DNA of 64,000 nt from Winogradskyella sp. (GTDB lineage: Bacteria > Bacteroidota > Bacteroidia > Flavobacteriales > Flavobacteriaceae): contig JAOEWO010000001.1 of the NCBI GenBank assembly GCA_028383925.1, positions 163,629-227,628 of the forward strand, in the 5' to 3' direction. The notes beneath the pieces were generated by a model. That model saw only the letters and a list, made by a program, of their open reading frames with translations, was not told the origin of the DNA and made no database searches. This document shows, in pieces, positions 1 through 64,000 of this stretch. The stretch's first letter is position 1, and every line of letters starts with the position of its first letter. Position numbers and translations under genes: made by a program.

Positions 1-1253
1 ACCAACTGTAGCTTGCTGAGACCGTAATCATCACTTACTTGTCCGTAAAAATAAAGACTTTGCTGATCTACAGAATCCTTTTGCACTTTAATATTAAGTT
101 CTGGATAGACATCTCTAACCACATTAATAGTATAGGCTAAATTCTCGTAATCTTTAAGTGCATTGTTACTTGTTGAAATACTATAATTGTAGTTTTTATA
201 CAAACGTTTTGAAGCTTCAAAATTGCCTTCTTTCTCTGCCGAAAAGGCTAATGTGTCTTCAGCGTAAATACGAACATCTGTTGTAGATTTGGTTGTAGCT
301 TTCCACGTTACTTTTGTTCCCTCAGGTATTACAGCAGAGCCTGTGCTCTTTAAAACTTCATCTTGCTTATTGGTATGCGCAGGATAATCTAAAAGTATTT
401 GAAAATTTACCAAGTTTGGCGTATTAACCACCTCTAAAGTATAAGGCTTAGACACTACTTTATTTGCTAAAAGCGAAAACTCTATAGCTTTTTTTGGTAA
501 AGTAAATGTATATTGAAATTCACCTGGTGCAACTTGTTGTAAAAAATAAGATTGACCGTTAAACTTAATTTGAGCATTTTCTGGCACAACAGCACCTACT
601 GTTGAAATTTGCAACTTAAAATCTTTATTTTCAATAGCTTGTAACGATTCATTTAAAACAAAAAACTGAAATGGCGCTGGTGGCTCATAAGCTGTTTGAT
701 AATTTACAACACGCTCATAACTGGTACTAAACCAATTTATTTTTCCTGTAATTAATGAAAGTAATAAGATCGCTATTGGTATTGCTGCATATTTTAAATA
801 CTTGGTGTTAGACTTAAAATTTATGGCAGATTTAAACGCAATAGGCTGCAACTCTTGAGATTTTTGCTCTATACTCGCCACTAATAAATCGGATTGTTTT
901 GGGTTTTGGTTAAGCTGAAGTACATTTAAAAGCTTATCGTTAACCTCAGGAAAATGATTGCCAATAAGTTTTGAAGCTGTTTCGAGATTAATACCTTGGC
1001 GTAATTTAAATAAATGCGCCAACGGAATGGCAATAAACTTAATAAACAAGCCTGTTTCTACGGCAATGAAAGTCCAAAACAGAATTGTTCGTGCTGTGGG
1101 GTTTAACCAAAGTACATATTCTATAAAAAGGGTAACTATAAAATACAATAAGCCAATGGCAAAGAATAAAATGGTGCCTTTTACGAGTTCATTAGTATAA
1201 TACCTTTTAATAAACTGCTCTAACTTGTGCTTTATGGTTTCAAAATTACTCAT
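1..1253 (-). CDS. DUF4175-like membrane protein (3' end truncated by window edge)
   Basis: Open minus-strand frame from ATG at 1253 (MSNFETIKHKLEQFIKRYYTNELVKGTILFF...) to the window edge with no stop; two N-terminal TM segments; resembles the large Bacteroidetes DUF4175 family. Confidence 0.7.
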   Translation of the reverse strand, partial: MSNFETIKHKLEQFIKRYYTNELVKGTILFFAIGLLYFIVTLFIEYVLWLNPTARTILFWTFIAVETGLFIKFIAIPLAHLFKLRQGINLETASKLIGNHFPEVNDKLLNVLQLNQNPKQSDLLVASIEQKSQELQPIAFKSAINFKSNTKYLKYAAIPIAILLLSLITGKINWFSTSYERVVNYQTAYEPPAPFQFFVLNESLQAIENKDFKLQISTVGAVVPENAQIKFNGQSYFLQQVAPGEFQYTFTLPKKAIEFSLLANKVVSKPYTLEVVNTPNLVNFQILLDYPAHTNKQDEVLKSTGSAVIPEGTKVTWKATTKSTTDVRIYAEDTLAFSAEKEGNFEASKRLYKNYNYSISTSNNALKDYENLAYTINVVRDVYPELNIKVQKDSVDQQSLYFYGQVSDDYGLSKLQL

Positions 1254-1454
1254 GCTTATTTTTAGTCTGTCACTAAGAGTTTAGTAGAGAATAATTGTAA
1301 ATATTAGCTAATTAGTATCTCGACTATGCGCGTTGTGAAAGTGTTGAATGTATTTAACTTACTAAACTACGATTTTATTTTAACTGCTAATTCCTTAAAT
1401 TTGGTAAGATTCTGTTAATTTAGAGTTTTTAAGTATTAAAACGAACAAATCTAT

Positions 1455-2498
1455 ATGAAAGACCTTAAATATTTGGCTGCGTTTTCTATTCCTTTAACTG
1501 CTTATATTGGTTTATTCTTAAAAGGCTATTGGGTTTGGGCCACACCTATTTTTGCTTTTGTATGTATACCAATCTTAGAACTAATCTTTACGGTTGATAC
1601 TATTAATTTAAAACCAGACGAAGCCGACAGCAAATTAAAACAACGCCTTTTTGACTGGCTATTATATCTAAACCTACCTCTGGTTTTTGGATTGGTTATC
1701 TATAGCCTAATTACCATTTCTAAAACCCCTTTAGAAACATACGAATTTATTGGACTCATAGTTTCTGTTGGTGTTGTGCTTGCTGTAAATGGTATTAATG
1801 TTGCGCACGAGCTTGGCCATAGACAAACCACTAACGAACGCTTTATTGGTAAAGCTTTACTTCTACCCTCTTTTTACATGCACTTTTATATTGAACATAA
1901 TTTTGGTCACCATTTGCATGCAGCAACACCAGAAGATCCTGCAACGGCTCGTTATAATCAAAGTGTGTATGCGTTTTGGTTTACCTCAACGTTTAGGCAA
2001 TATTTTTGTGCGTGGAAGATTCAGAATAAATTATTAAAAAACACAAACACATCTTTTTTTTCGGTTAAAAACGATATGCTTTGGTATGTATTATTTCAAA
2101 TAAGCTATTTGCTAATTATCGCAATTTTATTTGGAAGAGATGGCTTTTTATTTACGCTATTTGCAGGTTTGGTTGGTATTGTACTGCTCGAAACTGTAAA
2201 CTATATTGAGCATTATGGTTTATTACGTTTACAAACAAAATCTGGACGATACGAGCGCGTACAAGAAATGCACTCTTGGAACTCTAACCACGTTATTGGC
2301 AGAATTATATTATACGAATTAACCAGACATAGCGATCACCACTTTAAATCTTCTAAAAAATATCAGGTTTTAGATTGCCATGAGCAAAGTCCGCAAATGC
2401 CCTATGGCTATCCAACCTCTATGGTTTTAGCTATGATTCCGCCGCTTTGGTTTAGTATAATGAATAAACGCGTGCCTAAGACTATGATTATTAATTAG
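1455..2498 (+). CDS. alkB: alkane 1-monooxygenase-like integral membrane di-iron hydroxylase
   Basis: 347 aa, multi-TM with histidine boxes HELGHR, EHNFGHH, NYIEHYG, LTRHSDHH typical of AlkB. Confidence 0.85.
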   Translation: MKDLKYLAAFSIPLTAYIGLFLKGYWVWATPIFAFVCIPILELIFTVDTINLKPDEADSKLKQRLFDWLLYLNLPLVFGLVIYSLITISKTPLETYEFIGLIVSVGVVLAVNGINVAHELGHRQTTNERFIGKALLLPSFYMHFYIEHNFGHHLHAATPEDPATARYNQSVYAFWFTSTFRQYFCAWKIQNKLLKNTNTSFFSVKNDMLWYVLFQISYLLIIAILFGRDGFLFTLFAGLVGIVLLETVNYIEHYGLLRLQTKSGRYERVQEMHSWNSNHVIGRIILYELTRHSDHHFKSSKKYQVLDCHEQSPQMPYGYPTSMVLAMIPPLWFSIMNKRVPKTMIIN

Positions 2499-2656
2499 AA
2501 CATAGACACTAAGCCACATTGCTTTTAGATTGTACAGTAATTTAATATATGTTTTACATTATTTTTAAAACATCTTCTACCATTAAACCAAAAACCGTCT
2601 ATGGTTTAATGGTATATACGCTCTAATTCCTCTTCAATTTTCTCTGTTTTATTTTC

Positions 2657-2687
2657 TTTGTTCTAAAACCTTATAAAAGTATCTTTG
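2657..2687 (+). promoter_or_regulatory. Bacteroidetes-type promoter upstream of gltX
   Basis: TTTG (2657-2660), 19-nt spacer, TATCTTTG (2680-2687): matches the TTTG-N19-TAnnTTTG consensus. Confidence 0.7.
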
Positions 2688-2723
2688 CGCTAGATTCTGA
2701 AATAAATTCTGAATTACAAATTA

Positions 2724-4253
2724 TTGCTACAACAAGTTATGTCTAAAAACGTACGAGTGCGCTTTGCACCTAGTCCAACAGGACCTTTACATATTGGTGG
2801 TGTAAGAACTGCTTTATTCAATTATTTATTTGCTAAAAAACATGGTGGTGTTTTTGTGCTTCGTATAGAAGATACAGACCAAAATCGCTATGTAGCAGGT
2901 GCAGAAGACTACATTGTAAACGCTCTAAATTGGTGTAATATTCCTTTTGACGAAGGGCCAGGAAAAAATGAAAAATTTGGACCTTACAGACAAAGTGAGC
3001 GTAAACATTTATACAAGCAATATGCCGATCAACTAATTGCAGATGGAAACGCATACTACGCTTTTGATACATCTGAGCAATTAGATGCAGAAAGAAAAAG
3101 CCACGAAGCAGAAGGCAAAACTTTTATTTACAACTGGCACAACAGAAAAAAAGGACGTTTAATTAACTCTTTAGTTTTAACTGAAAATGAGACCAATGCT
3201 AAAATAGATGCTGGTGAAAATTATGTCGTTCGTTTTAAATCACCGCAAGACCAAATACTGCATTTAAAAGACATTATTCGTGGCAACATTACAATTGATA
3301 CCAATGTTTTAGATGATAAAATATTATTTAAAAGTGACGGTATGCCAACCTATCATTTAGCAAATATTGTAGACGACCATTTAATGGAAATCTCACACGT
3401 TATACGTGGTGAAGAATGGTTACCATCTTTAGCTTTGCATCAATTATTATATGATGCTTTTGGTTGGGATGCACCAGAATTTGCACATTTACCTTTAATA
3501 TTAAAACCTACAGGAAAAGGGAAGTTAAGTAAGCGTGATGGAGACAAAATGGGCTTTCCTGTTTTTCCATTAGAATATACAGCACCAGACGGCACCGTTT
3601 CTAAAGGCTACAAAGAAGAGGGTTATTTTGCTGAAGCGGTTGTTAATTTCTTATCGTTTTTAGGATGGAATCCTGGTACAGAGCAAGAAATATTTAGTTT
3701 AGAGCAATTAATTTCAGATTTTGACTTAGCACGAGTAAACAAAGCAGGTGCGCGTTTTGACCCTGATAAAACAAAGTGGTTTAATCACCATTACATGCAG
3801 CAGCAATTAGACTTAAATTTAGCAGAACAGTTTAAAACTACTCAGCTAGAACTTAAAGACGTTGATGTTAATTATATTGCACTCGTGATTGGTTTAATTA
3901 AAGAACGTGCCACTTTTGTAAGTGATTTTTGGGAATTGAGTCACTTCTTCTTCACAGCACCAAACTCATTTGACGAAAAAGCTTCTAAAAAAGCATTAAA
4001 AGAAGGTACCACAGAAGTCTTAACCAAAGTTATTGAGCTTATAAATACAACAGACAACTTTACTGTAGAGCAACTTCAAACCAATATTAAAGGTTGGATA
4101 ACAGCTAACAACATAGGGTTTGGAAAAATAATGATGCCTTTACGCTTAGCGCTTGTTGGAGCTTTACAAGGACCAGATGTATTTGATATTATGTTTATGA
4201 TTGGTAAAGTAGAAACTGTAAAGCGTATTGAGGGATTAATACATACGCTTTAA
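2724..4253 (+). CDS. gltX: glutamyl-tRNA synthetase
   Basis: FAPSPTGPLHIGG and KLSKRDGD class I aaRS signatures; 509 aa. Confidence 0.97.
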   Translation: MLQQVMSKNVRVRFAPSPTGPLHIGGVRTALFNYLFAKKHGGVFVLRIEDTDQNRYVAGAEDYIVNALNWCNIPFDEGPGKNEKFGPYRQSERKHLYKQYADQLIADGNAYYAFDTSEQLDAERKSHEAEGKTFIYNWHNRKKGRLINSLVLTENETNAKIDAGENYVVRFKSPQDQILHLKDIIRGNITIDTNVLDDKILFKSDGMPTYHLANIVDDHLMEISHVIRGEEWLPSLALHQLLYDAFGWDAPEFAHLPLILKPTGKGKLSKRDGDKMGFPVFPLEYTAPDGTVSKGYKEEGYFAEAVVNFLSFLGWNPGTEQEIFSLEQLISDFDLARVNKAGARFDPDKTKWFNHHYMQQQLDLNLAEQFKTTQLELKDVDVNYIALVIGLIKERATFVSDFWELSHFFFTAPNSFDEKASKKALKEGTTEVLTKVIELINTTDNFTVEQLQTNIKGWITANNIGFGKIMMPLRLALVGALQGPDVFDIMFMIGKVETVKRIEGLIHTL

Positions 4254-4254
4254 G

Positions 4255-4950
4255 TTACTCAAAGGCAATTAAAGCAGAAAGCAAAACCATGCTTTGAGTG
4301 CCTTTAAATTTACTTTTTCCTGTGCCAGTATTAAAATCTTGGTCGTTTAGCTTATTAAGAATATTTGTAAAGCCGTGTATATATTACGCTCTAAATTGAA
4401 TAAACTTAAAACCAAGAGTTGCGCCTACAACAGCATTAAAGTTAATCTGAGAAATATCTTCTAAGTCTTTTGCTAAAATAGTTTTAGAATCTGTTGTCGT
4501 CACAAAGAGGTTCTCTTCATCAAAAGACTGCATCTCTAATTTACTATTAAACTGTGCCACAGGGCCAAAGTCTAATGTTAATATATTTGGAAGGACCTTA
4601 AAATGAAACAACAATACCAATTGTGCTTCGAGTACATTGTACTCTACTTGAGTGCTTCTAATGTTTCCATTATCAAACTGAAGGCCTTCAACATTAAGGA
4701 CGTTATCAGACAATTGCATACCATAACTGATATTATACCATTTATAGGGTAAATCACCAGTATTTGAAGCACTAATAGACCAACCTTCACCTTTTATGGT
4801 GTTAAAGTTGTCTGTAAGAATATCAAATTGGGTTAATCCGCCGCCAATGGCGAATCCGTTTGTTAATCTAGTACGCCCACCTTGGGCATAATTTGGGGTA
4901 AAAATAGTCGTGCACAGTGCTGCTAAAAGAAGCTGTTTTAGGTTAATCAT
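4255..4950 (-). pseudogene. outer-membrane beta-barrel-type protein interrupted by in-frame TAA at 4384-4386
   Basis: 188-aa ORF (4384-4950) with signal peptide; the same frame continues after the TAA for 42 codons (YIHGFTNILNKLNDQDFNTGTGKSKFKGTQSMVLLSALIAFE*) ending in a barrel-like C-terminus. Confidence 0.65.
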
Positions 4951-5064
4951 AGGGGGCTGAGGGGCTGATTCTCTGAAAAGTTAACTAAAATTATTTAATA
5001 TTCCTTATTTTTAACTTTTATATTAACAAACCTTAAAAAATAAGCTATTGGTCAATTTATTTTA

Positions 5065-5973
5065 GTGTCAATTATATTTTTTGGATTAATCATTTTAGCA
5101 TCAGCTATTTTTATAGTAAAACAGAAAACTGCGGCCATTATAGAACGTTTTGGTAAATTTCATAGTATTAGACAATCAGGGTTTCAAATGAAGATACCTT
5201 TGGTTGATAAAGTTGCTGGTAAGTTGAGTTTAAAATTTCAACAATTAGATGTTATTATAGAAACAAAAACCTTAGATGACGTATTTGTGCGCTTAAAAGT
5301 GTCTGTACAATACCGCGTTATTAGAGATAAGGTTTATGATGCCTTTTATCAATTAGATTACCCACACGACCAAATTACGTCTTATGTGTTTGATGTTGTA
5401 CGTGCCGAGGTACCAAAAATGAAATTAGACGACGTCTTTGTAAAAAAAGATGATATTGCATTAGCTGTAAAAGCAGAATTGAATGATGCTATGTCTGATT
5501 ATGGTTTTGATATCATTAAAACATTAGTTACAGATATTGATCCTGATGCGCAAGTAAAAGCAGCCATGAACCGAATTAATGCGGCAGACAGAGAGAAAAC
5601 AGCAGCACAGTTTGAAGGAGATGCCGCTCGTATTCTTATTGTTGAAAAATCAAAAGCAGAAGCAGAAAGCAAACGACTACAAAGACAAGGCATTGCAGAT
5701 CAGCGTCGTGAGATTGCACGAGGACTAGAAGAATCTGTTGATGTTTTAAACCGCGTAGGTATTAACTCGCAAGAAGCCTCTGCTCTTATTGTAGTTACAC
5801 AACATTATGATACCTTGCAGGCTATAGGACAAGAAACTAACAGTAATTTAATTTTATTACCAAATTCGCCACAAGCCGGCAGTAATATGCTTAATGACAT
5901 GGTGGCTAGTTTTACAGCAAGTAACCAAATTGGTGAGGCTATGAAAAACTCAAAAAAGAAAAAAGATGATTAA
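5065..5973 (+). CDS. SPFH/Band 7 (stomatin-like) protein, GTG start
   Basis: N-terminal TM then band 7 domain (KQKTAAIIERFGKFHSIRQSGFQMKIPLVD...). Confidence 0.9.
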   Translation: MSIIFFGLIILASAIFIVKQKTAAIIERFGKFHSIRQSGFQMKIPLVDKVAGKLSLKFQQLDVIIETKTLDDVFVRLKVSVQYRVIRDKVYDAFYQLDYPHDQITSYVFDVVRAEVPKMKLDDVFVKKDDIALAVKAELNDAMSDYGFDIIKTLVTDIDPDAQVKAAMNRINAADREKTAAQFEGDAARILIVEKSKAEAESKRLQRQGIADQRREIARGLEESVDVLNRVGINSQEASALIVVTQHYDTLQAIGQETNSNLILLPNSPQAGSNMLNDMVASFTASNQIGEAMKNSKKKKDD

Positions 5974-6487
5974 ACTCAAAAAAATGTTGCTACTCATTTT
6001 AGTAGCTTGTAGTATTAATGTGTTTTCACAAACAAAAGAAGATGCACTAAGAGATGCTAAACTAACGTCTAAGGCAACTCTAAATATGGATTTTGATACT
6101 GTTTTAAACCATACGCTACCAACAGTGCTAGATTTAATGGGTGGTAAAGATGCTGCAGTAACACTTTTAAAGAGCACTTTTGAAACTATGAAGCTTCAAG
6201 GATTTGTATTTGAAAAAGCAGATATTCTTTGTGTTTCAGAAATTGTGAATGAACAAGGGCAACACCGTTGTGTTATTGAGGGTTTTAACCAAATGAAAAT
6301 GGATAAACAACGTATAAAATCTAAAAGTTATCTTTTGGGTGTTTATAACGAAGTAGATAATTTTTGGTGGTTTATTGAAGCAAAACAATTAAAAAATACT
6401 GCCTTAATAGAGCAAGTTTTACCAGACTTTAAGACAAGTCTTGTAATACCAGATGATGCTGTAGATGTACAGGCAATAGAAGACTAA
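5966..6487 (+). CDS. hypothetical secreted protein
   Basis: 173 aa with signal peptide; 8-nt overlap with upstream SPFH gene. Confidence 0.7.
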   Translation: MIKLKKMLLLILVACSINVFSQTKEDALRDAKLTSKATLNMDFDTVLNHTLPTVLDLMGGKDAAVTLLKSTFETMKLQGFVFEKADILCVSEIVNEQGQHRCVIEGFNQMKMDKQRIKSKSYLLGVYNEVDNFWWFIEAKQLKNTALIEQVLPDFKTSLVIPDDAVDVQAIED

Positions 6488-6488
6488 T

Positions 6489-6529
6489 AAAAAAGACGAT
6501 CTGAAAATTATTTTCAGATCGTCTTTTTT
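6489..6529. terminator. bidirectional intrinsic terminator between convergent genes
   Basis: Perfect 19-bp arms AAAAAAGACGATCTGAAAA / TTTTCAGATCGTCTTTTTT with 3-nt loop. Confidence 0.9.
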
Positions 6530-6548
6530 AAATAAACACTTTAATAAC

Positions 6549-7025
6549 CTACACCCAACCACAAATTATGGCACCCATAATGGTTAAGGCAACCGTCCAA
6601 AAACCAGCACCTATTAATATGTGTTTCCAACTCTTTTGCTCAAACATACCGTTTATACCAATAACGGGTAAAACTATAAATAGGCCAGCCAGCAAACCAT
6701 GAAGAGCTCCGTGCTTAAAGGTTCTAAAATTAGTACCATAATCATCAATAAAGGCTTGATATGAGGGTAAAACATCTACGGCCTTTGGGTCACCACCAAT
6801 CATTCCTAAAGCACCAGTTTGATGTATGGTAAAAAACGCTAGCAAAACCGATAGCACAAACGAAACTCCGAAAATGAGCAACATATTGCTGTTTTTTATC
6901 TTTTCTTCAGTTAAACCAGATTCTCGCATCCACACGTTACCAAATAAAACAGGACTATACCACAAAAAACCTAATACTAGTGGTACAATTGCAGCAACTA
7001 AAATTGCATAAACATTAAATTCCAT
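6549..7025 (-). CDS. DUF1761 family membrane protein
   Basis: 158 aa, 4 TM; GFLWYSPVLFGNVWM motif. Confidence 0.8.
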   Translation of the reverse strand: MEFNVYAILVAAIVPLVLGFLWYSPVLFGNVWMRESGLTEEKIKNSNMLLIFGVSFVLSVLLAFFTIHQTGALGMIGGDPKAVDVLPSYQAFIDDYGTNFRTFKHGALHGLLAGLFIVLPVIGINGMFEQKSWKHILIGAGFWTVALTIMGAIICGWV

Positions 7026-7063
7026 AATGATGATTTTATAAGTTAGTATGATTTAAAAGTACA

Positions 7064-7098
7064 AAAAAACCTCTAAGGTGTTGACCTAGAGGTTTTTT
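7064..7098 (-). terminator. intrinsic terminator downstream of glnS
   Basis: AAAAAACCTCTAAGG...CCTAGAGGTTTTTT stem-loop. Confidence 0.85.
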
Positions 7099-7117
7099 CT
7101 TATAGTAATACTAATTG

Positions 7118-9127
7118 TTAAAGCGTTTTAGCCTCAGCAACTAACAAATCATTTTTATCTTCTAGTGCTTTACTAATAAATTCGTTGACCGCATCATTAC
7201 GTTCTAAGCCGTTTTTAAGTAGCACTTTTAACGCAATTAGCGTTGCTATACGTGTGCCTGCTTTTTTTAGAGCAGTGCCAAATAAAGGCTCTAATTCATC
7301 GTAAGTTACTTTTTTTGCTAACTCTTGAATTTCTAGCTTAACCTTAGCCTGTTTTTCTTCAGGGAGATTAGTGTACTTTTTTCCAAATTGTTGAATTATA
7401 CTTATAGCAGCACGTTCTTGTTGTGGTTGCTTTGGTTTGTTTTGTGGTGCATTAGCTTGTGGTTTGGGTTTTTGTTTAGCCCAACTATCTCTTAGCCCAA
7501 CCGTTTTATTAAATACCAATGCAGCTGGACGTGAATCTGTATCTACATTAAAATAACCCAAACGTTGAAACTGAAACTGCTCACCTACTTTAGCACGCGC
7601 TAAACTTGGTTCTAAAAAACCTGTTTTTATAGTTAAAGAATCAGGATTAATAAAGTCCATAAAGTCTTTGTCTTTGTCACTGTCTGGTGATTCGTGCATA
7701 AAAAGACGATCGTACTCTCTAATTTCAGCTGTAACCGCATGCTTAATAGATACCCAATGTAATGTGCCTTTTATTTTCTTAGTGGTGTCTTCATTATAAG
7801 TACAATGTATTTCTGTAATCTCACCATTATCATCTTTTACAACACTATTAGCTTTAATAATATAAGCGTTTTTAAGACGGACTTCACCACCTAATTTTAA
7901 TCTAAAAAACTTAGTGCTTGCCTCTTCTTTAAAATCTTCTTTTTCGATATAAATTTCTCTAGAAAATGGTACTTTCCTATAACCAGCAGCAGCATCTTCT
8001 TGGTTATTTTCTGCTTCTAACCATTCAACTTTATCTTCAGGATAGTTAGTAATAACAACTTTTACAGGGTTTAAAACCGCCATTGCTCTATTGGCTGTTT
8101 TATTTAAATCTTCGCGTATGCAAAATTCTAAAAGTGAAACGTCAATAACATTTTCGCGCTTTGCAACACCTACTTTTTCAATAAACTTACGAATAGAATT
8201 TGGTGAATAGCCACGACGACGTAAACCAGATATTGTTGGCATACGTGGATCGTCCCAACCAGAAACTACACCCTCTTCAACTAAACGTAATAACTTACGC
8301 TTACTCATAATGGTATAACTAAGATTTAATCTTGCAAATTCGCGTTGTTTAGGCGCTAAAGGTAATTCGGTTTTACTATAATTATAAACATGTTCTTTAA
8401 ACCAATCGTAGAGCTTTCTATGTGGTTTAAATTCTAGTGAGCATAAGGAGTGAGATATCTGTTCTATATAATCACTTTCACCATGTGTCCAATCGTACAT
8501 TGGGTAAATACACCAATCATCACCTGTTCTGTGGTGATTAGCATACATTATACGATACATTATAGGATCTCTCATTAACATGTTTGGATCTTGCATGTCT
8601 ATTTTTGCGCGCAATAAATGCGTACCAGCAGGAAATTCGCCAGCCTTCATGCGTGTAAATAAATCTAAATTTTCAGCAACACTTCTATCGCGATAAGGAC
8701 TATTTGTACCTACTTGTGTTGGTGTCCCTTTTTGTTTAGCCATAACCTCAGACGACTGGCTATCTACGTAAGCTTTACCATCTTTAATCATTTGTAAAGC
8801 CCAATCGTATAATTTTTTAAAATAATCTGATGAGTACACTTCATTTGCCCAAGTATAACCTAACCAAGCAATATCGCGTTTTATAGCATCTACATATTCT
8901 TGTTCTTCTTTTGAAGGATTAGTATCATCGAAACGTAAATTAACTGGTGCGTTATACGTTTCTCCCAAACCAAAACTTATACCAATTGCTTTAGTATGGC
9001 CAATGTGCAGGTACCCATTTGGCTCTGGAGGAAAACGAAAGCGTAATTTAGCTTTAGATAAGCCATTTGCTAAGTCTTCTTCTATAATATGCTCAATAAA
9101 ATTAAGCGGTTTGTTTTCTTCTGACAT
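7118..9127 (-). CDS. glnS: glutaminyl-tRNA synthetase with C-terminal extension
   Basis: FPPEPNGYLHIGH and MSKRK signatures; start MSEENKPL preferred over the longer ORF start at 9175. Confidence 0.95.
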   Translation of the reverse strand: MSEENKPLNFIEHIIEEDLANGLSKAKLRFRFPPEPNGYLHIGHTKAIGISFGLGETYNAPVNLRFDDTNPSKEEQEYVDAIKRDIAWLGYTWANEVYSSDYFKKLYDWALQMIKDGKAYVDSQSSEVMAKQKGTPTQVGTNSPYRDRSVAENLDLFTRMKAGEFPAGTHLLRAKIDMQDPNMLMRDPIMYRIMYANHHRTGDDWCIYPMYDWTHGESDYIEQISHSLCSLEFKPHRKLYDWFKEHVYNYSKTELPLAPKQREFARLNLSYTIMSKRKLLRLVEEGVVSGWDDPRMPTISGLRRRGYSPNSIRKFIEKVGVAKRENVIDVSLLEFCIREDLNKTANRAMAVLNPVKVVITNYPEDKVEWLEAENNQEDAAAGYRKVPFSREIYIEKEDFKEEASTKFFRLKLGGEVRLKNAYIIKANSVVKDDNGEITEIHCTYNEDTTKKIKGTLHWVSIKHAVTAEIREYDRLFMHESPDSDKDKDFMDFINPDSLTIKTGFLEPSLARAKVGEQFQFQRLGYFNVDTDSRPAALVFNKTVGLRDSWAKQKPKPQANAPQNKPKQPQQERAAISIIQQFGKKYTNLPEEKQAKVKLEIQELAKKVTYDELEPLFGTALKKAGTRIATLIALKVLLKNGLERNDAVNEFISKALEDKNDLLVAEAKTL

Positions 9128-9214
9128 TACGATATTATAAGCTGTAAAATTACACAAATTGTAACATTTTTGCACTATGATATACGTATAGTGTGAACCA
9201 AAAAACTATAGAAA

Positions 9215-9415
9215 ATGAAGTATAAATGTCCTAAATGCGATAATACAACGTATGCTATTGATGAGATGAGAGCCACAGGTGGCACATTATCTAAAATATT
9301 TGATATACAGAATAAAAAATTTACATCAGTTACATGTAAAAAATGTACTTATACAGAATTCTTTAAAACCAAAACAAGTGCATTAAGCAACGTCTTTGAT
9401 TTTTTTACGAATTAA
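9215..9415 (+). CDS. small zinc-ribbon protein
   Basis: Two CxxC motifs (YKCPKCDN, VTCKKCTY) in 66 aa. Confidence 0.75.
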   Translation: MKYKCPKCDNTTYAIDEMRATGGTLSKIFDIQNKKFTSVTCKKCTYTEFFKTKTSALSNVFDFFTN

Positions 9416-9478
9416 AACAGTATTAAATTCTTTCAATATTTATAATAAAGTCACCAAATAGACTAGTATTTTTGTGAT

Positions 9479-9850
9479 ATGGGAATAATAAAGGTTGAAA
9501 ACATTAGAGTATTTGCAAACCATGGTTGTCTAAAAGAAGAAACTTTAATAGGCAGTGATTACCGTGTAGATTTAAAAGTGAAAGCTAATCTTAGCGCGTC
9601 TTCTATATCTAATGAATTAGTAGACACTGTAGATTATGTATTTTTAAATAATATAGTAAGAGAAGAAATGGACAAACCTTCTAAACTCCTCGAAACTGTG
9701 GCACAACGAATTATAGATCGCATATTTAATGAGGATAAAATGGTTACTAAAACGAGTGTTTGGGTAAGTAAAATTAATCCTCCTATTGGTGGTGACGTAG
9801 AAATGGTAACAATAAAACTTACTCAAAAACGAAAAAGCTTAAGTAAGTAG
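9479..9850 (+). CDS. folB: dihydroneopterin aldolase
   Basis: FolB-family sequence (VENIRVFANHGCLKEE..., YVFLNNIVREE), 123 aa. Confidence 0.85.
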   Translation: MGIIKVENIRVFANHGCLKEETLIGSDYRVDLKVKANLSASSISNELVDTVDYVFLNNIVREEMDKPSKLLETVAQRIIDRIFNEDKMVTKTSVWVSKINPPIGGDVEMVTIKLTQKRKSLSK

Positions 9851-9924
9851 GCTAAAAACCTAATTATTTATATATTTGCCCTCTCATTTATAAAAAGTGA
9901 GATTTTGCTAAAGCAGAAATTTAC

Positions 9925-9995
9925 GGTGTCTTGGCCGAGTGGCTAGGCAAAGGTCTGCAAAACCTTGTACAGCGGTTCGAATCCGCTAGACACCT
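9925..9995 (+). tRNA. tRNA-Cys (GCA)
   Basis: Cloverleaf: acceptor GGTGTCT/AGACACC, anticodon loop CTGCAAA, T arm GCGGTTCGAATCCGC; TATATTTG promoter element at 9871. Confidence 0.95.
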
Positions 9996-9997
9996 CT

Positions 9998-10030
9998 AAA
10001 AGTCCTTAATTTAAATATTAAGGACTTTTT
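9998..10030. terminator. intrinsic terminator after tRNA-Cys
   Basis: AAAAGTCCTTAAT/ATTAAGGACTTTT perfect 13-bp stem plus T tract. Confidence 0.85.
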
Positions 10031-10040
10031 GTTTTATCAT

Positions 10041-10703
10041 CTATTTGTTTAGTGACTCGAGATATTTAACTAGTTTTAGCATACTTAGCGGATTTTTAAA
10101 ATCTACAATATTAGTTTTACGATATGCTTTTATCTCTTTTTTACGGCTAGTATAAACACGTTTTAATTGATTAACAGTCTTAAGTTTAGTAAATATGTTG
10201 TCTTTATTTAACCAATAATTTATGTCTAAAGTCGCTTTATATATTTATGGAAGTTCTAAAGCATACAAATTACCTTGATTTTCTATAGACATTAAAGGAG
10301 TGGTTGACGCTGTTTGCGAAGAACTACCGTAACCACTTCGGCCTTCTGTAGCTGTAGATAAATCGCAGGTATACTCTACATAAAGTTCTATATTAGATTT
10401 TAATAAAAACTCATAAAATGTGTTGTCTTTTCTAAAAAATTTTCTGTTTGCTATGTAAACTGTATCTATTTTATTTATAACAGATTGAGAGAGTCCTACA
10501 ATTTCATTATCTTTTTTTAGTGCAAAATTTTTAGAAAGTGCATTAAAATTTAATATACCGGTTTGCTTTGTTCCATCTTTTAAAAGAATAGAACCCTGAG
10601 AAAAATTAGATAATATGTAATGTTGTGATTGGCTAGATTTTATTTGAGAATGACCTATAAAACCTATTAAAATTGCAATAACAGTTAGTAAATAAATTTT
10701 CAT
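10041..10703 (-). pseudogene. hypothetical secreted protein interrupted by in-frame TAA at 10245-10247
   Basis: 152-aa ORF (10245-10703) with signal peptide; the same frame continues 67 codons after TAA (IYKATLDINYWLNKDNIFTKLKTVNQLKRVYTSRKKEIKAYRKTNIVDFKNPLSMLKLVKYLESLNK*). Confidence 0.7.
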
Positions 10704-10714
10704 GGTAAAGCTAT

Positions 10715-11398
10715 TTAATTAATTGGGTTTACCCTATCTATCTGCTCTATACTCTTCTCAAAAATCTCTGGAAACAAGCCTTGTGAAAGTAAAATGATAC
10801 CAAATACTAAAATAACAAGAGCTACAATTTTTTTAGTTTTAAAAATTCGTCTTGGAGTTAATTTACTTTTTAATCGTTTGGCTGCTGCAATCTTTACTAA
10901 ATCTGTTAAGAAATACGAAATAATCATGGTTGCAATAAAAATAACTACTCCGTTTTTTGAAGTCGTTATTGATGTGCCAATAACTATAAAGCCTAACCAA
11001 CCTAATAGTACACCTATATTAATAAAATTGAGTAAAAAGCCTTTAACAAATAAAACCCCATAATCTTTTTTGGGTAATTCTATTCTGTGGTGCTCTCTAA
11101 CAATAGAGCGAAAAGATTTTGAAGTTTTTATAAAACTAATAAGTCCGTAAATTACTAGTAAAACACCACCAAAGACTAGTAGTTTAGGATCGTCTTTTAT
11201 TTTATCTAAAAGGGTGTCTGTACTTTTAAAAATAACAAGAATAAATACAATGTCTGCTAAGATGACGCCTAAATCGAAAATAATAGCACTAGTAAATCCT
11301 TTTGTTACACTAGTTTCTAGTAAAACAAAAAATACTGGCCCTATTGTAAAGGCTAAAATAATACCAAAAGGAATGGCAGTTAAAATGTCATCAAACAT
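10715..11398 (-). CDS. LysE family translocator
   Basis: 227 aa, 6 TM; N-terminal IPFGIILAFTIGPVFFVLLETSVTKGF. Confidence 0.85.
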   Translation of the reverse strand: MFDDILTAIPFGIILAFTIGPVFFVLLETSVTKGFTSAIIFDLGVILADIVFILVIFKSTDTLLDKIKDDPKLLVFGGVLLVIYGLISFIKTSKSFRSIVREHHRIELPKKDYGVLFVKGFLLNFINIGVLLGWLGFIVIGTSITTSKNGVVIFIATMIISYFLTDLVKIAAAKRLKSKLTPRRIFKTKKIVALVILVFGIILLSQGLFPEIFEKSIEQIDRVNPIN

Positions 11399-11441
11399 GT
11401 AACTATTGTGGTTTACACAAAAATAACAAACTCAATCGAAT

Positions 11442-12113
11442 TTACATACGTTTTATTCTACCACCAAGTACAGTGCTTTCATTTACCTGTTTTGGCTTAC
11501 CATAAATAAAAACATCACCGCCAGCTTTTATTCTAACCTCTGCAAGCGCTGTTGCATGTATATAAGCTTCGCCAGCAGCATTAATACTGACTTCAGTTTG
11601 TTGCGTAACAAAGTCTTTACCGTTAAACTCACCACCTGTGTATATAGATATATCTTGGTTTTTAGAACTTCCGGTGACGTTAATAATACCACCTGTAACA
11701 GCTCTAAAATTTGCGTATGTAGATTTTATGGTTGCAGATATCTCTGCACCTTCTTGAGTTTTTAAATCTATTTCGTATTGCTCAATAATATCTTGTACAG
11801 TAACTTTTGTACCTTCGTTAGCATCTATAACATCAACAGTTGTATAGTGTAGAATAACAACGGTATCGTTACCATCGTAACTTTCTTCTAGATTCATTCT
11901 AATTTTAAGCTTTCCGTTTTTATTTACAACCTCAACATCGCTTCTATTTTTACCAGAAATAAGTACTTTATTTTCTGTTGATTTAATCATTTTTAGATTA
12001 ATTAGATCGTAAACCTTAACTGTAGAAAATTCTCCAATGGCTTTTTCTATAGTTTCTTGTGCATTTAAATTAAAACCTAGTAGCGCAATTAATATGCATA
12101 TTATATTTTTCAT
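11442..12113 (-). CDS. head GIN domain-containing (DUF2807) secreted protein
   Basis: Signal peptide and repeated beta-helix-like G/N-rich pattern. Confidence 0.75.
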   Translation of the reverse strand: MKNIICILIALLGFNLNAQETIEKAIGEFSTVKVYDLINLKMIKSTENKVLISGKNRSDVEVVNKNGKLKIRMNLEESYDGNDTVVILHYTTVDVIDANEGTKVTVQDIIEQYEIDLKTQEGAEISATIKSTYANFRAVTGGIINVTGSSKNQDISIYTGGEFNGKDFVTQQTEVSINAAGEAYIHATALAEVRIKAGGDVFIYGKPKQVNESTVLGGRIKRM

Positions 12114-12118
12114 AAGTA

Positions 12119-12355
12119 TTATTTTAAGATAATTACCTTTTTACTAAACAACCATTTTAACTGAATTTGATCTCCAGATTGTTTTTTTACAACACGCCTT
12201 TGTGGTGATAAAATTACTGTTATACCAGCAGAGATAGCTGAAAGTAAATATGGATTTATATCATTAAAAACCATTTGTATACAAAACCTCATTACTAAGT
12301 AAGTAATAAGAAAAATTAAAAAAATATATAAACTAGCTTTTGTCGTTGTTTTCAT
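12119..12355 (-). CDS. small membrane protein
   Basis: 78 aa with two TM segments, between same-strand genes. Confidence 0.6.
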   Translation of the reverse strand: MKTTTKASLYIFLIFLITYLVMRFCIQMVFNDINPYLLSAISAGITVILSPQRRVVKKQSGDQIQLKWLFSKKVIILK

Positions 12356-12357
12356 AA

Positions 12358-12657
12358 TTATATAGCAACTTTAACTGCAGTACCTGTAACAGAAACCATA
12401 GCATAATTACTTGTTGTTAATTCAATCTCAACTTTAATACCAACAACAGCATTTGCATTAAGTTTAACAGCATTATTTTGAAGTGTTTGAAACGCTTCTT
12501 CTTTTACTGTTTCTATACTTGTTTGCATTTTAGTGTAATACTTAGTCATACTAAAACCCATAGATATGCCTTCTTTATTTAAAGCAACCCCTGTTACTAT
12601 GCCTAAATAATCTACTATTTTATGGCCTTCTATAGAATTTGTGGTAGTTAAAATCAT
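12358..12657 (-). CDS. YbjQ/UPF0145 family heavy-metal-binding domain protein
   Basis: MILTTTNSIEGHKIVDYLGIVTGVA... and NAVVGIKVE pattern. Confidence 0.85.
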   Translation of the reverse strand: MILTTTNSIEGHKIVDYLGIVTGVALNKEGISMGFSMTKYYTKMQTSIETVKEEAFQTLQNNAVKLNANAVVGIKVEIELTTSNYAMVSVTGTAVKVAI

Positions 12658-12710
12658 CTATTATTTATTTATGTAATATGTCTATTATATCTAAAAAATG
12701 TTACAAAAAT

Positions 12711-14957
12711 TTAATCTACTTCTGGTTTTCCTACCATGTAAAAATCTAGATGCTTTTTTGTTAAATCTGCATTTTTAACTTTTACAATAACACTATCACC
12801 AAGTTGGTATACAATATCTAATTTTTTACCAACCATAGCATATTGGTCTTGGTCAAATTGGTAGTGGTCGTCTTTCATATCTCTAACACTTACCATACCT
12901 TCACATTTATTAGAAACAATTTCTACATAAATTCCCCAATCTGTTACACCAGAAATAACACCTAAAAATTCTTCATCTTCATGATCTTGCATATAACGAA
13001 TCTGCATGTACTTAATAGAATCGCGCTCTGCTTTGGTTGCTAAATATTCCATATTACTAGAATGTTTACACTTCTCGTTATAAATAGCTTCGTTAGCAGA
13101 TTTTTCTCCATCTAAGTACATTTGTAGAAGACGATGCGCCATAACATCTGGATAACGACGAATTGGCGATGTAAAATGACTGTAATAATCAAAAGCTAAC
13201 CCATAATGTCCAATATTATGTGTTGTATACTCTGCTTTAGACATGGTACGAATGGTTAAAGTATCTACTAAATTTTGTTCTTTTTTACCAACAACATCTT
13301 TAAGTAATTTATTAAGTGATGATGCTACACTCCCTTTATCCGTAAAATTAAGCTTGTGCCCAAATCGTGCAACAACCGTTTGTAACTGTGCTAATTTATC
13401 TTGTTTAGGCTCATCGTGTACACGGTATACAAATGTCTTTTTAGGACTTTGTTTACCAATAAACTCAGACACTTTTCTATTAGCTAATAACATAAACTCT
13501 TCAATTAGTTTATTAGCATCTTTACTTGTTTTAAAATGAATACCTACTGGGTTAGCTTCTTCGTCTAAATTAAATTTTACTTCAACCTTATCAAAAGAAA
13601 TTGCACCTTCTCGCATACGTTGCGAACGCATTTTTTTAGCGAGTTTATCTAAAACTAAAACCGCTTCAGCAATTTCTGGTGTTGTTTTATATTCTTTTTC
13701 AGTAAGAGAAACTTCTTTAGGTATTTGTAGTGTAATGAGATCTCTCGACTTCGCTCGAGATGACAGTTCGTATTTAGGATTATTTTCTATAATAGCTTGT
13801 GCTTCTTCGTAAGCAAAACGTGCGTCTGAATAGGTTACAGTTCTACCAAACCATTCATTTTTAATTTCGCATTTATCATTCATTTGAAACACAGCAGAAA
13901 ACGTATATTTTTCTTCGTGTGGTCGTAATGAACAAGCTCCGTTAGATAATCGTTCTGGTAACATAGGTACAACACGATCTACTAAATAAATAGAGGTTGC
14001 ACGCTCATAAGCTTCATCATCTAAAACAGTGCCTGGTTGTACATAATGCGATACATCTGCTATATGTATTCCTATTTCGTATAAACCATTATCTAAAATT
14101 TTAAAAGATAAGGCATCATCAAAATCTTTAGCATCTTTAGGATCTATAGTAAAGGTTAAATCTTTACGCATATCGCGACGTTTTGCTATTTCTTCTTCTG
14201 TAATAGAAATATCTAAATTGTTAGAATAGGCTTCAACCTCTTGCGGAAACTCTAATGGTAAACCATACTCAGCTAAAATAGAATGAATCTCTGTACTGTG
14301 CTCACCTGGTTTACCTAAGACTTTAATCACTTTTCCGTTAGGTGAATCTGCTCTATCTGGCCAATCTTCTAGTGAAACTAATACCTTATCACCATCTTCT
14401 GCCTTATTAATTTTATTAATGGGTACAAAAATATCTTTGTACATTTTTGTACTATCTGGCACAACAAAGGCAAAGTTCTTTTTTTCGTGAATTTGAATTG
14501 TGCCAACATATTCGGTTTTTGCTCGCTTAATAATGTTAGTTATTTCCCCTTCTTGTTTACCTCTATGTCTTCTTTTGTAAGCATGAAATTCTACTTCATC
14601 ACCATTTAAAGCTTTATTAATATTATTGGCTGCAATAAAAATATCTTCTTCAAAATCATCGCAAATTATATATCCATTGCCTTTAGCACCTAAATCTAAA
14701 ATACCTGTATGATACTCTGTAGTCGCTATAACTTTAAATTTACCACGATCTACTTCTTCTAGATCACCATTAGCTTTTAATTTAGCTAGTGTTTTTATAA
14801 TTTGGTTACGACTGCTTGCATCATTTACATTAAGTTTTGAGGCAATTTGTTTATAATTAAAGGCTTGGTTTCTTTCTTTTTTTAAAATACCTAAGATGGT
14901 ATTTGTAAGGTTGGAAATCTTGTTATGTGAAGGTTTCCTGTATTTCTTTTTTGTCAT
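12711..14957 (-). CDS. rnr: ribonuclease R
   Basis: RNB domain (TIDPKDAKDFDDALS, HIADVSHYV, YSHFTSPIRRYPD) and C-terminal S1 domain; 748 aa. Confidence 0.95.
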   Translation of the reverse strand: MTKKKYRKPSHNKISNLTNTILGILKKERNQAFNYKQIASKLNVNDASSRNQIIKTLAKLKANGDLEEVDRGKFKVIATTEYHTGILDLGAKGNGYIICDDFEEDIFIAANNINKALNGDEVEFHAYKRRHRGKQEGEITNIIKRAKTEYVGTIQIHEKKNFAFVVPDSTKMYKDIFVPINKINKAEDGDKVLVSLEDWPDRADSPNGKVIKVLGKPGEHSTEIHSILAEYGLPLEFPQEVEAYSNNLDISITEEEIAKRRDMRKDLTFTIDPKDAKDFDDALSFKILDNGLYEIGIHIADVSHYVQPGTVLDDEAYERATSIYLVDRVVPMLPERLSNGACSLRPHEEKYTFSAVFQMNDKCEIKNEWFGRTVTYSDARFAYEEAQAIIENNPKYELSSRAKSRDLITLQIPKEVSLTEKEYKTTPEIAEAVLVLDKLAKKMRSQRMREGAISFDKVEVKFNLDEEANPVGIHFKTSKDANKLIEEFMLLANRKVSEFIGKQSPKKTFVYRVHDEPKQDKLAQLQTVVARFGHKLNFTDKGSVASSLNKLLKDVVGKKEQNLVDTLTIRTMSKAEYTTHNIGHYGLAFDYYSHFTSPIRRYPDVMAHRLLQMYLDGEKSANEAIYNEKCKHSSNMEYLATKAERDSIKYMQIRYMQDHEDEEFLGVISGVTDWGIYVEIVSNKCEGMVSVRDMKDDHYQFDQDQYAMVGKKLDIVYQLGDSVIVKVKNADLTKKHLDFYMVGKPEVD
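13737..13766. repeat. REP-like palindromic element embedded in rnr coding sequence
   Basis: GAGATCTCTCGACTTCGCTCGAGATGACAG; encodes SSRAKSRDLI in frame. Confidence 0.8.
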
Positions 14958-15253
14958 TTATTAATTGTAATGTTTCAATTTTATATAAAAAATAAAACGT
15001 ATCGTTTTTAATACTTAATTCTTACAGTGAAGAGTTAATCGGTTGCACATCTATTTTACTCAGTGACCACGATAATAAGAGATTAAGTTATTACAAAGCT
15101 ACGCTATTAAAATTAAATAGTGTTTAACTAAGGTTAAATTAATACAAAAGCTATGTAAACTATCTTAGTGTTAAAATCTTGTGGTCTTAAATATTATCTA
15201 CATTAAAAAGATATTATTTTGAAATAAATTAAAAGTTGAATTGTAAATTTTAC

Positions 15254-15701
15254 TTATCAACATATATATACATAATATCATTTTTCTTTTAAAATTTAAA
15301 AAAAACAATAGTGATTATTATAGTGTGTTAATAGCTACTATAACTTTTTTGTATTTTATTTTGATTAGTGACTTATCACATTTACTTAATACGTAGTTAA
15401 CATTAAATTAAAAGATAACTACTTCATTTTAAGCTAAAATTTGAAAGCTATTAACAACTGTTAATAACCGTTGTTAATAGAAATGACTTATATGTTTTTA
15501 GTAAATAACTGTTAACTTCTATAGATATGAGGTCTAATAACTCGCTCGAAAAAAATGGTTAACTAATTAGGTTTTTAACTTCCTCTTTTTGATTGGGAAA
15601 ATATATGGATAATCCTAATTTTACTTTTAACCAATTACAAACAGTTATTAACAAGTAGTCTTCAATTTTAACTCTACTTATCAACAGTGTTTATAAACAC
15701 T
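15254..15701. other. candidate replication origin / DnaA-box-like cluster
   Basis: TTATCAACA (15254, 15678), TTATCACAT (15373), CTATTAACA/TTATTAACA on either strand (15326, 15448, 15459, 15472, 15645), palindrome AGTGTTTATAAACACT (15686) in an AT-rich gene-free region. Confidence 0.35.
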
Positions 15702-15814
15702 TATAATGAACGTAAGTTTCAAACTTAAAAATTATGAATAAGTAAGCCGTTATAAGTTATGCATACTTATTAGCAATTATTAACTTTAGAGCTGAATAAA
15801 TAAGATAATTTATT

Positions 15815-16249
15815 ATGAAAATATCTATAGGAAATGACCATGCAGGACCAGATTATAAAACTGCTGTTGTAAAACATTTAGAATCTAAAGGGCATACTAT
15901 AACTAATTATGGAACCGATACGTTTGATAGTGTCGATTATCCAGACTTTGTACATCCTGTTGCTAAAGATGTTAATGATAATAAAGTAGATTTTGGTATA
16001 CTAATTTGTGGTAGTGCAAATGGTGTAGCTATGACGGCTAATAAATACCAAGGTGTTAGAGCTGGTGTATGTTGGACGAGCGAAATTACTGAATTAACAC
16101 GTTTACATAATAATGCTAATATTATTTGTATTCCGGCGCGTTTTACATCTATTCCTCAGGCTTTAAAAATGGTAGACACGTTTTTAGAAACTAAGTTTGA
16201 AGGTGGTCGTCATCAAAACCGTGTAGATAAGATTTCTTTATCTTGTTAA
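15815..16249 (+). CDS. rpiB: ribose 5-phosphate isomerase B
   Basis: MKISIGNDHAGPDYK and GILICGSANGVAMTANK signatures. Confidence 0.93.
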   Translation: MKISIGNDHAGPDYKTAVVKHLESKGHTITNYGTDTFDSVDYPDFVHPVAKDVNDNKVDFGILICGSANGVAMTANKYQGVRAGVCWTSEITELTRLHNNANIICIPARFTSIPQALKMVDTFLETKFEGGRHQNRVDKISLSC

Positions 16250-16285
16250 AGCACAAGTTAACTACGATCTGTTAAACTATAGCGT

Positions 16286-16729
16286 ATGTTAGAAATTAAA
16301 GTAAAAACATTTAAAGAATTAACCTTAACAGAACTTTATAACATACTTATGTTAAGGAGTGAAGTTTTTGTGGTTGAGCAAGATTGTGTGTACCAAGATA
16401 TTGATGGAAAAGACCAAAAAGCACTTCATGTTTTAGGTTATAATAGCGATCAACTTGTGGCTTACACTCGGCTTTTTAAACCAGGCGATTATTTTAATGA
16501 AGCTAGTATAGGTAGAGTAGTAGTGGCACAAAACCAAAGGCAACATAAATTTGGTTACGCTATAATGAAGGCTTCTATAGATACTATTAATACACATTAT
16601 AATGAAACGAAAATAAAAATTTCTGCCCAAATGTATCTTAAACGTTTTTATAATAATCTTGAGTTTATAGAAGTAGGTGAGCAGTACCTTGAAGATAATA
16701 TACCACACATTGCGATGTTAAAGTCTTAA
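16286..16729 (+). CDS. GNAT family N-acetyltransferase (ElaA-like)
   Basis: LRSEVFVVEQDCVYQDIDGKDQ, IGRVVV motifs. Confidence 0.85.
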   Translation: MLEIKVKTFKELTLTELYNILMLRSEVFVVEQDCVYQDIDGKDQKALHVLGYNSDQLVAYTRLFKPGDYFNEASIGRVVVAQNQRQHKFGYAIMKASIDTINTHYNETKIKISAQMYLKRFYNNLEFIEVGEQYLEDNIPHIAMLKS

Positions 16730-17562
16730 TCTTTATATATTTTAGTAACTAAAATTTCTACACGCCTGTCGAGTTCTGGTTCACCACCAAGCGGAAATTT
16801 TCGTCTGTTACCTACAAACTTCATTCTAAAGCGACTTACTCCTTTTTTAGCTAAATAATCGTAAACATATTTAGCTCTAGCTACAGATAAATTACGTTTT
16901 TTAGTCTTACGATCCATAGCATCTCTTTCTCCGTGTGTGCAGCAAACATGCCCTTCAATAGTAAAATAAACATCTTTACGATCTGCTAATATTTTTGCAA
17001 TTGTATCTAAAACATTTTTAGAATCTTTAGTAAGATAGCTGTAACCTGTTCTAAATAAGATATTTTCTAACTGAATTTTATCACCCTCTTTTAATTCACC
17101 TTTTAATAAATCTTCAGTAGTAGGTTTTTTTGGTTTTTTTACATCTTTAGGTCTTGGTGGGTTAAAAGGCTCTACAATAATTTCAACTTTTCTATTAAGT
17201 CCTCTTATTTTATTTAGATCATCTTCACGTATAATATTAACTAGTATTTCACCCTTACCATCTACATTGGTAATTAAAGATTCGTCAATTTCATTATTAG
17301 AGAATACAGATTTTATTTGATCTGCACGCTGTTGAGAGAGTAGTAGGTTATAAGAGTCACTACCTCTGTCATCACAAAAGCCATAAATAGAAATTTTTTC
17401 TATATCTAAATTTTCAATCTGAGACAAAAATAAGAGAAGTCGGCTGTGCTCAGTTTCAGGAATATCGTATTTATCAGTATCAAAATATACTTCATGTTTA
17501 ACGGCCTGCTGTGTAAAAGCAAGCTGAAAACTAAAACATAATAGAAGTAATACAGATTTCAT
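16726..17562 (-). CDS. OmpA family protein (two OmpA-like segments)
   Basis: Signal peptide; ISIYGFCDDRGSDSYNLLLSQQRAD and FTIEGHVCCTHG...LSVARAKYVYDYL. Confidence 0.88.
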   Translation of the reverse strand: MKSVLLLLCFSFQLAFTQQAVKHEVYFDTDKYDIPETEHSRLLLFLSQIENLDIEKISIYGFCDDRGSDSYNLLLSQQRADQIKSVFSNNEIDESLITNVDGKGEILVNIIREDDLNKIRGLNRKVEIIVEPFNPPRPKDVKKPKKPTTEDLLKGELKEGDKIQLENILFRTGYSYLTKDSKNVLDTIAKILADRKDVYFTIEGHVCCTHGERDAMDRKTKKRNLSVARAKYVYDYLAKKGVSRFRMKFVGNRRKFPLGGEPELDRRVEILVTKIYKD

Positions 17563-17626
17563 ATAAATACAATTTAAAGGGCATTGTTATAAATTATATA
17601 ATGCTAAATATAGATAATTTTAAGTA

Positions 17627-19261
17627 TTATTTCAAAATACCTGCGTATTGAGACGGATTATTAAGTATTGAAAGCGCATCTTTAATTTCGGTATTGTTAG
17701 CTGTAAAGTACGTATATAAACCTTCGCTGTAGAAATAGCGCTTAATTATTTCGTTAGTTATTAAGATTTCTAGTTGTGTTTTATTTTTATTAATAGCACT
17801 GGTTTTATAATCTTGTAAGGCTGTTATAAGTTTTGTGTATTCTGTATTAATTTCGTTGTTTAATTCTTCTTCTTTTGCAACTTCAATAGCTATATTAAAG
17901 GCTTGTTCTGTTTTAGTTTCAAAATTAAAATTGGTTGTTTTTAAGTAGTTTTTAAAATTTTTAAAGTCAGAATCAGATAGTTTAAAAGTTTCTAAATTGT
18001 TTACTTTATTTTTATAGTAATAGGCTGTTGCGTAGTTAAAAATTAAATTTTCGTTTATAATAGCTTTTGTAATTGGCGTTTGTTTTGATAAGGCAATTTC
18101 TACATCTGGTTGTACACCACCACCATCAAAGACAGCTCTACCATTTTTGGTTTTAAAGGCATTATAATTTTCTTTTTTAGTACGTGTTGCTTTTCCGTTT
18201 TTATCTCTATTCCAATAATCTAATGCCTGTATACAACGGCCAGAAGGTGTGTAATATCTAGAAATAGTTATTTTCATTTGTGTACCGTAGATTAAGGGTT
18301 TTGGGCGTTGTACCAAACCTTTACCAAAGCTTCTTGCCCCAACCACCACAGCACGGTCCATGTCTTGTAACGCACCAGAAACAATCTCACTAGCAGAAGC
18401 ACTACTACCATCTATTAAAACAACTAAAGGAATTTGTGTATCTACAGCTTCACGTTGCGTATAATACGTTTTATTGTATTTTTTAACTTTAGATTTTGTG
18501 GTAACCACAAGCTGATCTTTTGGTACAAAAATGTTAGTTACGTTTACAGCTTCGCTAAGTAAACCACCAGGATTTCCTCTTAGATCTAATATAAGTTGTG
18601 TTGCTCCTTGGTTCTTTAATGCTTTAATTGCACTAATTGTTTCTACTGATGCTTTAGTATTAAATTTTCTAAGTACAACATAGCCTGTTTTGTCATCTAC
18701 CATGGCGTAATACGGCACGGCTTTAATTTCTAACGATGCTCTTACAATTTTAGCTGTGTTAGTTTTATTTTGTCTTTTGTAGGTTACTGTAACTTCTGTA
18801 CCAGCAGCACCTTGTAGTAAATTTGCAGCATCATCTTTAAAATCTGCGACTATAATATTATCTACTTTAATAATTTCATCTCCTGCTTTTAAGCCCGCTT
18901 TATCAGCTGCATAGTCTTTGTAAGGCTCAACAATTACTAATTTATCTTTTAGAGTTAATACGCTTGCACCAATACCTGTATAATCGCCTGCATTATTAAT
19001 TCTAGAGGCTTCTACGTCTTGTTCATTATAAAATTGAGTGTAGGGGTCTAAATCGTTTAACATGCTTTTAATGGCGGTATCCATTAAATCTCCAGGATTA
19101 GTATCATCTACATAATTCATGTTAATTTCTTTAAATAGTGTGGTAAATATTTCTATTTGTTTTGCTATTTCAAAAAAATTATTTTTAAAAGCTGTGGTAC
19201 TAAACAATATAATGACAGCGATTACAGGAAAGACTATTTTTTTATGTAGAATTTTTTTCAT
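17627..19261 (-). CDS. S41 family peptidase (C-terminal processing protease)
   Basis: PDZ region plus VLIDGSSASASEIVSGALQD and GKGLVQ catalytic motifs. Confidence 0.93.
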   Translation of the reverse strand: MKKILHKKIVFPVIAVIILFSTTAFKNNFFEIAKQIEIFTTLFKEINMNYVDDTNPGDLMDTAIKSMLNDLDPYTQFYNEQDVEASRINNAGDYTGIGASVLTLKDKLVIVEPYKDYAADKAGLKAGDEIIKVDNIIVADFKDDAANLLQGAAGTEVTVTYKRQNKTNTAKIVRASLEIKAVPYYAMVDDKTGYVVLRKFNTKASVETISAIKALKNQGATQLILDLRGNPGGLLSEAVNVTNIFVPKDQLVVTTKSKVKKYNKTYYTQREAVDTQIPLVVLIDGSSASASEIVSGALQDMDRAVVVGARSFGKGLVQRPKPLIYGTQMKITISRYYTPSGRCIQALDYWNRDKNGKATRTKKENYNAFKTKNGRAVFDGGGVQPDVEIALSKQTPITKAIINENLIFNYATAYYYKNKVNNLETFKLSDSDFKNFKNYLKTTNFNFETKTEQAFNIAIEVAKEEELNNEINTEYTKLITALQDYKTSAINKNKTQLEILITNEIIKRYFYSEGLYTYFTANNTEIKDALSILNNPSQYAGILK

Positions 19262-19659
19262 GTTTGAGATGTTTTGGCAATAAATTTTTCGAATAACGAT
19301 TTCATATTCGTGTTTAATTTATCAAAAGTTGTTACCTCTTTACTAAGGTACAAAATCATAAACGTATAAGATGCTGAACTATTGTTAAAATACAATGGTT
19401 TGTTTAATCTGTAAGCTTCTCTTAGTAGGCGTTTTATTCGGTTTCTAGAAACGGCAGTCTTATGAAGTCGTTTACTAACAGAAACGCCTGTTTTTAGCGT
19501 ACTGCCATCTTCAAAATTCGTTTTAAGATAAATAAGTTTTAGCGGAAATGCCGTTACCGCTTTCCCCTCAGTAAAAAGTTGCTCTATATCCTTTTTACTT
19601 TTTAATTTATCTTTTTTTGAATAGCTGAAGTTCATCATTAATTTAGTGTGTAAACACAT
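19258..19659 (-). CDS. rnpA: ribonuclease P protein component
   Basis: SRNRIKRLLREAYR motif. Confidence 0.92.
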   Translation of the reverse strand: MCLHTKLMMNFSYSKKDKLKSKKDIEQLFTEGKAVTAFPLKLIYLKTNFEDGSTLKTGVSVSKRLHKTAVSRNRIKRLLREAYRLNKPLYFNNSSASYTFMILYLSKEVTTFDKLNTNMKSLFEKFIAKTSQT

Positions 19660-19817
19660 ATAGAAACGACTGTATAAAAAGTAATATTCTCTGTCGTTTT
19701 ACCCATAGTTTTAAAAATTAAACACTGAATTACAATGCGTTTAACTATGTTTAATACAACAGATTTAAAGAATTATACCTTTTATACAGCCGCTTACTAA
19801 AATTATGTTGTGAGCGT

Positions 19818-21620
19818 TTACTCTTTTGTAAACGTATTATTATCTCGTTTTACATCTGCCATCATTTGTGAGGCATCAATTTCTACAGATTTAACTGCTT
19901 TAGTTGTCTCAAAACTGTATGTTGGCATTGCCCAAGCCCAATCTGCAATTACTGTAGCTAAGGTTGGTTTTTCTCCACGCATCATTTGTAACGGAATGTA
20001 AAAATCTTCTGTTGTACCATCTGTATAAGTTACTAAAAGATCTATTGGTATTGGCATTAAACCAATACGCTCTAAAGTAATAGTGTTTTGTTCAACAGAT
20101 TTTACAGCATAGTCAATAGTATTTGTGGTTTGTGCAAAATCAATTAAATACCAGTCTAATTCAAAGTCTGTTATACGTTCAGCTGTTCTTACAATATCTA
20201 AAGGTTTAGGATGTTTAAAGGCAAAATCTTCAAAGTATTTTTTGATGGTTTTGTTTAAGTTATCTTCTCCAATAATGTAACCTAATTGTGCTATAAATAC
20301 AGCCCCTTTACTGTAGGCTGCGGCACCATAGGCCTGATTGTATGTATAACGGTCTGCATGCGTTGTTAATGGTTGCTCTACACCAGACGTTGCTAAAGCT
20401 ATATAACCTCTGTAAGAACCAGTTAATGGGTTTTCTCTCTTTTCTTCTCTAAGTGCATTCATTGCTAAAGTAGAAATATAACTTGTAAAACCTTCATCCA
20501 TCCACTCGTGCTTAGCTTCGTTTGTAGCTAATAAAAACTGAAACCAAGTGTGTGCTAACTCGTGAGCTGTTACACCTAACAAACTACCGTAACTACGTTG
20601 ACCTGTAATTAAGGTAGACATGGCATATTCCATACCACCATCACCACCTTGTATTACCGAATATTGGTCGTAAGGGTATTTACCAACATTTTCGCTAAAA
20701 AACTCCATAAGTTTAGCGGTATCTGGTTGTAGTTTTTTCCAGCTATTTAGATATTTTTGTTCTAAATCTTTTTTATAGTAGAAGTTTAATAGTGGTCCGT
20801 TAGGGACTTGAAACGTATCGTGAATAAAATCAGGGTCTGCAGCCCAAGTAAAATCGTGTACTTTAGGGGCTTTATAGTGTAATGTCTTTTTTCCTTTTTT
20901 AGCTTTTTCTTCACTTTGAAGATAACCTGTACCACCAACAACATAGTCTTTATCTATGGTTAGTTTTATATCAAAATCTCCCCAAACACTATGAAATTCT
21001 CTTCCAATATAAGGGTCTGCATGCCAGCCTTCAAAATCGTATTCTGCCATTTTAGGGTACCATTGCGTCATAGATAAAGCTACACCTTCTTTATTGTCTC
21101 TACCAGAACGTCTAATTTGTTTTGGTACCTGAGCGTTAAAAACCATGTCAAACGTTACTTTTTCTCCGGGCTGAATTGGTTGTGCCAGTTTTACTTCTAA
21201 AACCGTACCTACAGTTTCGTAAGAAATAGTAGTTCCGTTTTGTTTTAAAGAATTTACTTTAATGTAACCAATTTCGTTAGGTGCAAGTTTGCTTATACGG
21301 TCACCAACTCTAGGATCTGGATCTTGTATGGTACGCGAACGTACATCCATTTCGCTTCCAGGCTGAAACGCATTAAAATACAAGTGATAATACACACGGT
21401 TTAATACATCTGGCGAGTTATTTGTATAGACCAATTTCTGTACGCCGTTATATTGATATGAATTAACATCCATATCAATTTCCATAGAGTAATCTACGTG
21501 CTGTTGCCAATAACCGTTAGGTTTTACATCAACTTTTTTGTCATTTTGAAGTCCTTTTTCTGTTGCACTACAAGAGAATACAAAAGCAACTAATGCTATA
21601 TTTAATAATAATTTTTTCAT
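19818..21620 (-). CDS. M1 family metallopeptidase (lipoprotein)
   Basis: HELAHTWF...WMDEGFTSY (HExxH-x18-E) and lipobox FSCS. Confidence 0.92.
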   Translation of the reverse strand: MKKLLLNIALVAFVFSCSATEKGLQNDKKVDVKPNGYWQQHVDYSMEIDMDVNSYQYNGVQKLVYTNNSPDVLNRVYYHLYFNAFQPGSEMDVRSRTIQDPDPRVGDRISKLAPNEIGYIKVNSLKQNGTTISYETVGTVLEVKLAQPIQPGEKVTFDMVFNAQVPKQIRRSGRDNKEGVALSMTQWYPKMAEYDFEGWHADPYIGREFHSVWGDFDIKLTIDKDYVVGGTGYLQSEEKAKKGKKTLHYKAPKVHDFTWAADPDFIHDTFQVPNGPLLNFYYKKDLEQKYLNSWKKLQPDTAKLMEFFSENVGKYPYDQYSVIQGGDGGMEYAMSTLITGQRSYGSLLGVTAHELAHTWFQFLLATNEAKHEWMDEGFTSYISTLAMNALREEKRENPLTGSYRGYIALATSGVEQPLTTHADRYTYNQAYGAAAYSKGAVFIAQLGYIIGEDNLNKTIKKYFEDFAFKHPKPLDIVRTAERITDFELDWYLIDFAQTTNTIDYAVKSVEQNTITLERIGLMPIPIDLLVTYTDGTTEDFYIPLQMMRGEKPTLATVIADWAWAMPTYSFETTKAVKSVEIDASQMMADVKRDNNTFTKE

Positions 21621-21622
21621 TT

Positions 21623-23215
21623 TTATTTAATTTTTGAAGCCATAATTAAAGCGTTATAAGCATTGGCTATTTTACCAGATTTAGATAAATCTGAAAATGG
21701 TGCAATATTAGAAGCGTCACCACCAACGACTACTTTTGTGTTTAATGGTAAGCCCGAATCTAAAATAACTTGTTTTACTTGTGCAGCTGTTAAGTTAGGA
21801 TATTGTGAGCGTACTAATGCTACAATACCAGCTACACCTGGTGCAGCCATAGAAGTTCCTCCTTTAGAGTCGTATTCGTTTTCTGGTGTTGTAGAGTAAA
21901 TTTCAGAACCTGGTGCAAAAATATCAACATTTTGTTTTCCGTAATTAGAAAACCCAGAAACCATTTTAGAACCATATTTTGGTGCTAAAGAACCAACTCT
22001 AATATATGTATTAGATACTTCTACGTAGTTAACATTATCATCAGGAAAATTAGGCTCTACATCTACATTTTCACTAGAGTTACCAGCGGCATGTACAAAT
22101 ATCACATCATTATCAGACGCATATTTAATTGCGTCTCTTACCCATTCTGCGTGTGGTGAAAACGATTTACCAAAACTTCCGTTAATTACTGATGCACCAT
22201 TATCTACAGCGTAACGAATAGCCAATGCAATGTCTTTATCATACTCATCACCATTAGGTACGGCTCTAATAGACATAATTTCTACATTATTAGCAACACC
22301 GTTTGCTCCTTTACCGTTGTTGCGTTCTGCAGCAATAATACCAGCAACGTGTGTGCCATGAGATTCAGACTTCTTTACTGGTTTTACATTACCGTTTCCG
22401 TAACCAGTATCAGAAATATCGTTAATATCATCTCCAGTTTTACGGCCAGAAAAGTCTTTATTTAAATTGGTGTTTAGACGTTCTGCAAATTGAGTTGCGT
22501 ATTCTGTAACATCTTCTAAAGTAAGACCTCTGTCATATAAAAATAACTGCACATTTTTTGCTTGGCTAAGCGCTTCGTCATCAGACTTAATTTTAATAAC
22601 GTCTTCTTTAGTGTAGTCTTCTTTTCCGAAGTGTTTTTTTAAAGCTGCTTTTGCAGGTATAATTTGCTGAAGTAAACCATCAATATTTTGTTTGGTTTGA
22701 AGCGTTTCTTGTGTTTCTTTTTCTAATAATGCTTTTGCTTCTTCAAATCTAGGGTTAGAAGTGTCACCACTAGCAAGAAGTCTTACATATTCTAGTTGCT
22801 CATCGTAAGTATCACCTAAAAAATTCCAACCATTAATGTCATCAATGTAACCATTGTTATCATCATCTTTACCGTTATTAGGAATCTCACCTTTGTTAGT
22901 CCAAAGCACTCCGTCTAAATCTTCGTGGTCTATATCTATACCAGAGTCAATAACAGCAACAATAACTTTCTTTCCTTTTTTTCCTTTAATTATTTCGGCG
23001 TAAGCTCTGTCTACAGCCATACCTGGAATGGTATCATTTTGAAGATCTAAATGACCCCAATTATTTTTTTCAGCTTCTGTTAATTCTGTTATTTTTAAAG
23101 GAGACGTATCAATGTTCTCAATAGGTGTTGTAATTATGTCTGCTGTTGCACCACAACCTAAAAATAAGGTTGCTGAAATTCCTAAATAACCAATTAGTCT
23201 GTAATTAAGTTTCAT
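21623..23215 (-). CDS. S8 family subtilisin-like peptidase
   Basis: VIDSGIDIDHEDL, SHGTHVAGI, GGTSMAAPG catalytic triad; lipoprotein signal. Confidence 0.94.
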   Translation of the reverse strand: MKLNYRLIGYLGISATLFLGCGATADIITTPIENIDTSPLKITELTEAEKNNWGHLDLQNDTIPGMAVDRAYAEIIKGKKGKKVIVAVIDSGIDIDHEDLDGVLWTNKGEIPNNGKDDDNNGYIDDINGWNFLGDTYDEQLEYVRLLASGDTSNPRFEEAKALLEKETQETLQTKQNIDGLLQQIIPAKAALKKHFGKEDYTKEDVIKIKSDDEALSQAKNVQLFLYDRGLTLEDVTEYATQFAERLNTNLNKDFSGRKTGDDINDISDTGYGNGNVKPVKKSESHGTHVAGIIAAERNNGKGANGVANNVEIMSIRAVPNGDEYDKDIALAIRYAVDNGASVINGSFGKSFSPHAEWVRDAIKYASDNDVIFVHAAGNSSENVDVEPNFPDDNVNYVEVSNTYIRVGSLAPKYGSKMVSGFSNYGKQNVDIFAPGSEIYSTTPENEYDSKGGTSMAAPGVAGIVALVRSQYPNLTAAQVKQVILDSGLPLNTKVVVGGDASNIAPFSDLSKSGKIANAYNALIMASKIK

Positions 23216-23232
23216 ATTAGATTAGTGTTTGT

Positions 23233-24093
23233 TTAATTAAATATTGTGTTACATGTATATGTTTCGTTAAGTCGAACACCTTTTTCTGTATGCTTTACGG
23301 TAATAATTTCGTTGTGAGCATCGTGTTCTAAAAACAGATAATAATTGTTATCTGCTGCGAGTTTCAAAAATAACTCTTTTTCGTCTAGTGTTAGCAAGGG
23401 TCTTGTATCGTAACCCATAACAAAAGGTATTGGTAAGTGTCCTGCTGTTGGTAAAAGATCTGCCATAAAACAAATGGTATTTCCTTTGTAATTTATCATC
23501 GGAATCATTTGCTTCTCGGTATGTCCATTTGCATAGAAAATATCAAAACCTAGGGCAGAATTTTTTAAAATATGTTGCTCTGGTACGGCTGTAAATTTTA
23601 GCTGACCACTTTCTTCCATGGGCAAAATATTTTCTTTTAAAAAAGAAGCAACCTCTCTACGGTTGGGTTCTATAGCCCATTGCCAATGGTTTTTGTTACT
23701 CCAAAAATGTGCGTTTTTAAAAGCAGTTTCGTAACCTGTTTTGTCTTTGTTCCATTGTACACTACCACCACAATGATCAAAATGCAGGTGAGTCATAAAC
23801 ACATCTGTAATATCATTGCGATGAAAACCGTGAGCGGCAAGAGAAGTGTCTAAAGTATTATTTCCCCAAAGAAAATAATAGCCATAAAACTTATCGCTCT
23901 GCTTGTTGCCCATACCAGTGTCTATTAAAATAAGGCGATTGCCGTCTTCAATAAGCAAACAGCGTGCCGCAATATCTATCATGTTATTGCTATCTGCTGG
24001 GTTTGTTCTGGTCCATAAAGATTTTGGCACAACACCAAACATGGCTCCACCATCGAGTTTAAAATTACCTGCGTTTATTGGGTATAGTTTCAT
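23233..24093 (-). CDS. MBL-fold metallohydrolase
   Basis: THLHFDHCGG motif. Confidence 0.9.
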   Translation of the reverse strand: MKLYPINAGNFKLDGGAMFGVVPKSLWTRTNPADSNNMIDIAARCLLIEDGNRLILIDTGMGNKQSDKFYGYYFLWGNNTLDTSLAAHGFHRNDITDVFMTHLHFDHCGGSVQWNKDKTGYETAFKNAHFWSNKNHWQWAIEPNRREVASFLKENILPMEESGQLKFTAVPEQHILKNSALGFDIFYANGHTEKQMIPMINYKGNTICFMADLLPTAGHLPIPFVMGYDTRPLLTLDEKELFLKLAADNNYYLFLEHDAHNEIITVKHTEKGVRLNETYTCNTIFN

Positions 24094-24203
24094 AAGAGAT
24101 GCAAATTAAGAAAATAGGCGCAATTAGATAAATTCCTTTAGATTTTATTAAGACATTTTGCATTGTTAAAAAAATGCCTACTTTCGAATTAAATTAATAG
24201 CAT

Positions 24204-26408
24204 TTGAAGACCCTAAAACGCAGTATTTCTCTTACATCAGCAATAGCAATTAGTATTGGTGGTATGTTAGGTAGTGGTATTTTTGTATTACCAGGTATTG
24301 CAGCCGCAAAAACAGGTTCTTCTATTTGGTTAGCTTACTTATTAGCAGCCATTTGTATTCTGCCTGCAGCATTATCTAAAAGCGAATTAGCGACAGCAAT
24401 GCCATCATCTGGTGGTACTTACGTTTATATAGAACGTACCTTCGGACCCATATTTGGTACCATAGCAGGTATTGGTTTATGGTTGTCTCTTTTATTAAAG
24501 AGTTCATTTGCACTGGTTGGTTTTGGTGCCTATTTAACGGTTTTAGTAAGTATTAATGAAGGCTTTACTAAGTATGTTGCGCTTTTCTTTTTGCTTGTTA
24601 TTCTCTTTTTAAACATATTTGGAATAAAAAAAGTAGGCAAGGTGCAGCTTGTTGTTGTAACAATAAGTCTTATTAGTTTATCTATTTTACTCATATTTGG
24701 TATACCTCATGTTGACGAAACTTTGTTAGAGCCTGTTTTTAGTAACGGAAACATTGGTTTAATATCAACAGTCGCTTTTGTTTATATTTCTTATGCAGGT
24801 GTAACTAAAATTGCGGCTATAGCTGGCGAAATAAAAAATCCAAACGTTAATCTGCCTAGAGCAATGATGCTGTCTTTGGTTATTATGTCTTTAATTTATG
24901 TTTCTGTAGCCTTTACTTTGGTGGGTAACATTCCTATGGAAACTTTAAAAACAGATATTAAGCCTATTTACACCATTGCCAATATGTTGGGTGGCACTTA
25001 TGTAGGTTATGCAGCAGCTGTTGTAGGTGTAATTACCTTAGTGTCTATGGCTAATTCTGGTGTGCTGGCAGCATCAAGGTTTCCGTTTGCTATGGCTATA
25101 GATAAGTTGTTACCAACGTTTATGGCAAAAATTCACTCTAAGTATTTAACACCAGTTGTAACTATTGTAATGACCTGCTTAGTAATGTCTATTGCTATTT
25201 TATTTTTAGATGTAGAAAAAATCGCAAAATTAGCAAGTGCTTTTATGGTAATGATGTTTATATCTGTTAATGCTTGTGTCATTATTTTAAGAGAAACAGC
25301 AACCCAATGGTATAACCCAGCTTACAAATCTCCATTATATCCATTTATGCAATTATTTGGTATAATTTCGGGTATTACTCTTTTAGTGCTTTTGGGCTTT
25401 GTACCGCTTATGGCTATTTTAAGCATAACATTAATAGGTTTTTTTATTTATCTAAAATTTGGAAAGAAAACATCGAGAACAGGAGTTTTAAGAAAATATG
25501 GTCACAGACCAGCATTGTACTTATTGTACAAAAAGAAAAACAGAAAAAAGCGAAAGCAAAATGGTGATGTTGTAATTAATCCCGGTTTTTTTGATGGCGA
25601 AATTCTTGAAGATGCAGGTGTTGTTGTGCCGCTTTTAGGTAACGAAACGTCTCCAGAAATGTTAGTAGAAATTGGGGCGGCTTTAAATACAAAAGAGAAG
25701 CTTCAGGTGGCAAATATTACAGAAGTGCCAAACCAAACCTTTTTAGAGGCTATGGTTGAAGAAAATCCAAAGATTAACTCATTAGCACGCCGATTTTCTA
25801 GATTAGCAGCTTCTAAAAATATCAATGTAGATTTTGAGTCTATTGTTACGCACAATATGTCTGATACTATACACGATTTAAGTGATCAAACTGATTGTGA
25901 TTGGCTTGTTGTGGGTTGGGATGGACGCGCAAGAACAGGTATTTTAATTAACAACCCTATAGGATGGTTAATGACAAATATTAATTCTAATTTTGCGCTT
26001 TTTAAAGATAATGGTGTACGCTACATTAGTAAGGTTTTAATTGCACTAAGACCTGGTAGAAATGACAAGAATTTTATTGAAGTTGCAGATAGAATTGGGG
26101 CGTTTTATGGTGCTTCATTTACGTTGCTACGCGTCGTTTCAGAAACTATTGAAGATGAAGAATTACAAGCCATATCAGAGTCTTCTAATGAATTATTAAA
26201 AGATTCAAAATCAGAATCTAAAGTTACAATTATTAAGTCTAACGATTCTATTGAGGCAATTTCTAATGCTTCAGCATCTTACGATTTACTTATTTTAGGC
26301 ACTCCTCAACAAGACAATTGGATTAGTGTTCTTTTTGGCACAGGTAAAGATAAATTTACCGAGAAATCAGCATGTTCTGTTTTACGTCTTACTATAAAAG
26401 ATAATTAA
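24204..26408 (+). CDS. APC family amino acid permease fused to universal stress protein-like domains (TTG start)
   Basis: GGMLGSGIFVLPGIAA N-terminus, 12 TM, cytoplasmic USP-like C-terminus. Confidence 0.85.
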   Translation: MKTLKRSISLTSAIAISIGGMLGSGIFVLPGIAAAKTGSSIWLAYLLAAICILPAALSKSELATAMPSSGGTYVYIERTFGPIFGTIAGIGLWLSLLLKSSFALVGFGAYLTVLVSINEGFTKYVALFFLLVILFLNIFGIKKVGKVQLVVVTISLISLSILLIFGIPHVDETLLEPVFSNGNIGLISTVAFVYISYAGVTKIAAIAGEIKNPNVNLPRAMMLSLVIMSLIYVSVAFTLVGNIPMETLKTDIKPIYTIANMLGGTYVGYAAAVVGVITLVSMANSGVLAASRFPFAMAIDKLLPTFMAKIHSKYLTPVVTIVMTCLVMSIAILFLDVEKIAKLASAFMVMMFISVNACVIILRETATQWYNPAYKSPLYPFMQLFGIISGITLLVLLGFVPLMAILSITLIGFFIYLKFGKKTSRTGVLRKYGHRPALYLLYKKKNRKKRKQNGDVVINPGFFDGEILEDAGVVVPLLGNETSPEMLVEIGAALNTKEKLQVANITEVPNQTFLEAMVEENPKINSLARRFSRLAASKNINVDFESIVTHNMSDTIHDLSDQTDCDWLVVGWDGRARTGILINNPIGWLMTNINSNFALFKDNGVRYISKVLIALRPGRNDKNFIEVADRIGAFYGASFTLLRVVSETIEDEELQAISESSNELLKDSKSESKVTIIKSNDSIEAISNASASYDLLILGTPQQDNWISVLFGTGKDKFTEKSACSVLRLTIKDN

Positions 26409-26457
26409 AACACTTTTACTTTATTCTTATTAACTTTACACTATAAAACTAAACCGT

Positions 26458-28305
26458 ATGTTAGAGTTAGCAGGAATTATTATACTAGGAATTTTAGCAC
26501 AATGGGTGGCTTGGAAATTTAAAATTCCGGCAATCTTACCTTTAATTTTAATTGGTCTTTTGGTGGGCCCAATAGCTGCAGAATGGTTAAGTGAAGATGG
26601 TACCAAATGGATAGAACCGATTTGGAATGGTGAAAAAGGGCTTTTTCCTGGTGACAGTTTATATTATTTTGTTTCACTAGCTATTAGTATCATTCTTTTT
26701 GAAGGCGGACTCACATTAAAACGGTCTGAGATTAAAACCGTAGGTCCTGTTATAACAAAACTTATAACACTTGGGTCTGCAGTTACCTTTTTTGGTGCCG
26801 CTATTGTTACACACTTTATATTTAATTTACGCTGGGATCTATGCTTTTTATTTTCAGGCCTTATCATAGTTACTGGGCCAACTGTAATAACACCTATTTT
26901 GCGTAACATTCCTTTAAAGAAAGATATTTCAACCGTTTTAAAATGGGAAGGTATTCTTATAGATCCTATTGGTGCTTTGGTTGCCGTTTTAGTTTTTGAA
27001 TTTATAAGTGTTGGTGGCGATAGTGGTTTTACCAAAACAGCGCTTATTGAGTTTAGTAAAATTGTACTTTTTGGTACTACCTTTGGTTTTACGTTTGCCC
27101 ACGCCTTAGCCTTTGCTATTAATAAAAAGTACATCCCTCACTATTTATTAAATGTTGTATCGCTTTCAACAGTATTATTAGTTTTTGTCGAGTCTGAAGT
27201 TTTTGCGCACGAGTCGGGTTTATTAGCCGTTGTCGTTATGGGCATGGTTTTAGGTAACAGTAAATTAGATAACATAAAAGAACTGCTTTATTTTAAAGAA
27301 TCTTTAAGTGTATTATTAATTTCAATCTTATTTATTCTATTAGCAGCCAATATAGATATTGATGATTTAATGTTGCTTTACACATGGAAAACAGCAGCAC
27401 TTTTTGCTATTGTTGTATTTGTAATAAGGCCACTGGCTGTGTTTTTAAGTACGCAAGGTTCTAAACTAAACCTCAATGAAAAACTCTTTATTAGTTGGGT
27501 TGGGCCACGTGGTATTGTTGCCGCAGGTATTGCGTCGTTATTTGGAAGCAAGTTACTTAAAGAAGGGGTTGAAGGGGCAGAATATATAACTCCTTTAGTA
27601 TTTATGATTGTATTAGGTACGGTTTTGCTTAATGCGACAACAGCACGCTTATTTGCTAAGTTGGTTGGAGTATTTTTAACACAATCTAACGGAATTTTAA
27701 TTGTTGGTGCGTCTAAAGTATCACGTTTACTGGGGCACTATTTAGAAAGCAACGGAAGACATGTGGTACTAATTGATAGTAACCAAAGTAATATAGATAA
27801 AGCAAAAGAACTTGGCTTAGAGGCTTTAAATACTAATATTTATTCTGAAACACTTTCAGATAATATAGAATTGAATGATGTAGGCTATCTTATGGCAATG
27901 ACTGGTAATCCTGAGATTAACAAATACGCTATTAATAAATTTAGTGAGCAGTTTGGTGAAAACGGATCGTTTAGATTAGTAACTACTAGCGAAATGAATA
28001 ACCCTGAAGATAACCCAAAAGAAGGTTTGTTTTCGCATACAGACGATTATATAACATTGGCTGAGTTAACTCGCAAATATCCATCTATTCAAGAAATAGA
28101 AATAGATGATAAAGAGCAGTACGCAAACCTCATAGAAATAACTAATAATAATAAAGATATAATTCCTTTATTTTTAAAAGATGGTGAAGGTGAAATGCAT
28201 ATTATTTCGTCATATAATACAGCTATTGAAACCGTTGGTAAGGGTTACAAACTTGTCTATTTAGGGAAACCTTTTGATGTAGAAAATGTGGCGCTAGAGG
28301 AATAA
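26458..28305 (+). CDS. CPA1-type cation:proton antiporter with TrkA-N domain
   Basis: Multi-TM Na/H exchanger region and ILIVGASKVSRLLGHYLESNGRHVVLID Rossmann segment. Confidence 0.88.
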   Translation: MLELAGIIILGILAQWVAWKFKIPAILPLILIGLLVGPIAAEWLSEDGTKWIEPIWNGEKGLFPGDSLYYFVSLAISIILFEGGLTLKRSEIKTVGPVITKLITLGSAVTFFGAAIVTHFIFNLRWDLCFLFSGLIIVTGPTVITPILRNIPLKKDISTVLKWEGILIDPIGALVAVLVFEFISVGGDSGFTKTALIEFSKIVLFGTTFGFTFAHALAFAINKKYIPHYLLNVVSLSTVLLVFVESEVFAHESGLLAVVVMGMVLGNSKLDNIKELLYFKESLSVLLISILFILLAANIDIDDLMLLYTWKTAALFAIVVFVIRPLAVFLSTQGSKLNLNEKLFISWVGPRGIVAAGIASLFGSKLLKEGVEGAEYITPLVFMIVLGTVLLNATTARLFAKLVGVFLTQSNGILIVGASKVSRLLGHYLESNGRHVVLIDSNQSNIDKAKELGLEALNTNIYSETLSDNIELNDVGYLMAMTGNPEINKYAINKFSEQFGENGSFRLVTTSEMNNPEDNPKEGLFSHTDDYITLAELTRKYPSIQEIEIDDKEQYANLIEITNNNKDIIPLFLKDGEGEMHIISSYNTAIETVGKGYKLVYLGKPFDVENVALEE

Positions 28306-28310
28306 AAAAA

Positions 28311-28335
28311 TTCCTGCGAAGGCAGGAATCTTTTT
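28311..28335. repeat. interspersed hairpin repeat / probable terminator
   Basis: TTCCTGCGAAGGCAGGAATCTTTTT; exact reverse complement at 56051-56075. Confidence 0.85.
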
Positions 28336-28401
28336 ATTTAACTATAAACCTTAGTTTTAATAATCATATTTTTAAGGTGCCTCTTTTTTTAAGCAAACAA
28401 G

Positions 28402-30198
28402 TTAATCATTCAACTTCAAAACCGCCATGAACGCTTGCTGAGGTATCTCTACATTACCAACTTGGCGCATACGCTTTTTACCTTTTTTCTGCTTTTCTAA
28501 GAGTTTACGCTTACGCGAAATATCACCACCATAACATTTGGCCGTAACATCTTTACGCAATGCTTTTACGGTTTCACGCGCAATAATTTTAGCACCAATT
28601 GCAGCCTGAATAGGAATATCGAATTGTTGACGAGGAATTAATTCCTTTAACTTCTCACACATTTTTTTACCGATGTGGTGTGCGTTATCTGTATGTATTA
28701 AAGCAGAAAGCGCATCAACGGTTTGTGCGTTTAATAATACATCTAAACGTACCAATTTAGAAACCTTCATGCCTATTGGAGAATAATCAAAAGAAGCATA
28801 ACCTTTAGAAACTGTTTTTAGACGATCGTAAAAATCGAAAACAATTTCTGCTAAAGGCATTTCAAAAATTAATTCTACACGTTCAGTCGTAAGGTAGGTT
28901 TGATTAATAATCATACCACGTTTTTCAATACAAAGGCTCATTACATTACCAACAAAGTCAGATTTTGTAATAATTGTTGCTTTTATAAAAGGTTCTTCAA
29001 CACGATTAACCGTTGTTGGTTCTGGTAAATCACTTGGGTTATTTACAATAAAAGGAACGTCTGGTTCTTTATTAGTGTAAGCATTGTAAGATACGTTAGG
29101 TACTGTTGTAATTACCGTCATATCAAACTCGCGCTCTAAGCGTTCTTGTATAATTTCCATGTGTAACATACCTAAAAAGCCACAACGGAAACCAAAACCT
29201 AAAGCTGCAGAACTTTCTGGTGCAAATACCAAAGAGGCATCATTAAGCTGTAATTTTTCCATAGAGTTACGAAGCTCTTCGTAGTCTTCTGTATCAACAG
29301 GGTAAATACCCGCAAATACCATTGGTTTTACATCTTCAAAACCCTCAACAATGTTTGTGGTTGGGTTAGCGAAATCTGTTATAGTATCACCAACTTTTAC
29401 TTCTTTAGCAGTTTTAATACCTGTAATTAAATAACCAACATCACCAGCTTTTACACTTTGTTTTGCAACCTGAGTTAGTTTTAATGTACCCACTTCATCA
29501 GCAAAATACTCTTTATCTGTAGCGACAAATTTAATTTTCTGCCCCTTTTTAATTTCACCATCAAAAACTCTAAAATAAGTTTCGATACCTCTAAACGTGT
29601 TGTAAACAGAATCGAAAATTAAAGCTTGTAAAGGTGCATTAACATCTCCTTTTGGGGCAGGAATACGTTCAATAATTGCTTTTAAAATATTTTCTACACC
29701 AAAACCTGTTTTTCCGCTGGCATGAATCACTTCTTCAGGATCACAACCTAAAAGGTCAACAATATCATCAGTAACTTCTTCAGGGTTTGCACTTGGTAAA
29801 TCTACTTTATTTAATACGGGTATAATTTCTAAATCATTCTCTAAAGCCAAGTACAAGTTAGATATGGTTTGTGCTTGTATACTTTGTGCGGCATCTACAA
29901 TAAGTAATGCTCCTTCACAGGCAGCAATAGAACGCGATACTTCATAAGAAAAATCTACGTGTCCTGGTGTGTCAATAAGATTAAGCACATATTTTTCGCC
30001 CTCAAACTCATAGTCCATTTGTATGGCGTGCGACTTTATTGTAATGCCACGTTCGCGTTCCAAATCCATACTATCTAAAAGCTGCGCTTGTTGTTCGCGC
30101 GCAGTTACAGAGCCTGTAGCATCTAGTAAGCGATCTGCTAAGGTGCTTTTTCCGTGGTCAATGTGTGCTATAATGCAAAAATTACGTATGTTCTTCAT
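28402..30198 (-). CDS. lepA: elongation factor 4
   Basis: [25 protein letters not shown], ends [25 protein letters not shown]. Confidence 0.97.
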
Positions 30199-30348
30199 GG
30201 CTTTTTCTAAGGAAAAAATATTGATTGCAAATATAAGTGATTTCTTGCGCGTTTTGGTATCTAATAAAATAATTCAAGACCTTAAAATGTACGGAAAAAC
30301 CGTAATATTAAGTTAAAAACTATTTATATCTTGCCACAAACCTTATTT

Positions 30349-32766
30349 ATGAAGCTTAGCTTACACTATTATTTGAGTATAATTTTATTTAGCCTTTGTT
30401 TTAGTGCGTATGCACAAGAGTTTTCTATTTCGGGTACAGTGGTTGACGCCAACAGTGAGCCCATAGATTTGGCTAACATTATCATCTTAGCAGAAGATGG
30501 TACTACTTTTATTAAAGGCACATCTACAGGTGAAAAAGGTTATTTTAAACTAAATAATTTAACACCCAAAGCATATTTTATTAGAATTAGTTTTATTGGT
30601 TTTGAAGCATTTGAACAAAAGATTATACTTAGTGGTCATTTAAATCTTAAAACAATTCAGTTAGCAGAAACAGCAGAAAACTTAGATGAGGTTACGGTTA
30701 TTGCTAAAAAACCAACCATTACTAGAAAGCCAGACCGATTAATTTTTAATGTAGAAAATACAGCTTTAACAGAAGGCTCTACACTCGGTGTTTTAAAGAA
30801 TACTCCGGGTATTATAGTCACAGAAGGTGGTATTAATATTAAAAGTGCACAAGCAGCCATTTTTATAAACAACCGAAGAGTTCAACTTACCTCAGACGAA
30901 TTAATTCAACTTTTAGAAAGCTCGCCAGCAAATAGTATAAAATCGGTTGAGGTGATTACAAATCCATCCGCTAGTTACGATGCAGATAGTGGTTCTGTAA
31001 TTAATATTATAATGAGTAAAAACTTGGTAACAGGTTATCGTGGCAGTGTTCAAACAAATTATACACAAGGTGTATTTCCTAGATATAATGCAGCGACTAG
31101 TCATTATTTTAAAAATGACAAGTTTAATTTTAATGTAAATTATAGTTATACAAATCAAAAAATTAATAGAGATCAAGATGACCGTGTTAACTTTTTAGAT
31201 AATGCTAATGAAGTAAATCAAATATGGCAATCTGATGTTAACAGAAATACTTGGTCAGAGTCGCATACACTTAATTTAAACTTAGACTTTTTTATTGATG
31301 ATAAAAACACGTTGAGCTTAACGAGCACTGGGCTTTATACTCCATACTTTAAATATCAAATTAATAATAATACCGATATTAGAGACCAAAGCCAAGACTT
31401 TTTATCGCGATTTACAGCAGATAATTTATCTAGAGATAATAAATATAATATTGGTTCTAATCTTATTTTTAGACACAATTTTGAAAACAATGCGGCACTT
31501 ACATTTGATGCACACTATACAACCTATAATTACGAGCGCGACCAAAACGTATTTAGCAACTTTTTTGATGTGAATAATGTGTTTTCAAATGCATCAGAAT
31601 TTAATACGCTTGCTAATCAAAGCACTAATATTATAACCGGAAAGATTGATTATAATTTACCAATTAATGAATCTTCTAGTTTTGATGCTGGTGCAAAATA
31701 TTCTAATGTAAACACAGATAGTGATATTACAAGAGTAGATATTGTAAACGGCACTGAGTTTTTAAATACTGCAAATACAGACGCTTTTAAATATGACGAA
31801 AAAGTATTTGCGGCGTATTCTAATTACAGCAAATCTTGGGACAAGTGGGATTTAAATATAGGATTGCGTGTAGAGCAAACTAATATAGAGGGCGAGTCGC
31901 AAACATTAAACCAAACAAATACCCAAGATTATTTTAGTTGGTTTCCTAATGCAAGTTTATCTCATCAAGCGGCAAAAGATGTTATGGTTTACGGTAATTA
32001 TAAGCGCAGTATAACCAGACCGAGTTTTAAAGATTTAAATCCGTTTACATTTTTTATAAATGAAAACACCATTGTAACCGGTAATCCTAATTTAGTACCT
32101 GCTTTTATAGATCACTTTTCTGTTGGTATTAGTTTTTTAAAACATTTTACGGTTGAGGCGTATTATATGAATTATGAAAACGATAGTTACGAATTGCCAA
32201 GACAAGATAACGCCACTAATATTCTTGCGTTTACGCCACTAAACTTAGACCAGAGAACAGATTTTGGATTCGACTTTCTTTTTGATTACAACATAACAAA
32301 CAATTGGAATCTCTATGCGGTAACGTCTTTTTTTAATATGACAGAAGCCACTAATTTTGATAACGACTTTATTGAAAAGAGCCAGTGGTCTAACCTCAGC
32401 CAATTGAGCAATAGTCTATCGCTTTTAGAAGACAAGAGTTTAAATATAAATTTATCGGTACTTTATTTAAGTAGAAACCTTCAATATTTTAGTAGTGTTG
32501 AAGATAGAGTTATCTCATCACTTAGCGTGTCTAAATCGGTGTTTAACAAAAGCGCAATGATTTCTCTTACCGTTGAAGATTTATTTAATCAACAAGATTT
32601 TGATATTTCTACGAGATATTTAAATCAATCTAACAGTAGCTTTTCGGACTTAGATAACAGAACGATAAAACTCGGTTTCCGTTATAAGTTTGGTAACACT
32701 AAATTAAATACTAACGAGCGTAGCACAAATGCCGAAGAGCGCGACAGAATAAAAGATTTAAATTAA
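30349..32766 (+). CDS. outer-membrane beta-barrel protein with CarboxypepD_reg-like domain (TonB-receptor-like)
   Basis: Signal peptide, ISGTVVDANSEPIDLANIIIL domain, plug and barrel-like repeats. Confidence 0.85.
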   Translation: MKLSLHYYLSIILFSLCFSAYAQEFSISGTVVDANSEPIDLANIIILAEDGTTFIKGTSTGEKGYFKLNNLTPKAYFIRISFIGFEAFEQKIILSGHLNLKTIQLAETAENLDEVTVIAKKPTITRKPDRLIFNVENTALTEGSTLGVLKNTPGIIVTEGGINIKSAQAAIFINNRRVQLTSDELIQLLESSPANSIKSVEVITNPSASYDADSGSVINIIMSKNLVTGYRGSVQTNYTQGVFPRYNAATSHYFKNDKFNFNVNYSYTNQKINRDQDDRVNFLDNANEVNQIWQSDVNRNTWSESHTLNLNLDFFIDDKNTLSLTSTGLYTPYFKYQINNNTDIRDQSQDFLSRFTADNLSRDNKYNIGSNLIFRHNFENNAALTFDAHYTTYNYERDQNVFSNFFDVNNVFSNASEFNTLANQSTNIITGKIDYNLPINESSSFDAGAKYSNVNTDSDITRVDIVNGTEFLNTANTDAFKYDEKVFAAYSNYSKSWDKWDLNIGLRVEQTNIEGESQTLNQTNTQDYFSWFPNASLSHQAAKDVMVYGNYKRSITRPSFKDLNPFTFFINENTIVTGNPNLVPAFIDHFSVGISFLKHFTVEAYYMNYENDSYELPRQDNATNILAFTPLNLDQRTDFGFDFLFDYNITNNWNLYAVTSFFNMTEATNFDNDFIEKSQWSNLSQLSNSLSLLEDKSLNINLSVLYLSRNLQYFSSVEDRVISSLSVSKSVFNKSAMISLTVEDLFNQQDFDISTRYLNQSNSSFSDLDNRTIKLGFRYKFGNTKLNTNERSTNAEERDRIKDLN

Positions 32767-33875
32767 TCTTGCCACTCAGCAATAAACAGATTAGTGTCTC
32801 TGCCACCACCATTATTTCGGTTAGAAGAAAACGCTAAATGTTTACCGTCATTAGAAAATACAGGGAAGGCATCAAAGGTTTCTCCATGTGTTACACGTTT
32901 TAAATTTTTCCCATCAATATCAATTAAATATAAGTTAAAAGGAAATCCGCGCTCGGCTTCAAAATTAGACGAGAATAAAATTTTATCGCCAGATGGGTGA
33001 AAGAAAGGACTCCAATTGGCATTTCCTAAATCGGTGAGTTGTCTTAAGTCAGACCCATCAGCATTACAGATATAAAGTTCCATTTCTGTTGGTTCAACTA
33101 ACCCTTCTGCTAATAAGTTTTTGTAGTCTTTAATTTCTTTTTCGGTTTTTGGGCGCGACGATCTAAAAATAAGTTTAGAGCCATCTGGTGAAAAGAACGC
33201 ACCACCATCGTAACCCAGTTCGTTTGTAATTTGCTTAACATCGCTACCATCAATATTCATGGTATATAATTCTAAATCACCACTTCTTGTAGATGTAAAT
33301 ACAATTTTATCACCTTTTGGTGACACGGTAGGTTCAGCATCATAACCAATCTCATTGGTTAATTGTTTTACAATATTGCCTTCTAAATCAGCCACAAAAA
33401 TATCATAACTGTCATAAATTGGCCAAATGTATTTTCCGTTTTTACGCAGTGGTGTGTTTGGGCAGTTCTCATCACCTAAATGTGTTGAGGCATAAATAAT
33501 GTGTTTGTTGTCTGGTAAAAAATAAGCACATGTAGTGCGTCCTTTACCGGTGCTTAACATTGGTGGTGCAATACTATCTGTAAAGGTTTCATTAGCATCC
33601 ATTAAAAACATTTGGTCACAGCCCACATTCCATTTTGTGTTATTAGATTGAAACACCAATTGCTTATCATCAAAGCTCCAGTATGCCTCAGCATTATCGC
33701 CACCAAAGGTGACTTGTCTTAGAGATTTAAAATGCACTTCTTCTGGGTAGATTAGTGTATCTTTAATTGTGCTAGTTTCTGTATTAGTTTTAGAATTTGA
33801 AGTTTTAGTTGTTTCGTTTTTACATGAAAAAGAAAGACCTAATAGAACTAAAATTACAATTGTATTCGATTTCAT
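32763..33875 (-). CDS. TolB-like/WD40 (PD40) repeat lipoprotein
   Basis: Repeated SPKGDKIVFTSTRSGDLELYTMNIDG motifs; lipobox LSFSCK. Confidence 0.88.
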   Translation of the reverse strand: MKSNTIVILVLLGLSFSCKNETTKTSNSKTNTETSTIKDTLIYPEEVHFKSLRQVTFGGDNAEAYWSFDDKQLVFQSNNTKWNVGCDQMFLMDANETFTDSIAPPMLSTGKGRTTCAYFLPDNKHIIYASTHLGDENCPNTPLRKNGKYIWPIYDSYDIFVADLEGNIVKQLTNEIGYDAEPTVSPKGDKIVFTSTRSGDLELYTMNIDGSDVKQITNELGYDGGAFFSPDGSKLIFRSSRPKTEKEIKDYKNLLAEGLVEPTEMELYICNADGSDLRQLTDLGNANWSPFFHPSGDKILFSSNFEAERGFPFNLYLIDIDGKNLKRVTHGETFDAFPVFSNDGKHLAFSSNRNNGGGRDTNLFIAEWQD

Positions 33876-34094
33876 AATGTTATAATTGTTATGCAAGTTT
33901 TTCCTAAAAAACATTTTTAAAGTCCTTTCGAGGTGTCAATTCCCTCAGTTAAATGGTACTGATTACCATCTTTAAGGGGATTTAAGCCTATAAATATGAG
34001 GAATTTATATAAATTCTTCAAATACCTATCATTTAAAAACCTTGCAGCTATGATTAAAATAATGCCTAATTTTGTGTAAAAGTAATATAAACAG

Positions 34095-35336
34095 ATGAAA
34101 AAATTATTGTTTTTAGCTATTGCGGGTTCAGTATTGCTTGGTTGCGAAACCAATACCACTTATAAAAATACGATTAAAGAAGATGTTGCTTTTTTAGCAG
34201 ACGATAAATTAGAAGGCAGACAAACGGGTACTGAGGGCGAAAAACTAGCGTCAGATTTTTTGGTACAACGTTTTAAAGCTATCGGTTTAGAACCAAAAGG
34301 GACCGACGGTTTTTTGCAAGCTTTCTCCTTTAAACCCAAAACAGATCCTCATAAAGAAGTACAATTTACAACCAATGCAGATAGTACAATAACAGGTAGA
34401 AATGTGATTGGTTATATTAACAATAATGCAAAAAATACCATTGTAATTGGTGCTCACTACGACCATTTGGGCTTTGGTGGTGAAGGCTCATTATATAGAG
34501 AAGGGGATAAGGCGGTTCATAACGGTGCAGATGATAATGCTAGTGGTGTTGCTGTAATGATGGATGTTGCTAGCCGCTTAAGTATAGATAAAGGCCTTAA
34601 ACAGAATACAAATAACAACTACTTGTTTATGGCGTTTTCAGGAGAAGAAATGGGTTTATTGGGTTCTAATTATTTTTCTAAAAACCCAACGGTTGAAGCA
34701 GAATCTATTAACTATATGATTAATATGGATATGGTTGGCCGTATGAAAGCAGATAGTACGTTAGCCGTTTATGGCACAGGTACATCGCCTATGTTTAAAC
34801 AAACCATAAAAGCAAACAACGACAAATTTAAAATTATAGAAAACGAAAGCGGAGTAGGTCCAAGCGATCATACATCTTTTTATTTAATCGATATTCCGGT
34901 GCTACATTTCTTTACGGGTCAGCATGAAGATTACCACAAGCCAGGCGACGATGCAGAGAAGTTGAATTACGAGGGTATGAATTTAATCTCTAACTATATT
35001 TATACAATTATATCAGACTTAGATGATAATGGTGAGTTAGCTTTTAGAAAAACCAAAAATGAGAGCGAAGAAGCACCTCGTTTTAAAGTTGGCTTGGGTG
35101 TTGTACCAGATTATTTATACGACGGTAAAGGTATGCGTATTGATGGCACTAGAGAAGATACACCAGCCTTTAATGCAGGCATATTAAAAGGTGATATTGT
35201 ATTAAAACTAGGAGATAGCACTGTTACAAACATGATGAGTTATATGCGTGCATTATCTATTTTTGATAACGGTGACGAAGCAGATATTACCATTAAACGT
35301 GGTGATGAAATTATTGAAACTAAAGTGAAATTTTAA
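34095..35336 (+). CDS. M28 family peptidase with C-terminal PDZ-like domain
   Basis: GAHYDHLGFGG, HNGADDNASG, FSGEEMGLLGS metal-site motifs. Confidence 0.92.
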   Translation: MKKLLFLAIAGSVLLGCETNTTYKNTIKEDVAFLADDKLEGRQTGTEGEKLASDFLVQRFKAIGLEPKGTDGFLQAFSFKPKTDPHKEVQFTTNADSTITGRNVIGYINNNAKNTIVIGAHYDHLGFGGEGSLYREGDKAVHNGADDNASGVAVMMDVASRLSIDKGLKQNTNNNYLFMAFSGEEMGLLGSNYFSKNPTVEAESINYMINMDMVGRMKADSTLAVYGTGTSPMFKQTIKANNDKFKIIENESGVGPSDHTSFYLIDIPVLHFFTGQHEDYHKPGDDAEKLNYEGMNLISNYIYTIISDLDDNGELAFRKTKNESEEAPRFKVGLGVVPDYLYDGKGMRIDGTREDTPAFNAGILKGDIVLKLGDSTVTNMMSYMRALSIFDNGDEADITIKRGDEIIETKVKF

Positions 35337-35408
35337 ACCAAATGTGAGCTTTTCGTACTAATTTATTTTTAATTGTACATTTACGCTCAAATCTTATCAA
35401 TTTATAAA

Positions 35409-36542
35409 ATGAAAAAATTATTAGCCTTTTTATGTTTATTTAGCTTGTTAACCGCTTTTACTTGTGAGAATGAACCCTTAGATTTTGACGCTGACACAAG
35501 TGTCGGTGGTACAGATATAGAGTTATTTGGTGAGTGGAATTTATCTGAGTTTACTGTTGACCTAACAACAACTACAGATTTTCAAGGCCAAACCATTAGT
35601 TCTGTTATTGTAGTAAATAGTACAGCTACAGATTATGCACTAAATTTTATAGGAAATAACTTCACAACAAATGGTAATTACAGTTATGTAGCAAATATTG
35701 TGGTTAATGGTGCAGAGGTTTCTAATGAGTTGTATACGCTTAATAATGTTATGGGTAGTGGTACGTATTCTACAAGCGGAAATGTAATGACTATTGATGG
35801 TTCTTTTTTCGAATTTGATTTTCAAGGTGCAGATACATCTACTTTAGATGGTCCACAAACTGCGACATTTCAAATTTCTGACAATGGGGTGATCTTAACA
35901 TTTACTCAAAATGAAAACACAACAGAAACTGATCCTACAACAGGCGCAATAGTTTCGGTTTCTAATAGCTCTACCTCAGTTTGGACACGTGGTGAAGGTG
36001 TTGTTATTAACCCTTGTGGCGCAGAAGACGCTACAAGTGATGCAGCTGCGGCTTACAATGCAGATAATACTAATGAAGACTTGTGTAATGCTTATAAGGT
36101 TGCGCTTCAAAATCAAATAACAGAATGTGGAGATACTAATGGTACTTTACAGCAAATTATAGACGATTTAGGCGATTGTGCAGCAGCAGCTTCAAACGGT
36201 ACTTTGGTCGTTACAACTGGCACATTAGATATTGAGTTTACCCAACAAAATATTAGTTTTGATAACGGCTTAATAACTGTAGAAGGAACGAGTGCTGGTG
36301 GTGGTTATATGATATATTTTCAAGTTACAGAAGGTGATACTGGTACAGATGTTTTTCAGAATTTTGTATTAACTTTAAACGGTACAGAATACTTTCCGTC
36401 TACACAAGGGTTTGATGATTTTACGTCTAGTACATCAGTAAGTACAGGTAATGTATTACAAGCTACTTTTTTCGGAATTGTAGAAAGTGCTGCCGGAGCA
36501 GACTTAAGTCTAACGCAAGGTGCTGTTGATGTAACATACTAA
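35409..36542 (+). CDS. hypothetical lipoprotein
   Basis: MKKLLAFLCLFSLLTAFTCENEP; start 35409 preferred. Confidence 0.7.
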   Translation: MKKLLAFLCLFSLLTAFTCENEPLDFDADTSVGGTDIELFGEWNLSEFTVDLTTTTDFQGQTISSVIVVNSTATDYALNFIGNNFTTNGNYSYVANIVVNGAEVSNELYTLNNVMGSGTYSTSGNVMTIDGSFFEFDFQGADTSTLDGPQTATFQISDNGVILTFTQNENTTETDPTTGAIVSVSNSSTSVWTRGEGVVINPCGAEDATSDAAAAYNADNTNEDLCNAYKVALQNQITECGDTNGTLQQIIDDLGDCAAAASNGTLVVTTGTLDIEFTQQNISFDNGLITVEGTSAGGGYMIYFQVTEGDTGTDVFQNFVLTLNGTEYFPSTQGFDDFTSSTSVSTGNVLQATFFGIVESAAGADLSLTQGAVDVTY

Positions 36543-36574
36543 CATTTTGCTGTAGTTTTACAGTATATATTAAT

Positions 36575-36636
36575 AAGGTGAATTTTAGAAACTATATTTT
36601 ATGACTAATAAAGATATAATTTCTAAAATTCACCTT
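36575..36636. repeat. perfect 17-bp inverted repeat flanking a start codon
   Basis: AAGGTGAATTTTAGAAA (36575-36591) / TTTCTAAAATTCACCTT (36620-36636), 28-nt loop contains ATG at 36601. Confidence 0.9.
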
Positions 36637-36999
36637 TTTATTTCTGTACTCATTGTTGTACCTGTAGCGTTTGTTTATGGTTTTTGTCCAGATACCCAGT
36701 TTAATATTCAATTACAAACTATAGACGAGCATAATTTTTTTAAAGCTATAATGGGTATGTACTTAGGTTTTTCTCTACTCTGGATTTTAGGAATTATTAA
36801 AGCCAGTTATTTTAAAGTGGCTTTAATAACTAATATCATTTTTATGTTAGGTCTTGGTAGTGGTAGATTATTAAGTTGGTGCATAGAAGGTACACCAGCG
36901 TTTGGTTACCAATTTGGTGCTTTTGCCGAATTATTTTTAGGTTTTTACGGGCTATTGGTAATGAAATACCACAGCAATCCTCATAATATTTCAAAATAA
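36601..36999 (+). CDS. DUF4345-like membrane protein
   Basis: 132 aa, 4 TM. Confidence 0.65.
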   Translation: MTNKDIISKIHLFISVLIVVPVAFVYGFCPDTQFNIQLQTIDEHNFFKAIMGMYLGFSLLWILGIIKASYFKVALITNIIFMLGLGSGRLLSWCIEGTPAFGYQFGAFAELFLGFYGLLVMKYHSNPHNISK

Positions 37000-37026
37000 C
37001 TTAGCTTTGCACTAAAATTTAGAGAC

Positions 37027-38022
37027 TTGGTTAAAATAGGCGACATAGAATTACCAGACTTTCCTTTGCTTTTAGCACCAATGGAAGACGTTAGTGACCC
37101 ACCATTTAGAGCCTTATGTAAAGAGCAAGGTGCAGATGTTGTTTACACTGAGTTTGTATCTAGTGAAGGTTTAATTCGTAATGCAGCAAAAAGCGTTATG
37201 AAATTAGATATTTATGAGAAAGAGCGCCCTGTTGGTATTCAAATTTTTGGAGCAAATATGGAGAGTATGCTTCAAACTATAGATATTGTAGAAAAATCTA
37301 ATCCTGATATTATAGATATCAATTTTGGTTGTCCTGTTAAAAAAGTAGTATCTAAAGGTGCTGGTGCAGGTATTTTAAAAGATATCTGTTTAATGGAACA
37401 ACTTACAGCAGAAATGGTAAAACGCACTAATTTGCCAGTAACTGTAAAAACTAGATTAGGTTGGGATCACGATTCTATAAGAATTGTTGAAGTAGCAGAG
37501 CGCTTACAAGACGTAGGTTGTAAAGCGATTTCTATACATGGTAGAACAAGAGCCCAAATGTACAAGGGTGATGCCGATTGGAAACCTATTGCAGCTGTTA
37601 AGAACAATCCTCGTATGCATATTCCTGTATTTGGAAATGGTGATATTAACACGCCAGAGCGTGCTGCAGAAATGCGAGATAGCTACGGTTTAGATGGTGC
37701 TATGATAGGAAGAGCAACTATTGGTAATCCATGGTTTTTTAAGCAGGTAAAGCACTTTTTTGAAACTGGCGAACACTTGGCACCAATTTCTTTAGCAGAG
37801 CGCGTAGAAGCTGCGAGACGTCATTTACAAATGGCTATAGATTGGAAAGGTGAAACACTTGGTGTTTTTGAAACGAGAAGACACTATACAAATTATTTTA
37901 AGGGCATTCCGCATTTTAAAGAATACCGAATGAAAATGGTAACTAGTGATGACTCTAAAGATGTTTTTGCTGCCTTTGATGAAGTTTTAGAAACGTTTCC
38001 AGATTATCAATTTACGTCTTAA
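37027..38022 (+). CDS. dusB: tRNA-dihydrouridine synthase
   Basis: LAPMEDVSDPPFR, INFGCPVKKVVSKGAGAG; TTG start. Confidence 0.93.
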   Translation: MVKIGDIELPDFPLLLAPMEDVSDPPFRALCKEQGADVVYTEFVSSEGLIRNAAKSVMKLDIYEKERPVGIQIFGANMESMLQTIDIVEKSNPDIIDINFGCPVKKVVSKGAGAGILKDICLMEQLTAEMVKRTNLPVTVKTRLGWDHDSIRIVEVAERLQDVGCKAISIHGRTRAQMYKGDADWKPIAAVKNNPRMHIPVFGNGDINTPERAAEMRDSYGLDGAMIGRATIGNPWFFKQVKHFFETGEHLAPISLAERVEAARRHLQMAIDWKGETLGVFETRRHYTNYFKGIPHFKEYRMKMVTSDDSKDVFAAFDEVLETFPDYQFTS

Positions 38023-39221
38023 GACTGTATTAACTGTTTTGTTATACGTTGCGACGCGATTCTCGAAGCCGTAATACCCAAAGCAAAAATAGTAGCTAAT
38101 ACCAGCAGCACATTTAACAGATTTAAGTTTACAGGGTAAGGTAACTCTGCCGTTAACATTACTAGGTCAAAAGATTGCTGTAAAATAACAATTATTAAGC
38201 CTATTGTAACGCCAATAATTCCGCTTACTATAGTCATAAGGCTACCTTGCCAAAAGAAAATAAACTTAATAGTCTTAGGTTCTGTACCTAAGTTAAACAA
38301 TGTGTTTAGTGATTTTTTCTTATCTAAAATCATCATTATAATAGCGCCAATTACATTAAACAAAGCAATGATAATTACTAAAGTGAAGATGAGGTAAATT
38401 GCAAGATTTTCAGTGTTAAGCATTTTAAATAAGGCATCATTAAGCTGCTCTCGGTTTTTAATAACAATTTGGTTATTAAAAATAGTATTGAGTTGTGTTC
38501 TAATAAGATTTTCATCTGTATTAGGTTTAAGTTTTAGTTCTATAGCACTTAATTGGTTTTCTTTATAATTCAGTAAGGTTCTTGCTAAATCTATATTTGA
38601 GAAAATATATTCATTATTCAGTTCTTCATTAATATTAAATAAACCTACATTATTAACATAGGCCGCACTATAGGCGCCTTTTAAGGAACTAACTTGGCCT
38701 TTACCAGGTTTGGGTACATAAATAGATAGAGGCTTTAGGTAATTAAAAAGACCAAACGATAAGTTGTAAGAGATGCCAGCACCAGAAACGACATCATTAC
38801 TTTTGGGCGAAATCCAATTCCCCTGATAAATCATGTCATCTATATTGGTTACCTTAAGAAAGCTCGTGTCTACACCTTTTAAAGTAGCAATTAGGTTTTT
38901 ATCTTCAGATTTTATGATAATACGTTCTTCAATTATTTTTGAATATGACGTAATATCATCTATTGCATTAAGTTGTGCTATATTATTTTCAGAAAGTAAA
39001 AAAGATTTACCCGTAACCGCAGTTATTTTTAAATCAGGATCAACAACCGTTGAAAACATAAGGCTGTAATCCTTTAAGCCAGCAAAAACAGATAAGACAA
39101 TTAGTAAAGCAGCAGAAGCAATAATAACACCGCCAGAAGCTATAAGCGTCATTATATTAATAGCATTATTACTGCTTTTAGAAAACAGATAACGTTTTGC
39201 TATATATAAAGGAAAATTCAC
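38019..39221 (-). CDS. FtsX-like ABC transporter permease (LolC/E-like)
   Basis: N-terminal IAKRYLFSKSSNNAINIMTLIASGGV and C-terminal FtsX TM region. Confidence 0.88.
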   Translation of the reverse strand: MNFPLYIAKRYLFSKSSNNAINIMTLIASGGVIIASAALLIVLSVFAGLKDYSLMFSTVVDPDLKITAVTGKSFLLSENNIAQLNAIDDITSYSKIIEERIIIKSEDKNLIATLKGVDTSFLKVTNIDDMIYQGNWISPKSNDVVSGAGISYNLSFGLFNYLKPLSIYVPKPGKGQVSSLKGAYSAAYVNNVGLFNINEELNNEYIFSNIDLARTLLNYKENQLSAIELKLKPNTDENLIRTQLNTIFNNQIVIKNREQLNDALFKMLNTENLAIYLIFTLVIIIALFNVIGAIIMMILDKKKSLNTLFNLGTEPKTIKFIFFWQGSLMTIVSGIIGVTIGLIIVILQQSFDLVMLTAELPYPVNLNLLNVLLVLATIFALGITASRIASQRITKQLIQS

Positions 39222-39614
39222 TTAAGATTTTTTTCGCTTACCTAGTAAATCGGGATCTTCAAGAGGATCACTTTCGCCTTTTAATGAGCGTTCTATACCA
39301 TCTATATATTCTAGAGAATCGTCGATAAAAAATTCAAGATGTGGCATACGTCTTAATTGGTGTCGTGTACGTTGTGCTAGCTCGTGCCTAATTAAAGGCT
39401 TATTAGATCTAATACCTTCTAGTAAAGGCTGTGCTTCTTTGTTAGGAAATATACTTAAATAGACTTTAGCCATAGATAAATCTACAGTAACATTAACTTT
39501 AGAAACCGAAATTATAACACCTTTAAGTCCACCAGATGATGCGGCACGTTGTAAAACATCTACCAAATCTTGTTGTAGAACACCTGCTATTTTTTTCTGT
39601 CTATTACTTTCCAT
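39222..39614 (-). CDS. rbfA: 30S ribosome-binding factor
   Basis: RbfA-family sequence, 130 aa; VDLSMAKVYLSIF. Confidence 0.9.
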   Translation of the reverse strand: MESNRQKKIAGVLQQDLVDVLQRAASSGGLKGVIISVSKVNVTVDLSMAKVYLSIFPNKEAQPLLEGIRSNKPLIRHELAQRTRHQLRRMPHLEFFIDDSLEYIDGIERSLKGESDPLEDPDLLGKRKKS

Positions 39615-39676
39615 ATTGCAAAAGTAGATGATATTTAAGGATTATCTTATTTTTACACTACAAAATTGAAGTCATT

Positions 39677-40081
39677 ATGAGAAAAATTGAGCATATAGGC
39701 ATAGCTGTAAAAGACATAGATAGCTCTAATGCGCTTTTTGCATCATTATTTGGTGAAGCACACTATAAAATTGAGGATGTAGAGCGAGAAGGTGTAAAAA
39801 CTTCTTTTTTTAAATGTGGACCAAATAAAATTGAATTATTACAAGCGACAACAGAAGACAGTCCTATCGCAAAGTTTATTGAAAAAAAAGGTGAAGGTAT
39901 TCACCATATTGCTTTTGCTGTAGATGACATAGAAAAGGAAATTGAAAGACTAACAGCAGCGGGTTTTAATATGATACATAAAGAACCTAAGAAAGGTGCA
40001 GACGATAAGTTAATCGCTTTTTTACACCCAAAATCTACAAATGGTGTTTTAATTGAGTTATGCCAAGAGATAAACAAATAA
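39677..40081 (+). CDS. mce: methylmalonyl-CoA epimerase
   Basis: VOC fold: IEHIGIAVKDIDSS, GEGIHHIAFAVDDI. Confidence 0.9.
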   Translation: MRKIEHIGIAVKDIDSSNALFASLFGEAHYKIEDVEREGVKTSFFKCGPNKIELLQATTEDSPIAKFIEKKGEGIHHIAFAVDDIEKEIERLTAAGFNMIHKEPKKGADDKLIAFLHPKSTNGVLIELCQEINK

Positions 40082-40161
40082 AAATACTTTGAGAGTTTTA
40101 AAATATGTAGTAATATTGCACTCGCGTTTAAATAAACGTGAAATTAACAGCAATGTTAATT

Positions 40162-40235
40162 GGTCCTATAGCTCAGTTGGTTAGAGCACCTGACTCATAA
40201 TCAGGTGGTCCATGGTTCGAGTCCATGTGGGACCA
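40162..40235 (+). tRNA. tRNA with CAT anticodon (Met or Ile2)
   Basis: GGTCCTATAGCTCAGTTGGTTAGAGCACCTGACTCATAATCAGGTGGTCCATGGTTCGAGTCCATGTGGGACCA cloverleaf. Confidence 0.93.
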
Positions 40236-40250
40236 CTTTTATAAAGTATA

Positions 40251-40284
40251 AAACCTCATAGACGAAAGTTGATGAGGTTTTTTT
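40251..40284 (+). terminator. terminator after tRNA
   Basis: AAACCTCAT...ATGAGGTTT stem followed by T tract. Confidence 0.75.
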
Positions 40285-40384
40285 AACTCTTCAAACCCTA
40301 TATTTTAAAAGGGTTTTACGCACGATATAAAAATTTTATATACTTCTTGACTCACCTAGAAATGCTTAAAAAGGTTTAAAAAAA

Positions 40385-40426
40385 GGTACACAATTCGGTA
40401 CACCTGCTTTAACATTTCGGTATCCC
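40385..40426. repeat. short direct repeats upstream of integrase (candidate arm-type sites)
   Basis: GGTACAC (40385), CGGTACACC (40396), CGGTATCCC (40418). Confidence 0.4.
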
Positions 40427-40476
40427 TATTTTCAAATGCCTTTTAAACAGCATAATAGCTAGCTAAAAGAGTTACG

Positions 40477-41682
40477 ATGAGACTTGAAAAAATGAAGGTC
40501 CTTTTCTATTTGAATAAGGCAAAGACCAATCTTACAGGGACATGTCCTATTTATTGCAGGATAACCTATAAAAAGGAAAGAAAGCAATTTTCTACAGGGG
40601 AAACAGTCAATCCAAAACACTGGAACTCTAAAAAACAACTTATTATAGGTGATACCTCGAGTTTAGAGTATACCAATTGTAATTTGATGCTTGTTAAACA
40701 AAAGGTAAACAATGCCTATCTTAAATTAAGGCTTAATCAGGGTATCGACTTCAACGCAGAAGACATTATAAATGTCTATTTCAAAAGGAAGGTTAGGAAG
40801 CGTGATACTGTTGTAAATTCTTTTAATCGGTACTTAAATCATTTGAAAAAGCTTATAGGTAAAGATATTAAGGCTCCTACGTTTAAGAAGTTTGAGTACT
40901 CTTGTGAATTCGTTAAAGATTTTATTTACCATAAGTTTAGAAAGAGAGACCTGCCCCTTTCGGATCTCAATCTTCAATTCCTGCATGATTTTGAGTACTA
41001 TTTAACGACAGAGAGGGGCTTGGGTAGGTCAACTATGAACAAAGTCGTACAACGCTTTAGAAAGCCTATTAAGATAGCTATTTCAGAAGGGTTTTTAGAT
41101 AAAGATCCATTTATGTTATACAAGGCAAGGATAACTAAAAAGGAGATAGTTTTTCTTTCTCCAGAAGAGCTTGAAGTATTAGAGATCTATTCTTTCAGTC
41201 AGCCTAGACTGAACTTTGTAAAGGATCTGTTTGTGTTCAGTTGCTATACTGGACTTGCCTACAACGAATTGTCTAAGCTAGAGAAGAAGGACATCACAAA
41301 AGGGTTCGATGGGAACCTTTGGATTAATTTGACCCGAGAGAAAACATCTAAACCTATATCCGTTCCACTACTGCACAAAGCGGAGGAAATAATTGATACC
41401 TATATAAGCCAAGATCAGGGAGTATTTCCTAAGATAAGTAATCAAAAATACAACAGCTATTTAAAAGAGATCGCAACAATTGTAGGCATTGAAAAACGAA
41501 TGACAACACATATGGCTCGTCGGACCTTCGCAAGCACAGTATTGCTCTATAATGATGTACCCATGGAAGTCGTAAGCGAGCTTCTGGGACACTCTAGTCT
41601 TAAGGTCACTCAAGACAGTTATGGTAAGGTTGTGCAGCGTAAGATAAGCATGGAGATGAAACGATTAAGAGACAACATATAA
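40477..41682 (+). CDS. tyrosine recombinase/integrase (Bacteroidetes phage_int_SAM_5-like)
   Basis: Arm-type DNA-binding N-terminus, CYTGLAYNELSKL, HMARRTFAS, LLGHSSLKVTQDSYG motifs; downstream of a tRNA gene. Confidence 0.93.
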   Translation: MRLEKMKVLFYLNKAKTNLTGTCPIYCRITYKKERKQFSTGETVNPKHWNSKKQLIIGDTSSLEYTNCNLMLVKQKVNNAYLKLRLNQGIDFNAEDIINVYFKRKVRKRDTVVNSFNRYLNHLKKLIGKDIKAPTFKKFEYSCEFVKDFIYHKFRKRDLPLSDLNLQFLHDFEYYLTTERGLGRSTMNKVVQRFRKPIKIAISEGFLDKDPFMLYKARITKKEIVFLSPEELEVLEIYSFSQPRLNFVKDLFVFSCYTGLAYNELSKLEKKDITKGFDGNLWINLTREKTSKPISVPLLHKAEEIIDTYISQDQGVFPKISNQKYNSYLKEIATIVGIEKRMTTHMARRTFASTVLLYNDVPMEVVSELLGHSSLKVTQDSYGKVVQRKISMEMKRLRDNI

Positions 41683-41694
41683 AACACTAGTTAA

Positions 41695-42675
41695 ATGAAA
41701 GATACAGAAGTCTTAGATGGTCAAAACCCAGCAGATTATATAGTTACTTACTATGCGAGTGAGGTTGATGCAGAGTTTGCTGTTAACTCATTAAATATAA
41801 TATACGAGAATACTATTAACCCTCAAATTATTTGGGCCCGAGTAGATAATAATGTGCTAGATGGTTTAGGTGTAGATACATCTATTTGTTACGAAATAGC
41901 GCCATTAACACTTCAGGTTAATTTAAGACCACAATTTAATTTAGATGACAGTTATATATTATGTCTCAATACAAATGGCACAGAAGTTTTAGAGCCATTG
42001 GTTATTGATACGGGTTTATTAGCGGCTAATTATACGTTTCAATGGAGTTATAATGCTGTGTTAATACCAACCGAAACAGGCTCAAGCATTATGCCAACTC
42101 AAGGGGGTATGTATAGTGTAATGGTAACCGATGTTAGTTCTTCAATAGTAACTAATTGTACCAGTACTGCTACAACAGAGGTTATAGTGAGTGAGCCACC
42201 AACTTTAGAAGTTAATTTTGTAAGTCAAATTTTTACAGGTAATAATGTAATACAAGCATTAGCTCAGGGTAATGGCGATTATGAATATAGCTTAGATGAT
42301 GGTCCATGGCAAGACGAGGGGCTTTTTACAAATGTCTCAATTGGCCAACACCAAATAACAGCAAGAGATAAAAAAGGGTGTGGTTTTGTTATAGAGCCAA
42401 TTTTTGTAATTGGTTACCCCTTATATTTTACACCAAATGGAGATGGTAATAACGATACTTGGAATATTGAAGGCATAGGGAGTGATGCAAAACTCTATAT
42501 TTTTGATCGCTACGGTAAATTATTAAAACAGCTAAATCCGGAAGGAATAGGTTGGAATGGAACTTTTAATGGTATCATGATGCCAACAAATGATTATTGG
42601 TTTACGGTACAATACACGGAACCTATTACGGGCAATAAAAAAGAGTTTAGAGCCCATTTTACTTTAAAAAGGTAA
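41695..42675 (+). pseudogene. C-terminal fragment of a T9SS type B sorting (CHU_C/gliding motility-associated) protein
   Basis: Ends with FTPNGDGNNDTWNIEGIG...LYIFDRYGKLLKQLNPEGIGWNGTFNG...DYWFTVQY type B signal; no signal peptide; begins mid-domain (KDTEVLDGQNPADYIVTYY). Confidence 0.75.
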
Positions 42676-42750
42676 TAAGATCTAGTTATTTTTTTTAGTG
42701 TTTAGGTTTTTTTTAGTGTCTTAGATATTCTCTGTTAATAGGTTTTTAAT

Positions 42751-42778
42751 CTACTTTTTTTATCCCTTAAAAAAGTAG
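42751..42778 (+). terminator. A/T-rich stem-loop
   Basis: CTACTTTTTT/AAAAAAGTAG. Confidence 0.45.
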
Positions 42779-42831
42779 AAGACCAGTAATTTTTTAGTGT
42801 TTTAAGATTAAAACAGCACAATTTTGGCGAA

Positions 42832-42873
42832 ATTAACGTCTAAAATTAAGCTAATTTGTAGGTAGACGTTAAT
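42832..42873. repeat. nested inverted repeat upstream of the PID-CTERM-like gene
   Basis: ATTAACGTCTA/TAGACGTTAAT outer arms, AAATTA/TAATTT inner hairpin. Confidence 0.7.
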
Positions 42874-43063
42874 CGTCTAATTTTTTTTTAGCACGTATGA
42901 TAGTTGAAATGTTTTTAAATGTAAGAAAAATATAGTATAAAATTACTTCAACGGATATTTAATGTATTTTAGCGTTGTTATGTGCATTTTGTGGATTATT
43001 TTTGGCAAAAAAATTTTAGGAGGGCGTATTTTTTTCTAATTTTACAGCATCATAATATGTACA

Positions 43064-43261
43064 ATGCTGAATAAAAATAGTTGCGTTTTTACCTTATTTT
43101 TTTTCCTGAGCTTTTTAACGATGGCTCAAGCACCTCCACCACCTCCACCGCCACCTCCACCGCCAGGACTTCCTATTGATAATGGTATCTTAATTTTGGC
43201 TTTAGTAGGTTTAATTTATGGTATGTACAAAGCGTATACTTTGTCTAGTAAAAAGACTTAA
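43064..43261 (+). CDS. small polyproline protein with PID-CTERM-like sorting tail
   Basis: Signal peptide ending AQA, 11 consecutive Pro, then GLPIDNGILILALVGLIYGMYKAYTLSSKKT (PID motif, TM, basic tail). Confidence 0.7.
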   Translation: MLNKNSCVFTLFFFLSFLTMAQAPPPPPPPPPPPGLPIDNGILILALVGLIYGMYKAYTLSSKKT

Positions 43262-43848
43262 TATCTTAATTCGTTAAGACGCTTTACATATTTTCCTATA
43301 ACATCAAATTCTAAATTAACGGTTGCACCAACGCTTAAGTTTTTAAATGTAGTGTGGTTGTAGGTATACGGAATTATGGCTACCGAAAAACGATTTAGTT
43401 GAGAGTTTACAACAGTTAAGCTTACACCATTAACGGTAATTGATCCTTTTTCTATAGTAACGTTGTTTAAATCTTTATCATATTCAAAAGTATAAGACCA
43501 GCTACCATCGTGCTCTGTAACAGCAACACATTTTGCAGTTTGGTCTACATGGCCTTGTACAATGTGGCCGTCTAGCCGGTCGCCAAGTTTCATGGCACGT
43601 TCAATATTAACAACATCTTTTTCGTTAATAGTATTTAGGTTTGTTTTGTCTAAAGTTTCTTGTATTGCTGTAACTGTATAAGAACTATCTTCAATTTTAA
43701 CCACCGTTAAACACACACCATTATGTGCAACACTTTGGTCAATTTTAAGTTCTTCAGTTAAAGCACTTTTTACTTTTATATGAAGATTACCTCCATCTTT
43801 ATCTAGTTTTTCAATGGTTCCTAAATCTTCAATAATTCCTGTAAACAT
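43258..43848 (-). CDS. ribE: riboflavin synthase alpha chain
   Basis: MFTGIIEDLGTIEKL, duplicated lumazine-binding domains, HIVQGHVD. Confidence 0.95.
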   Translation of the reverse strand: MFTGIIEDLGTIEKLDKDGGNLHIKVKSALTEELKIDQSVAHNGVCLTVVKIEDSSYTVTAIQETLDKTNLNTINEKDVVNIERAMKLGDRLDGHIVQGHVDQTAKCVAVTEHDGSWSYTFEYDKDLNNVTIEKGSITVNGVSLTVVNSQLNRFSVAIIPYTYNHTTFKNLSVGATVNLEFDVIGKYVKRLNELRY

Positions 43849-43944
43849 AAATTGTACTTATTTGGTTAAATTTGCATGCACAAAGTTAATAACATAACAT
43901 AACTCAATTATCAATTTTAATAAAAAAATAGGATAAGCTAAAAC

Positions 43945-44985
43945 ATGAAAAACGAAGAAAAGATAATTGTAGGGATATCGGTAGGAGATCTAAATGGTAT
44001 TGGCACAGAAATTATTTTAAAAACTTACGAAGATCCAAGATCGTTAGAGTTAAGCACGCCCGTAATATTTGCGTCTGCTAATACAATGCAGTTTTTTAAA
44101 AACCATTTTCAAAGTAAGATTAACTTTTTTAATATAGATACTGCAGACAAAATTGCGCACGGCAAAGTTAATGTGGTCAACGTTTGGAAAGAAGCTGTAG
44201 ATATTAAATTTGGTAACACAGACAAAAAAATAGGCGAATACGCTATTAAATCTCTAGAGGCGGCAACCAATGCACTTAAGCTAGGCCAAGTAGATGTCTT
44301 AGTAACGGCACCTATAAATAAACATAATATACAGTCAGACACCTTTAATTTTCCTGGTCATACAGACTATTTGGCAAAAGCATTAAACGGAAAAAGCTTA
44401 ATGTTTATGGTTTCTCAAGGCTTGCGTGTTGGCTTGTTAACCGACCACGTACCTCTTAAAGAAGCGTCTAATTATATTAATGAAGCTTTAATTACAGAGA
44501 AAATAGCAACCGTAATTAAATCTTTACAACAAGATTTTGCTATAAGAAAACCAAAAGTTGCAGTATTGGCTATAAATCCGCACGCAGGCGATAATGGTGT
44601 TATTGGTAATGAAGATGATACTATTTTAAGACCAACACTTCAAAAAATTAAAGACAAAGGAGATTTAGTTTATGGTCCTTATTCTGCAGACAGTTTTTTT
44701 GGATCTCTTACATACACAAATTTTGATGCCATTATAGCATCCTATCACGACCAGGGTTTAATACCTTTTAAAACCATTACTTTTGGTGAAGGTGTTAATT
44801 TTACCGCAGGTTTAGATAAAGTAAGAACATCACCAGACCATGGCACAGCTTACGAAATAGCAGGTAAAGGAATTGCTGATGAAAGTTCTTTTAAAGAAGC
44901 TATACGTACGGCTATTCAAATATTTAAGAATAGAAAAGAGTATCTTCAATACAGTAAAAACTCACTAAAGAAAGGTGTAAAATAG
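43945..44985 (+). CDS. pdxA: 4-hydroxythreonine-4-phosphate dehydrogenase
   Basis: FPGHTDYLA, YHDQGLIPFK, RTSPDHGTAYEIAGKG. Confidence 0.95.
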   Translation: MKNEEKIIVGISVGDLNGIGTEIILKTYEDPRSLELSTPVIFASANTMQFFKNHFQSKINFFNIDTADKIAHGKVNVVNVWKEAVDIKFGNTDKKIGEYAIKSLEAATNALKLGQVDVLVTAPINKHNIQSDTFNFPGHTDYLAKALNGKSLMFMVSQGLRVGLLTDHVPLKEASNYINEALITEKIATVIKSLQQDFAIRKPKVAVLAINPHAGDNGVIGNEDDTILRPTLQKIKDKGDLVYGPYSADSFFGSLTYTNFDAIIASYHDQGLIPFKTITFGEGVNFTAGLDKVRTSPDHGTAYEIAGKGIADESSFKEAIRTAIQIFKNRKEYLQYSKNSLKKGVK

Positions 44986-45051
44986 ATATTAACAAAAATT
45001 GTTGATATCTGTCTTTTAATAAATTAAAATTTATATATTTGCAGGCTCAAA

Positions 45052-45603
45052 ATGAGTGTGATAATGAAGGCATTAAAAGAATACATAATACCTTTTATAG
45101 GATTAAAAGCCGGTGAGCACCATTTTGATTATAAAATTGATAATACGTTCTTTCATAATTTTGAATATGATGAGTTTAACTCAGTTGACATAAAAATTGA
45201 CCTGAAGTTTGAGAAAAAAACAACATTTTTAGAGTTGTATTTTTTAGCAACAGGCTCAGTTAATGTTAATTGCGATATAACTAATGAACCCTACAGCCAG
45301 CCTATTGATGATACATTTAAGCTAGTTGTAAAGTTTGGTAGTGAGTATAATGACGAAAATGAAGACATATTAATAGTCTCTCATGGAGAATACGAAATTA
45401 ATGTATCTCAGTATATATACGAGCTAATAGTGTTGGCAGTACCAATTAAACGCATTCATCCAGGTATTGAAGATGGCACATTAAAGTCTGATATACTTGA
45501 TAAATTAGAAGAATTAAGTCCTCAAGAGGATTATAAAAATAAATCAACAGAGGATATTGATCCTCGTTGGAACACTTTAAAAAAACTATTAACGGATAAA
45601 TAA
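45052..45603 (+). CDS. DUF177 (YceD) family protein
   Basis: Located directly 5' of rpmF; YceD-like composition; TATATTTG -7 element at 45034. Confidence 0.85.
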
Positions 45604-45611
45604 CATTTAAA

Positions 45612-45815
45612 ATGGCACATCCAAAGCGTAAAATTTCCAGAACAAGAAGAGATAAAAGAAGAACACACTACAAAGCTACTGTTCCTCAAATAGCAACTTG
45701 CCCTACAACAGGTGAGCCACATTTATACCATAGAGCTCATTGGCATGAAGGTAAACTATATTACAGAGGTCAAGTATTAATTGACAACTCTGTAGAAGAA
45801 GAAAATTTAGCATAA
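45612..45815 (+). CDS. rpmF: 50S ribosomal protein L32
   Basis: [21 protein letters not shown]. Confidence 0.97.
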
Positions 45816-45835
45816 GTATTATGCATGCATATAAG

Positions 45836-45863
45836 AAAACGCTCACTTGTGAGCGTTTTTTTT
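45836..45863 (+). terminator. intrinsic terminator
   Basis: AAAACGCTCAC TT GTGAGCGTTTT + T run. Confidence 0.9.
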
Positions 45864-45992
45864 GTTATAATTTTCTCAATAGCATAAAAACCCCTTAATT
45901 TGCATAATTATTTGTCAAAAAAGGATGAAAACTCACTAAAAATCATTGATTTTTAACAATTTTCAATACTTTTAATTAACTAAACCCTAATA

Positions 45993-46988
45993 ATGAGTAA
46001 AATCACGGCGGCGATTACAGCTGTAGGAGGCTATGTTCCAGACTTTGTTTTATCAAACAAAGTTTTAGAAACCATGGTAGATACTAACGATGAGTGGATC
46101 ACTTCGCGTACCGGTATCAAAGAAAGAAGAATTCTTAAAGAAGAAGGGCAAGGCACATCGTTTTTGGCCATTAAAGCAGCAGAAGATTTAATTCAGAAAA
46201 AAGGTTTAGACCCTAAAGAAATTGAATTAGTTATTGTTTGTACTGCAACACCAGATATGAAAGCGGCATCTACAGCAGCCTTTACGGCGACTCAAATAGG
46301 AGCTGTAAATGCATTTTCTTACGACTTAGAAGCAGCATGTTCTAGTTTTTTATTCGGTATGTCAACAGCTTCAGCTTATATAGAATCTGGTAGGTACAAA
46401 AAAATATTATTAATAGGTGCAGATAAAAACTCTTCATTTATTAATTATAAAGACAGAGCTACGTGTATCATTTTTGGTGACGGTGCGGGTGCTGTTTTAT
46501 TTGAACCTAATGAAGAAGGTCTAGGTCTACAAGACGAATTATTAAGAAGTAATGGAGAAGGACGAGAGTTTTTACAAGCCACTTACGGAGGTTCATCTTA
46601 CCCTATAACTGATGAAACATTTAATGAAGGTAAGCATTATATATTTCAAGACGGTAAGACTGTATTTAAAAATGCTGTTTTTAATATGGCAGACGTTTCT
46701 GAACGTATATTAAAACGAAACAATCTTACAAACGATGATATAGCATGGTTAGCAGCACACCAAGCTAACAAGCGTATTATAGATGCAACAGCAAACAGAA
46801 TTAACTTAGACGATTCTAAGGTAATGATGAATATTCAAAAGTATGGTAATACCACATCAGCAACATTGCCATTACTTTTATATGATTACGAATCGCAACT
46901 CAAAAAAGGTGATAAAATAATTTTCGCTGCCTTTGGTGGCGGATTTACTTGGGGCTCAATTTATTTTAAATGGGCTTATAATTCCTAA
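45993..46988 (+). CDS. fabH: beta-ketoacyl-ACP synthase III
   Basis: DTNDEWITSRTGIKERR, YDLEAACSSFLFG, AHQANKRI, YGNTTSAT. Confidence 0.95.
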   Translation: MSKITAAITAVGGYVPDFVLSNKVLETMVDTNDEWITSRTGIKERRILKEEGQGTSFLAIKAAEDLIQKKGLDPKEIELVIVCTATPDMKAASTAAFTATQIGAVNAFSYDLEAACSSFLFGMSTASAYIESGRYKKILLIGADKNSSFINYKDRATCIIFGDGAGAVLFEPNEEGLGLQDELLRSNGEGREFLQATYGGSSYPITDETFNEGKHYIFQDGKTVFKNAVFNMADVSERILKRNNLTNDDIAWLAAHQANKRIIDATANRINLDDSKVMMNIQKYGNTTSATLPLLLYDYESQLKKGDKIIFAAFGGGFTWGSIYFKWAYNS

Positions 46989-47019
46989 TAAAAAACTAAC
47001 TAACTAATACCTAAACAAG

Positions 47020-47499
47020 ATGGATTTAAAAGAAATTCAAAACTTAATAAAATTTGTAGCTAAATCTGGCGCAAGTGAAGTTAAGTTAGAAATGGATGAT
47101 ATTAAAATTACCATTAAAACAGGCTCAGAGAGTGATACTACTATCGTGCAGCAAATGCCAATGCAAGGTGCGCCACTAATGCAACAACAAATGCCAGCTC
47201 AAGGTTTACAACCAGCAGCCGAAGCACCTGCTGCTGCACCTGCTAGCGAAGATTCAAAATATATTACTATAAAGTCACCAATTATTGGTACTTTTTACCG
47301 TAAACCGTCTCCAGACAAACCTGTTTTTGTAGAAGTAGGAACTCAAATCAAAGAAGGTGACGTACTTTGTGTTATTGAAGCTATGAAGTTGTTTAATGAA
47401 ATTGAATCAGAAATTTCAGGTAAAATTGTAAAAGTACTCGTAGATGATTCATCACCTGTTGAGTTTGATCAACCTTTATTTTTGGTAGATCCATCATAA
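47020..47499 (+). CDS. accB: biotin carboxyl carrier protein
   Basis: CVIEAMKLFNEIE biotinylation motif. Confidence 0.96.
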   Translation: MDLKEIQNLIKFVAKSGASEVKLEMDDIKITIKTGSESDTTIVQQMPMQGAPLMQQQMPAQGLQPAAEAPAAAPASEDSKYITIKSPIIGTFYRKPSPDKPVFVEVGTQIKEGDVLCVIEAMKLFNEIESEISGKIVKVLVDDSSPVEFDQPLFLVDPS

Positions 47500-47574
47500 C
47501 CTAATTTAAAGTTCCAAAGTATAATTTTGACAGTGTCAGAATTTGGAATTTGAAATTTTAAATATCTAAAAGTT

Positions 47575-48927
47575 ATGTTTAAAAAAATACTAATTGCCAA
47601 TAGAGGTGAAATAGCACTACGTGTTATTAGAACCTGTAAAGAAATGGGTATAAAAACCGTTGCTGTTTATTCAACAGCAGATGCGGAAAGTCTCCATGTT
47701 AAATTTGCTGACGAAGCCGTATGTATTGGCCCACCAGCGAGTAAAGACTCTTATTTAAAAATATCTAATATTATTGCAGCTGCAGAAATTACAAATGCAG
47801 ATGCTATTCACCCAGGTTACGGTTTTTTATCAGAGAACGCAAAGTTTTCTAAAATTTGTGAAGAACACGGTATTAAATTTATCGGTGCATCTGAAGAGAT
47901 GATTGATAGAATGGGTGACAAAGCAAATGCAAAAGCAACAATGAAAGCTGCAGGTGTACCATGTGTTCCTGGTAGTGAAGGCATTATTGAAGATTTTGAA
48001 GATTGTGTAAAAGTCGCTGTTGAGACAGGATACCCAGTAATGCTTAAAGCTTCTGCCGGTGGTGGTGGTAAAGGTATGCGTGCCGTGTGGAAACCAGAAG
48101 ATTTACAAAACGCATGGGAATCTGCAAGAGCAGAGTCTAAAGCAGCTTTTGGAAATGACGATATGTATATGGAGAAGCTTATTGAAGAGCCTCGTCATAT
48201 AGAAATACAAATTGTTGGAGATTCTAGAGGTAAAGCTTGTCATCTTTCTGAAAGAGATTGTTCTATACAGAGACGTCACCAAAAATTAACAGAAGAAGTG
48301 CCTTCTCCTTTTATGACAGATAAATTGAGAACTAAAATGGGTAAAGCTGCTGTAAAAGCTGCTGAGTACATTAAATATGAAGGCGCTGGTACCGTAGAGT
48401 TTTTGGTAGATAAACACAGAAACTTCTATTTTATGGAAATGAATACACGTATTCAGGTAGAGCATCCCATAACAGAACAAGTTATAGATTTCGATTTAAT
48501 ACGTGAGCAAATACTAGTGGCTGCAGGTGTACCTATTTCAGGTAAAAACTATACACCTAATTTGCATTCAATAGAATGTAGAATAAATGCAGAAGATCCG
48601 TTTAACGATTTTAGACCTTCACCAGGAAAAATCACAACACTTCATGCACCAGGTGGCCATGGTGTAAGGCTAGACACGCATGTTTATGCAGGGTATAGTA
48701 TTCCGCCAAACTACGATTCAATGATTGCCAAATTAATTACAACCGCGCAAACGCGAGAAGAAGCAATTAATAAAATGAAGCGTGCTTTAGATGAATTTGT
48801 TATTGAGGGTATTAAAACCACCATACCATTTCATAGACAGTTAATGGAGCACCCAGATTATTTAGCGGGTAATTATACTACTAAATTTATGGAAGACTTT
48901 GTAATTAAAGAAGAAATTGAAGATTAA
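47575..48927 (+). CDS. accC: acetyl-CoA carboxylase biotin carboxylase
   Basis: [32 protein letters not shown]. Confidence 0.97.
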
Positions 48928-48931
48928 ATAT

Positions 48932-48960
48932 AAAAGCGACTAAATTTAGTCGCTTTTTTT
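48932..48960 (+). terminator. intrinsic terminator
   Basis: AAAAGCGACTAAATTTAGTCGCTTTT palindrome + T run. Confidence 0.85.
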
Positions 48961-49153
48961 ATGCGCTAAACGTATCTATTTTAAGCGCCCCTTATTTATC
49001 ATTAGAAAATATGGTGTTGCTATATTATTAGTACAATAAATTAAGGAAATCATAAAAATTACGACTACTATATGGTATATGCTCAAAGAAATGTTACTTT
49101 CTTTGCAGTTTATTAACAAACATTATACCTTAGCAAACAAAAAACCTATAATT

Positions 49154-52129
49154 ATGAAGCCCTTTTATTTAAAGTTCTTTGGTAGTTTAATATGCTTTCT
49201 TAGTATTACATTTAACTGCTTTTCTCAAATTAATGAAGAGATTTGGTCTGTTGAAAATACGACTAGAACTAAAAAATCTGATATTATTTTCTCTAAATCA
49301 ATACCAAAAAATGCAACTTTTTTTAATGTAGACGTTTCTGCTTTTCAGACTTTACTTACTAATATTCCGCAACGAAATCTATCTAATAAAAACCAAGGTG
49401 TTGTTTTAACCTTTCCAAATCAAAAAGGTGAATTTGAGACGTATTTAGTTGTAGAAGCTTCAGTGATGAAACCCGAACTACAAAACCAGTTTCCAGAGAT
49501 ACGATCTTTTGTGGGTAAAGGTATAGACAACCCAACGTCGGTGATTAGATTTAGTTTATCACCAGAAAAAGGTTTAAGTAGCATGGTGCTTTCTAATAGT
49601 AAGACGGTTTTTATAGAGCCTTATTCCGAAGATTTAAAAACATACATAGTTTTTACAAACGCGTTAGAAGATCCTGCACCTAGAGATTCATTTTTATGTG
49701 AGACAGAATATGCACCATCAAAATTTAATATTTCGGATGCAGAATTTGCTGCGATGAAAAATGCAGACGATGGTACTTTAAGAACATACGATTTAGCTTT
49801 AGCTTGTACGGTTGAGTATGCACAATTTCACGGTGGTACTGTACCAACGGTTATGGCAGCTATGAATACAACAATGACTAGAGTTAACGCTATTTACGAA
49901 AGAGATTTAGGCTTAACTATGGTAATGGTACCAAATCAATCTATAATTTTTTTAGGACCAGATGTAACATCAGACCCATATACTAATGATAGTGGACCGG
50001 CAATGTTAAATCAAAATCAAACTACAGTAGATGCTAATATTGGTTTTTCAAATTACGACATTGGTCATGTTTTCAGTACAGGTGGTGGCGGTATTGCTGC
50101 TTTAAACTCACCTTGTAGCAATTCTAAAGCTAGAGGTGTTACAGGCCAAGGAAGTCCTGTAGGTGATACTTTTGATGTGGATTATGTTGCACACGAAATG
50201 GGCCATCAGTTTGGTGGAAATCATACACAAAACAACAATTGTAACCGTTCAGGCTTATCTGTAGAACCAGGTAGTGCATCAACAATAATGGGTTATGCAG
50301 GTATTTGTAATCCTAATGTACAAAATAATAGTGATGATTATTTTCATGGTGAAAACATAAAAGAAATGTGGTTAAATATTTCGGTAGGTACTAGTAGTAC
50401 ATGTTTTACAGGTAGCCCAACAAATAATACGGCACCTAATGCTAATGCAGGTAACGATTTCTCAATTCCTAAATCTACAGCATTTGTATTAAGGGGTTCT
50501 GCTACAGATACAGATACGTCTATTCCTAGTTTAACTTACTGTTGGGAGCAGACAGATACAGCACCAGCACAAATGCCACCAGTATCAACAAATACAGGTG
50601 GTCCAACATTTAGATCTTTAGACCCAACTGCAGCGTCAGAGCGGTATATGCCAGCTTTTAACACTGTAATGTCTGGTGATTTATCTACAACATGGGAGGT
50701 GGTACCTTCTGTAGCAAGACAAATGAATTTTTTATTAACTGTAAGAGATAACGAAATTAACGGTGCAGCAATAGGCTCTGATGAAATGACGGTTACTGTA
50801 GAAGATGTAACACCATTTACGGTTAATACACCACCATCTTGGGCTGCAAATTCTAGTCAACAGGTCTCATGGGTTGTAGGCTCTAGTGCTAACGCAATTA
50901 TAAATTGTCAATCTGTAAATGTGTTATTTACAACAAATAATGGCGCTTCTTTTACAACGTTAGTCTCTGGTGTTGCTAACACAGGTGCTACAACTATAAC
51001 TGTACCTAATGTACCAGATACGACTAATGCAAAAATTTTAGTTGAGGCTGCAGATAACATTTTTTATGCAGTATCTAGTGCATTTGCAATTTCTTCAAAT
51101 CCAGATTTTAGTATCAGTTCTGTAACTGGGGATGTCGTGGCTTGTAATACAGACGCGGTTTCATTTAATTTTGATTTTACGACATCAAACGGTTATTCAG
51201 AAAATACATTATTTTCTGTAACAGGTTTGCCAGTTGGTGCGAGTTCAAATTTATCTACGGCTTCTTTAAATGCAAATGGGACAGTAACTTTAGATGTAAG
51301 TGGTTTAAATTCTGTGGTTCAAAATAATTATACAATTACAATAACGGCAACATCTTCAATAGTAAAATCAACTAGTGTTAACTTGTTGGTAACAGATGAA
51401 TTGTGTGAGTCTAACGGTAATTTAGATTTTAATACAAGAATTACAAGAGTTAATTTTAATACTATAGATAATGGTAATACGCTAGATAAAGTATTGCCAT
51501 ATTCAGACTTTACATCAATATCTACAGATATAGAAGCAGGTGTAAACTACGCTTTAGTAGTAGAAGGAAACGGTGACGGAAACGTACAGGTAATTACTAA
51601 AGTTTGGATAGATTGGAATCAAAACTGTTCTTTTAATGACCTAGGTGAAGAGTACGACCTTGGTACTGCTTTTGGCCTAGTTAACGAAGCTGTAGGACCT
51701 CCGTTTAATATTACAGCACCAAGCGATGCTTTAGAGGGTAATACAAAAATGCGAGTGAGTTTTAAGTATACACCTAATAATGCTAATGATGTACCAACCT
51801 CTTGCGAAACAGGTTTTGACGGCGAGGTTGAGGATTATACTCTAAATGTTATAAACAACCTAAGTGTTGATGAAACTGATTTAGAAGGTTTGGCTATTTT
51901 TCCAAACCCTAATAATGGTACGTTTACAATAGGCTTTATTCCTAAGTCTGGTGAAGATATTACAGTTAGAGTTTATGATATTAGAGGTAGATCTGTTTTT
52001 ACCAATAGATTTTCTACATCTAACAGATTTGAAGAAATTATAAACCTCAATAATGCACAGTCTGGTGTTTATTTATTACAAATTTTAGATGGGTCGCAGA
52101 CAGTAACAAGACGCATAATTATAGATTAA
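49154..52129 (+). CDS. secreted reprolysin-like (metzincin) metalloprotease, GEVED domain, T9SS type A sorting domain
   Basis: HEMGHQFGGNH metzincin motif, DGEVEDYTLNV, LAIFPNPNNGTFTIGF C-terminal signal. Confidence 0.92.
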   Translation: MKPFYLKFFGSLICFLSITFNCFSQINEEIWSVENTTRTKKSDIIFSKSIPKNATFFNVDVSAFQTLLTNIPQRNLSNKNQGVVLTFPNQKGEFETYLVVEASVMKPELQNQFPEIRSFVGKGIDNPTSVIRFSLSPEKGLSSMVLSNSKTVFIEPYSEDLKTYIVFTNALEDPAPRDSFLCETEYAPSKFNISDAEFAAMKNADDGTLRTYDLALACTVEYAQFHGGTVPTVMAAMNTTMTRVNAIYERDLGLTMVMVPNQSIIFLGPDVTSDPYTNDSGPAMLNQNQTTVDANIGFSNYDIGHVFSTGGGGIAALNSPCSNSKARGVTGQGSPVGDTFDVDYVAHEMGHQFGGNHTQNNNCNRSGLSVEPGSASTIMGYAGICNPNVQNNSDDYFHGENIKEMWLNISVGTSSTCFTGSPTNNTAPNANAGNDFSIPKSTAFVLRGSATDTDTSIPSLTYCWEQTDTAPAQMPPVSTNTGGPTFRSLDPTAASERYMPAFNTVMSGDLSTTWEVVPSVARQMNFLLTVRDNEINGAAIGSDEMTVTVEDVTPFTVNTPPSWAANSSQQVSWVVGSSANAIINCQSVNVLFTTNNGASFTTLVSGVANTGATTITVPNVPDTTNAKILVEAADNIFYAVSSAFAISSNPDFSISSVTGDVVACNTDAVSFNFDFTTSNGYSENTLFSVTGLPVGASSNLSTASLNANGTVTLDVSGLNSVVQNNYTITITATSSIVKSTSVNLLVTDELCESNGNLDFNTRITRVNFNTIDNGNTLDKVLPYSDFTSISTDIEAGVNYALVVEGNGDGNVQVITKVWIDWNQNCSFNDLGEEYDLGTAFGLVNEAVGPPFNITAPSDALEGNTKMRVSFKYTPNNANDVPTSCETGFDGEVEDYTLNVINNLSVDETDLEGLAIFPNPNNGTFTIGFIPKSGEDITVRVYDIRGRSVFTNRFSTSNRFEEIINLNNAQSGVYLLQILDGSQTVTRRIIID

Positions 52130-52146
52130 ATATTTAATTATCAATT

Positions 52147-52174
52147 AAAGCTCCTAAATTTAGGAGCTTTTTTT
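52147..52174 (+). terminator. intrinsic terminator
   Basis: AAAGCTCCTAAATTTAGGAGCTTT palindrome + T run. Confidence 0.85.
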
Positions 52175-52179
52175 ATACT

Positions 52180-53049
52180 ATGAATTTATCTTATTGGGAA
52201 ATACAAAGTTGGTTAACTAACATAGATTATACCATTGTTGGTAGCGGTATTGTAGGTCTTAATTGTGCATTACAGTTAAGAAAACGTTTTTCTAAATCTA
52301 AAATACTGGTTTTAGAAAAAGGAATGCTGCCTCAAGGTGCGAGTACAAAAAATGCAGGCTTTGCTTGTTTTGGTAGTATAAGTGAAATTATAGACGACTT
52401 AAATCATCATACCAAAGAAGAGGTTTTAGAGCTTATAAAAAAGCGCGTTAAAGGATTACAATTACTACGAGAGACGTTAGGTGATAAAGCAATAGATTAT
52501 CAAAATTTAGGGGGTTACGAATTGTTTTTAGACGCAGACAATGCTTTATACGAATTATGTATTGCTAAACAAGAAACCATTAATAAGCTACTTCGTCCTA
52601 TTTTTAAGTCTGAAGTATTTTCAACCAAATTAACCGAGCAATCTGTAAAACCAGCAAGAGCTCAGGTTCTTATTACAAAACCTATTAAAGATTTGCCTAT
52701 TAAAGGAACGTTTCACCTAGACGAAGGTTATTATTATTTTAGGAATATTAATAATCGTATTCTTTTTGGTGGTGGGCGTAATTTAGATTTTAAAACCGAA
52801 GAAACCACCACATTTGGCAAAACAGAAATCATTCAAAATAAGCTCGAAGAATTATTAAGAACGACTATTTTACCTAATACGGCTTTTAAAGTTGATCATA
52901 GATGGTCTGGTATTATGGGTGTAGGGTCACAAAAAAAAGCGATAGTAAAACAATTGAGTAATCATGTTTATTGTGGTGTTAGGTTAGGCGGTATGGTTGT
53001 TGCTATTGGTAGCACAGTGGGTAAAGAATTAGTATCTCTAGTAAAATGA
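52180..53049 (+). CDS. FAD-dependent oxidoreductase (DAO family)
   Basis: IVGSGIVGLNCALQLRKRF Rossmann motif. Confidence 0.85.
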   Translation: MNLSYWEIQSWLTNIDYTIVGSGIVGLNCALQLRKRFSKSKILVLEKGMLPQGASTKNAGFACFGSISEIIDDLNHHTKEEVLELIKKRVKGLQLLRETLGDKAIDYQNLGGYELFLDADNALYELCIAKQETINKLLRPIFKSEVFSTKLTEQSVKPARAQVLITKPIKDLPIKGTFHLDEGYYYFRNINNRILFGGGRNLDFKTEETTTFGKTEIIQNKLEELLRTTILPNTAFKVDHRWSGIMGVGSQKKAIVKQLSNHVYCGVRLGGMVVAIGSTVGKELVSLVK

Positions 53050-53495
53050 AAATAAAAGAAGTACTATATAATACATGCCAAGCATTTTTAGATAGCCGTC
53101 TAGAAGTTATACAACACGCCATTTTAGATATTCAAAATGCACTGCAATCAGAGACCAAAAGTAGTGCAGGTGATAAGCACGAAACTGGCAGAGCAATGCT
53201 TCAATTAGAGCGTGAAAAAGCAGGACAACAGTTGTCAGAAATTCAAAAATTACAAGAAACACTTCAAAAGATAGATTTACAATCAAAATCAAATAAAGTG
53301 ACTTTGGGTAGTGTGGTTAAAACCTCTAAAGCTAATTATTTTGTCGCTATAAGTGCGGGTGAAATTAAAATAGACAACACGTTATATTATGCTATTTCTG
53401 CATCTACACCAATTGCAAAATTAATTTTATCTAAAGAAATTAACGACACAATTACCTTTAGAGATTCTAATTTTACAATTATAGAAATTCTATAG
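53046..53495 (+). CDS. GreA/GreB C-terminal-like protein
   Basis: N-terminal coiled coil then Gre-type C-terminal fold (VTLGSVVKT...YYAISASTPIAKLI); weak similarity from reading only. Confidence 0.5.
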   Translation: MKIKEVLYNTCQAFLDSRLEVIQHAILDIQNALQSETKSSAGDKHETGRAMLQLEREKAGQQLSEIQKLQETLQKIDLQSKSNKVTLGSVVKTSKANYFVAISAGEIKIDNTLYYAISASTPIAKLILSKEINDTITFRDSNFTIIEIL

Positions 53496-53560
53496 AAAAA
53501 CGTTAAATCGTTTCTTCATTTTTTTATACTAGCTTAACTTAACAGATTAAAACTATTTTA

Positions 53561-54079
53561 ATGAGGCCATACCTATTTTATATATTCACCTGTTGTTTTT
53601 TATTTACCGGATTCTCCCAAAACAAGTCTTCTATTGATTTTGTTATTAATAATTTAGGAATAAATGTAGATGGTCATTTTAACTCGTTTTCTGTTTCGAG
53701 CAAATTTAACAGTGCTAATTCAGCATTAGAAAGTATTACGGGCGCTATAAATGTGTCTTCTATAAAAACAGGTATAGACAGTAGAGATGAACATTTGTTA
53801 AATGAAGATTATTTTAACATAGAAAAGTATAAACAAATCACCTTTAAAAGCTCGGCTATTACCAAAGTATCAGAAACAGAATATAAGGTCACAGCGAATC
53901 TAAAAATAAAAGGAATTACAAAGGCAATTACGATTAAAGTTAATGTCAAAAAACAGACTGATAGTTATAAAATCTCATCTAGTTTTGAGATAAATAGAAA
54001 AGATTTTGATGTAGGCGGTAGCAGCTTTGTAATGAGTAAAACTGTAAAAATTAATGTCATACAATACCAGAAGTTATAA
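53561..54079 (+). CDS. YceI-like periplasmic lipid-binding protein
   Basis: Signal peptide; GAINVSSIKTGIDSRDEHLLNEDYFNIEKYKQITFKS, LKIKGITKAI. Confidence 0.9.
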   Translation: MRPYLFYIFTCCFLFTGFSQNKSSIDFVINNLGINVDGHFNSFSVSSKFNSANSALESITGAINVSSIKTGIDSRDEHLLNEDYFNIEKYKQITFKSSAITKVSETEYKVTANLKIKGITKAITIKVNVKKQTDSYKISSSFEINRKDFDVGGSSFVMSKTVKINVIQYQKL

Positions 54080-55213
54080 ATGATAAAACAAGATTTTGAT
54101 GTTGTTATAATTGGTGGTGGTTTAGCCGGTCTTACAAGTGCTATTCACTTATCTAAGACAAACTTTAGCGTGTTACTTATTGAGAAAAATACCTATCCAA
54201 AGCATAAGGTCTGTGGCGAATATGTATCAAATGAGGTTTTACCATATCTTAATTATTTAGGTTTTAATCCTTTTGAGTTTGGTGCAAAACAAATTTCAAA
54301 ATTTGAGTTAACTACACATAATAATAAGACTATAACAGCCAATTTACCATTAGGTGGCTTTGGGATGAGTCGGTATCAAATGGATTATCAATTATATAAA
54401 CGTGCTTTAGAAACGGGAGTTGAGGTGCTTCAAGATGCCGTTACAGATGTTAATTTTGAATCTGATAATTTTCAAATCGAAACCAAATCAAGCAAGAGTT
54501 TTCAAGCAAAAATAGTTATTGGTGCTTTTGGTAAACGCTCTAATTTAGATGTAAAATTCAATCGTAAATTCATCACTAAAAAATCACCTTATTTAGGAGT
54601 TAAGATTCATGTTTCTGGTAATTTTCCTCAAGATAAAGTGGCACTTCATAATTTTAAAGGAGGGTATTGCGGAGTCTCAAAAGTAGAAAACAACCATATT
54701 AATTTGTGTTACATTACAGATTTTAAGGCGTTTAAAAAGTATAAAGATATTAATGCGTTTCAAAACGAAGTCGTGTTTAAAAATTCAGCTTTAAAGGACG
54801 TATTTAAAAGTTCTAAACCAGAGTTTGAAATACCACTAACAATTAGTCAAATTTCTTTTGAAACTAAAAGCCCAATAGAAAATCACATGATAATGTGTGG
54901 TGACACCGCAGGTATGATTCACCCACTTTGTGGCAACGGAATGGGTATGGCAATTCGGAGTTCTCAATTAGCATCGCAGTTGATTATTGATTATCTTCAA
55001 GAAAAAATTAAAACGCGTTCAGATTTAGAAAATCAGTACACCAAACAATGGTACAAAACGTTTAAATGGCGCCTAAGAGCAGGCCATACCATAGCTTATT
55101 TATTTAGGCAAAATTGGTTGGCACCCATACTATTAAGTGGCTTACGCTGGTTTCCGTTTTTGCTACCTAAAATTATTAAAATGACCCACGGAAAACCCAT
55201 GATTATTAAATGA
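54080..55213 (+). CDS. FAD-dependent oxidoreductase (geranylgeranyl reductase/flavoprotein hydroxylase-like)
   Basis: DVVIIGGGLAGLTSAIHL, HKVCGEYVS, MCGDTAGMIHPLCGNGMGMAI. Confidence 0.88.
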   Translation: MIKQDFDVVIIGGGLAGLTSAIHLSKTNFSVLLIEKNTYPKHKVCGEYVSNEVLPYLNYLGFNPFEFGAKQISKFELTTHNNKTITANLPLGGFGMSRYQMDYQLYKRALETGVEVLQDAVTDVNFESDNFQIETKSSKSFQAKIVIGAFGKRSNLDVKFNRKFITKKSPYLGVKIHVSGNFPQDKVALHNFKGGYCGVSKVENNHINLCYITDFKAFKKYKDINAFQNEVVFKNSALKDVFKSSKPEFEIPLTISQISFETKSPIENHMIMCGDTAGMIHPLCGNGMGMAIRSSQLASQLIIDYLQEKIKTRSDLENQYTKQWYKTFKWRLRAGHTIAYLFRQNWLAPILLSGLRWFPFLLPKIIKMTHGKPMIIK

Positions 55214-55920
55214 GCTTATTTATAGACACAACATACCGTAGCAATAAAACCGAAATCATGGATGATTTTACCATGAAAGGAGAGCTAATGCGAGATACCT
55301 TAGACAAACTAGGAAGCATTAATAAATGGCTTGGTGGTAATAGTATTACTATAGATGGTATTAGGCAATTATTAAAAGATCAACCAAAAGAGAAGACATT
55401 TACCATTATAGATTTGGGTTGTGGTCATGGTGATATTTTAAGGTTAGTGGCAGATTTTGGAAGAAAAAATGGCTATAAACTTCAGTTAATAGGCATCGAT
55501 GCTAACCAAGACGCTATAGATTACGCTAATGAATTATCTGTAAATTATCCTGAAGTTTCTTTTAGAAATGAAGATATTTTTTCAGAAGAATTTAGAGCGA
55601 TTAATTACGACATTGCATTAACCACACTTTTTTTACATCATTTTAAAGAAGATGAATTATTAGCATTGTTATCAAATCTTTCAAATAATGCCAACATGGG
55701 TGTTGTTGTTAATGATTTACAGAGAAGTAAAATGGCCTATGTTTTATTTAAACTTTTAGGCATTTTTATTTCAAATTATATGATAAAACAAGATGGATTA
55801 ACCTCTATTCTTCGCGCTTTTAAACGTGAAGATTTAGAAGCGATGTCTAAAAAATTAAATCTTAAATCACAAATTCGTTGGAAATGGGCATTCCGTTACC
55901 AATGGCTTATTTTTAGTTAA
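55210..55920 (+). CDS. SAM-dependent methyltransferase
   Basis: IIDLGCGHGDILRLVADF motif; overlaps preceding gene by 4 nt. Confidence 0.88.
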   Translation: MSLFIDTTYRSNKTEIMDDFTMKGELMRDTLDKLGSINKWLGGNSITIDGIRQLLKDQPKEKTFTIIDLGCGHGDILRLVADFGRKNGYKLQLIGIDANQDAIDYANELSVNYPEVSFRNEDIFSEEFRAINYDIALTTLFLHHFKEDELLALLSNLSNNANMGVVVNDLQRSKMAYVLFKLLGIFISNYMIKQDGLTSILRAFKREDLEAMSKKLNLKSQIRWKWAFRYQWLIFS

Positions 55921-56050
55921 GAGTTAAGTATTGTTCCCTTGAGGATTAATGAGAAACAAAATATTTTTTGTTTAGAAATTACCGAGCGAAGCTCTTAGGG
56001 GTGTTTTTAATCGTAATATATAAAAACACACCACAATTTTATATTAATTA

Positions 56051-56075
56051 AAAAAGATTCCTGCCTTCGCAGGAA
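56051..56075. repeat. interspersed hairpin repeat immediately 5' of type III PKS
   Basis: AAAAAGATTCCTGCCTTCGCAGGAA; exact reverse complement of 28311-28335. Confidence 0.85.
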
Positions 56076-56081
56076 AATAAT

Positions 56082-57134
56082 ATGGCAGTAAGAATAACAG
56101 CAGTAGCAAAACAACTTCCAAAATATACTAGAGAAACAAAGGATATTTTACCTTTTGTAGCGCTTTGGTTAGAAGGGCAAGAAGACCGTTTTAAACGAAA
56201 AGTTTTAAAGATTTTTGAAAACGCAGCCGTTGATAAACGCTATTCTATTATGGATCCAGAAGAAGTGTTTTTAAATACCTCTTTCGAAGAGAAAAATGAT
56301 ATTTATATCAGAGAATCTATAAAATTAGCAGAGGCAAGTTTATTAAAAGTGCTAGATAAAGCCAAGTTACAACCTACAGATATTGACTATATTATAACAG
56401 TAAGTTGCACAGGTATAATGATTCCGTCTTTAGATGCTTATCTTATTAATAGCTTAAAAATGAAGCAAGATATTGTGCGTTTACCTGTTACAGAAATGGG
56501 TTGTGCGGCAGGTGTTTCGGGTATTTTATATGCTAAGAATTTTTTAAAGGCAAACCCTAATAAGCGCGCTGTTGTAATTGCTGTAGAAGCACCAACGGCA
56601 ACATTTCAGTTAGAAGATTATTCTATGGTAAATATTGTTAGTGCAGCCATTTTTGGTGACGGTTGTGCAAGTGTTATTTTATCATCTTATGAAGACGAAA
56701 AAGGACCAGAAATTAAGGACGAAGCCATGTATCATTTCTATGATGCCGCACATATGATGGGTTTTAAATTAAGAAATACAGGTCTACAAATGATTTTAGA
56801 TCAGTCTGTGCCGCAGACCATTGCAGATCATTTTCCAAAAATTATTCATCCGTTTTTAGAACGTAACAATTTAAAAATTGAAGATATTGATCACCTAGTA
56901 TTTCATCCTGGTGGAAAAAAAATTGTGCAAACAGTTGAAGACTTATTTGGTGCCTTAGGTAAAAATATAGATGATACAAAAGAAGTTTTACGTCTTTATG
57001 GTAATATGAGTAGTGCCACTGTTTTGTATGTTTTAGAGCGTTTTATGGACAGAGATTTACCCAAAGGCGATAAAGGTCTTATGTTGAGTTTTGGGCCAGG
57101 TTTTTCTGCACAACGTATTTTGTTGGAGTGGTAG
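56082..57134 (+). CDS. type III polyketide synthase (chalcone/stilbene synthase family)
   Basis: Catalytic Cys (EMGCAAGVSG), His (VFHPGGKKI), Asn (YGNMSSATVLYVL); GFGPGFSA-like C-terminus (SFGPGFSAQRILLEW). Confidence 0.93.
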   Translation: MAVRITAVAKQLPKYTRETKDILPFVALWLEGQEDRFKRKVLKIFENAAVDKRYSIMDPEEVFLNTSFEEKNDIYIRESIKLAEASLLKVLDKAKLQPTDIDYIITVSCTGIMIPSLDAYLINSLKMKQDIVRLPVTEMGCAAGVSGILYAKNFLKANPNKRAVVIAVEAPTATFQLEDYSMVNIVSAAIFGDGCASVILSSYEDEKGPEIKDEAMYHFYDAAHMMGFKLRNTGLQMILDQSVPQTIADHFPKIIHPFLERNNLKIEDIDHLVFHPGGKKIVQTVEDLFGALGKNIDDTKEVLRLYGNMSSATVLYVLERFMDRDLPKGDKGLMLSFGPGFSAQRILLEW

Positions 57135-57152
57135 TTTCAAAATTATAAATAA

Positions 57153-57185
57153 AGACCTCACAGGTTTTTAAAACCTGTGAGGTCT
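57153..57185. repeat. near-perfect palindromic interspersed repeat
   Basis: AGACCTCACAGGTTTTTAAAACCTGTGAGGTCT. Confidence 0.88.
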
Positions 57186-57198
57186 GCTAACTAGAAAA

Positions 57199-57996
57199 AT
57201 GATAAAAGAATTTCAAAATAAAAACCAATGGGCATTAATCCTTGGCGGAAGCAGTGGCTTAGGCTTAGCTACAGCTAAAAAGCTAGCCAAACACGGTCTA
57301 AATATTTGCATCGTTCATCGTAATTCTAGAATGCAAGAGGACGAAATTCAATTAGAATTTGAAACTATTAAGAAGGAAGATATTCAGTTTAAAAGTTTTA
57401 ATACAGATGCTTTTAAACCTGAGAAAAGAGATGCTGTTATTGAAGAATTAAAAGTCCTTTTTGGAGAGAATCACAGGGTAAAAATATTAGTACATAGTGT
57501 TGCTAAAGGCAATTTAAAACCCATGGTTTCAGAAGAAAAACCAGTATTAAAAAATGATGATTTTGCCTTAACTATAAACGCTATGGCGATTAGTTTGTAC
57601 GATTGGACAAAAGTATTATTTGATGCTCAATTATTTGCTGATGATGCCAGAATTGTAAGTTTTACAAGCGAAGGCAATACAAAAGCATGGCAAAATTACG
57701 CAGCAGTCTCTGCAGCAAAAGTAGCTTTAGAAGCCATTACAAGAAACATTGCTTTAGAGTTTGCGCCTTTCGGAATAAAAGCCAATTGCATACAAGCAGG
57801 TGTTACAGATACATCGTCACTGCGCATGATTCCTGGTAGTGATAAAATTATAGAACATACCTTAAAACGAAACCCTAATAAACGTTTAACACGTCCTGAA
57901 GATGTGGCAAATGCCGTCTATTTATTAGGTAAAGATGAAGCCGCTTGGATTACAGGAACCGTTATTCCTGTTGATGGTGGTGAGCACCTTTCTTAA
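57199..57996 (+). CDS. SDR oxidoreductase, enoyl-ACP reductase (FabI/FabL)-like
   Basis: GGSSGLGLATAKKL NAD(P) motif; YAAVSAAK = Y-x6-K; C-terminal DVANAVYLLGKDEAAWITGTVIPVDGG. Confidence 0.85.
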   Translation: MIKEFQNKNQWALILGGSSGLGLATAKKLAKHGLNICIVHRNSRMQEDEIQLEFETIKKEDIQFKSFNTDAFKPEKRDAVIEELKVLFGENHRVKILVHSVAKGNLKPMVSEEKPVLKNDDFALTINAMAISLYDWTKVLFDAQLFADDARIVSFTSEGNTKAWQNYAAVSAAKVALEAITRNIALEFAPFGIKANCIQAGVTDTSSLRMIPGSDKIIEHTLKRNPNKRLTRPEDVANAVYLLGKDEAAWITGTVIPVDGGEHLS

Positions 57997-58010
57997 TTCT
58001 AAAATAAATC

Positions 58011-58057
58011 GTCACTTCGAGTAATTTTTGAGGAACGAAAAAATTGTATCGAGAAGT
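58011..58057. repeat. interspersed imperfect palindrome
   Basis: GTCACTTCGAGTAATTTTTGAGGAACGAAAAAATTGTATCGAGAAGT between SDR and dehydratase genes. Confidence 0.7.
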
Positions 58058-58067
58058 TTAAATTAAA

Positions 58068-58505
58068 ATGAAAACAAAAGAAATCATAAAGTTATTACCC
58101 TATCAAAAACCCTTTCTATTTGTAGAAGGCATCGATACTGTTTCAGAAAATGGAATCACAGGCCATTACACCTTTAAAGAAGACGAATCGTTTTACGAAG
58201 GTCATTTTAAAAACAATCCAATAACACCAGGTGTGATTCTCACAGAATGTATGGCACAAATAGGGTTGGTATGTTTGGGTATTTATTTGTTGAAAGATGA
58301 ATTAGATAAGGCTTCTAGACCACAAATAGCTTTAACAGCGCATCAAATGGATTATTATCTTCCGGTATTACCAAACGAGAGGGTCATAGTGATTTCTGAA
58401 AAGGAGGTGTTTCGTTTTAATAAATTAAAGTGTAAAGTGAAAATGTTAAATGAAAAAGGAGATTTGGTGTGTCGTGGACAAATATCAGGAATGCTTAAAG
58501 TATGA
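58068..58505 (+). CDS. FabZ-like 3-hydroxyacyl-ACP dehydratase (hotdog fold)
   Basis: GHFKNNPITPGVILTECMAQ. Confidence 0.88.
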   Translation: MKTKEIIKLLPYQKPFLFVEGIDTVSENGITGHYTFKEDESFYEGHFKNNPITPGVILTECMAQIGLVCLGIYLLKDELDKASRPQIALTAHQMDYYLPVLPNERVIVISEKEVFRFNKLKCKVKMLNEKGDLVCRGQISGMLKV

Positions 58506-59776
58506 AAAAAAGAGTAGTGATTACGGGTTTAGGGGTTGTTGCACCAAATGGTGTTGGTGTATCTGATTTTACAAAAGCCTTAAAAGAAGGCACGTCAGGA
58601 ATTACATTTCATCAAGAATTAAAAGATTTAAAGTTTTCATGTCAAATAGGAGGTGTCCCAAACATTTCAGACGAAAAAAAATCAGAATATTTTACAGATT
58701 TACAATTAAGAGGTTTTAATAGCTCAGGGATTTTATATGGTTGCATAGCAGGAATAGACGCATGGAAAGATGCGGGTTTTGATATGAACCCAGAAACTCA
58801 ACTCGATTATAATACAGGCTTAATTTTTGGAACCGGAACATCTGGTGTTGATAAGTTTAGAGAAGCCATATATAAAGTAGATGAAGGTAATGTAAGACGT
58901 ATGGGAAGTACTGTAGTTTTACAAACTATGGCTAGTGGAGTAAGCGCTTATTTAAGCGGCATGTTAGGTTTGGGTAACCAAGTTACTACAAATTCTTCGG
59001 CCTGTACAACTGGTACAGAAGCCCTTTTAATGGGGTATGATCGTATACAAGCAGGTAAAGCAAAACGAATGTTGGTTGGTAGTTGTAGTGATCATGGCCC
59101 ATACCTTTGGGCTGGTTTTGATGCTATGCGCGTTATGACTTATAAGTACAATGAAGATCCTGAAAATGGTTGTAGACCAATGAGCGCAACAGCTTCTGGC
59201 TTTGTGCCTGGTAGTGGTGCAGGTGCACTTGTTTTAGAATCTTTAGAAAGTGCATTAGAACGTGGTGCAACTATTTATGCTGAGGTTTTAGGTGGTGAAG
59301 TAAATTCTGGCGGACAACGACAAGGTGGTACGTTAACAGCACCAAACTCTCAAGCCGTGCAACGTTGTATTGCAAAAGCCATAGAAAATTCTGGTATAGA
59401 TTCTAATACCATTCAGGTTATTAATGGACACTTAACAGCAACCTCTAAAGATGGTTTAGAAATTGAAAACTGGACAAAAGCTTTAGGAAGAGAAAAGCAT
59501 AATTTTCCGTTTATAAACTCAACAAAATCTATGATTGGTCACTGTTTGGCAGCAGCAGGAGCTATTGAATGTGTGGCGAGTATTATTCAATTAAAAGAGC
59601 AGTTTGTAGCACCAAATATAAATTGCGATGATTTGCATCCTGATATTGAAAGCTTGATAGATTCGAAATGTATTCCAACAGAAAAAATAGATTTGAATTT
59701 TGACGTTATTGCCAAGGCAAGTTTTGGTTTTGGGGATGTTAATGCCTGTGTAATTTTTAAGACCTATAAGTATTAA
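58502..59776 (+). CDS. beta-ketoacyl-ACP synthase (KAS I/II family, divergent)
   Basis: SSACTTGTEAL Cys site, NGHLTATSKD and STKSMIGHCLAAAGAIE His/Lys sites. Confidence 0.92.
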   Translation: MKKRVVITGLGVVAPNGVGVSDFTKALKEGTSGITFHQELKDLKFSCQIGGVPNISDEKKSEYFTDLQLRGFNSSGILYGCIAGIDAWKDAGFDMNPETQLDYNTGLIFGTGTSGVDKFREAIYKVDEGNVRRMGSTVVLQTMASGVSAYLSGMLGLGNQVTTNSSACTTGTEALLMGYDRIQAGKAKRMLVGSCSDHGPYLWAGFDAMRVMTYKYNEDPENGCRPMSATASGFVPGSGAGALVLESLESALERGATIYAEVLGGEVNSGGQRQGGTLTAPNSQAVQRCIAKAIENSGIDSNTIQVINGHLTATSKDGLEIENWTKALGREKHNFPFINSTKSMIGHCLAAAGAIECVASIIQLKEQFVAPNINCDDLHPDIESLIDSKCIPTEKIDLNFDVIAKASFGFGDVNACVIFKTYKY

Positions 59777-59919
59777 ATAGCCCTAGACAGACTTTTAATA
59801 AAGTGTTGTATCTTTTAGATTACAACTATAATTATTAGTAAAGCTATACAATTAGAATCTAGAAGTCTCACAGCGCTTGTCGAAGTGTTTTTCGTAACTT
59901 TACACTAAAAAATTGTACA

Positions 59920-60171
59920 ATGACTAACGAACAATTAATTACAAAATTAAAAGCAATCATTGCCCCTTATGTTCAAGATGAAGCGGCTTTTGCAACATTA
60001 AATGAAACTACAGATTTTGTAAAAGACCTAAAAATAAATTCGGCAAACCTAGTAGATATTATTTTAGATATTGAAGATGAGTTTGACATTCGACTAGAAA
60101 ACGAAGACATGGAAAAAATGCTCGATGTTAAAGCTGCCATAGATATTATTAACACCAAGTTAGCTAGCTAA
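59920..60171 (+). CDS. acyl carrier protein
   Basis: 83 aa; INSANLVDIILDIEDEFDIRLEN phosphopantetheine site region. Confidence 0.9.
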   Translation: MTNEQLITKLKAIIAPYVQDEAAFATLNETTDFVKDLKINSANLVDIILDIEDEFDIRLENEDMEKMLDVKAAIDIINTKLAS

Positions 60172-60782
60172 TGATAGGTAATGATATTGTTGATCTTAAA
60201 GAAGCAAAACTAAAATCGAACTGGCAAAGGCCTCGTTTTTTAGAGAAATTATTTACACAAAAAGAACAACAGTTTATTCATAATTCAGATAATGCCTTTT
60301 TAATGGTTTGGCGTCTGTGGAGCATAAAAGAAGCTGCTTATAAGCTGTACACACAATTAAATCCTAGTCGATTTTATAACCCTAAACAGTTTGAATGTGA
60401 TATGAATAGTTTAGATTATATAGTCCGTTACAAAGACTTTCAATGTTTTGTAAAAACGAAGATTAGTACTCAATATATTTTATCAGAAGCGCGCTTGGTA
60501 TCTTGTGAGATGATTTCAGATTGTATAGAAATACCTAATAATTCTTCTAAAATACAAAGCAGCATAATGATATCTTATGTTTTAAATGCTATTTCTAATG
60601 TATTCAGTATAACTAAAGAACAGCTTAAAATTGTGAAATCTGAATTTGGCATACCTCAGATATATCAACATTCAAAAAAAATAAATATTAGTATATCAAT
60701 AAGTCACCATGGGAATTATGGTGCTTATGCTATTTGTGATTTAGTTAGCTCGAGTGCAGTCGAGAGGTCTTTAAAATACTAG
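60171..60782 (+). CDS. 4'-phosphopantetheinyl transferase
   Basis: MIGNDIVDLKEAK, LWSIKEAAYKLY, SISHHGNYGAYAI motifs. Confidence 0.9.
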   Translation: MIGNDIVDLKEAKLKSNWQRPRFLEKLFTQKEQQFIHNSDNAFLMVWRLWSIKEAAYKLYTQLNPSRFYNPKQFECDMNSLDYIVRYKDFQCFVKTKISTQYILSEARLVSCEMISDCIEIPNNSSKIQSSIMISYVLNAISNVFSITKEQLKIVKSEFGIPQIYQHSKKINISISISHHGNYGAYAICDLVSSSAVERSLKY

Positions 60783-60812
60783 AAATTAGGTCTCGACTGC
60801 GCTCGACCAGAC
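60749..60812. repeat. REP-like inverted pair overlapping the 3' end of the PPTase gene
   Basis: AGCTCGAGTGCAGTCGAGAGGTCT (60749..) and AGGTCTCGACTGCGCTCGACCAGACAG (60788..). Confidence 0.8.
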
Positions 60813-60821
60813 AGAGAATTA

Positions 60822-63074
60822 ATGAAGCGACTGCAACTTATTATAGAATTCATCATCAAATTTAGAATAGCAATAATTATAATTATTGCAGTTTTAATGG
60901 GTGTTTCTGGGTATCAAACATTTCAAAAACTAAGAGTCGATAATTCGCTTTCTATTTGGTTTTTAGAGGATGATCCAAGCTATAAGGCCTATATAGATTT
61001 TCAAGAAGATTTTGGTTCAGATGAGATTTTTATTGCCATGCTACCGGTTAATAATGCTATTGGTGAATTAGAGATGAATGTATTGCATCAGCTTCATAGA
61101 GACATTGAGAGTTTACCTTATGTTAATACCACCTTTAGTTTAGCAAAAGCGAAGTACCCTATTTACGCAAATAGTAACATAAATTTTGACGCCTTATATA
61201 ACAGAAACCGAAGTGAAAAGGGCCTAAAAAGTTTGTTTTCAAAATTAGAAAACGTCACATCGCAATTAGTAACTAAAGATTATAAAAATCAGTTTTTTTA
61301 CATTCAACTTAATCCAACACCTACTGTTGAAGAAAAGCGCCAAGATATTGCGGGCGAATTGCGTACTATTATAGAAAAACACTATTCTAATTATTATTTA
61401 ACGGGTCCACCTGTTTTAAACGAGGCCTACAGTAAAGGCATTTACAAAGAGAGTTTAACTTTTGGCATATTAACCGTTCTTGTTATTACACTTTTATTAT
61501 TGTTTTTACTGCCTAGTAAGCGCTATTTGGTTATCTCGCTATTATCCGTTGCTGTGCCAGTAGGTTTGTTATTTGGTCTTATAACGTCTTTAGGGTTTGC
61601 ATTGAATATGATTTCTATGCTTATTCCTACCATACTCATGGTGTATAGTGTTAGTGATGCCGTACATATTATAAATATTTATCATAAAGAAGGGTTAGCA
61701 AACAAAGCACTATCTAAAGCTGGGCTATTAGCATTAGCGGTTCGTAAAAGTTTTACACCCTGTTTTTATACAACGCTTACAACATTTGTTGGTTATTTTG
61801 CATTGTACTTATCACCATTGCCAGCATTTAAAAACATGGGTGTTTTTACTTGTATTGGTTTAGCGCTTAGTTTTTTATCAGTTTATGTAATTACGATTAT
61901 AGGTTTTAGTTTTTTGACTTTAAATTTTGAAGCTGCTCAACCTATTTTACGTATAAAAAAGTATTCTCAAAGTAAATTTATTGCTTGGTTAAATGGGTTT
62001 ACGTCTCAGTACAAAACAACTATTATTATTTTGTTTACATCAGTACTTTTATTTGGGGTATATTCTATTTTTAATGTACAAATAGATACTAATTCTCGAG
62101 ATCTTTTAGCTGAAGGAAAGGCTAAACAAGACTTAAGAACGGTAGAGGTTGAGCTTGGCGGAAGTAATCGTTTACAGTTAAATATAGCAACAACAAATGG
62201 TGAAAAAATACTAACTAAGGATGCGATGAAACGTTTAGAGGGTTTTCAAAATAAACTTGAAAATAACCCACTAATTTCTAATCCGGTTTCTGTAATTACG
62301 ATAAAAACATTTTTAGAACAACGCACACCTGTTTTATTTCAATCTAATGTATCTCAAGACGCTATACAAAATACGTTAGGTGTTTTAGATGTGAATGACA
62401 ATAGTTTTTTTAAATTGTTTTCTGAAGATTTAACGACCGCTGGTTTTACTCTAACGCTTCGAGAGATGAAAACGTCTGAGTTAGAACAAGTTTTAAACGA
62501 TGTTAAAGTTGCTTTTAAAACGTCATTTGACACCACAGATTATAGTCTTGAAATTAACGGATTTGCGGTTGTATTTGCACAGTTAAATACTTTCATTTTA
62601 GAAACACAGTTTAAATCCTTTTTTGCTGCATTTTTTGTAGCCTTTTTGTGTCTATGGGTTTTTATAAAAAGTTTGAAGACGACACTTTTAGTATTAATTC
62701 CTAATTTATTACCTCTTATGGTTTTGGCCATTTTTATGAGTCTGTTAGGTATTCCGTTAGACGTATCTACAGCAATGATTACACCTATAATGTTGGGTAT
62801 TGCTATGGATGACACTATTCATCTGGTATATAAATACAGAAAAAGTGAAACCGTTTCTGGTACACCCGAGTTACGAATGAATAATGCCATGCGTTATACA
62901 GGAGGTGCTTTAATTTCTACAACTATTGCATTGGTAGGTGGTTTTTTAATTATTGCATCTAGCGCAACACCATCTGTAAGAGATTTTGGGTTGTTGTGTT
63001 CCGTTACTGTAGCTATAGCTTTAGTTACAGATATCTTTTATTTGCCTGCCTTATTAAAGCAGTTTGATAAGTAA
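60822..63074 (+). CDS. MMPL/RND family transporter
   Basis: 750 aa, two 6-TM halves, GIAMDDTIHLVYKYR and PTILMVYSVSDAVHII motifs. Confidence 0.9.
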   Translation: MKRLQLIIEFIIKFRIAIIIIIAVLMGVSGYQTFQKLRVDNSLSIWFLEDDPSYKAYIDFQEDFGSDEIFIAMLPVNNAIGELEMNVLHQLHRDIESLPYVNTTFSLAKAKYPIYANSNINFDALYNRNRSEKGLKSLFSKLENVTSQLVTKDYKNQFFYIQLNPTPTVEEKRQDIAGELRTIIEKHYSNYYLTGPPVLNEAYSKGIYKESLTFGILTVLVITLLLLFLLPSKRYLVISLLSVAVPVGLLFGLITSLGFALNMISMLIPTILMVYSVSDAVHIINIYHKEGLANKALSKAGLLALAVRKSFTPCFYTTLTTFVGYFALYLSPLPAFKNMGVFTCIGLALSFLSVYVITIIGFSFLTLNFEAAQPILRIKKYSQSKFIAWLNGFTSQYKTTIIILFTSVLLFGVYSIFNVQIDTNSRDLLAEGKAKQDLRTVEVELGGSNRLQLNIATTNGEKILTKDAMKRLEGFQNKLENNPLISNPVSVITIKTFLEQRTPVLFQSNVSQDAIQNTLGVLDVNDNSFFKLFSEDLTTAGFTLTLREMKTSELEQVLNDVKVAFKTSFDTTDYSLEINGFAVVFAQLNTFILETQFKSFFAAFFVAFLCLWVFIKSLKTTLLVLIPNLLPLMVLAIFMSLLGIPLDVSTAMITPIMLGIAMDDTIHLVYKYRKSETVSGTPELRMNNAMRYTGGALISTTIALVGGFLIIASSATPSVRDFGLLCSVTVAIALVTDIFYLPALLKQFDK

Positions 63075-63989
63075 TTATTGCGCTATTTTAAATTGAATAC
63101 TACATCCTTTTGCGAGTTCGCAGTTATGGTTAATTAAAATAGTCTCTGAGTTGTGTATGGCTTCAATTAACCAATAATTTCCGTTAAAATAAGTTGTTTG
63201 TACTACGGCTTTTAAATTAGAATGTTCAACAATTTTTAGCTGATGCGCATATACAATACCATAAGGCTCAATAAGATTAAACTCATCAAAAAAGGAAGCA
63301 ATTAAAGGTAGCTTCGGATTGTTGTATAATTGTTGAGGTGCGTCTTTTGCTATAATTTTTGAGCCGTTAAGCACCATAATTTCATCTGCAAAACCAAGTA
63401 CATCATTCTTGTCGTGTGTGGCTACAATACAGGCGATATTTTTTTCTTTAAGGTACTTAAAAATACTGCGCCTTAACGATTGTTTTTTAAAATTATCAAT
63501 ATGACTAAACGGTTCGTCTAATAGTATAATTTCGGGCTGGTTTGCTAAAGCTCTTGCAATGGCGACACGTTGCTTTTGGCCACCACTTAAGGTTTTAACT
63601 TTAGTTGTAGTAAAGGCTTCTAGTTCTACAACCTTTATTAGTTCATTAGTACGTCTTTGTTTTTCTTCTGGAAAAAAGTTTGAAAGGTGTTTACCTATAT
63701 TTTCTGCAACTGTAATAAATGGCATTAAGTCGAATTCTTGGGTCACGTATTTCATGAAATCATAACCAATAACGAGGTTATATTTTGGGCCTAAAATTTT
63801 GTCGTCCTTCCAGAATATTTGACCTTCTTTTAAGTCGTATTCTCCATAAATAAGTTTAAGCAAAGTGCTTTTGCCGCAGCCACTTTCACCTATAATAGCT
63901 AAGTTTTCGCCAGCTTTTACATTAAAGTTTATCGCCTTTAATATTTTTGTTTTAGAATACCCAAATGTGACATTTTTTACTTGAAGCAT
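63075..63989 (-). CDS. ABC transporter ATP-binding protein
   Basis: GESGCGKSTLLKLI Walker A, LSGGQKQRVAIARAL signature, IILLDEPF Walker B. Confidence 0.94.
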   Translation of the reverse strand: MLQVKNVTFGYSKTKILKAINFNVKAGENLAIIGESGCGKSTLLKLIYGEYDLKEGQIFWKDDKILGPKYNLVIGYDFMKYVTQEFDLMPFITVAENIGKHLSNFFPEEKQRRTNELIKVVELEAFTTTKVKTLSGGQKQRVAIARALANQPEIILLDEPFSHIDNFKKQSLRRSIFKYLKEKNIACIVATHDKNDVLGFADEIMVLNGSKIIAKDAPQQLYNNPKLPLIASFFDEFNLIEPYGIVYAHQLKIVEHSNLKAVVQTTYFNGNYWLIEAIHNSETILINHNCELAKGCSIQFKIAQ

Positions 63990-64000
63990 AGTGCAAAAAT

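Follow-up and report, generated by a model that had tools for sequence, protein, structure and literature searches.

A conserved operon joining a type III polyketide synthase to a type II mini-FAS in Flavobacteriaceae, with a phenolic lipid as its probable product

Gene content and order

The window, a stretch of 64,000 nucleotides from a Winogradskyella sp. contig, carries ten ORFs at positions 53561-63074, all on the plus strand. Ten consecutive same-strand genes, several of them overlapping or abutting, had been described by the sequence-only reading, and this was borne out by the ORFs, by Pfam, which recovered the claimed families, and by the junction distances, which are 0 bp for YceI/FAD oxidoreductase, -4 bp for FAD/methyltransferase, 161 bp for methyltransferase/PKS, 64 bp for PKS/SDR, 71 bp for SDR/FabZ, -4 bp for FabZ/KAS, 143 bp for KAS/ACP, -1 bp for ACP/PPTase and 39 bp for PPTase/MMPL. 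Across loci, overlaps were found at FAD/methyltransferase (116/129), FabZ/KAS (73/124) and ACP/PPTase (86/92). The operon core consists of the FAD enzyme, methyltransferase, type III PKS, SDR, FabZ, KAS and ACP, usually together with the PPTase. Apart from the SDR gene, all six core genes were intact and on one strand in each of the 121 fully covered loci, and since more than 120 loci show the identical gene order, the arrangement is far beyond chance. It is thus a conserved operon rather than a one-off, and is carried by many Bacteroidota of sea and soil.

The first and last of the ten genes are accessory. The YceI-like lipocalin (53561..54079, plus strand; 172 aa; PF04264, 107 bits), a putative lipid-binding protein whose gene abuts the FAD gene, was present in 38/128 loci, and the MMPL/RND-type lipid exporter (60822..63074, plus strand; PF03176, 110 bits) in 20/119 loci as well as in the distant locus L292, so that both families were as proposed earlier but neither belongs to the core. 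Inserts in the SDR-FabZ interval are mostly transposase-like (RAYT) or unrelated genes that vary by locus, and with no constancy between loci they were rejected as pathway members. A scan of the window for the Bacteroidota promoter motif gave 9 matches against 7.8 expected, none of them informative, and sigma-70 matches were at chance level.

The type III PKS and its tailoring partners

The PKS (56082..57134, plus strand; PF08392/PF02797/PF00195) has the CHS fold and the Cys-His-Asn triad of type III enzymes; the triad, Cys141-His275-Asn308, had been pointed out previously and proved invariant in 135/135 orthologues. Equally invariant (135/135) is a bulky aromatic residue, Phe228, at what we take, by its spacing of 9 residues to Met237 rather than by direct alignment with ArsB, to be the position of ArsB Trp281, so that the Trp of srs/PkQ enzymes is replaced by Phe throughout. 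The flavobacterial PKSs form a clade of their own, and hid-type PKSs, compared here through relatives other than HidC itself, form a separate 100/100 clade. Because the PKS falls outside the hid-type clade and Pks11, a pyrone former, likewise has an aromatic residue at the Phe228 position, a resorcinol product is not secured.

An unlikely but credible alternative is that the two modules act in series and the PKS lactonises a tetra- or triketide to an alkyl-alpha-pyrone, which the methyltransferase and FAD enzyme would turn into a methoxy- or hydroxy-pyrone, as in Pks11 or bps-type systems. Pks11, an alkylpyrone synthase, is the closest solved protein in both sequence and fold, and identity to bps-type PKSs (30-36%) exceeds that to most hid-type PKSs (25-27%); on the other hand CylI, a resorcinol former, is almost as near in fold, and the methyltransferase and the FAD enzyme both resemble their hid-type counterparts, which act on resorcinols. 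The pairing of a bps-type PKS with a following ICMT-family methyltransferase gene is also absent, there being no ICMT gene in the cluster. An ICMT gene does follow the PKS genes of distant Bacteroidota.

The FAD-dependent oxidoreductase (54080..55213, plus strand) belongs to the geranylgeranyl-reductase/UbiH-like superfamily (TIGR02032, 114 bits, below cut-off) and is homologous to the FAD enzymes of type III PKS trios in other phyla, with which it shares a CGE motif. Its structural model matches halogenase and hydroxylase folds, e.g. Bmp2, PltA, UbiI and PqsL, and points to a probable aromatic hydroxylase. The family includes reductases and halogenases too, a point against the hydroxylase reading. 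The class I SAM methyltransferase (55210..55920, plus strand) matched Methyltransf_31/25 and, below cut-off, PRK06202 (132 bits), and among its annotated plasmid relatives each one inspected adjoins a type III PKS gene. A type III PKS adjacent to these two partners on one strand was found throughout, with the FAD gene in 130/130 loci, the methyltransferase gene in 132/132 and the same strand in 121/121. Trios of type III PKS, methyltransferase and oxidoreductase are known to produce alkylresorcinols (PMC10896814) and polyketide quinones (PMC9927152).

The Streptomyces srs operon had been offered as the parallel, and the shared PKS/methyltransferase/oxidoreductase logic, which yields methoxylated alkyl-benzoquinones in the srs/pkq operons of Streptomyces and mycobacteria, does hold, although hidABC and PkQ-type trios are equally close. 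The srs/pkq operons have no dedicated FAS, whereas the present cluster has a private ACP, and Phe stands where PkQ-type PKSs have Trp281. In hidABC (hierridin, picocyanobacteria) and a planctomycetal alkylresorcinol operon the type III PKS likewise has an FAD oxidoreductase and a class I methyltransferase as its neighbours, and the cluster methyltransferase and FAD enzyme are 25-32% and 23-34% identical, respectively, to hid-type examples; the flavobacterial PKS, however, is of another clade, the order here is FAD-methyltransferase-PKS, and dedicated KAS, FabZ, enoyl reductase, ACP and PPTase genes follow downstream.

The mini-FAS genes

The SDR (57199..57996, plus strand) was present in 107/132 loci. 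Its Tyr167 and Lys174 are conserved in 108/108 sequences, giving the Tyr-X6-Lys spacing that is catalytic in enoyl-ACP reductases (PMC9260719), the residue at Tyr+4 is not Lys, and the best solved match is Bacillus subtilis FabL (3oic); a ketoreductase was rejected on these grounds. With 156 bits against the NCBIfam FabL equivalog cut-off of 328, its sequence is FabL-like rather than FabL. The FabZ-like 3-hydroxyacyl-ACP dehydratase (58068..58505, plus strand; PF07977) was found in 125/130 loci and its His46 and Glu60 in 127/127 sequences, and the KAS I/II-type beta-ketoacyl-ACP synthase (58502..59776, plus strand; PF00109/PF02801) in 124/127 loci, with Cys168, His310, His347 and Lys342 conserved in 126/126. 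The KAS forms a separate clade and is about 33% identical to FabB. The ACP (59920..60171, plus strand; PF00550), present in 123/126 loci, has its active-site residue, Ser41, within N-S-A rather than the usual D-S-L, and Asn40-Ser41 is conserved in 126/126 sequences plus 12/12 distant relatives. The expectation that dehydratase, KAS and ACP retain their active-site residues therefore held, these being invariant in 126-127 orthologues. An Sfp/AcpS-superfamily 4'-phosphopantetheinyl transferase (60171..60782, plus strand; PF01648) follows, with its gene in 86/119 loci and the catalytic D/K/E/K in 93/93.

In complete relatives the cluster FabZ is additional to an LpxC-FabZ fusion and the cluster KAS to a housekeeping FabF, and a housekeeping role for the pair was rejected; the genome of the window (83% complete) showed a single FabZ-family gene. 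Together with the distinctive ACP motif, these separate housekeeping genes make the mini-FAS appear dedicated to the cluster. With the SDR assigned as an enoyl reductase, no ketoreductase is left in the cluster, and a malonyl transferase and a starter KAS III were likewise not found in it, thus the FAS set is not self-sufficient. About a fifth of loci do not have the enoyl reductase either, and those reductase-less genomes that were searched gave no orthologue elsewhere, so that enoyl reduction there is either borrowed or absent.

In Azotobacter vinelandii, acyl-ACP from a dedicated FAS is passed to type III PKSs that make alkylresorcinols or alkylpyrones. The present cluster resembles arsABCD in co-encoding FAS genes with the type III PKS, but has discrete single-domain type II enzymes and tailoring genes instead of the multidomain, PUFA-synthase-like type I FAS of ars. 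Cylindrocyclophane CylI similarly acts on a chain from a dedicated synthase, which in that case is a modular type I PKS without a FAS II set. Plasmid clusters of Sphingobium yanoikuyae (pKN1) and Novosphingobium (pLA3) also place ACP and KAS genes beside type III PKS, methyltransferase and FAD genes; they do not have FabZ, enoyl reductase or PPTase, and their FabF-like KAS is only 27% identical, which suggests independent recruitment. A common origin with this variant was rejected accordingly.

Flexirubin and aryl polyene clusters share KAS, dehydratase, ACP and MMPL exporter and give an aromatic-headed lipid in Bacteroidota, but use DarA/DarB-type enzymes instead of a type III PKS; DarAB membership was rejected, the DarB model giving 30 bits, far short of its cut-off of 550. 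The resemblance of the KAS, FabZ, ACP and MMPL set to aryl polyene clusters bears on a reversed order, in which the PKS would make a small aromatic starter as DpgA does and KAS, FabZ and enoyl reductase would extend it to an aryl-alkyl or aryl-polyene chain on the private ACP. DpgA is the best NCBIfam match of the PKS, at 177 bits against a cut-off of 425, and the loci devoid of enoyl reductase would leave a polyene. Yet DpgB/C/D partners, an ammonia lyase and an aryl-ACP ligase are all missing from the operon, the nearest solved PKSs take long acyl starters, and the KAS shares only about 33% identity with enzymes of the aryl-polyene and FabB types, hence we regard this order as very improbable.

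Co-inheritance and the proposed pathway

In a sample of 151 Flavobacteriaceae genera with one genome apiece, 48 genomes had both PKS and KAS, one (G139) had the PKS with the KAS missing, none had the KAS alone and 102 had neither (Fisher p 7e-39). The cluster is thus not rare, as about one third of the sampled genera carry the gene set; culturable carriers include Winogradskyella jejuensis DSM 25330, Polaribacter irgensii 23-P and Jejuia pallidilutea DSM 21165. The operon is nevertheless composed of two separable modules, a tailoring trio like those of hierridin and polyketide quinones and a dedicated type II mini-FAS. Several Bacteroidia loci (L285, L286, L290, L291, L294, L298) carry the mini-FAS but no PKS, type III PKS trios occur without FAS in other phyla, and acyl-CoA alone suffices for the hid and planctomycete PKSs (PMC10896814), thus the modules might merely share a promoter, the FAS making a special membrane or glycolipid fatty acid and the PKS using ordinary acyl-CoA. 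Such independence seems distinctly improbable to us, because PKS and KAS are parted in just one genome of the family sample, the PKS gene overlaps or directly adjoins the SDR gene in 41/107 loci, and two genomes with a split operon each retain both the PKS and FAS halves, which favours coupling.

Near-perfect co-occurrence, operon overlaps, the extra KAS and FabZ and the known chemistry of the trios together support coupling of FAS and PKS, and we consider it probable that the cluster is a phenolic-lipid operon in which the mini-FAS supplies an acyl chain, the type III PKS converts it to an alkylresorcinol, and this becomes a hydroxylated, methylated lipid. The earlier proposal of a FAS set, type III PKS and FAD/methyl tailoring is therefore upheld in outline, but with the SDR as enoyl reductase and a FAS set that depends on others. 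KAS, FabZ, FabL-like enoyl reductase, NSA-motif ACP and PPTase would elongate the chain on a private carrier, with FabG as ketoreductase, malonyl-ACP and the starter acyl group lent by housekeeping fatty-acid synthesis. The PKS would accept the chain, most likely directly from the ACP, as ArsB/C take acyl-ACP (PMC6274091), and would add three malonyl units to close the alkylresorcinol ring. The closeness in fold to CylI and the invariant aromatic residue at position 228 count in favour of this reading. The FAD enzyme and methyltransferase may then act on the ring, their order being putative, to give a methoxylated alkyl-hydroquinone or quinone-like lipid. Lineages that also have a YceI lipocalin and an MMPL pump might use them to move this lipid to the envelope.

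A literature search found no paper on the gene set or on a product of it. In antiSMASH surveys type III PKS clusters, which have no product assigned to them, account for about one tenth of the gene clusters of Flavobacteriaceae (PMC10734526), and our results suggest that many of these may be one conserved lipid operon, for which a YX6K reductase and an ACP in which INSA replaces DSL could serve as markers. The pathway appears to be of an ordinary kind, while its arrangement is new, unusual and very widespread. If confirmed, a type II FAS would here supply a type III PKS, and bacteria that are dominant in the sea might possess a non-isoprenoid quinone. More speculatively, and with considerable doubt, the operon might define a widespread new class of Bacteroidota polyketide lipoquinones, acting as redox-active carriers in the membrane, with a private acyl tail and sometimes carried by YceI, and the NSA-ACP mini-FAS might be a general cassette for varied head groups. 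Genomes with a split operon or without the reductase constitute natural experiments.

Organization and co-inheritance of the cluster

Ten genes predicted by the sequence-only reading, YceI, FAD enzyme, methyltransferase (MT), type III polyketide synthase (T3PKS), SDR, FabZ, KAS, ACP, PPTase and MMPL, were all found on the forward strand at 53561-63074 in the families named, and the catalytic residues claimed for the cluster enzymes were also present in the sequence. Genes overlap or abut at four of nine junctions (YceI/FAD 0, FAD/MT -4, FabZ/KAS -4, ACP/PPTase -1), and the remaining gaps are 39-161 bp. The closest named relatives of the window PKS belong to Winogradskyella (93-94% identity), which probably places the window in or near this genus; the host assembly comprises 2.9 Mb in 101 contigs and is 83% complete.

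Among 134 loci, with each gene scored only where the flank was long enough, FAD (130/130), MT (132/132), FabZ (125/130), KAS (124/127) and ACP (123/126) accompany the PKS, followed by SDR (107/132), PPTase (86/119), YceI (38/128) and MMPL (20/119). The six core genes, SDR not counted, were intact on a single strand in 121/121 loci, and junctions overlap or abut in 116/129 loci for FAD/MT, 86/92 for ACP/PPTase, 73/124 for FabZ/KAS and 41/107 for PKS/SDR. These loci are phylogenetically related rather than independent, and a sample of one genome per Flavobacteriaceae genus agrees: a true PKS orthologue (63-100% identity) occurs in 49 of 151 genomes, 48 with both PKS and KAS, one (G139) with PKS only, none with KAS only and 102 lacking both (Fisher p 7e-39). 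In genomes G146 and G792 the gene set is broken after SDR, both halves being retained.

At least 568 PKS-encoding stretches were present in the GTDB genome set, and the best 80, retrieved for comparison, include Winogradskyella, Psychroserpens, Gelidibacter, Lacinutrix, Tenacibaculum, Polaribacter, Brumimicrobium and other genera. A class-wide KAS search added complete clusters in other families (L287-L289, L292, L295-L297, L299, L300), with PKS identity down to 52%. The PKSs of Flagellimonas lutimaris (L149) and Muricauda sp. CP2A (L153) are 91-92% identical to the window PKS despite the difference in genus, possibly due to horizontal transfer or mislabelled genomes. In Lacinutrix neustonica (L170), a decaying operon copy, the KAS frame is broken, a stop lies within FabZ and the gaps are larger.

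Winogradskyella-like loci place the operon near rpmF-fabH-accB-accC, and about 30 other genera have it close to genes for a 2-oxoacid dehydrogenase E1, a lipocalin and an OmpA-like protein. Both the fabH-acc and the E1 neighbourhoods touch on fatty-acid priming, although inherited synteny may account for this. Directly after ACP, PPTase or MMPL on the same strand, 19 loci (L097:5716-6147, L292:12400-12813 and 17 further) encode a hydrophobic, apparently multi-pass membrane protein of ~140 aa, a candidate extra cluster member that has no match in Pfam or NCBIfam and no gene detected at the window locus.

The mini-FAS and the FAD-MT-T3PKS trio

Cyanobacterial hidABC and a planctomycetal alkylresorcinol operon are instances of the FAD-MT-T3PKS trio (PMC8086630, PMC10896814), and annotated trios lie on plasmids of Paludisphaera, Deinococcus, Psychrobacter, Paracoccus, Roseomonas, Microvirga and sphingomonads. 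Hid-type trios and the flavobacterial cluster share homologous MT and FAD enzymes, but their PKSs form two distinct clades, each with 100/100 support. On sphingomonad plasmids an ACP and a FabF-like KAS adjoin the trio (Sphingobium, L134:2489-6808; Novosphingobium, L278:1695-6678), an independent recruitment.

The SDR-FabZ-KAS-ACP-PPTase cassette (mini-FAS), whole or partial, is also found without PKS in Bacteroidia: beside PhyH, glycosyltransferase and asparagine-synthase genes (L291:7551-10194, L294:43-2206), with a KAS III (L286), adjoining a divergent gene block encoding a KAS III-like protein (L290), and at L285:7321-10980 and L298. At one of the loci L291, L294 and L285, the cassette is embedded in a glycan-type gene cluster that includes PhyH, GT2 and asparagine synthase.

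The cluster KAS forms a separate clade (~33% identity to FabB, ~32% to housekeeping FabF). Complete relatives possess a FabF and an LpxC-FabZ fusion in addition, which makes the cluster KAS and FabZ supernumerary, in keeping with the dedicated FAS-like set proposed earlier; that set is partial, since genes for a ketoreductase, a malonyl transferase and a starter KAS III are absent from the operon, so that ketoreduction, malonyl transfer and priming must presumably be borrowed. FabL is the top match of the SDR among solved structures, and the Tyr/Lys spacing YX6K, signature of FabI/FabL enoyl reductases (PMC9260719), occurs in 108/108; the SDR itself scores under the cut-off of the NCBIfam FabL equivalog. 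The ACP has N-S-A at the usual D-S-L site, and N-S is conserved throughout the orthologues (126/126) and the distant relatives (12/12), PKS-less cassettes included. Elsewhere in the host genome, a ketosynthase domain (G000:C5:13951-14700) lies within a 2,201-aa open frame, a large multidomain synthase.

T3PKS is an established antiSMASH category in Flavobacteriaceae, at 9-11% of clusters (PMC7440613, PMC10734526). The joining of a type II mini-FAS to a T3PKS trio appears to be new: no paper on the architecture or product was found in the open-licence literature.

Ring chemistry and proposed product

The PKS catalytic triad is invariant among orthologues, and the closest solved sequences and folds (model mean pLDDT 83) are Pks11, which makes long-chain alkylpyrones, and CylI, which makes a resorcinol. 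In ArsB, Trp281 steers toward resorcinol and its loss gives pyrones; both ArsB and ArsC accept acyl-ACP (PMC6274091, PMC9927152). Phe228 of the cluster PKS, invariant in 135/135, is judged equivalent to Trp281 from its nine-residue spacing to Met237, as in ArsC Gly284-Met293. Such an aromatic wall favours resorcinol but is no proof of it, because Pks11 has an aromatic residue at the same position. The FAD enzyme model (pLDDT 85.5) scores about equally well against flavin halogenases, UbiI, PqsL and hydroxybenzoate hydroxylase, which makes aromatic hydroxylation likely, though not certain.

Gene content, co-inheritance, conserved active sites and extra FAS copies were directly observed, and the following route is proposed. 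The private ACP would be charged by the cluster PPTase, and a chain built by the cluster KAS, FabZ and enoyl reductase together with a borrowed FabG would pass to the PKS to give an alkylresorcinol, which the FAD enzyme and MT might convert into a hydroxylated, methylated, quinone-like lipid. Hierridins and polyketide quinones are precedents, the latter being electron carriers in mycobacteria and proposed as such for Streptomyces (PMC9927152). Ubiquinone-8 and related lipids are ligands of YceI proteins (PMC9113575), which, as a lead only, fits a lipoquinone product in YceI-bearing lineages.

Repeats in the operon gaps

A perfect palindrome with GACCTCACAGGTTTT arms lies in the PKS-SDR gap, at 57153-57185. 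The repeat also occurs in relatives (L057, L143, L151, L175, L188, L192, L199, L204) with a transposase-like (RAYT-type) gene of ~186 aa between PKS/SDR and FabZ, and is a REP/RAYT-like element invading operon gaps. Another palindrome, TTCCTGCGAAGGCAGGAA, is present twice in the window, at 28311-28328 and, in the MT/PKS gap, at 56058-56075; no occurrence is expected by chance.
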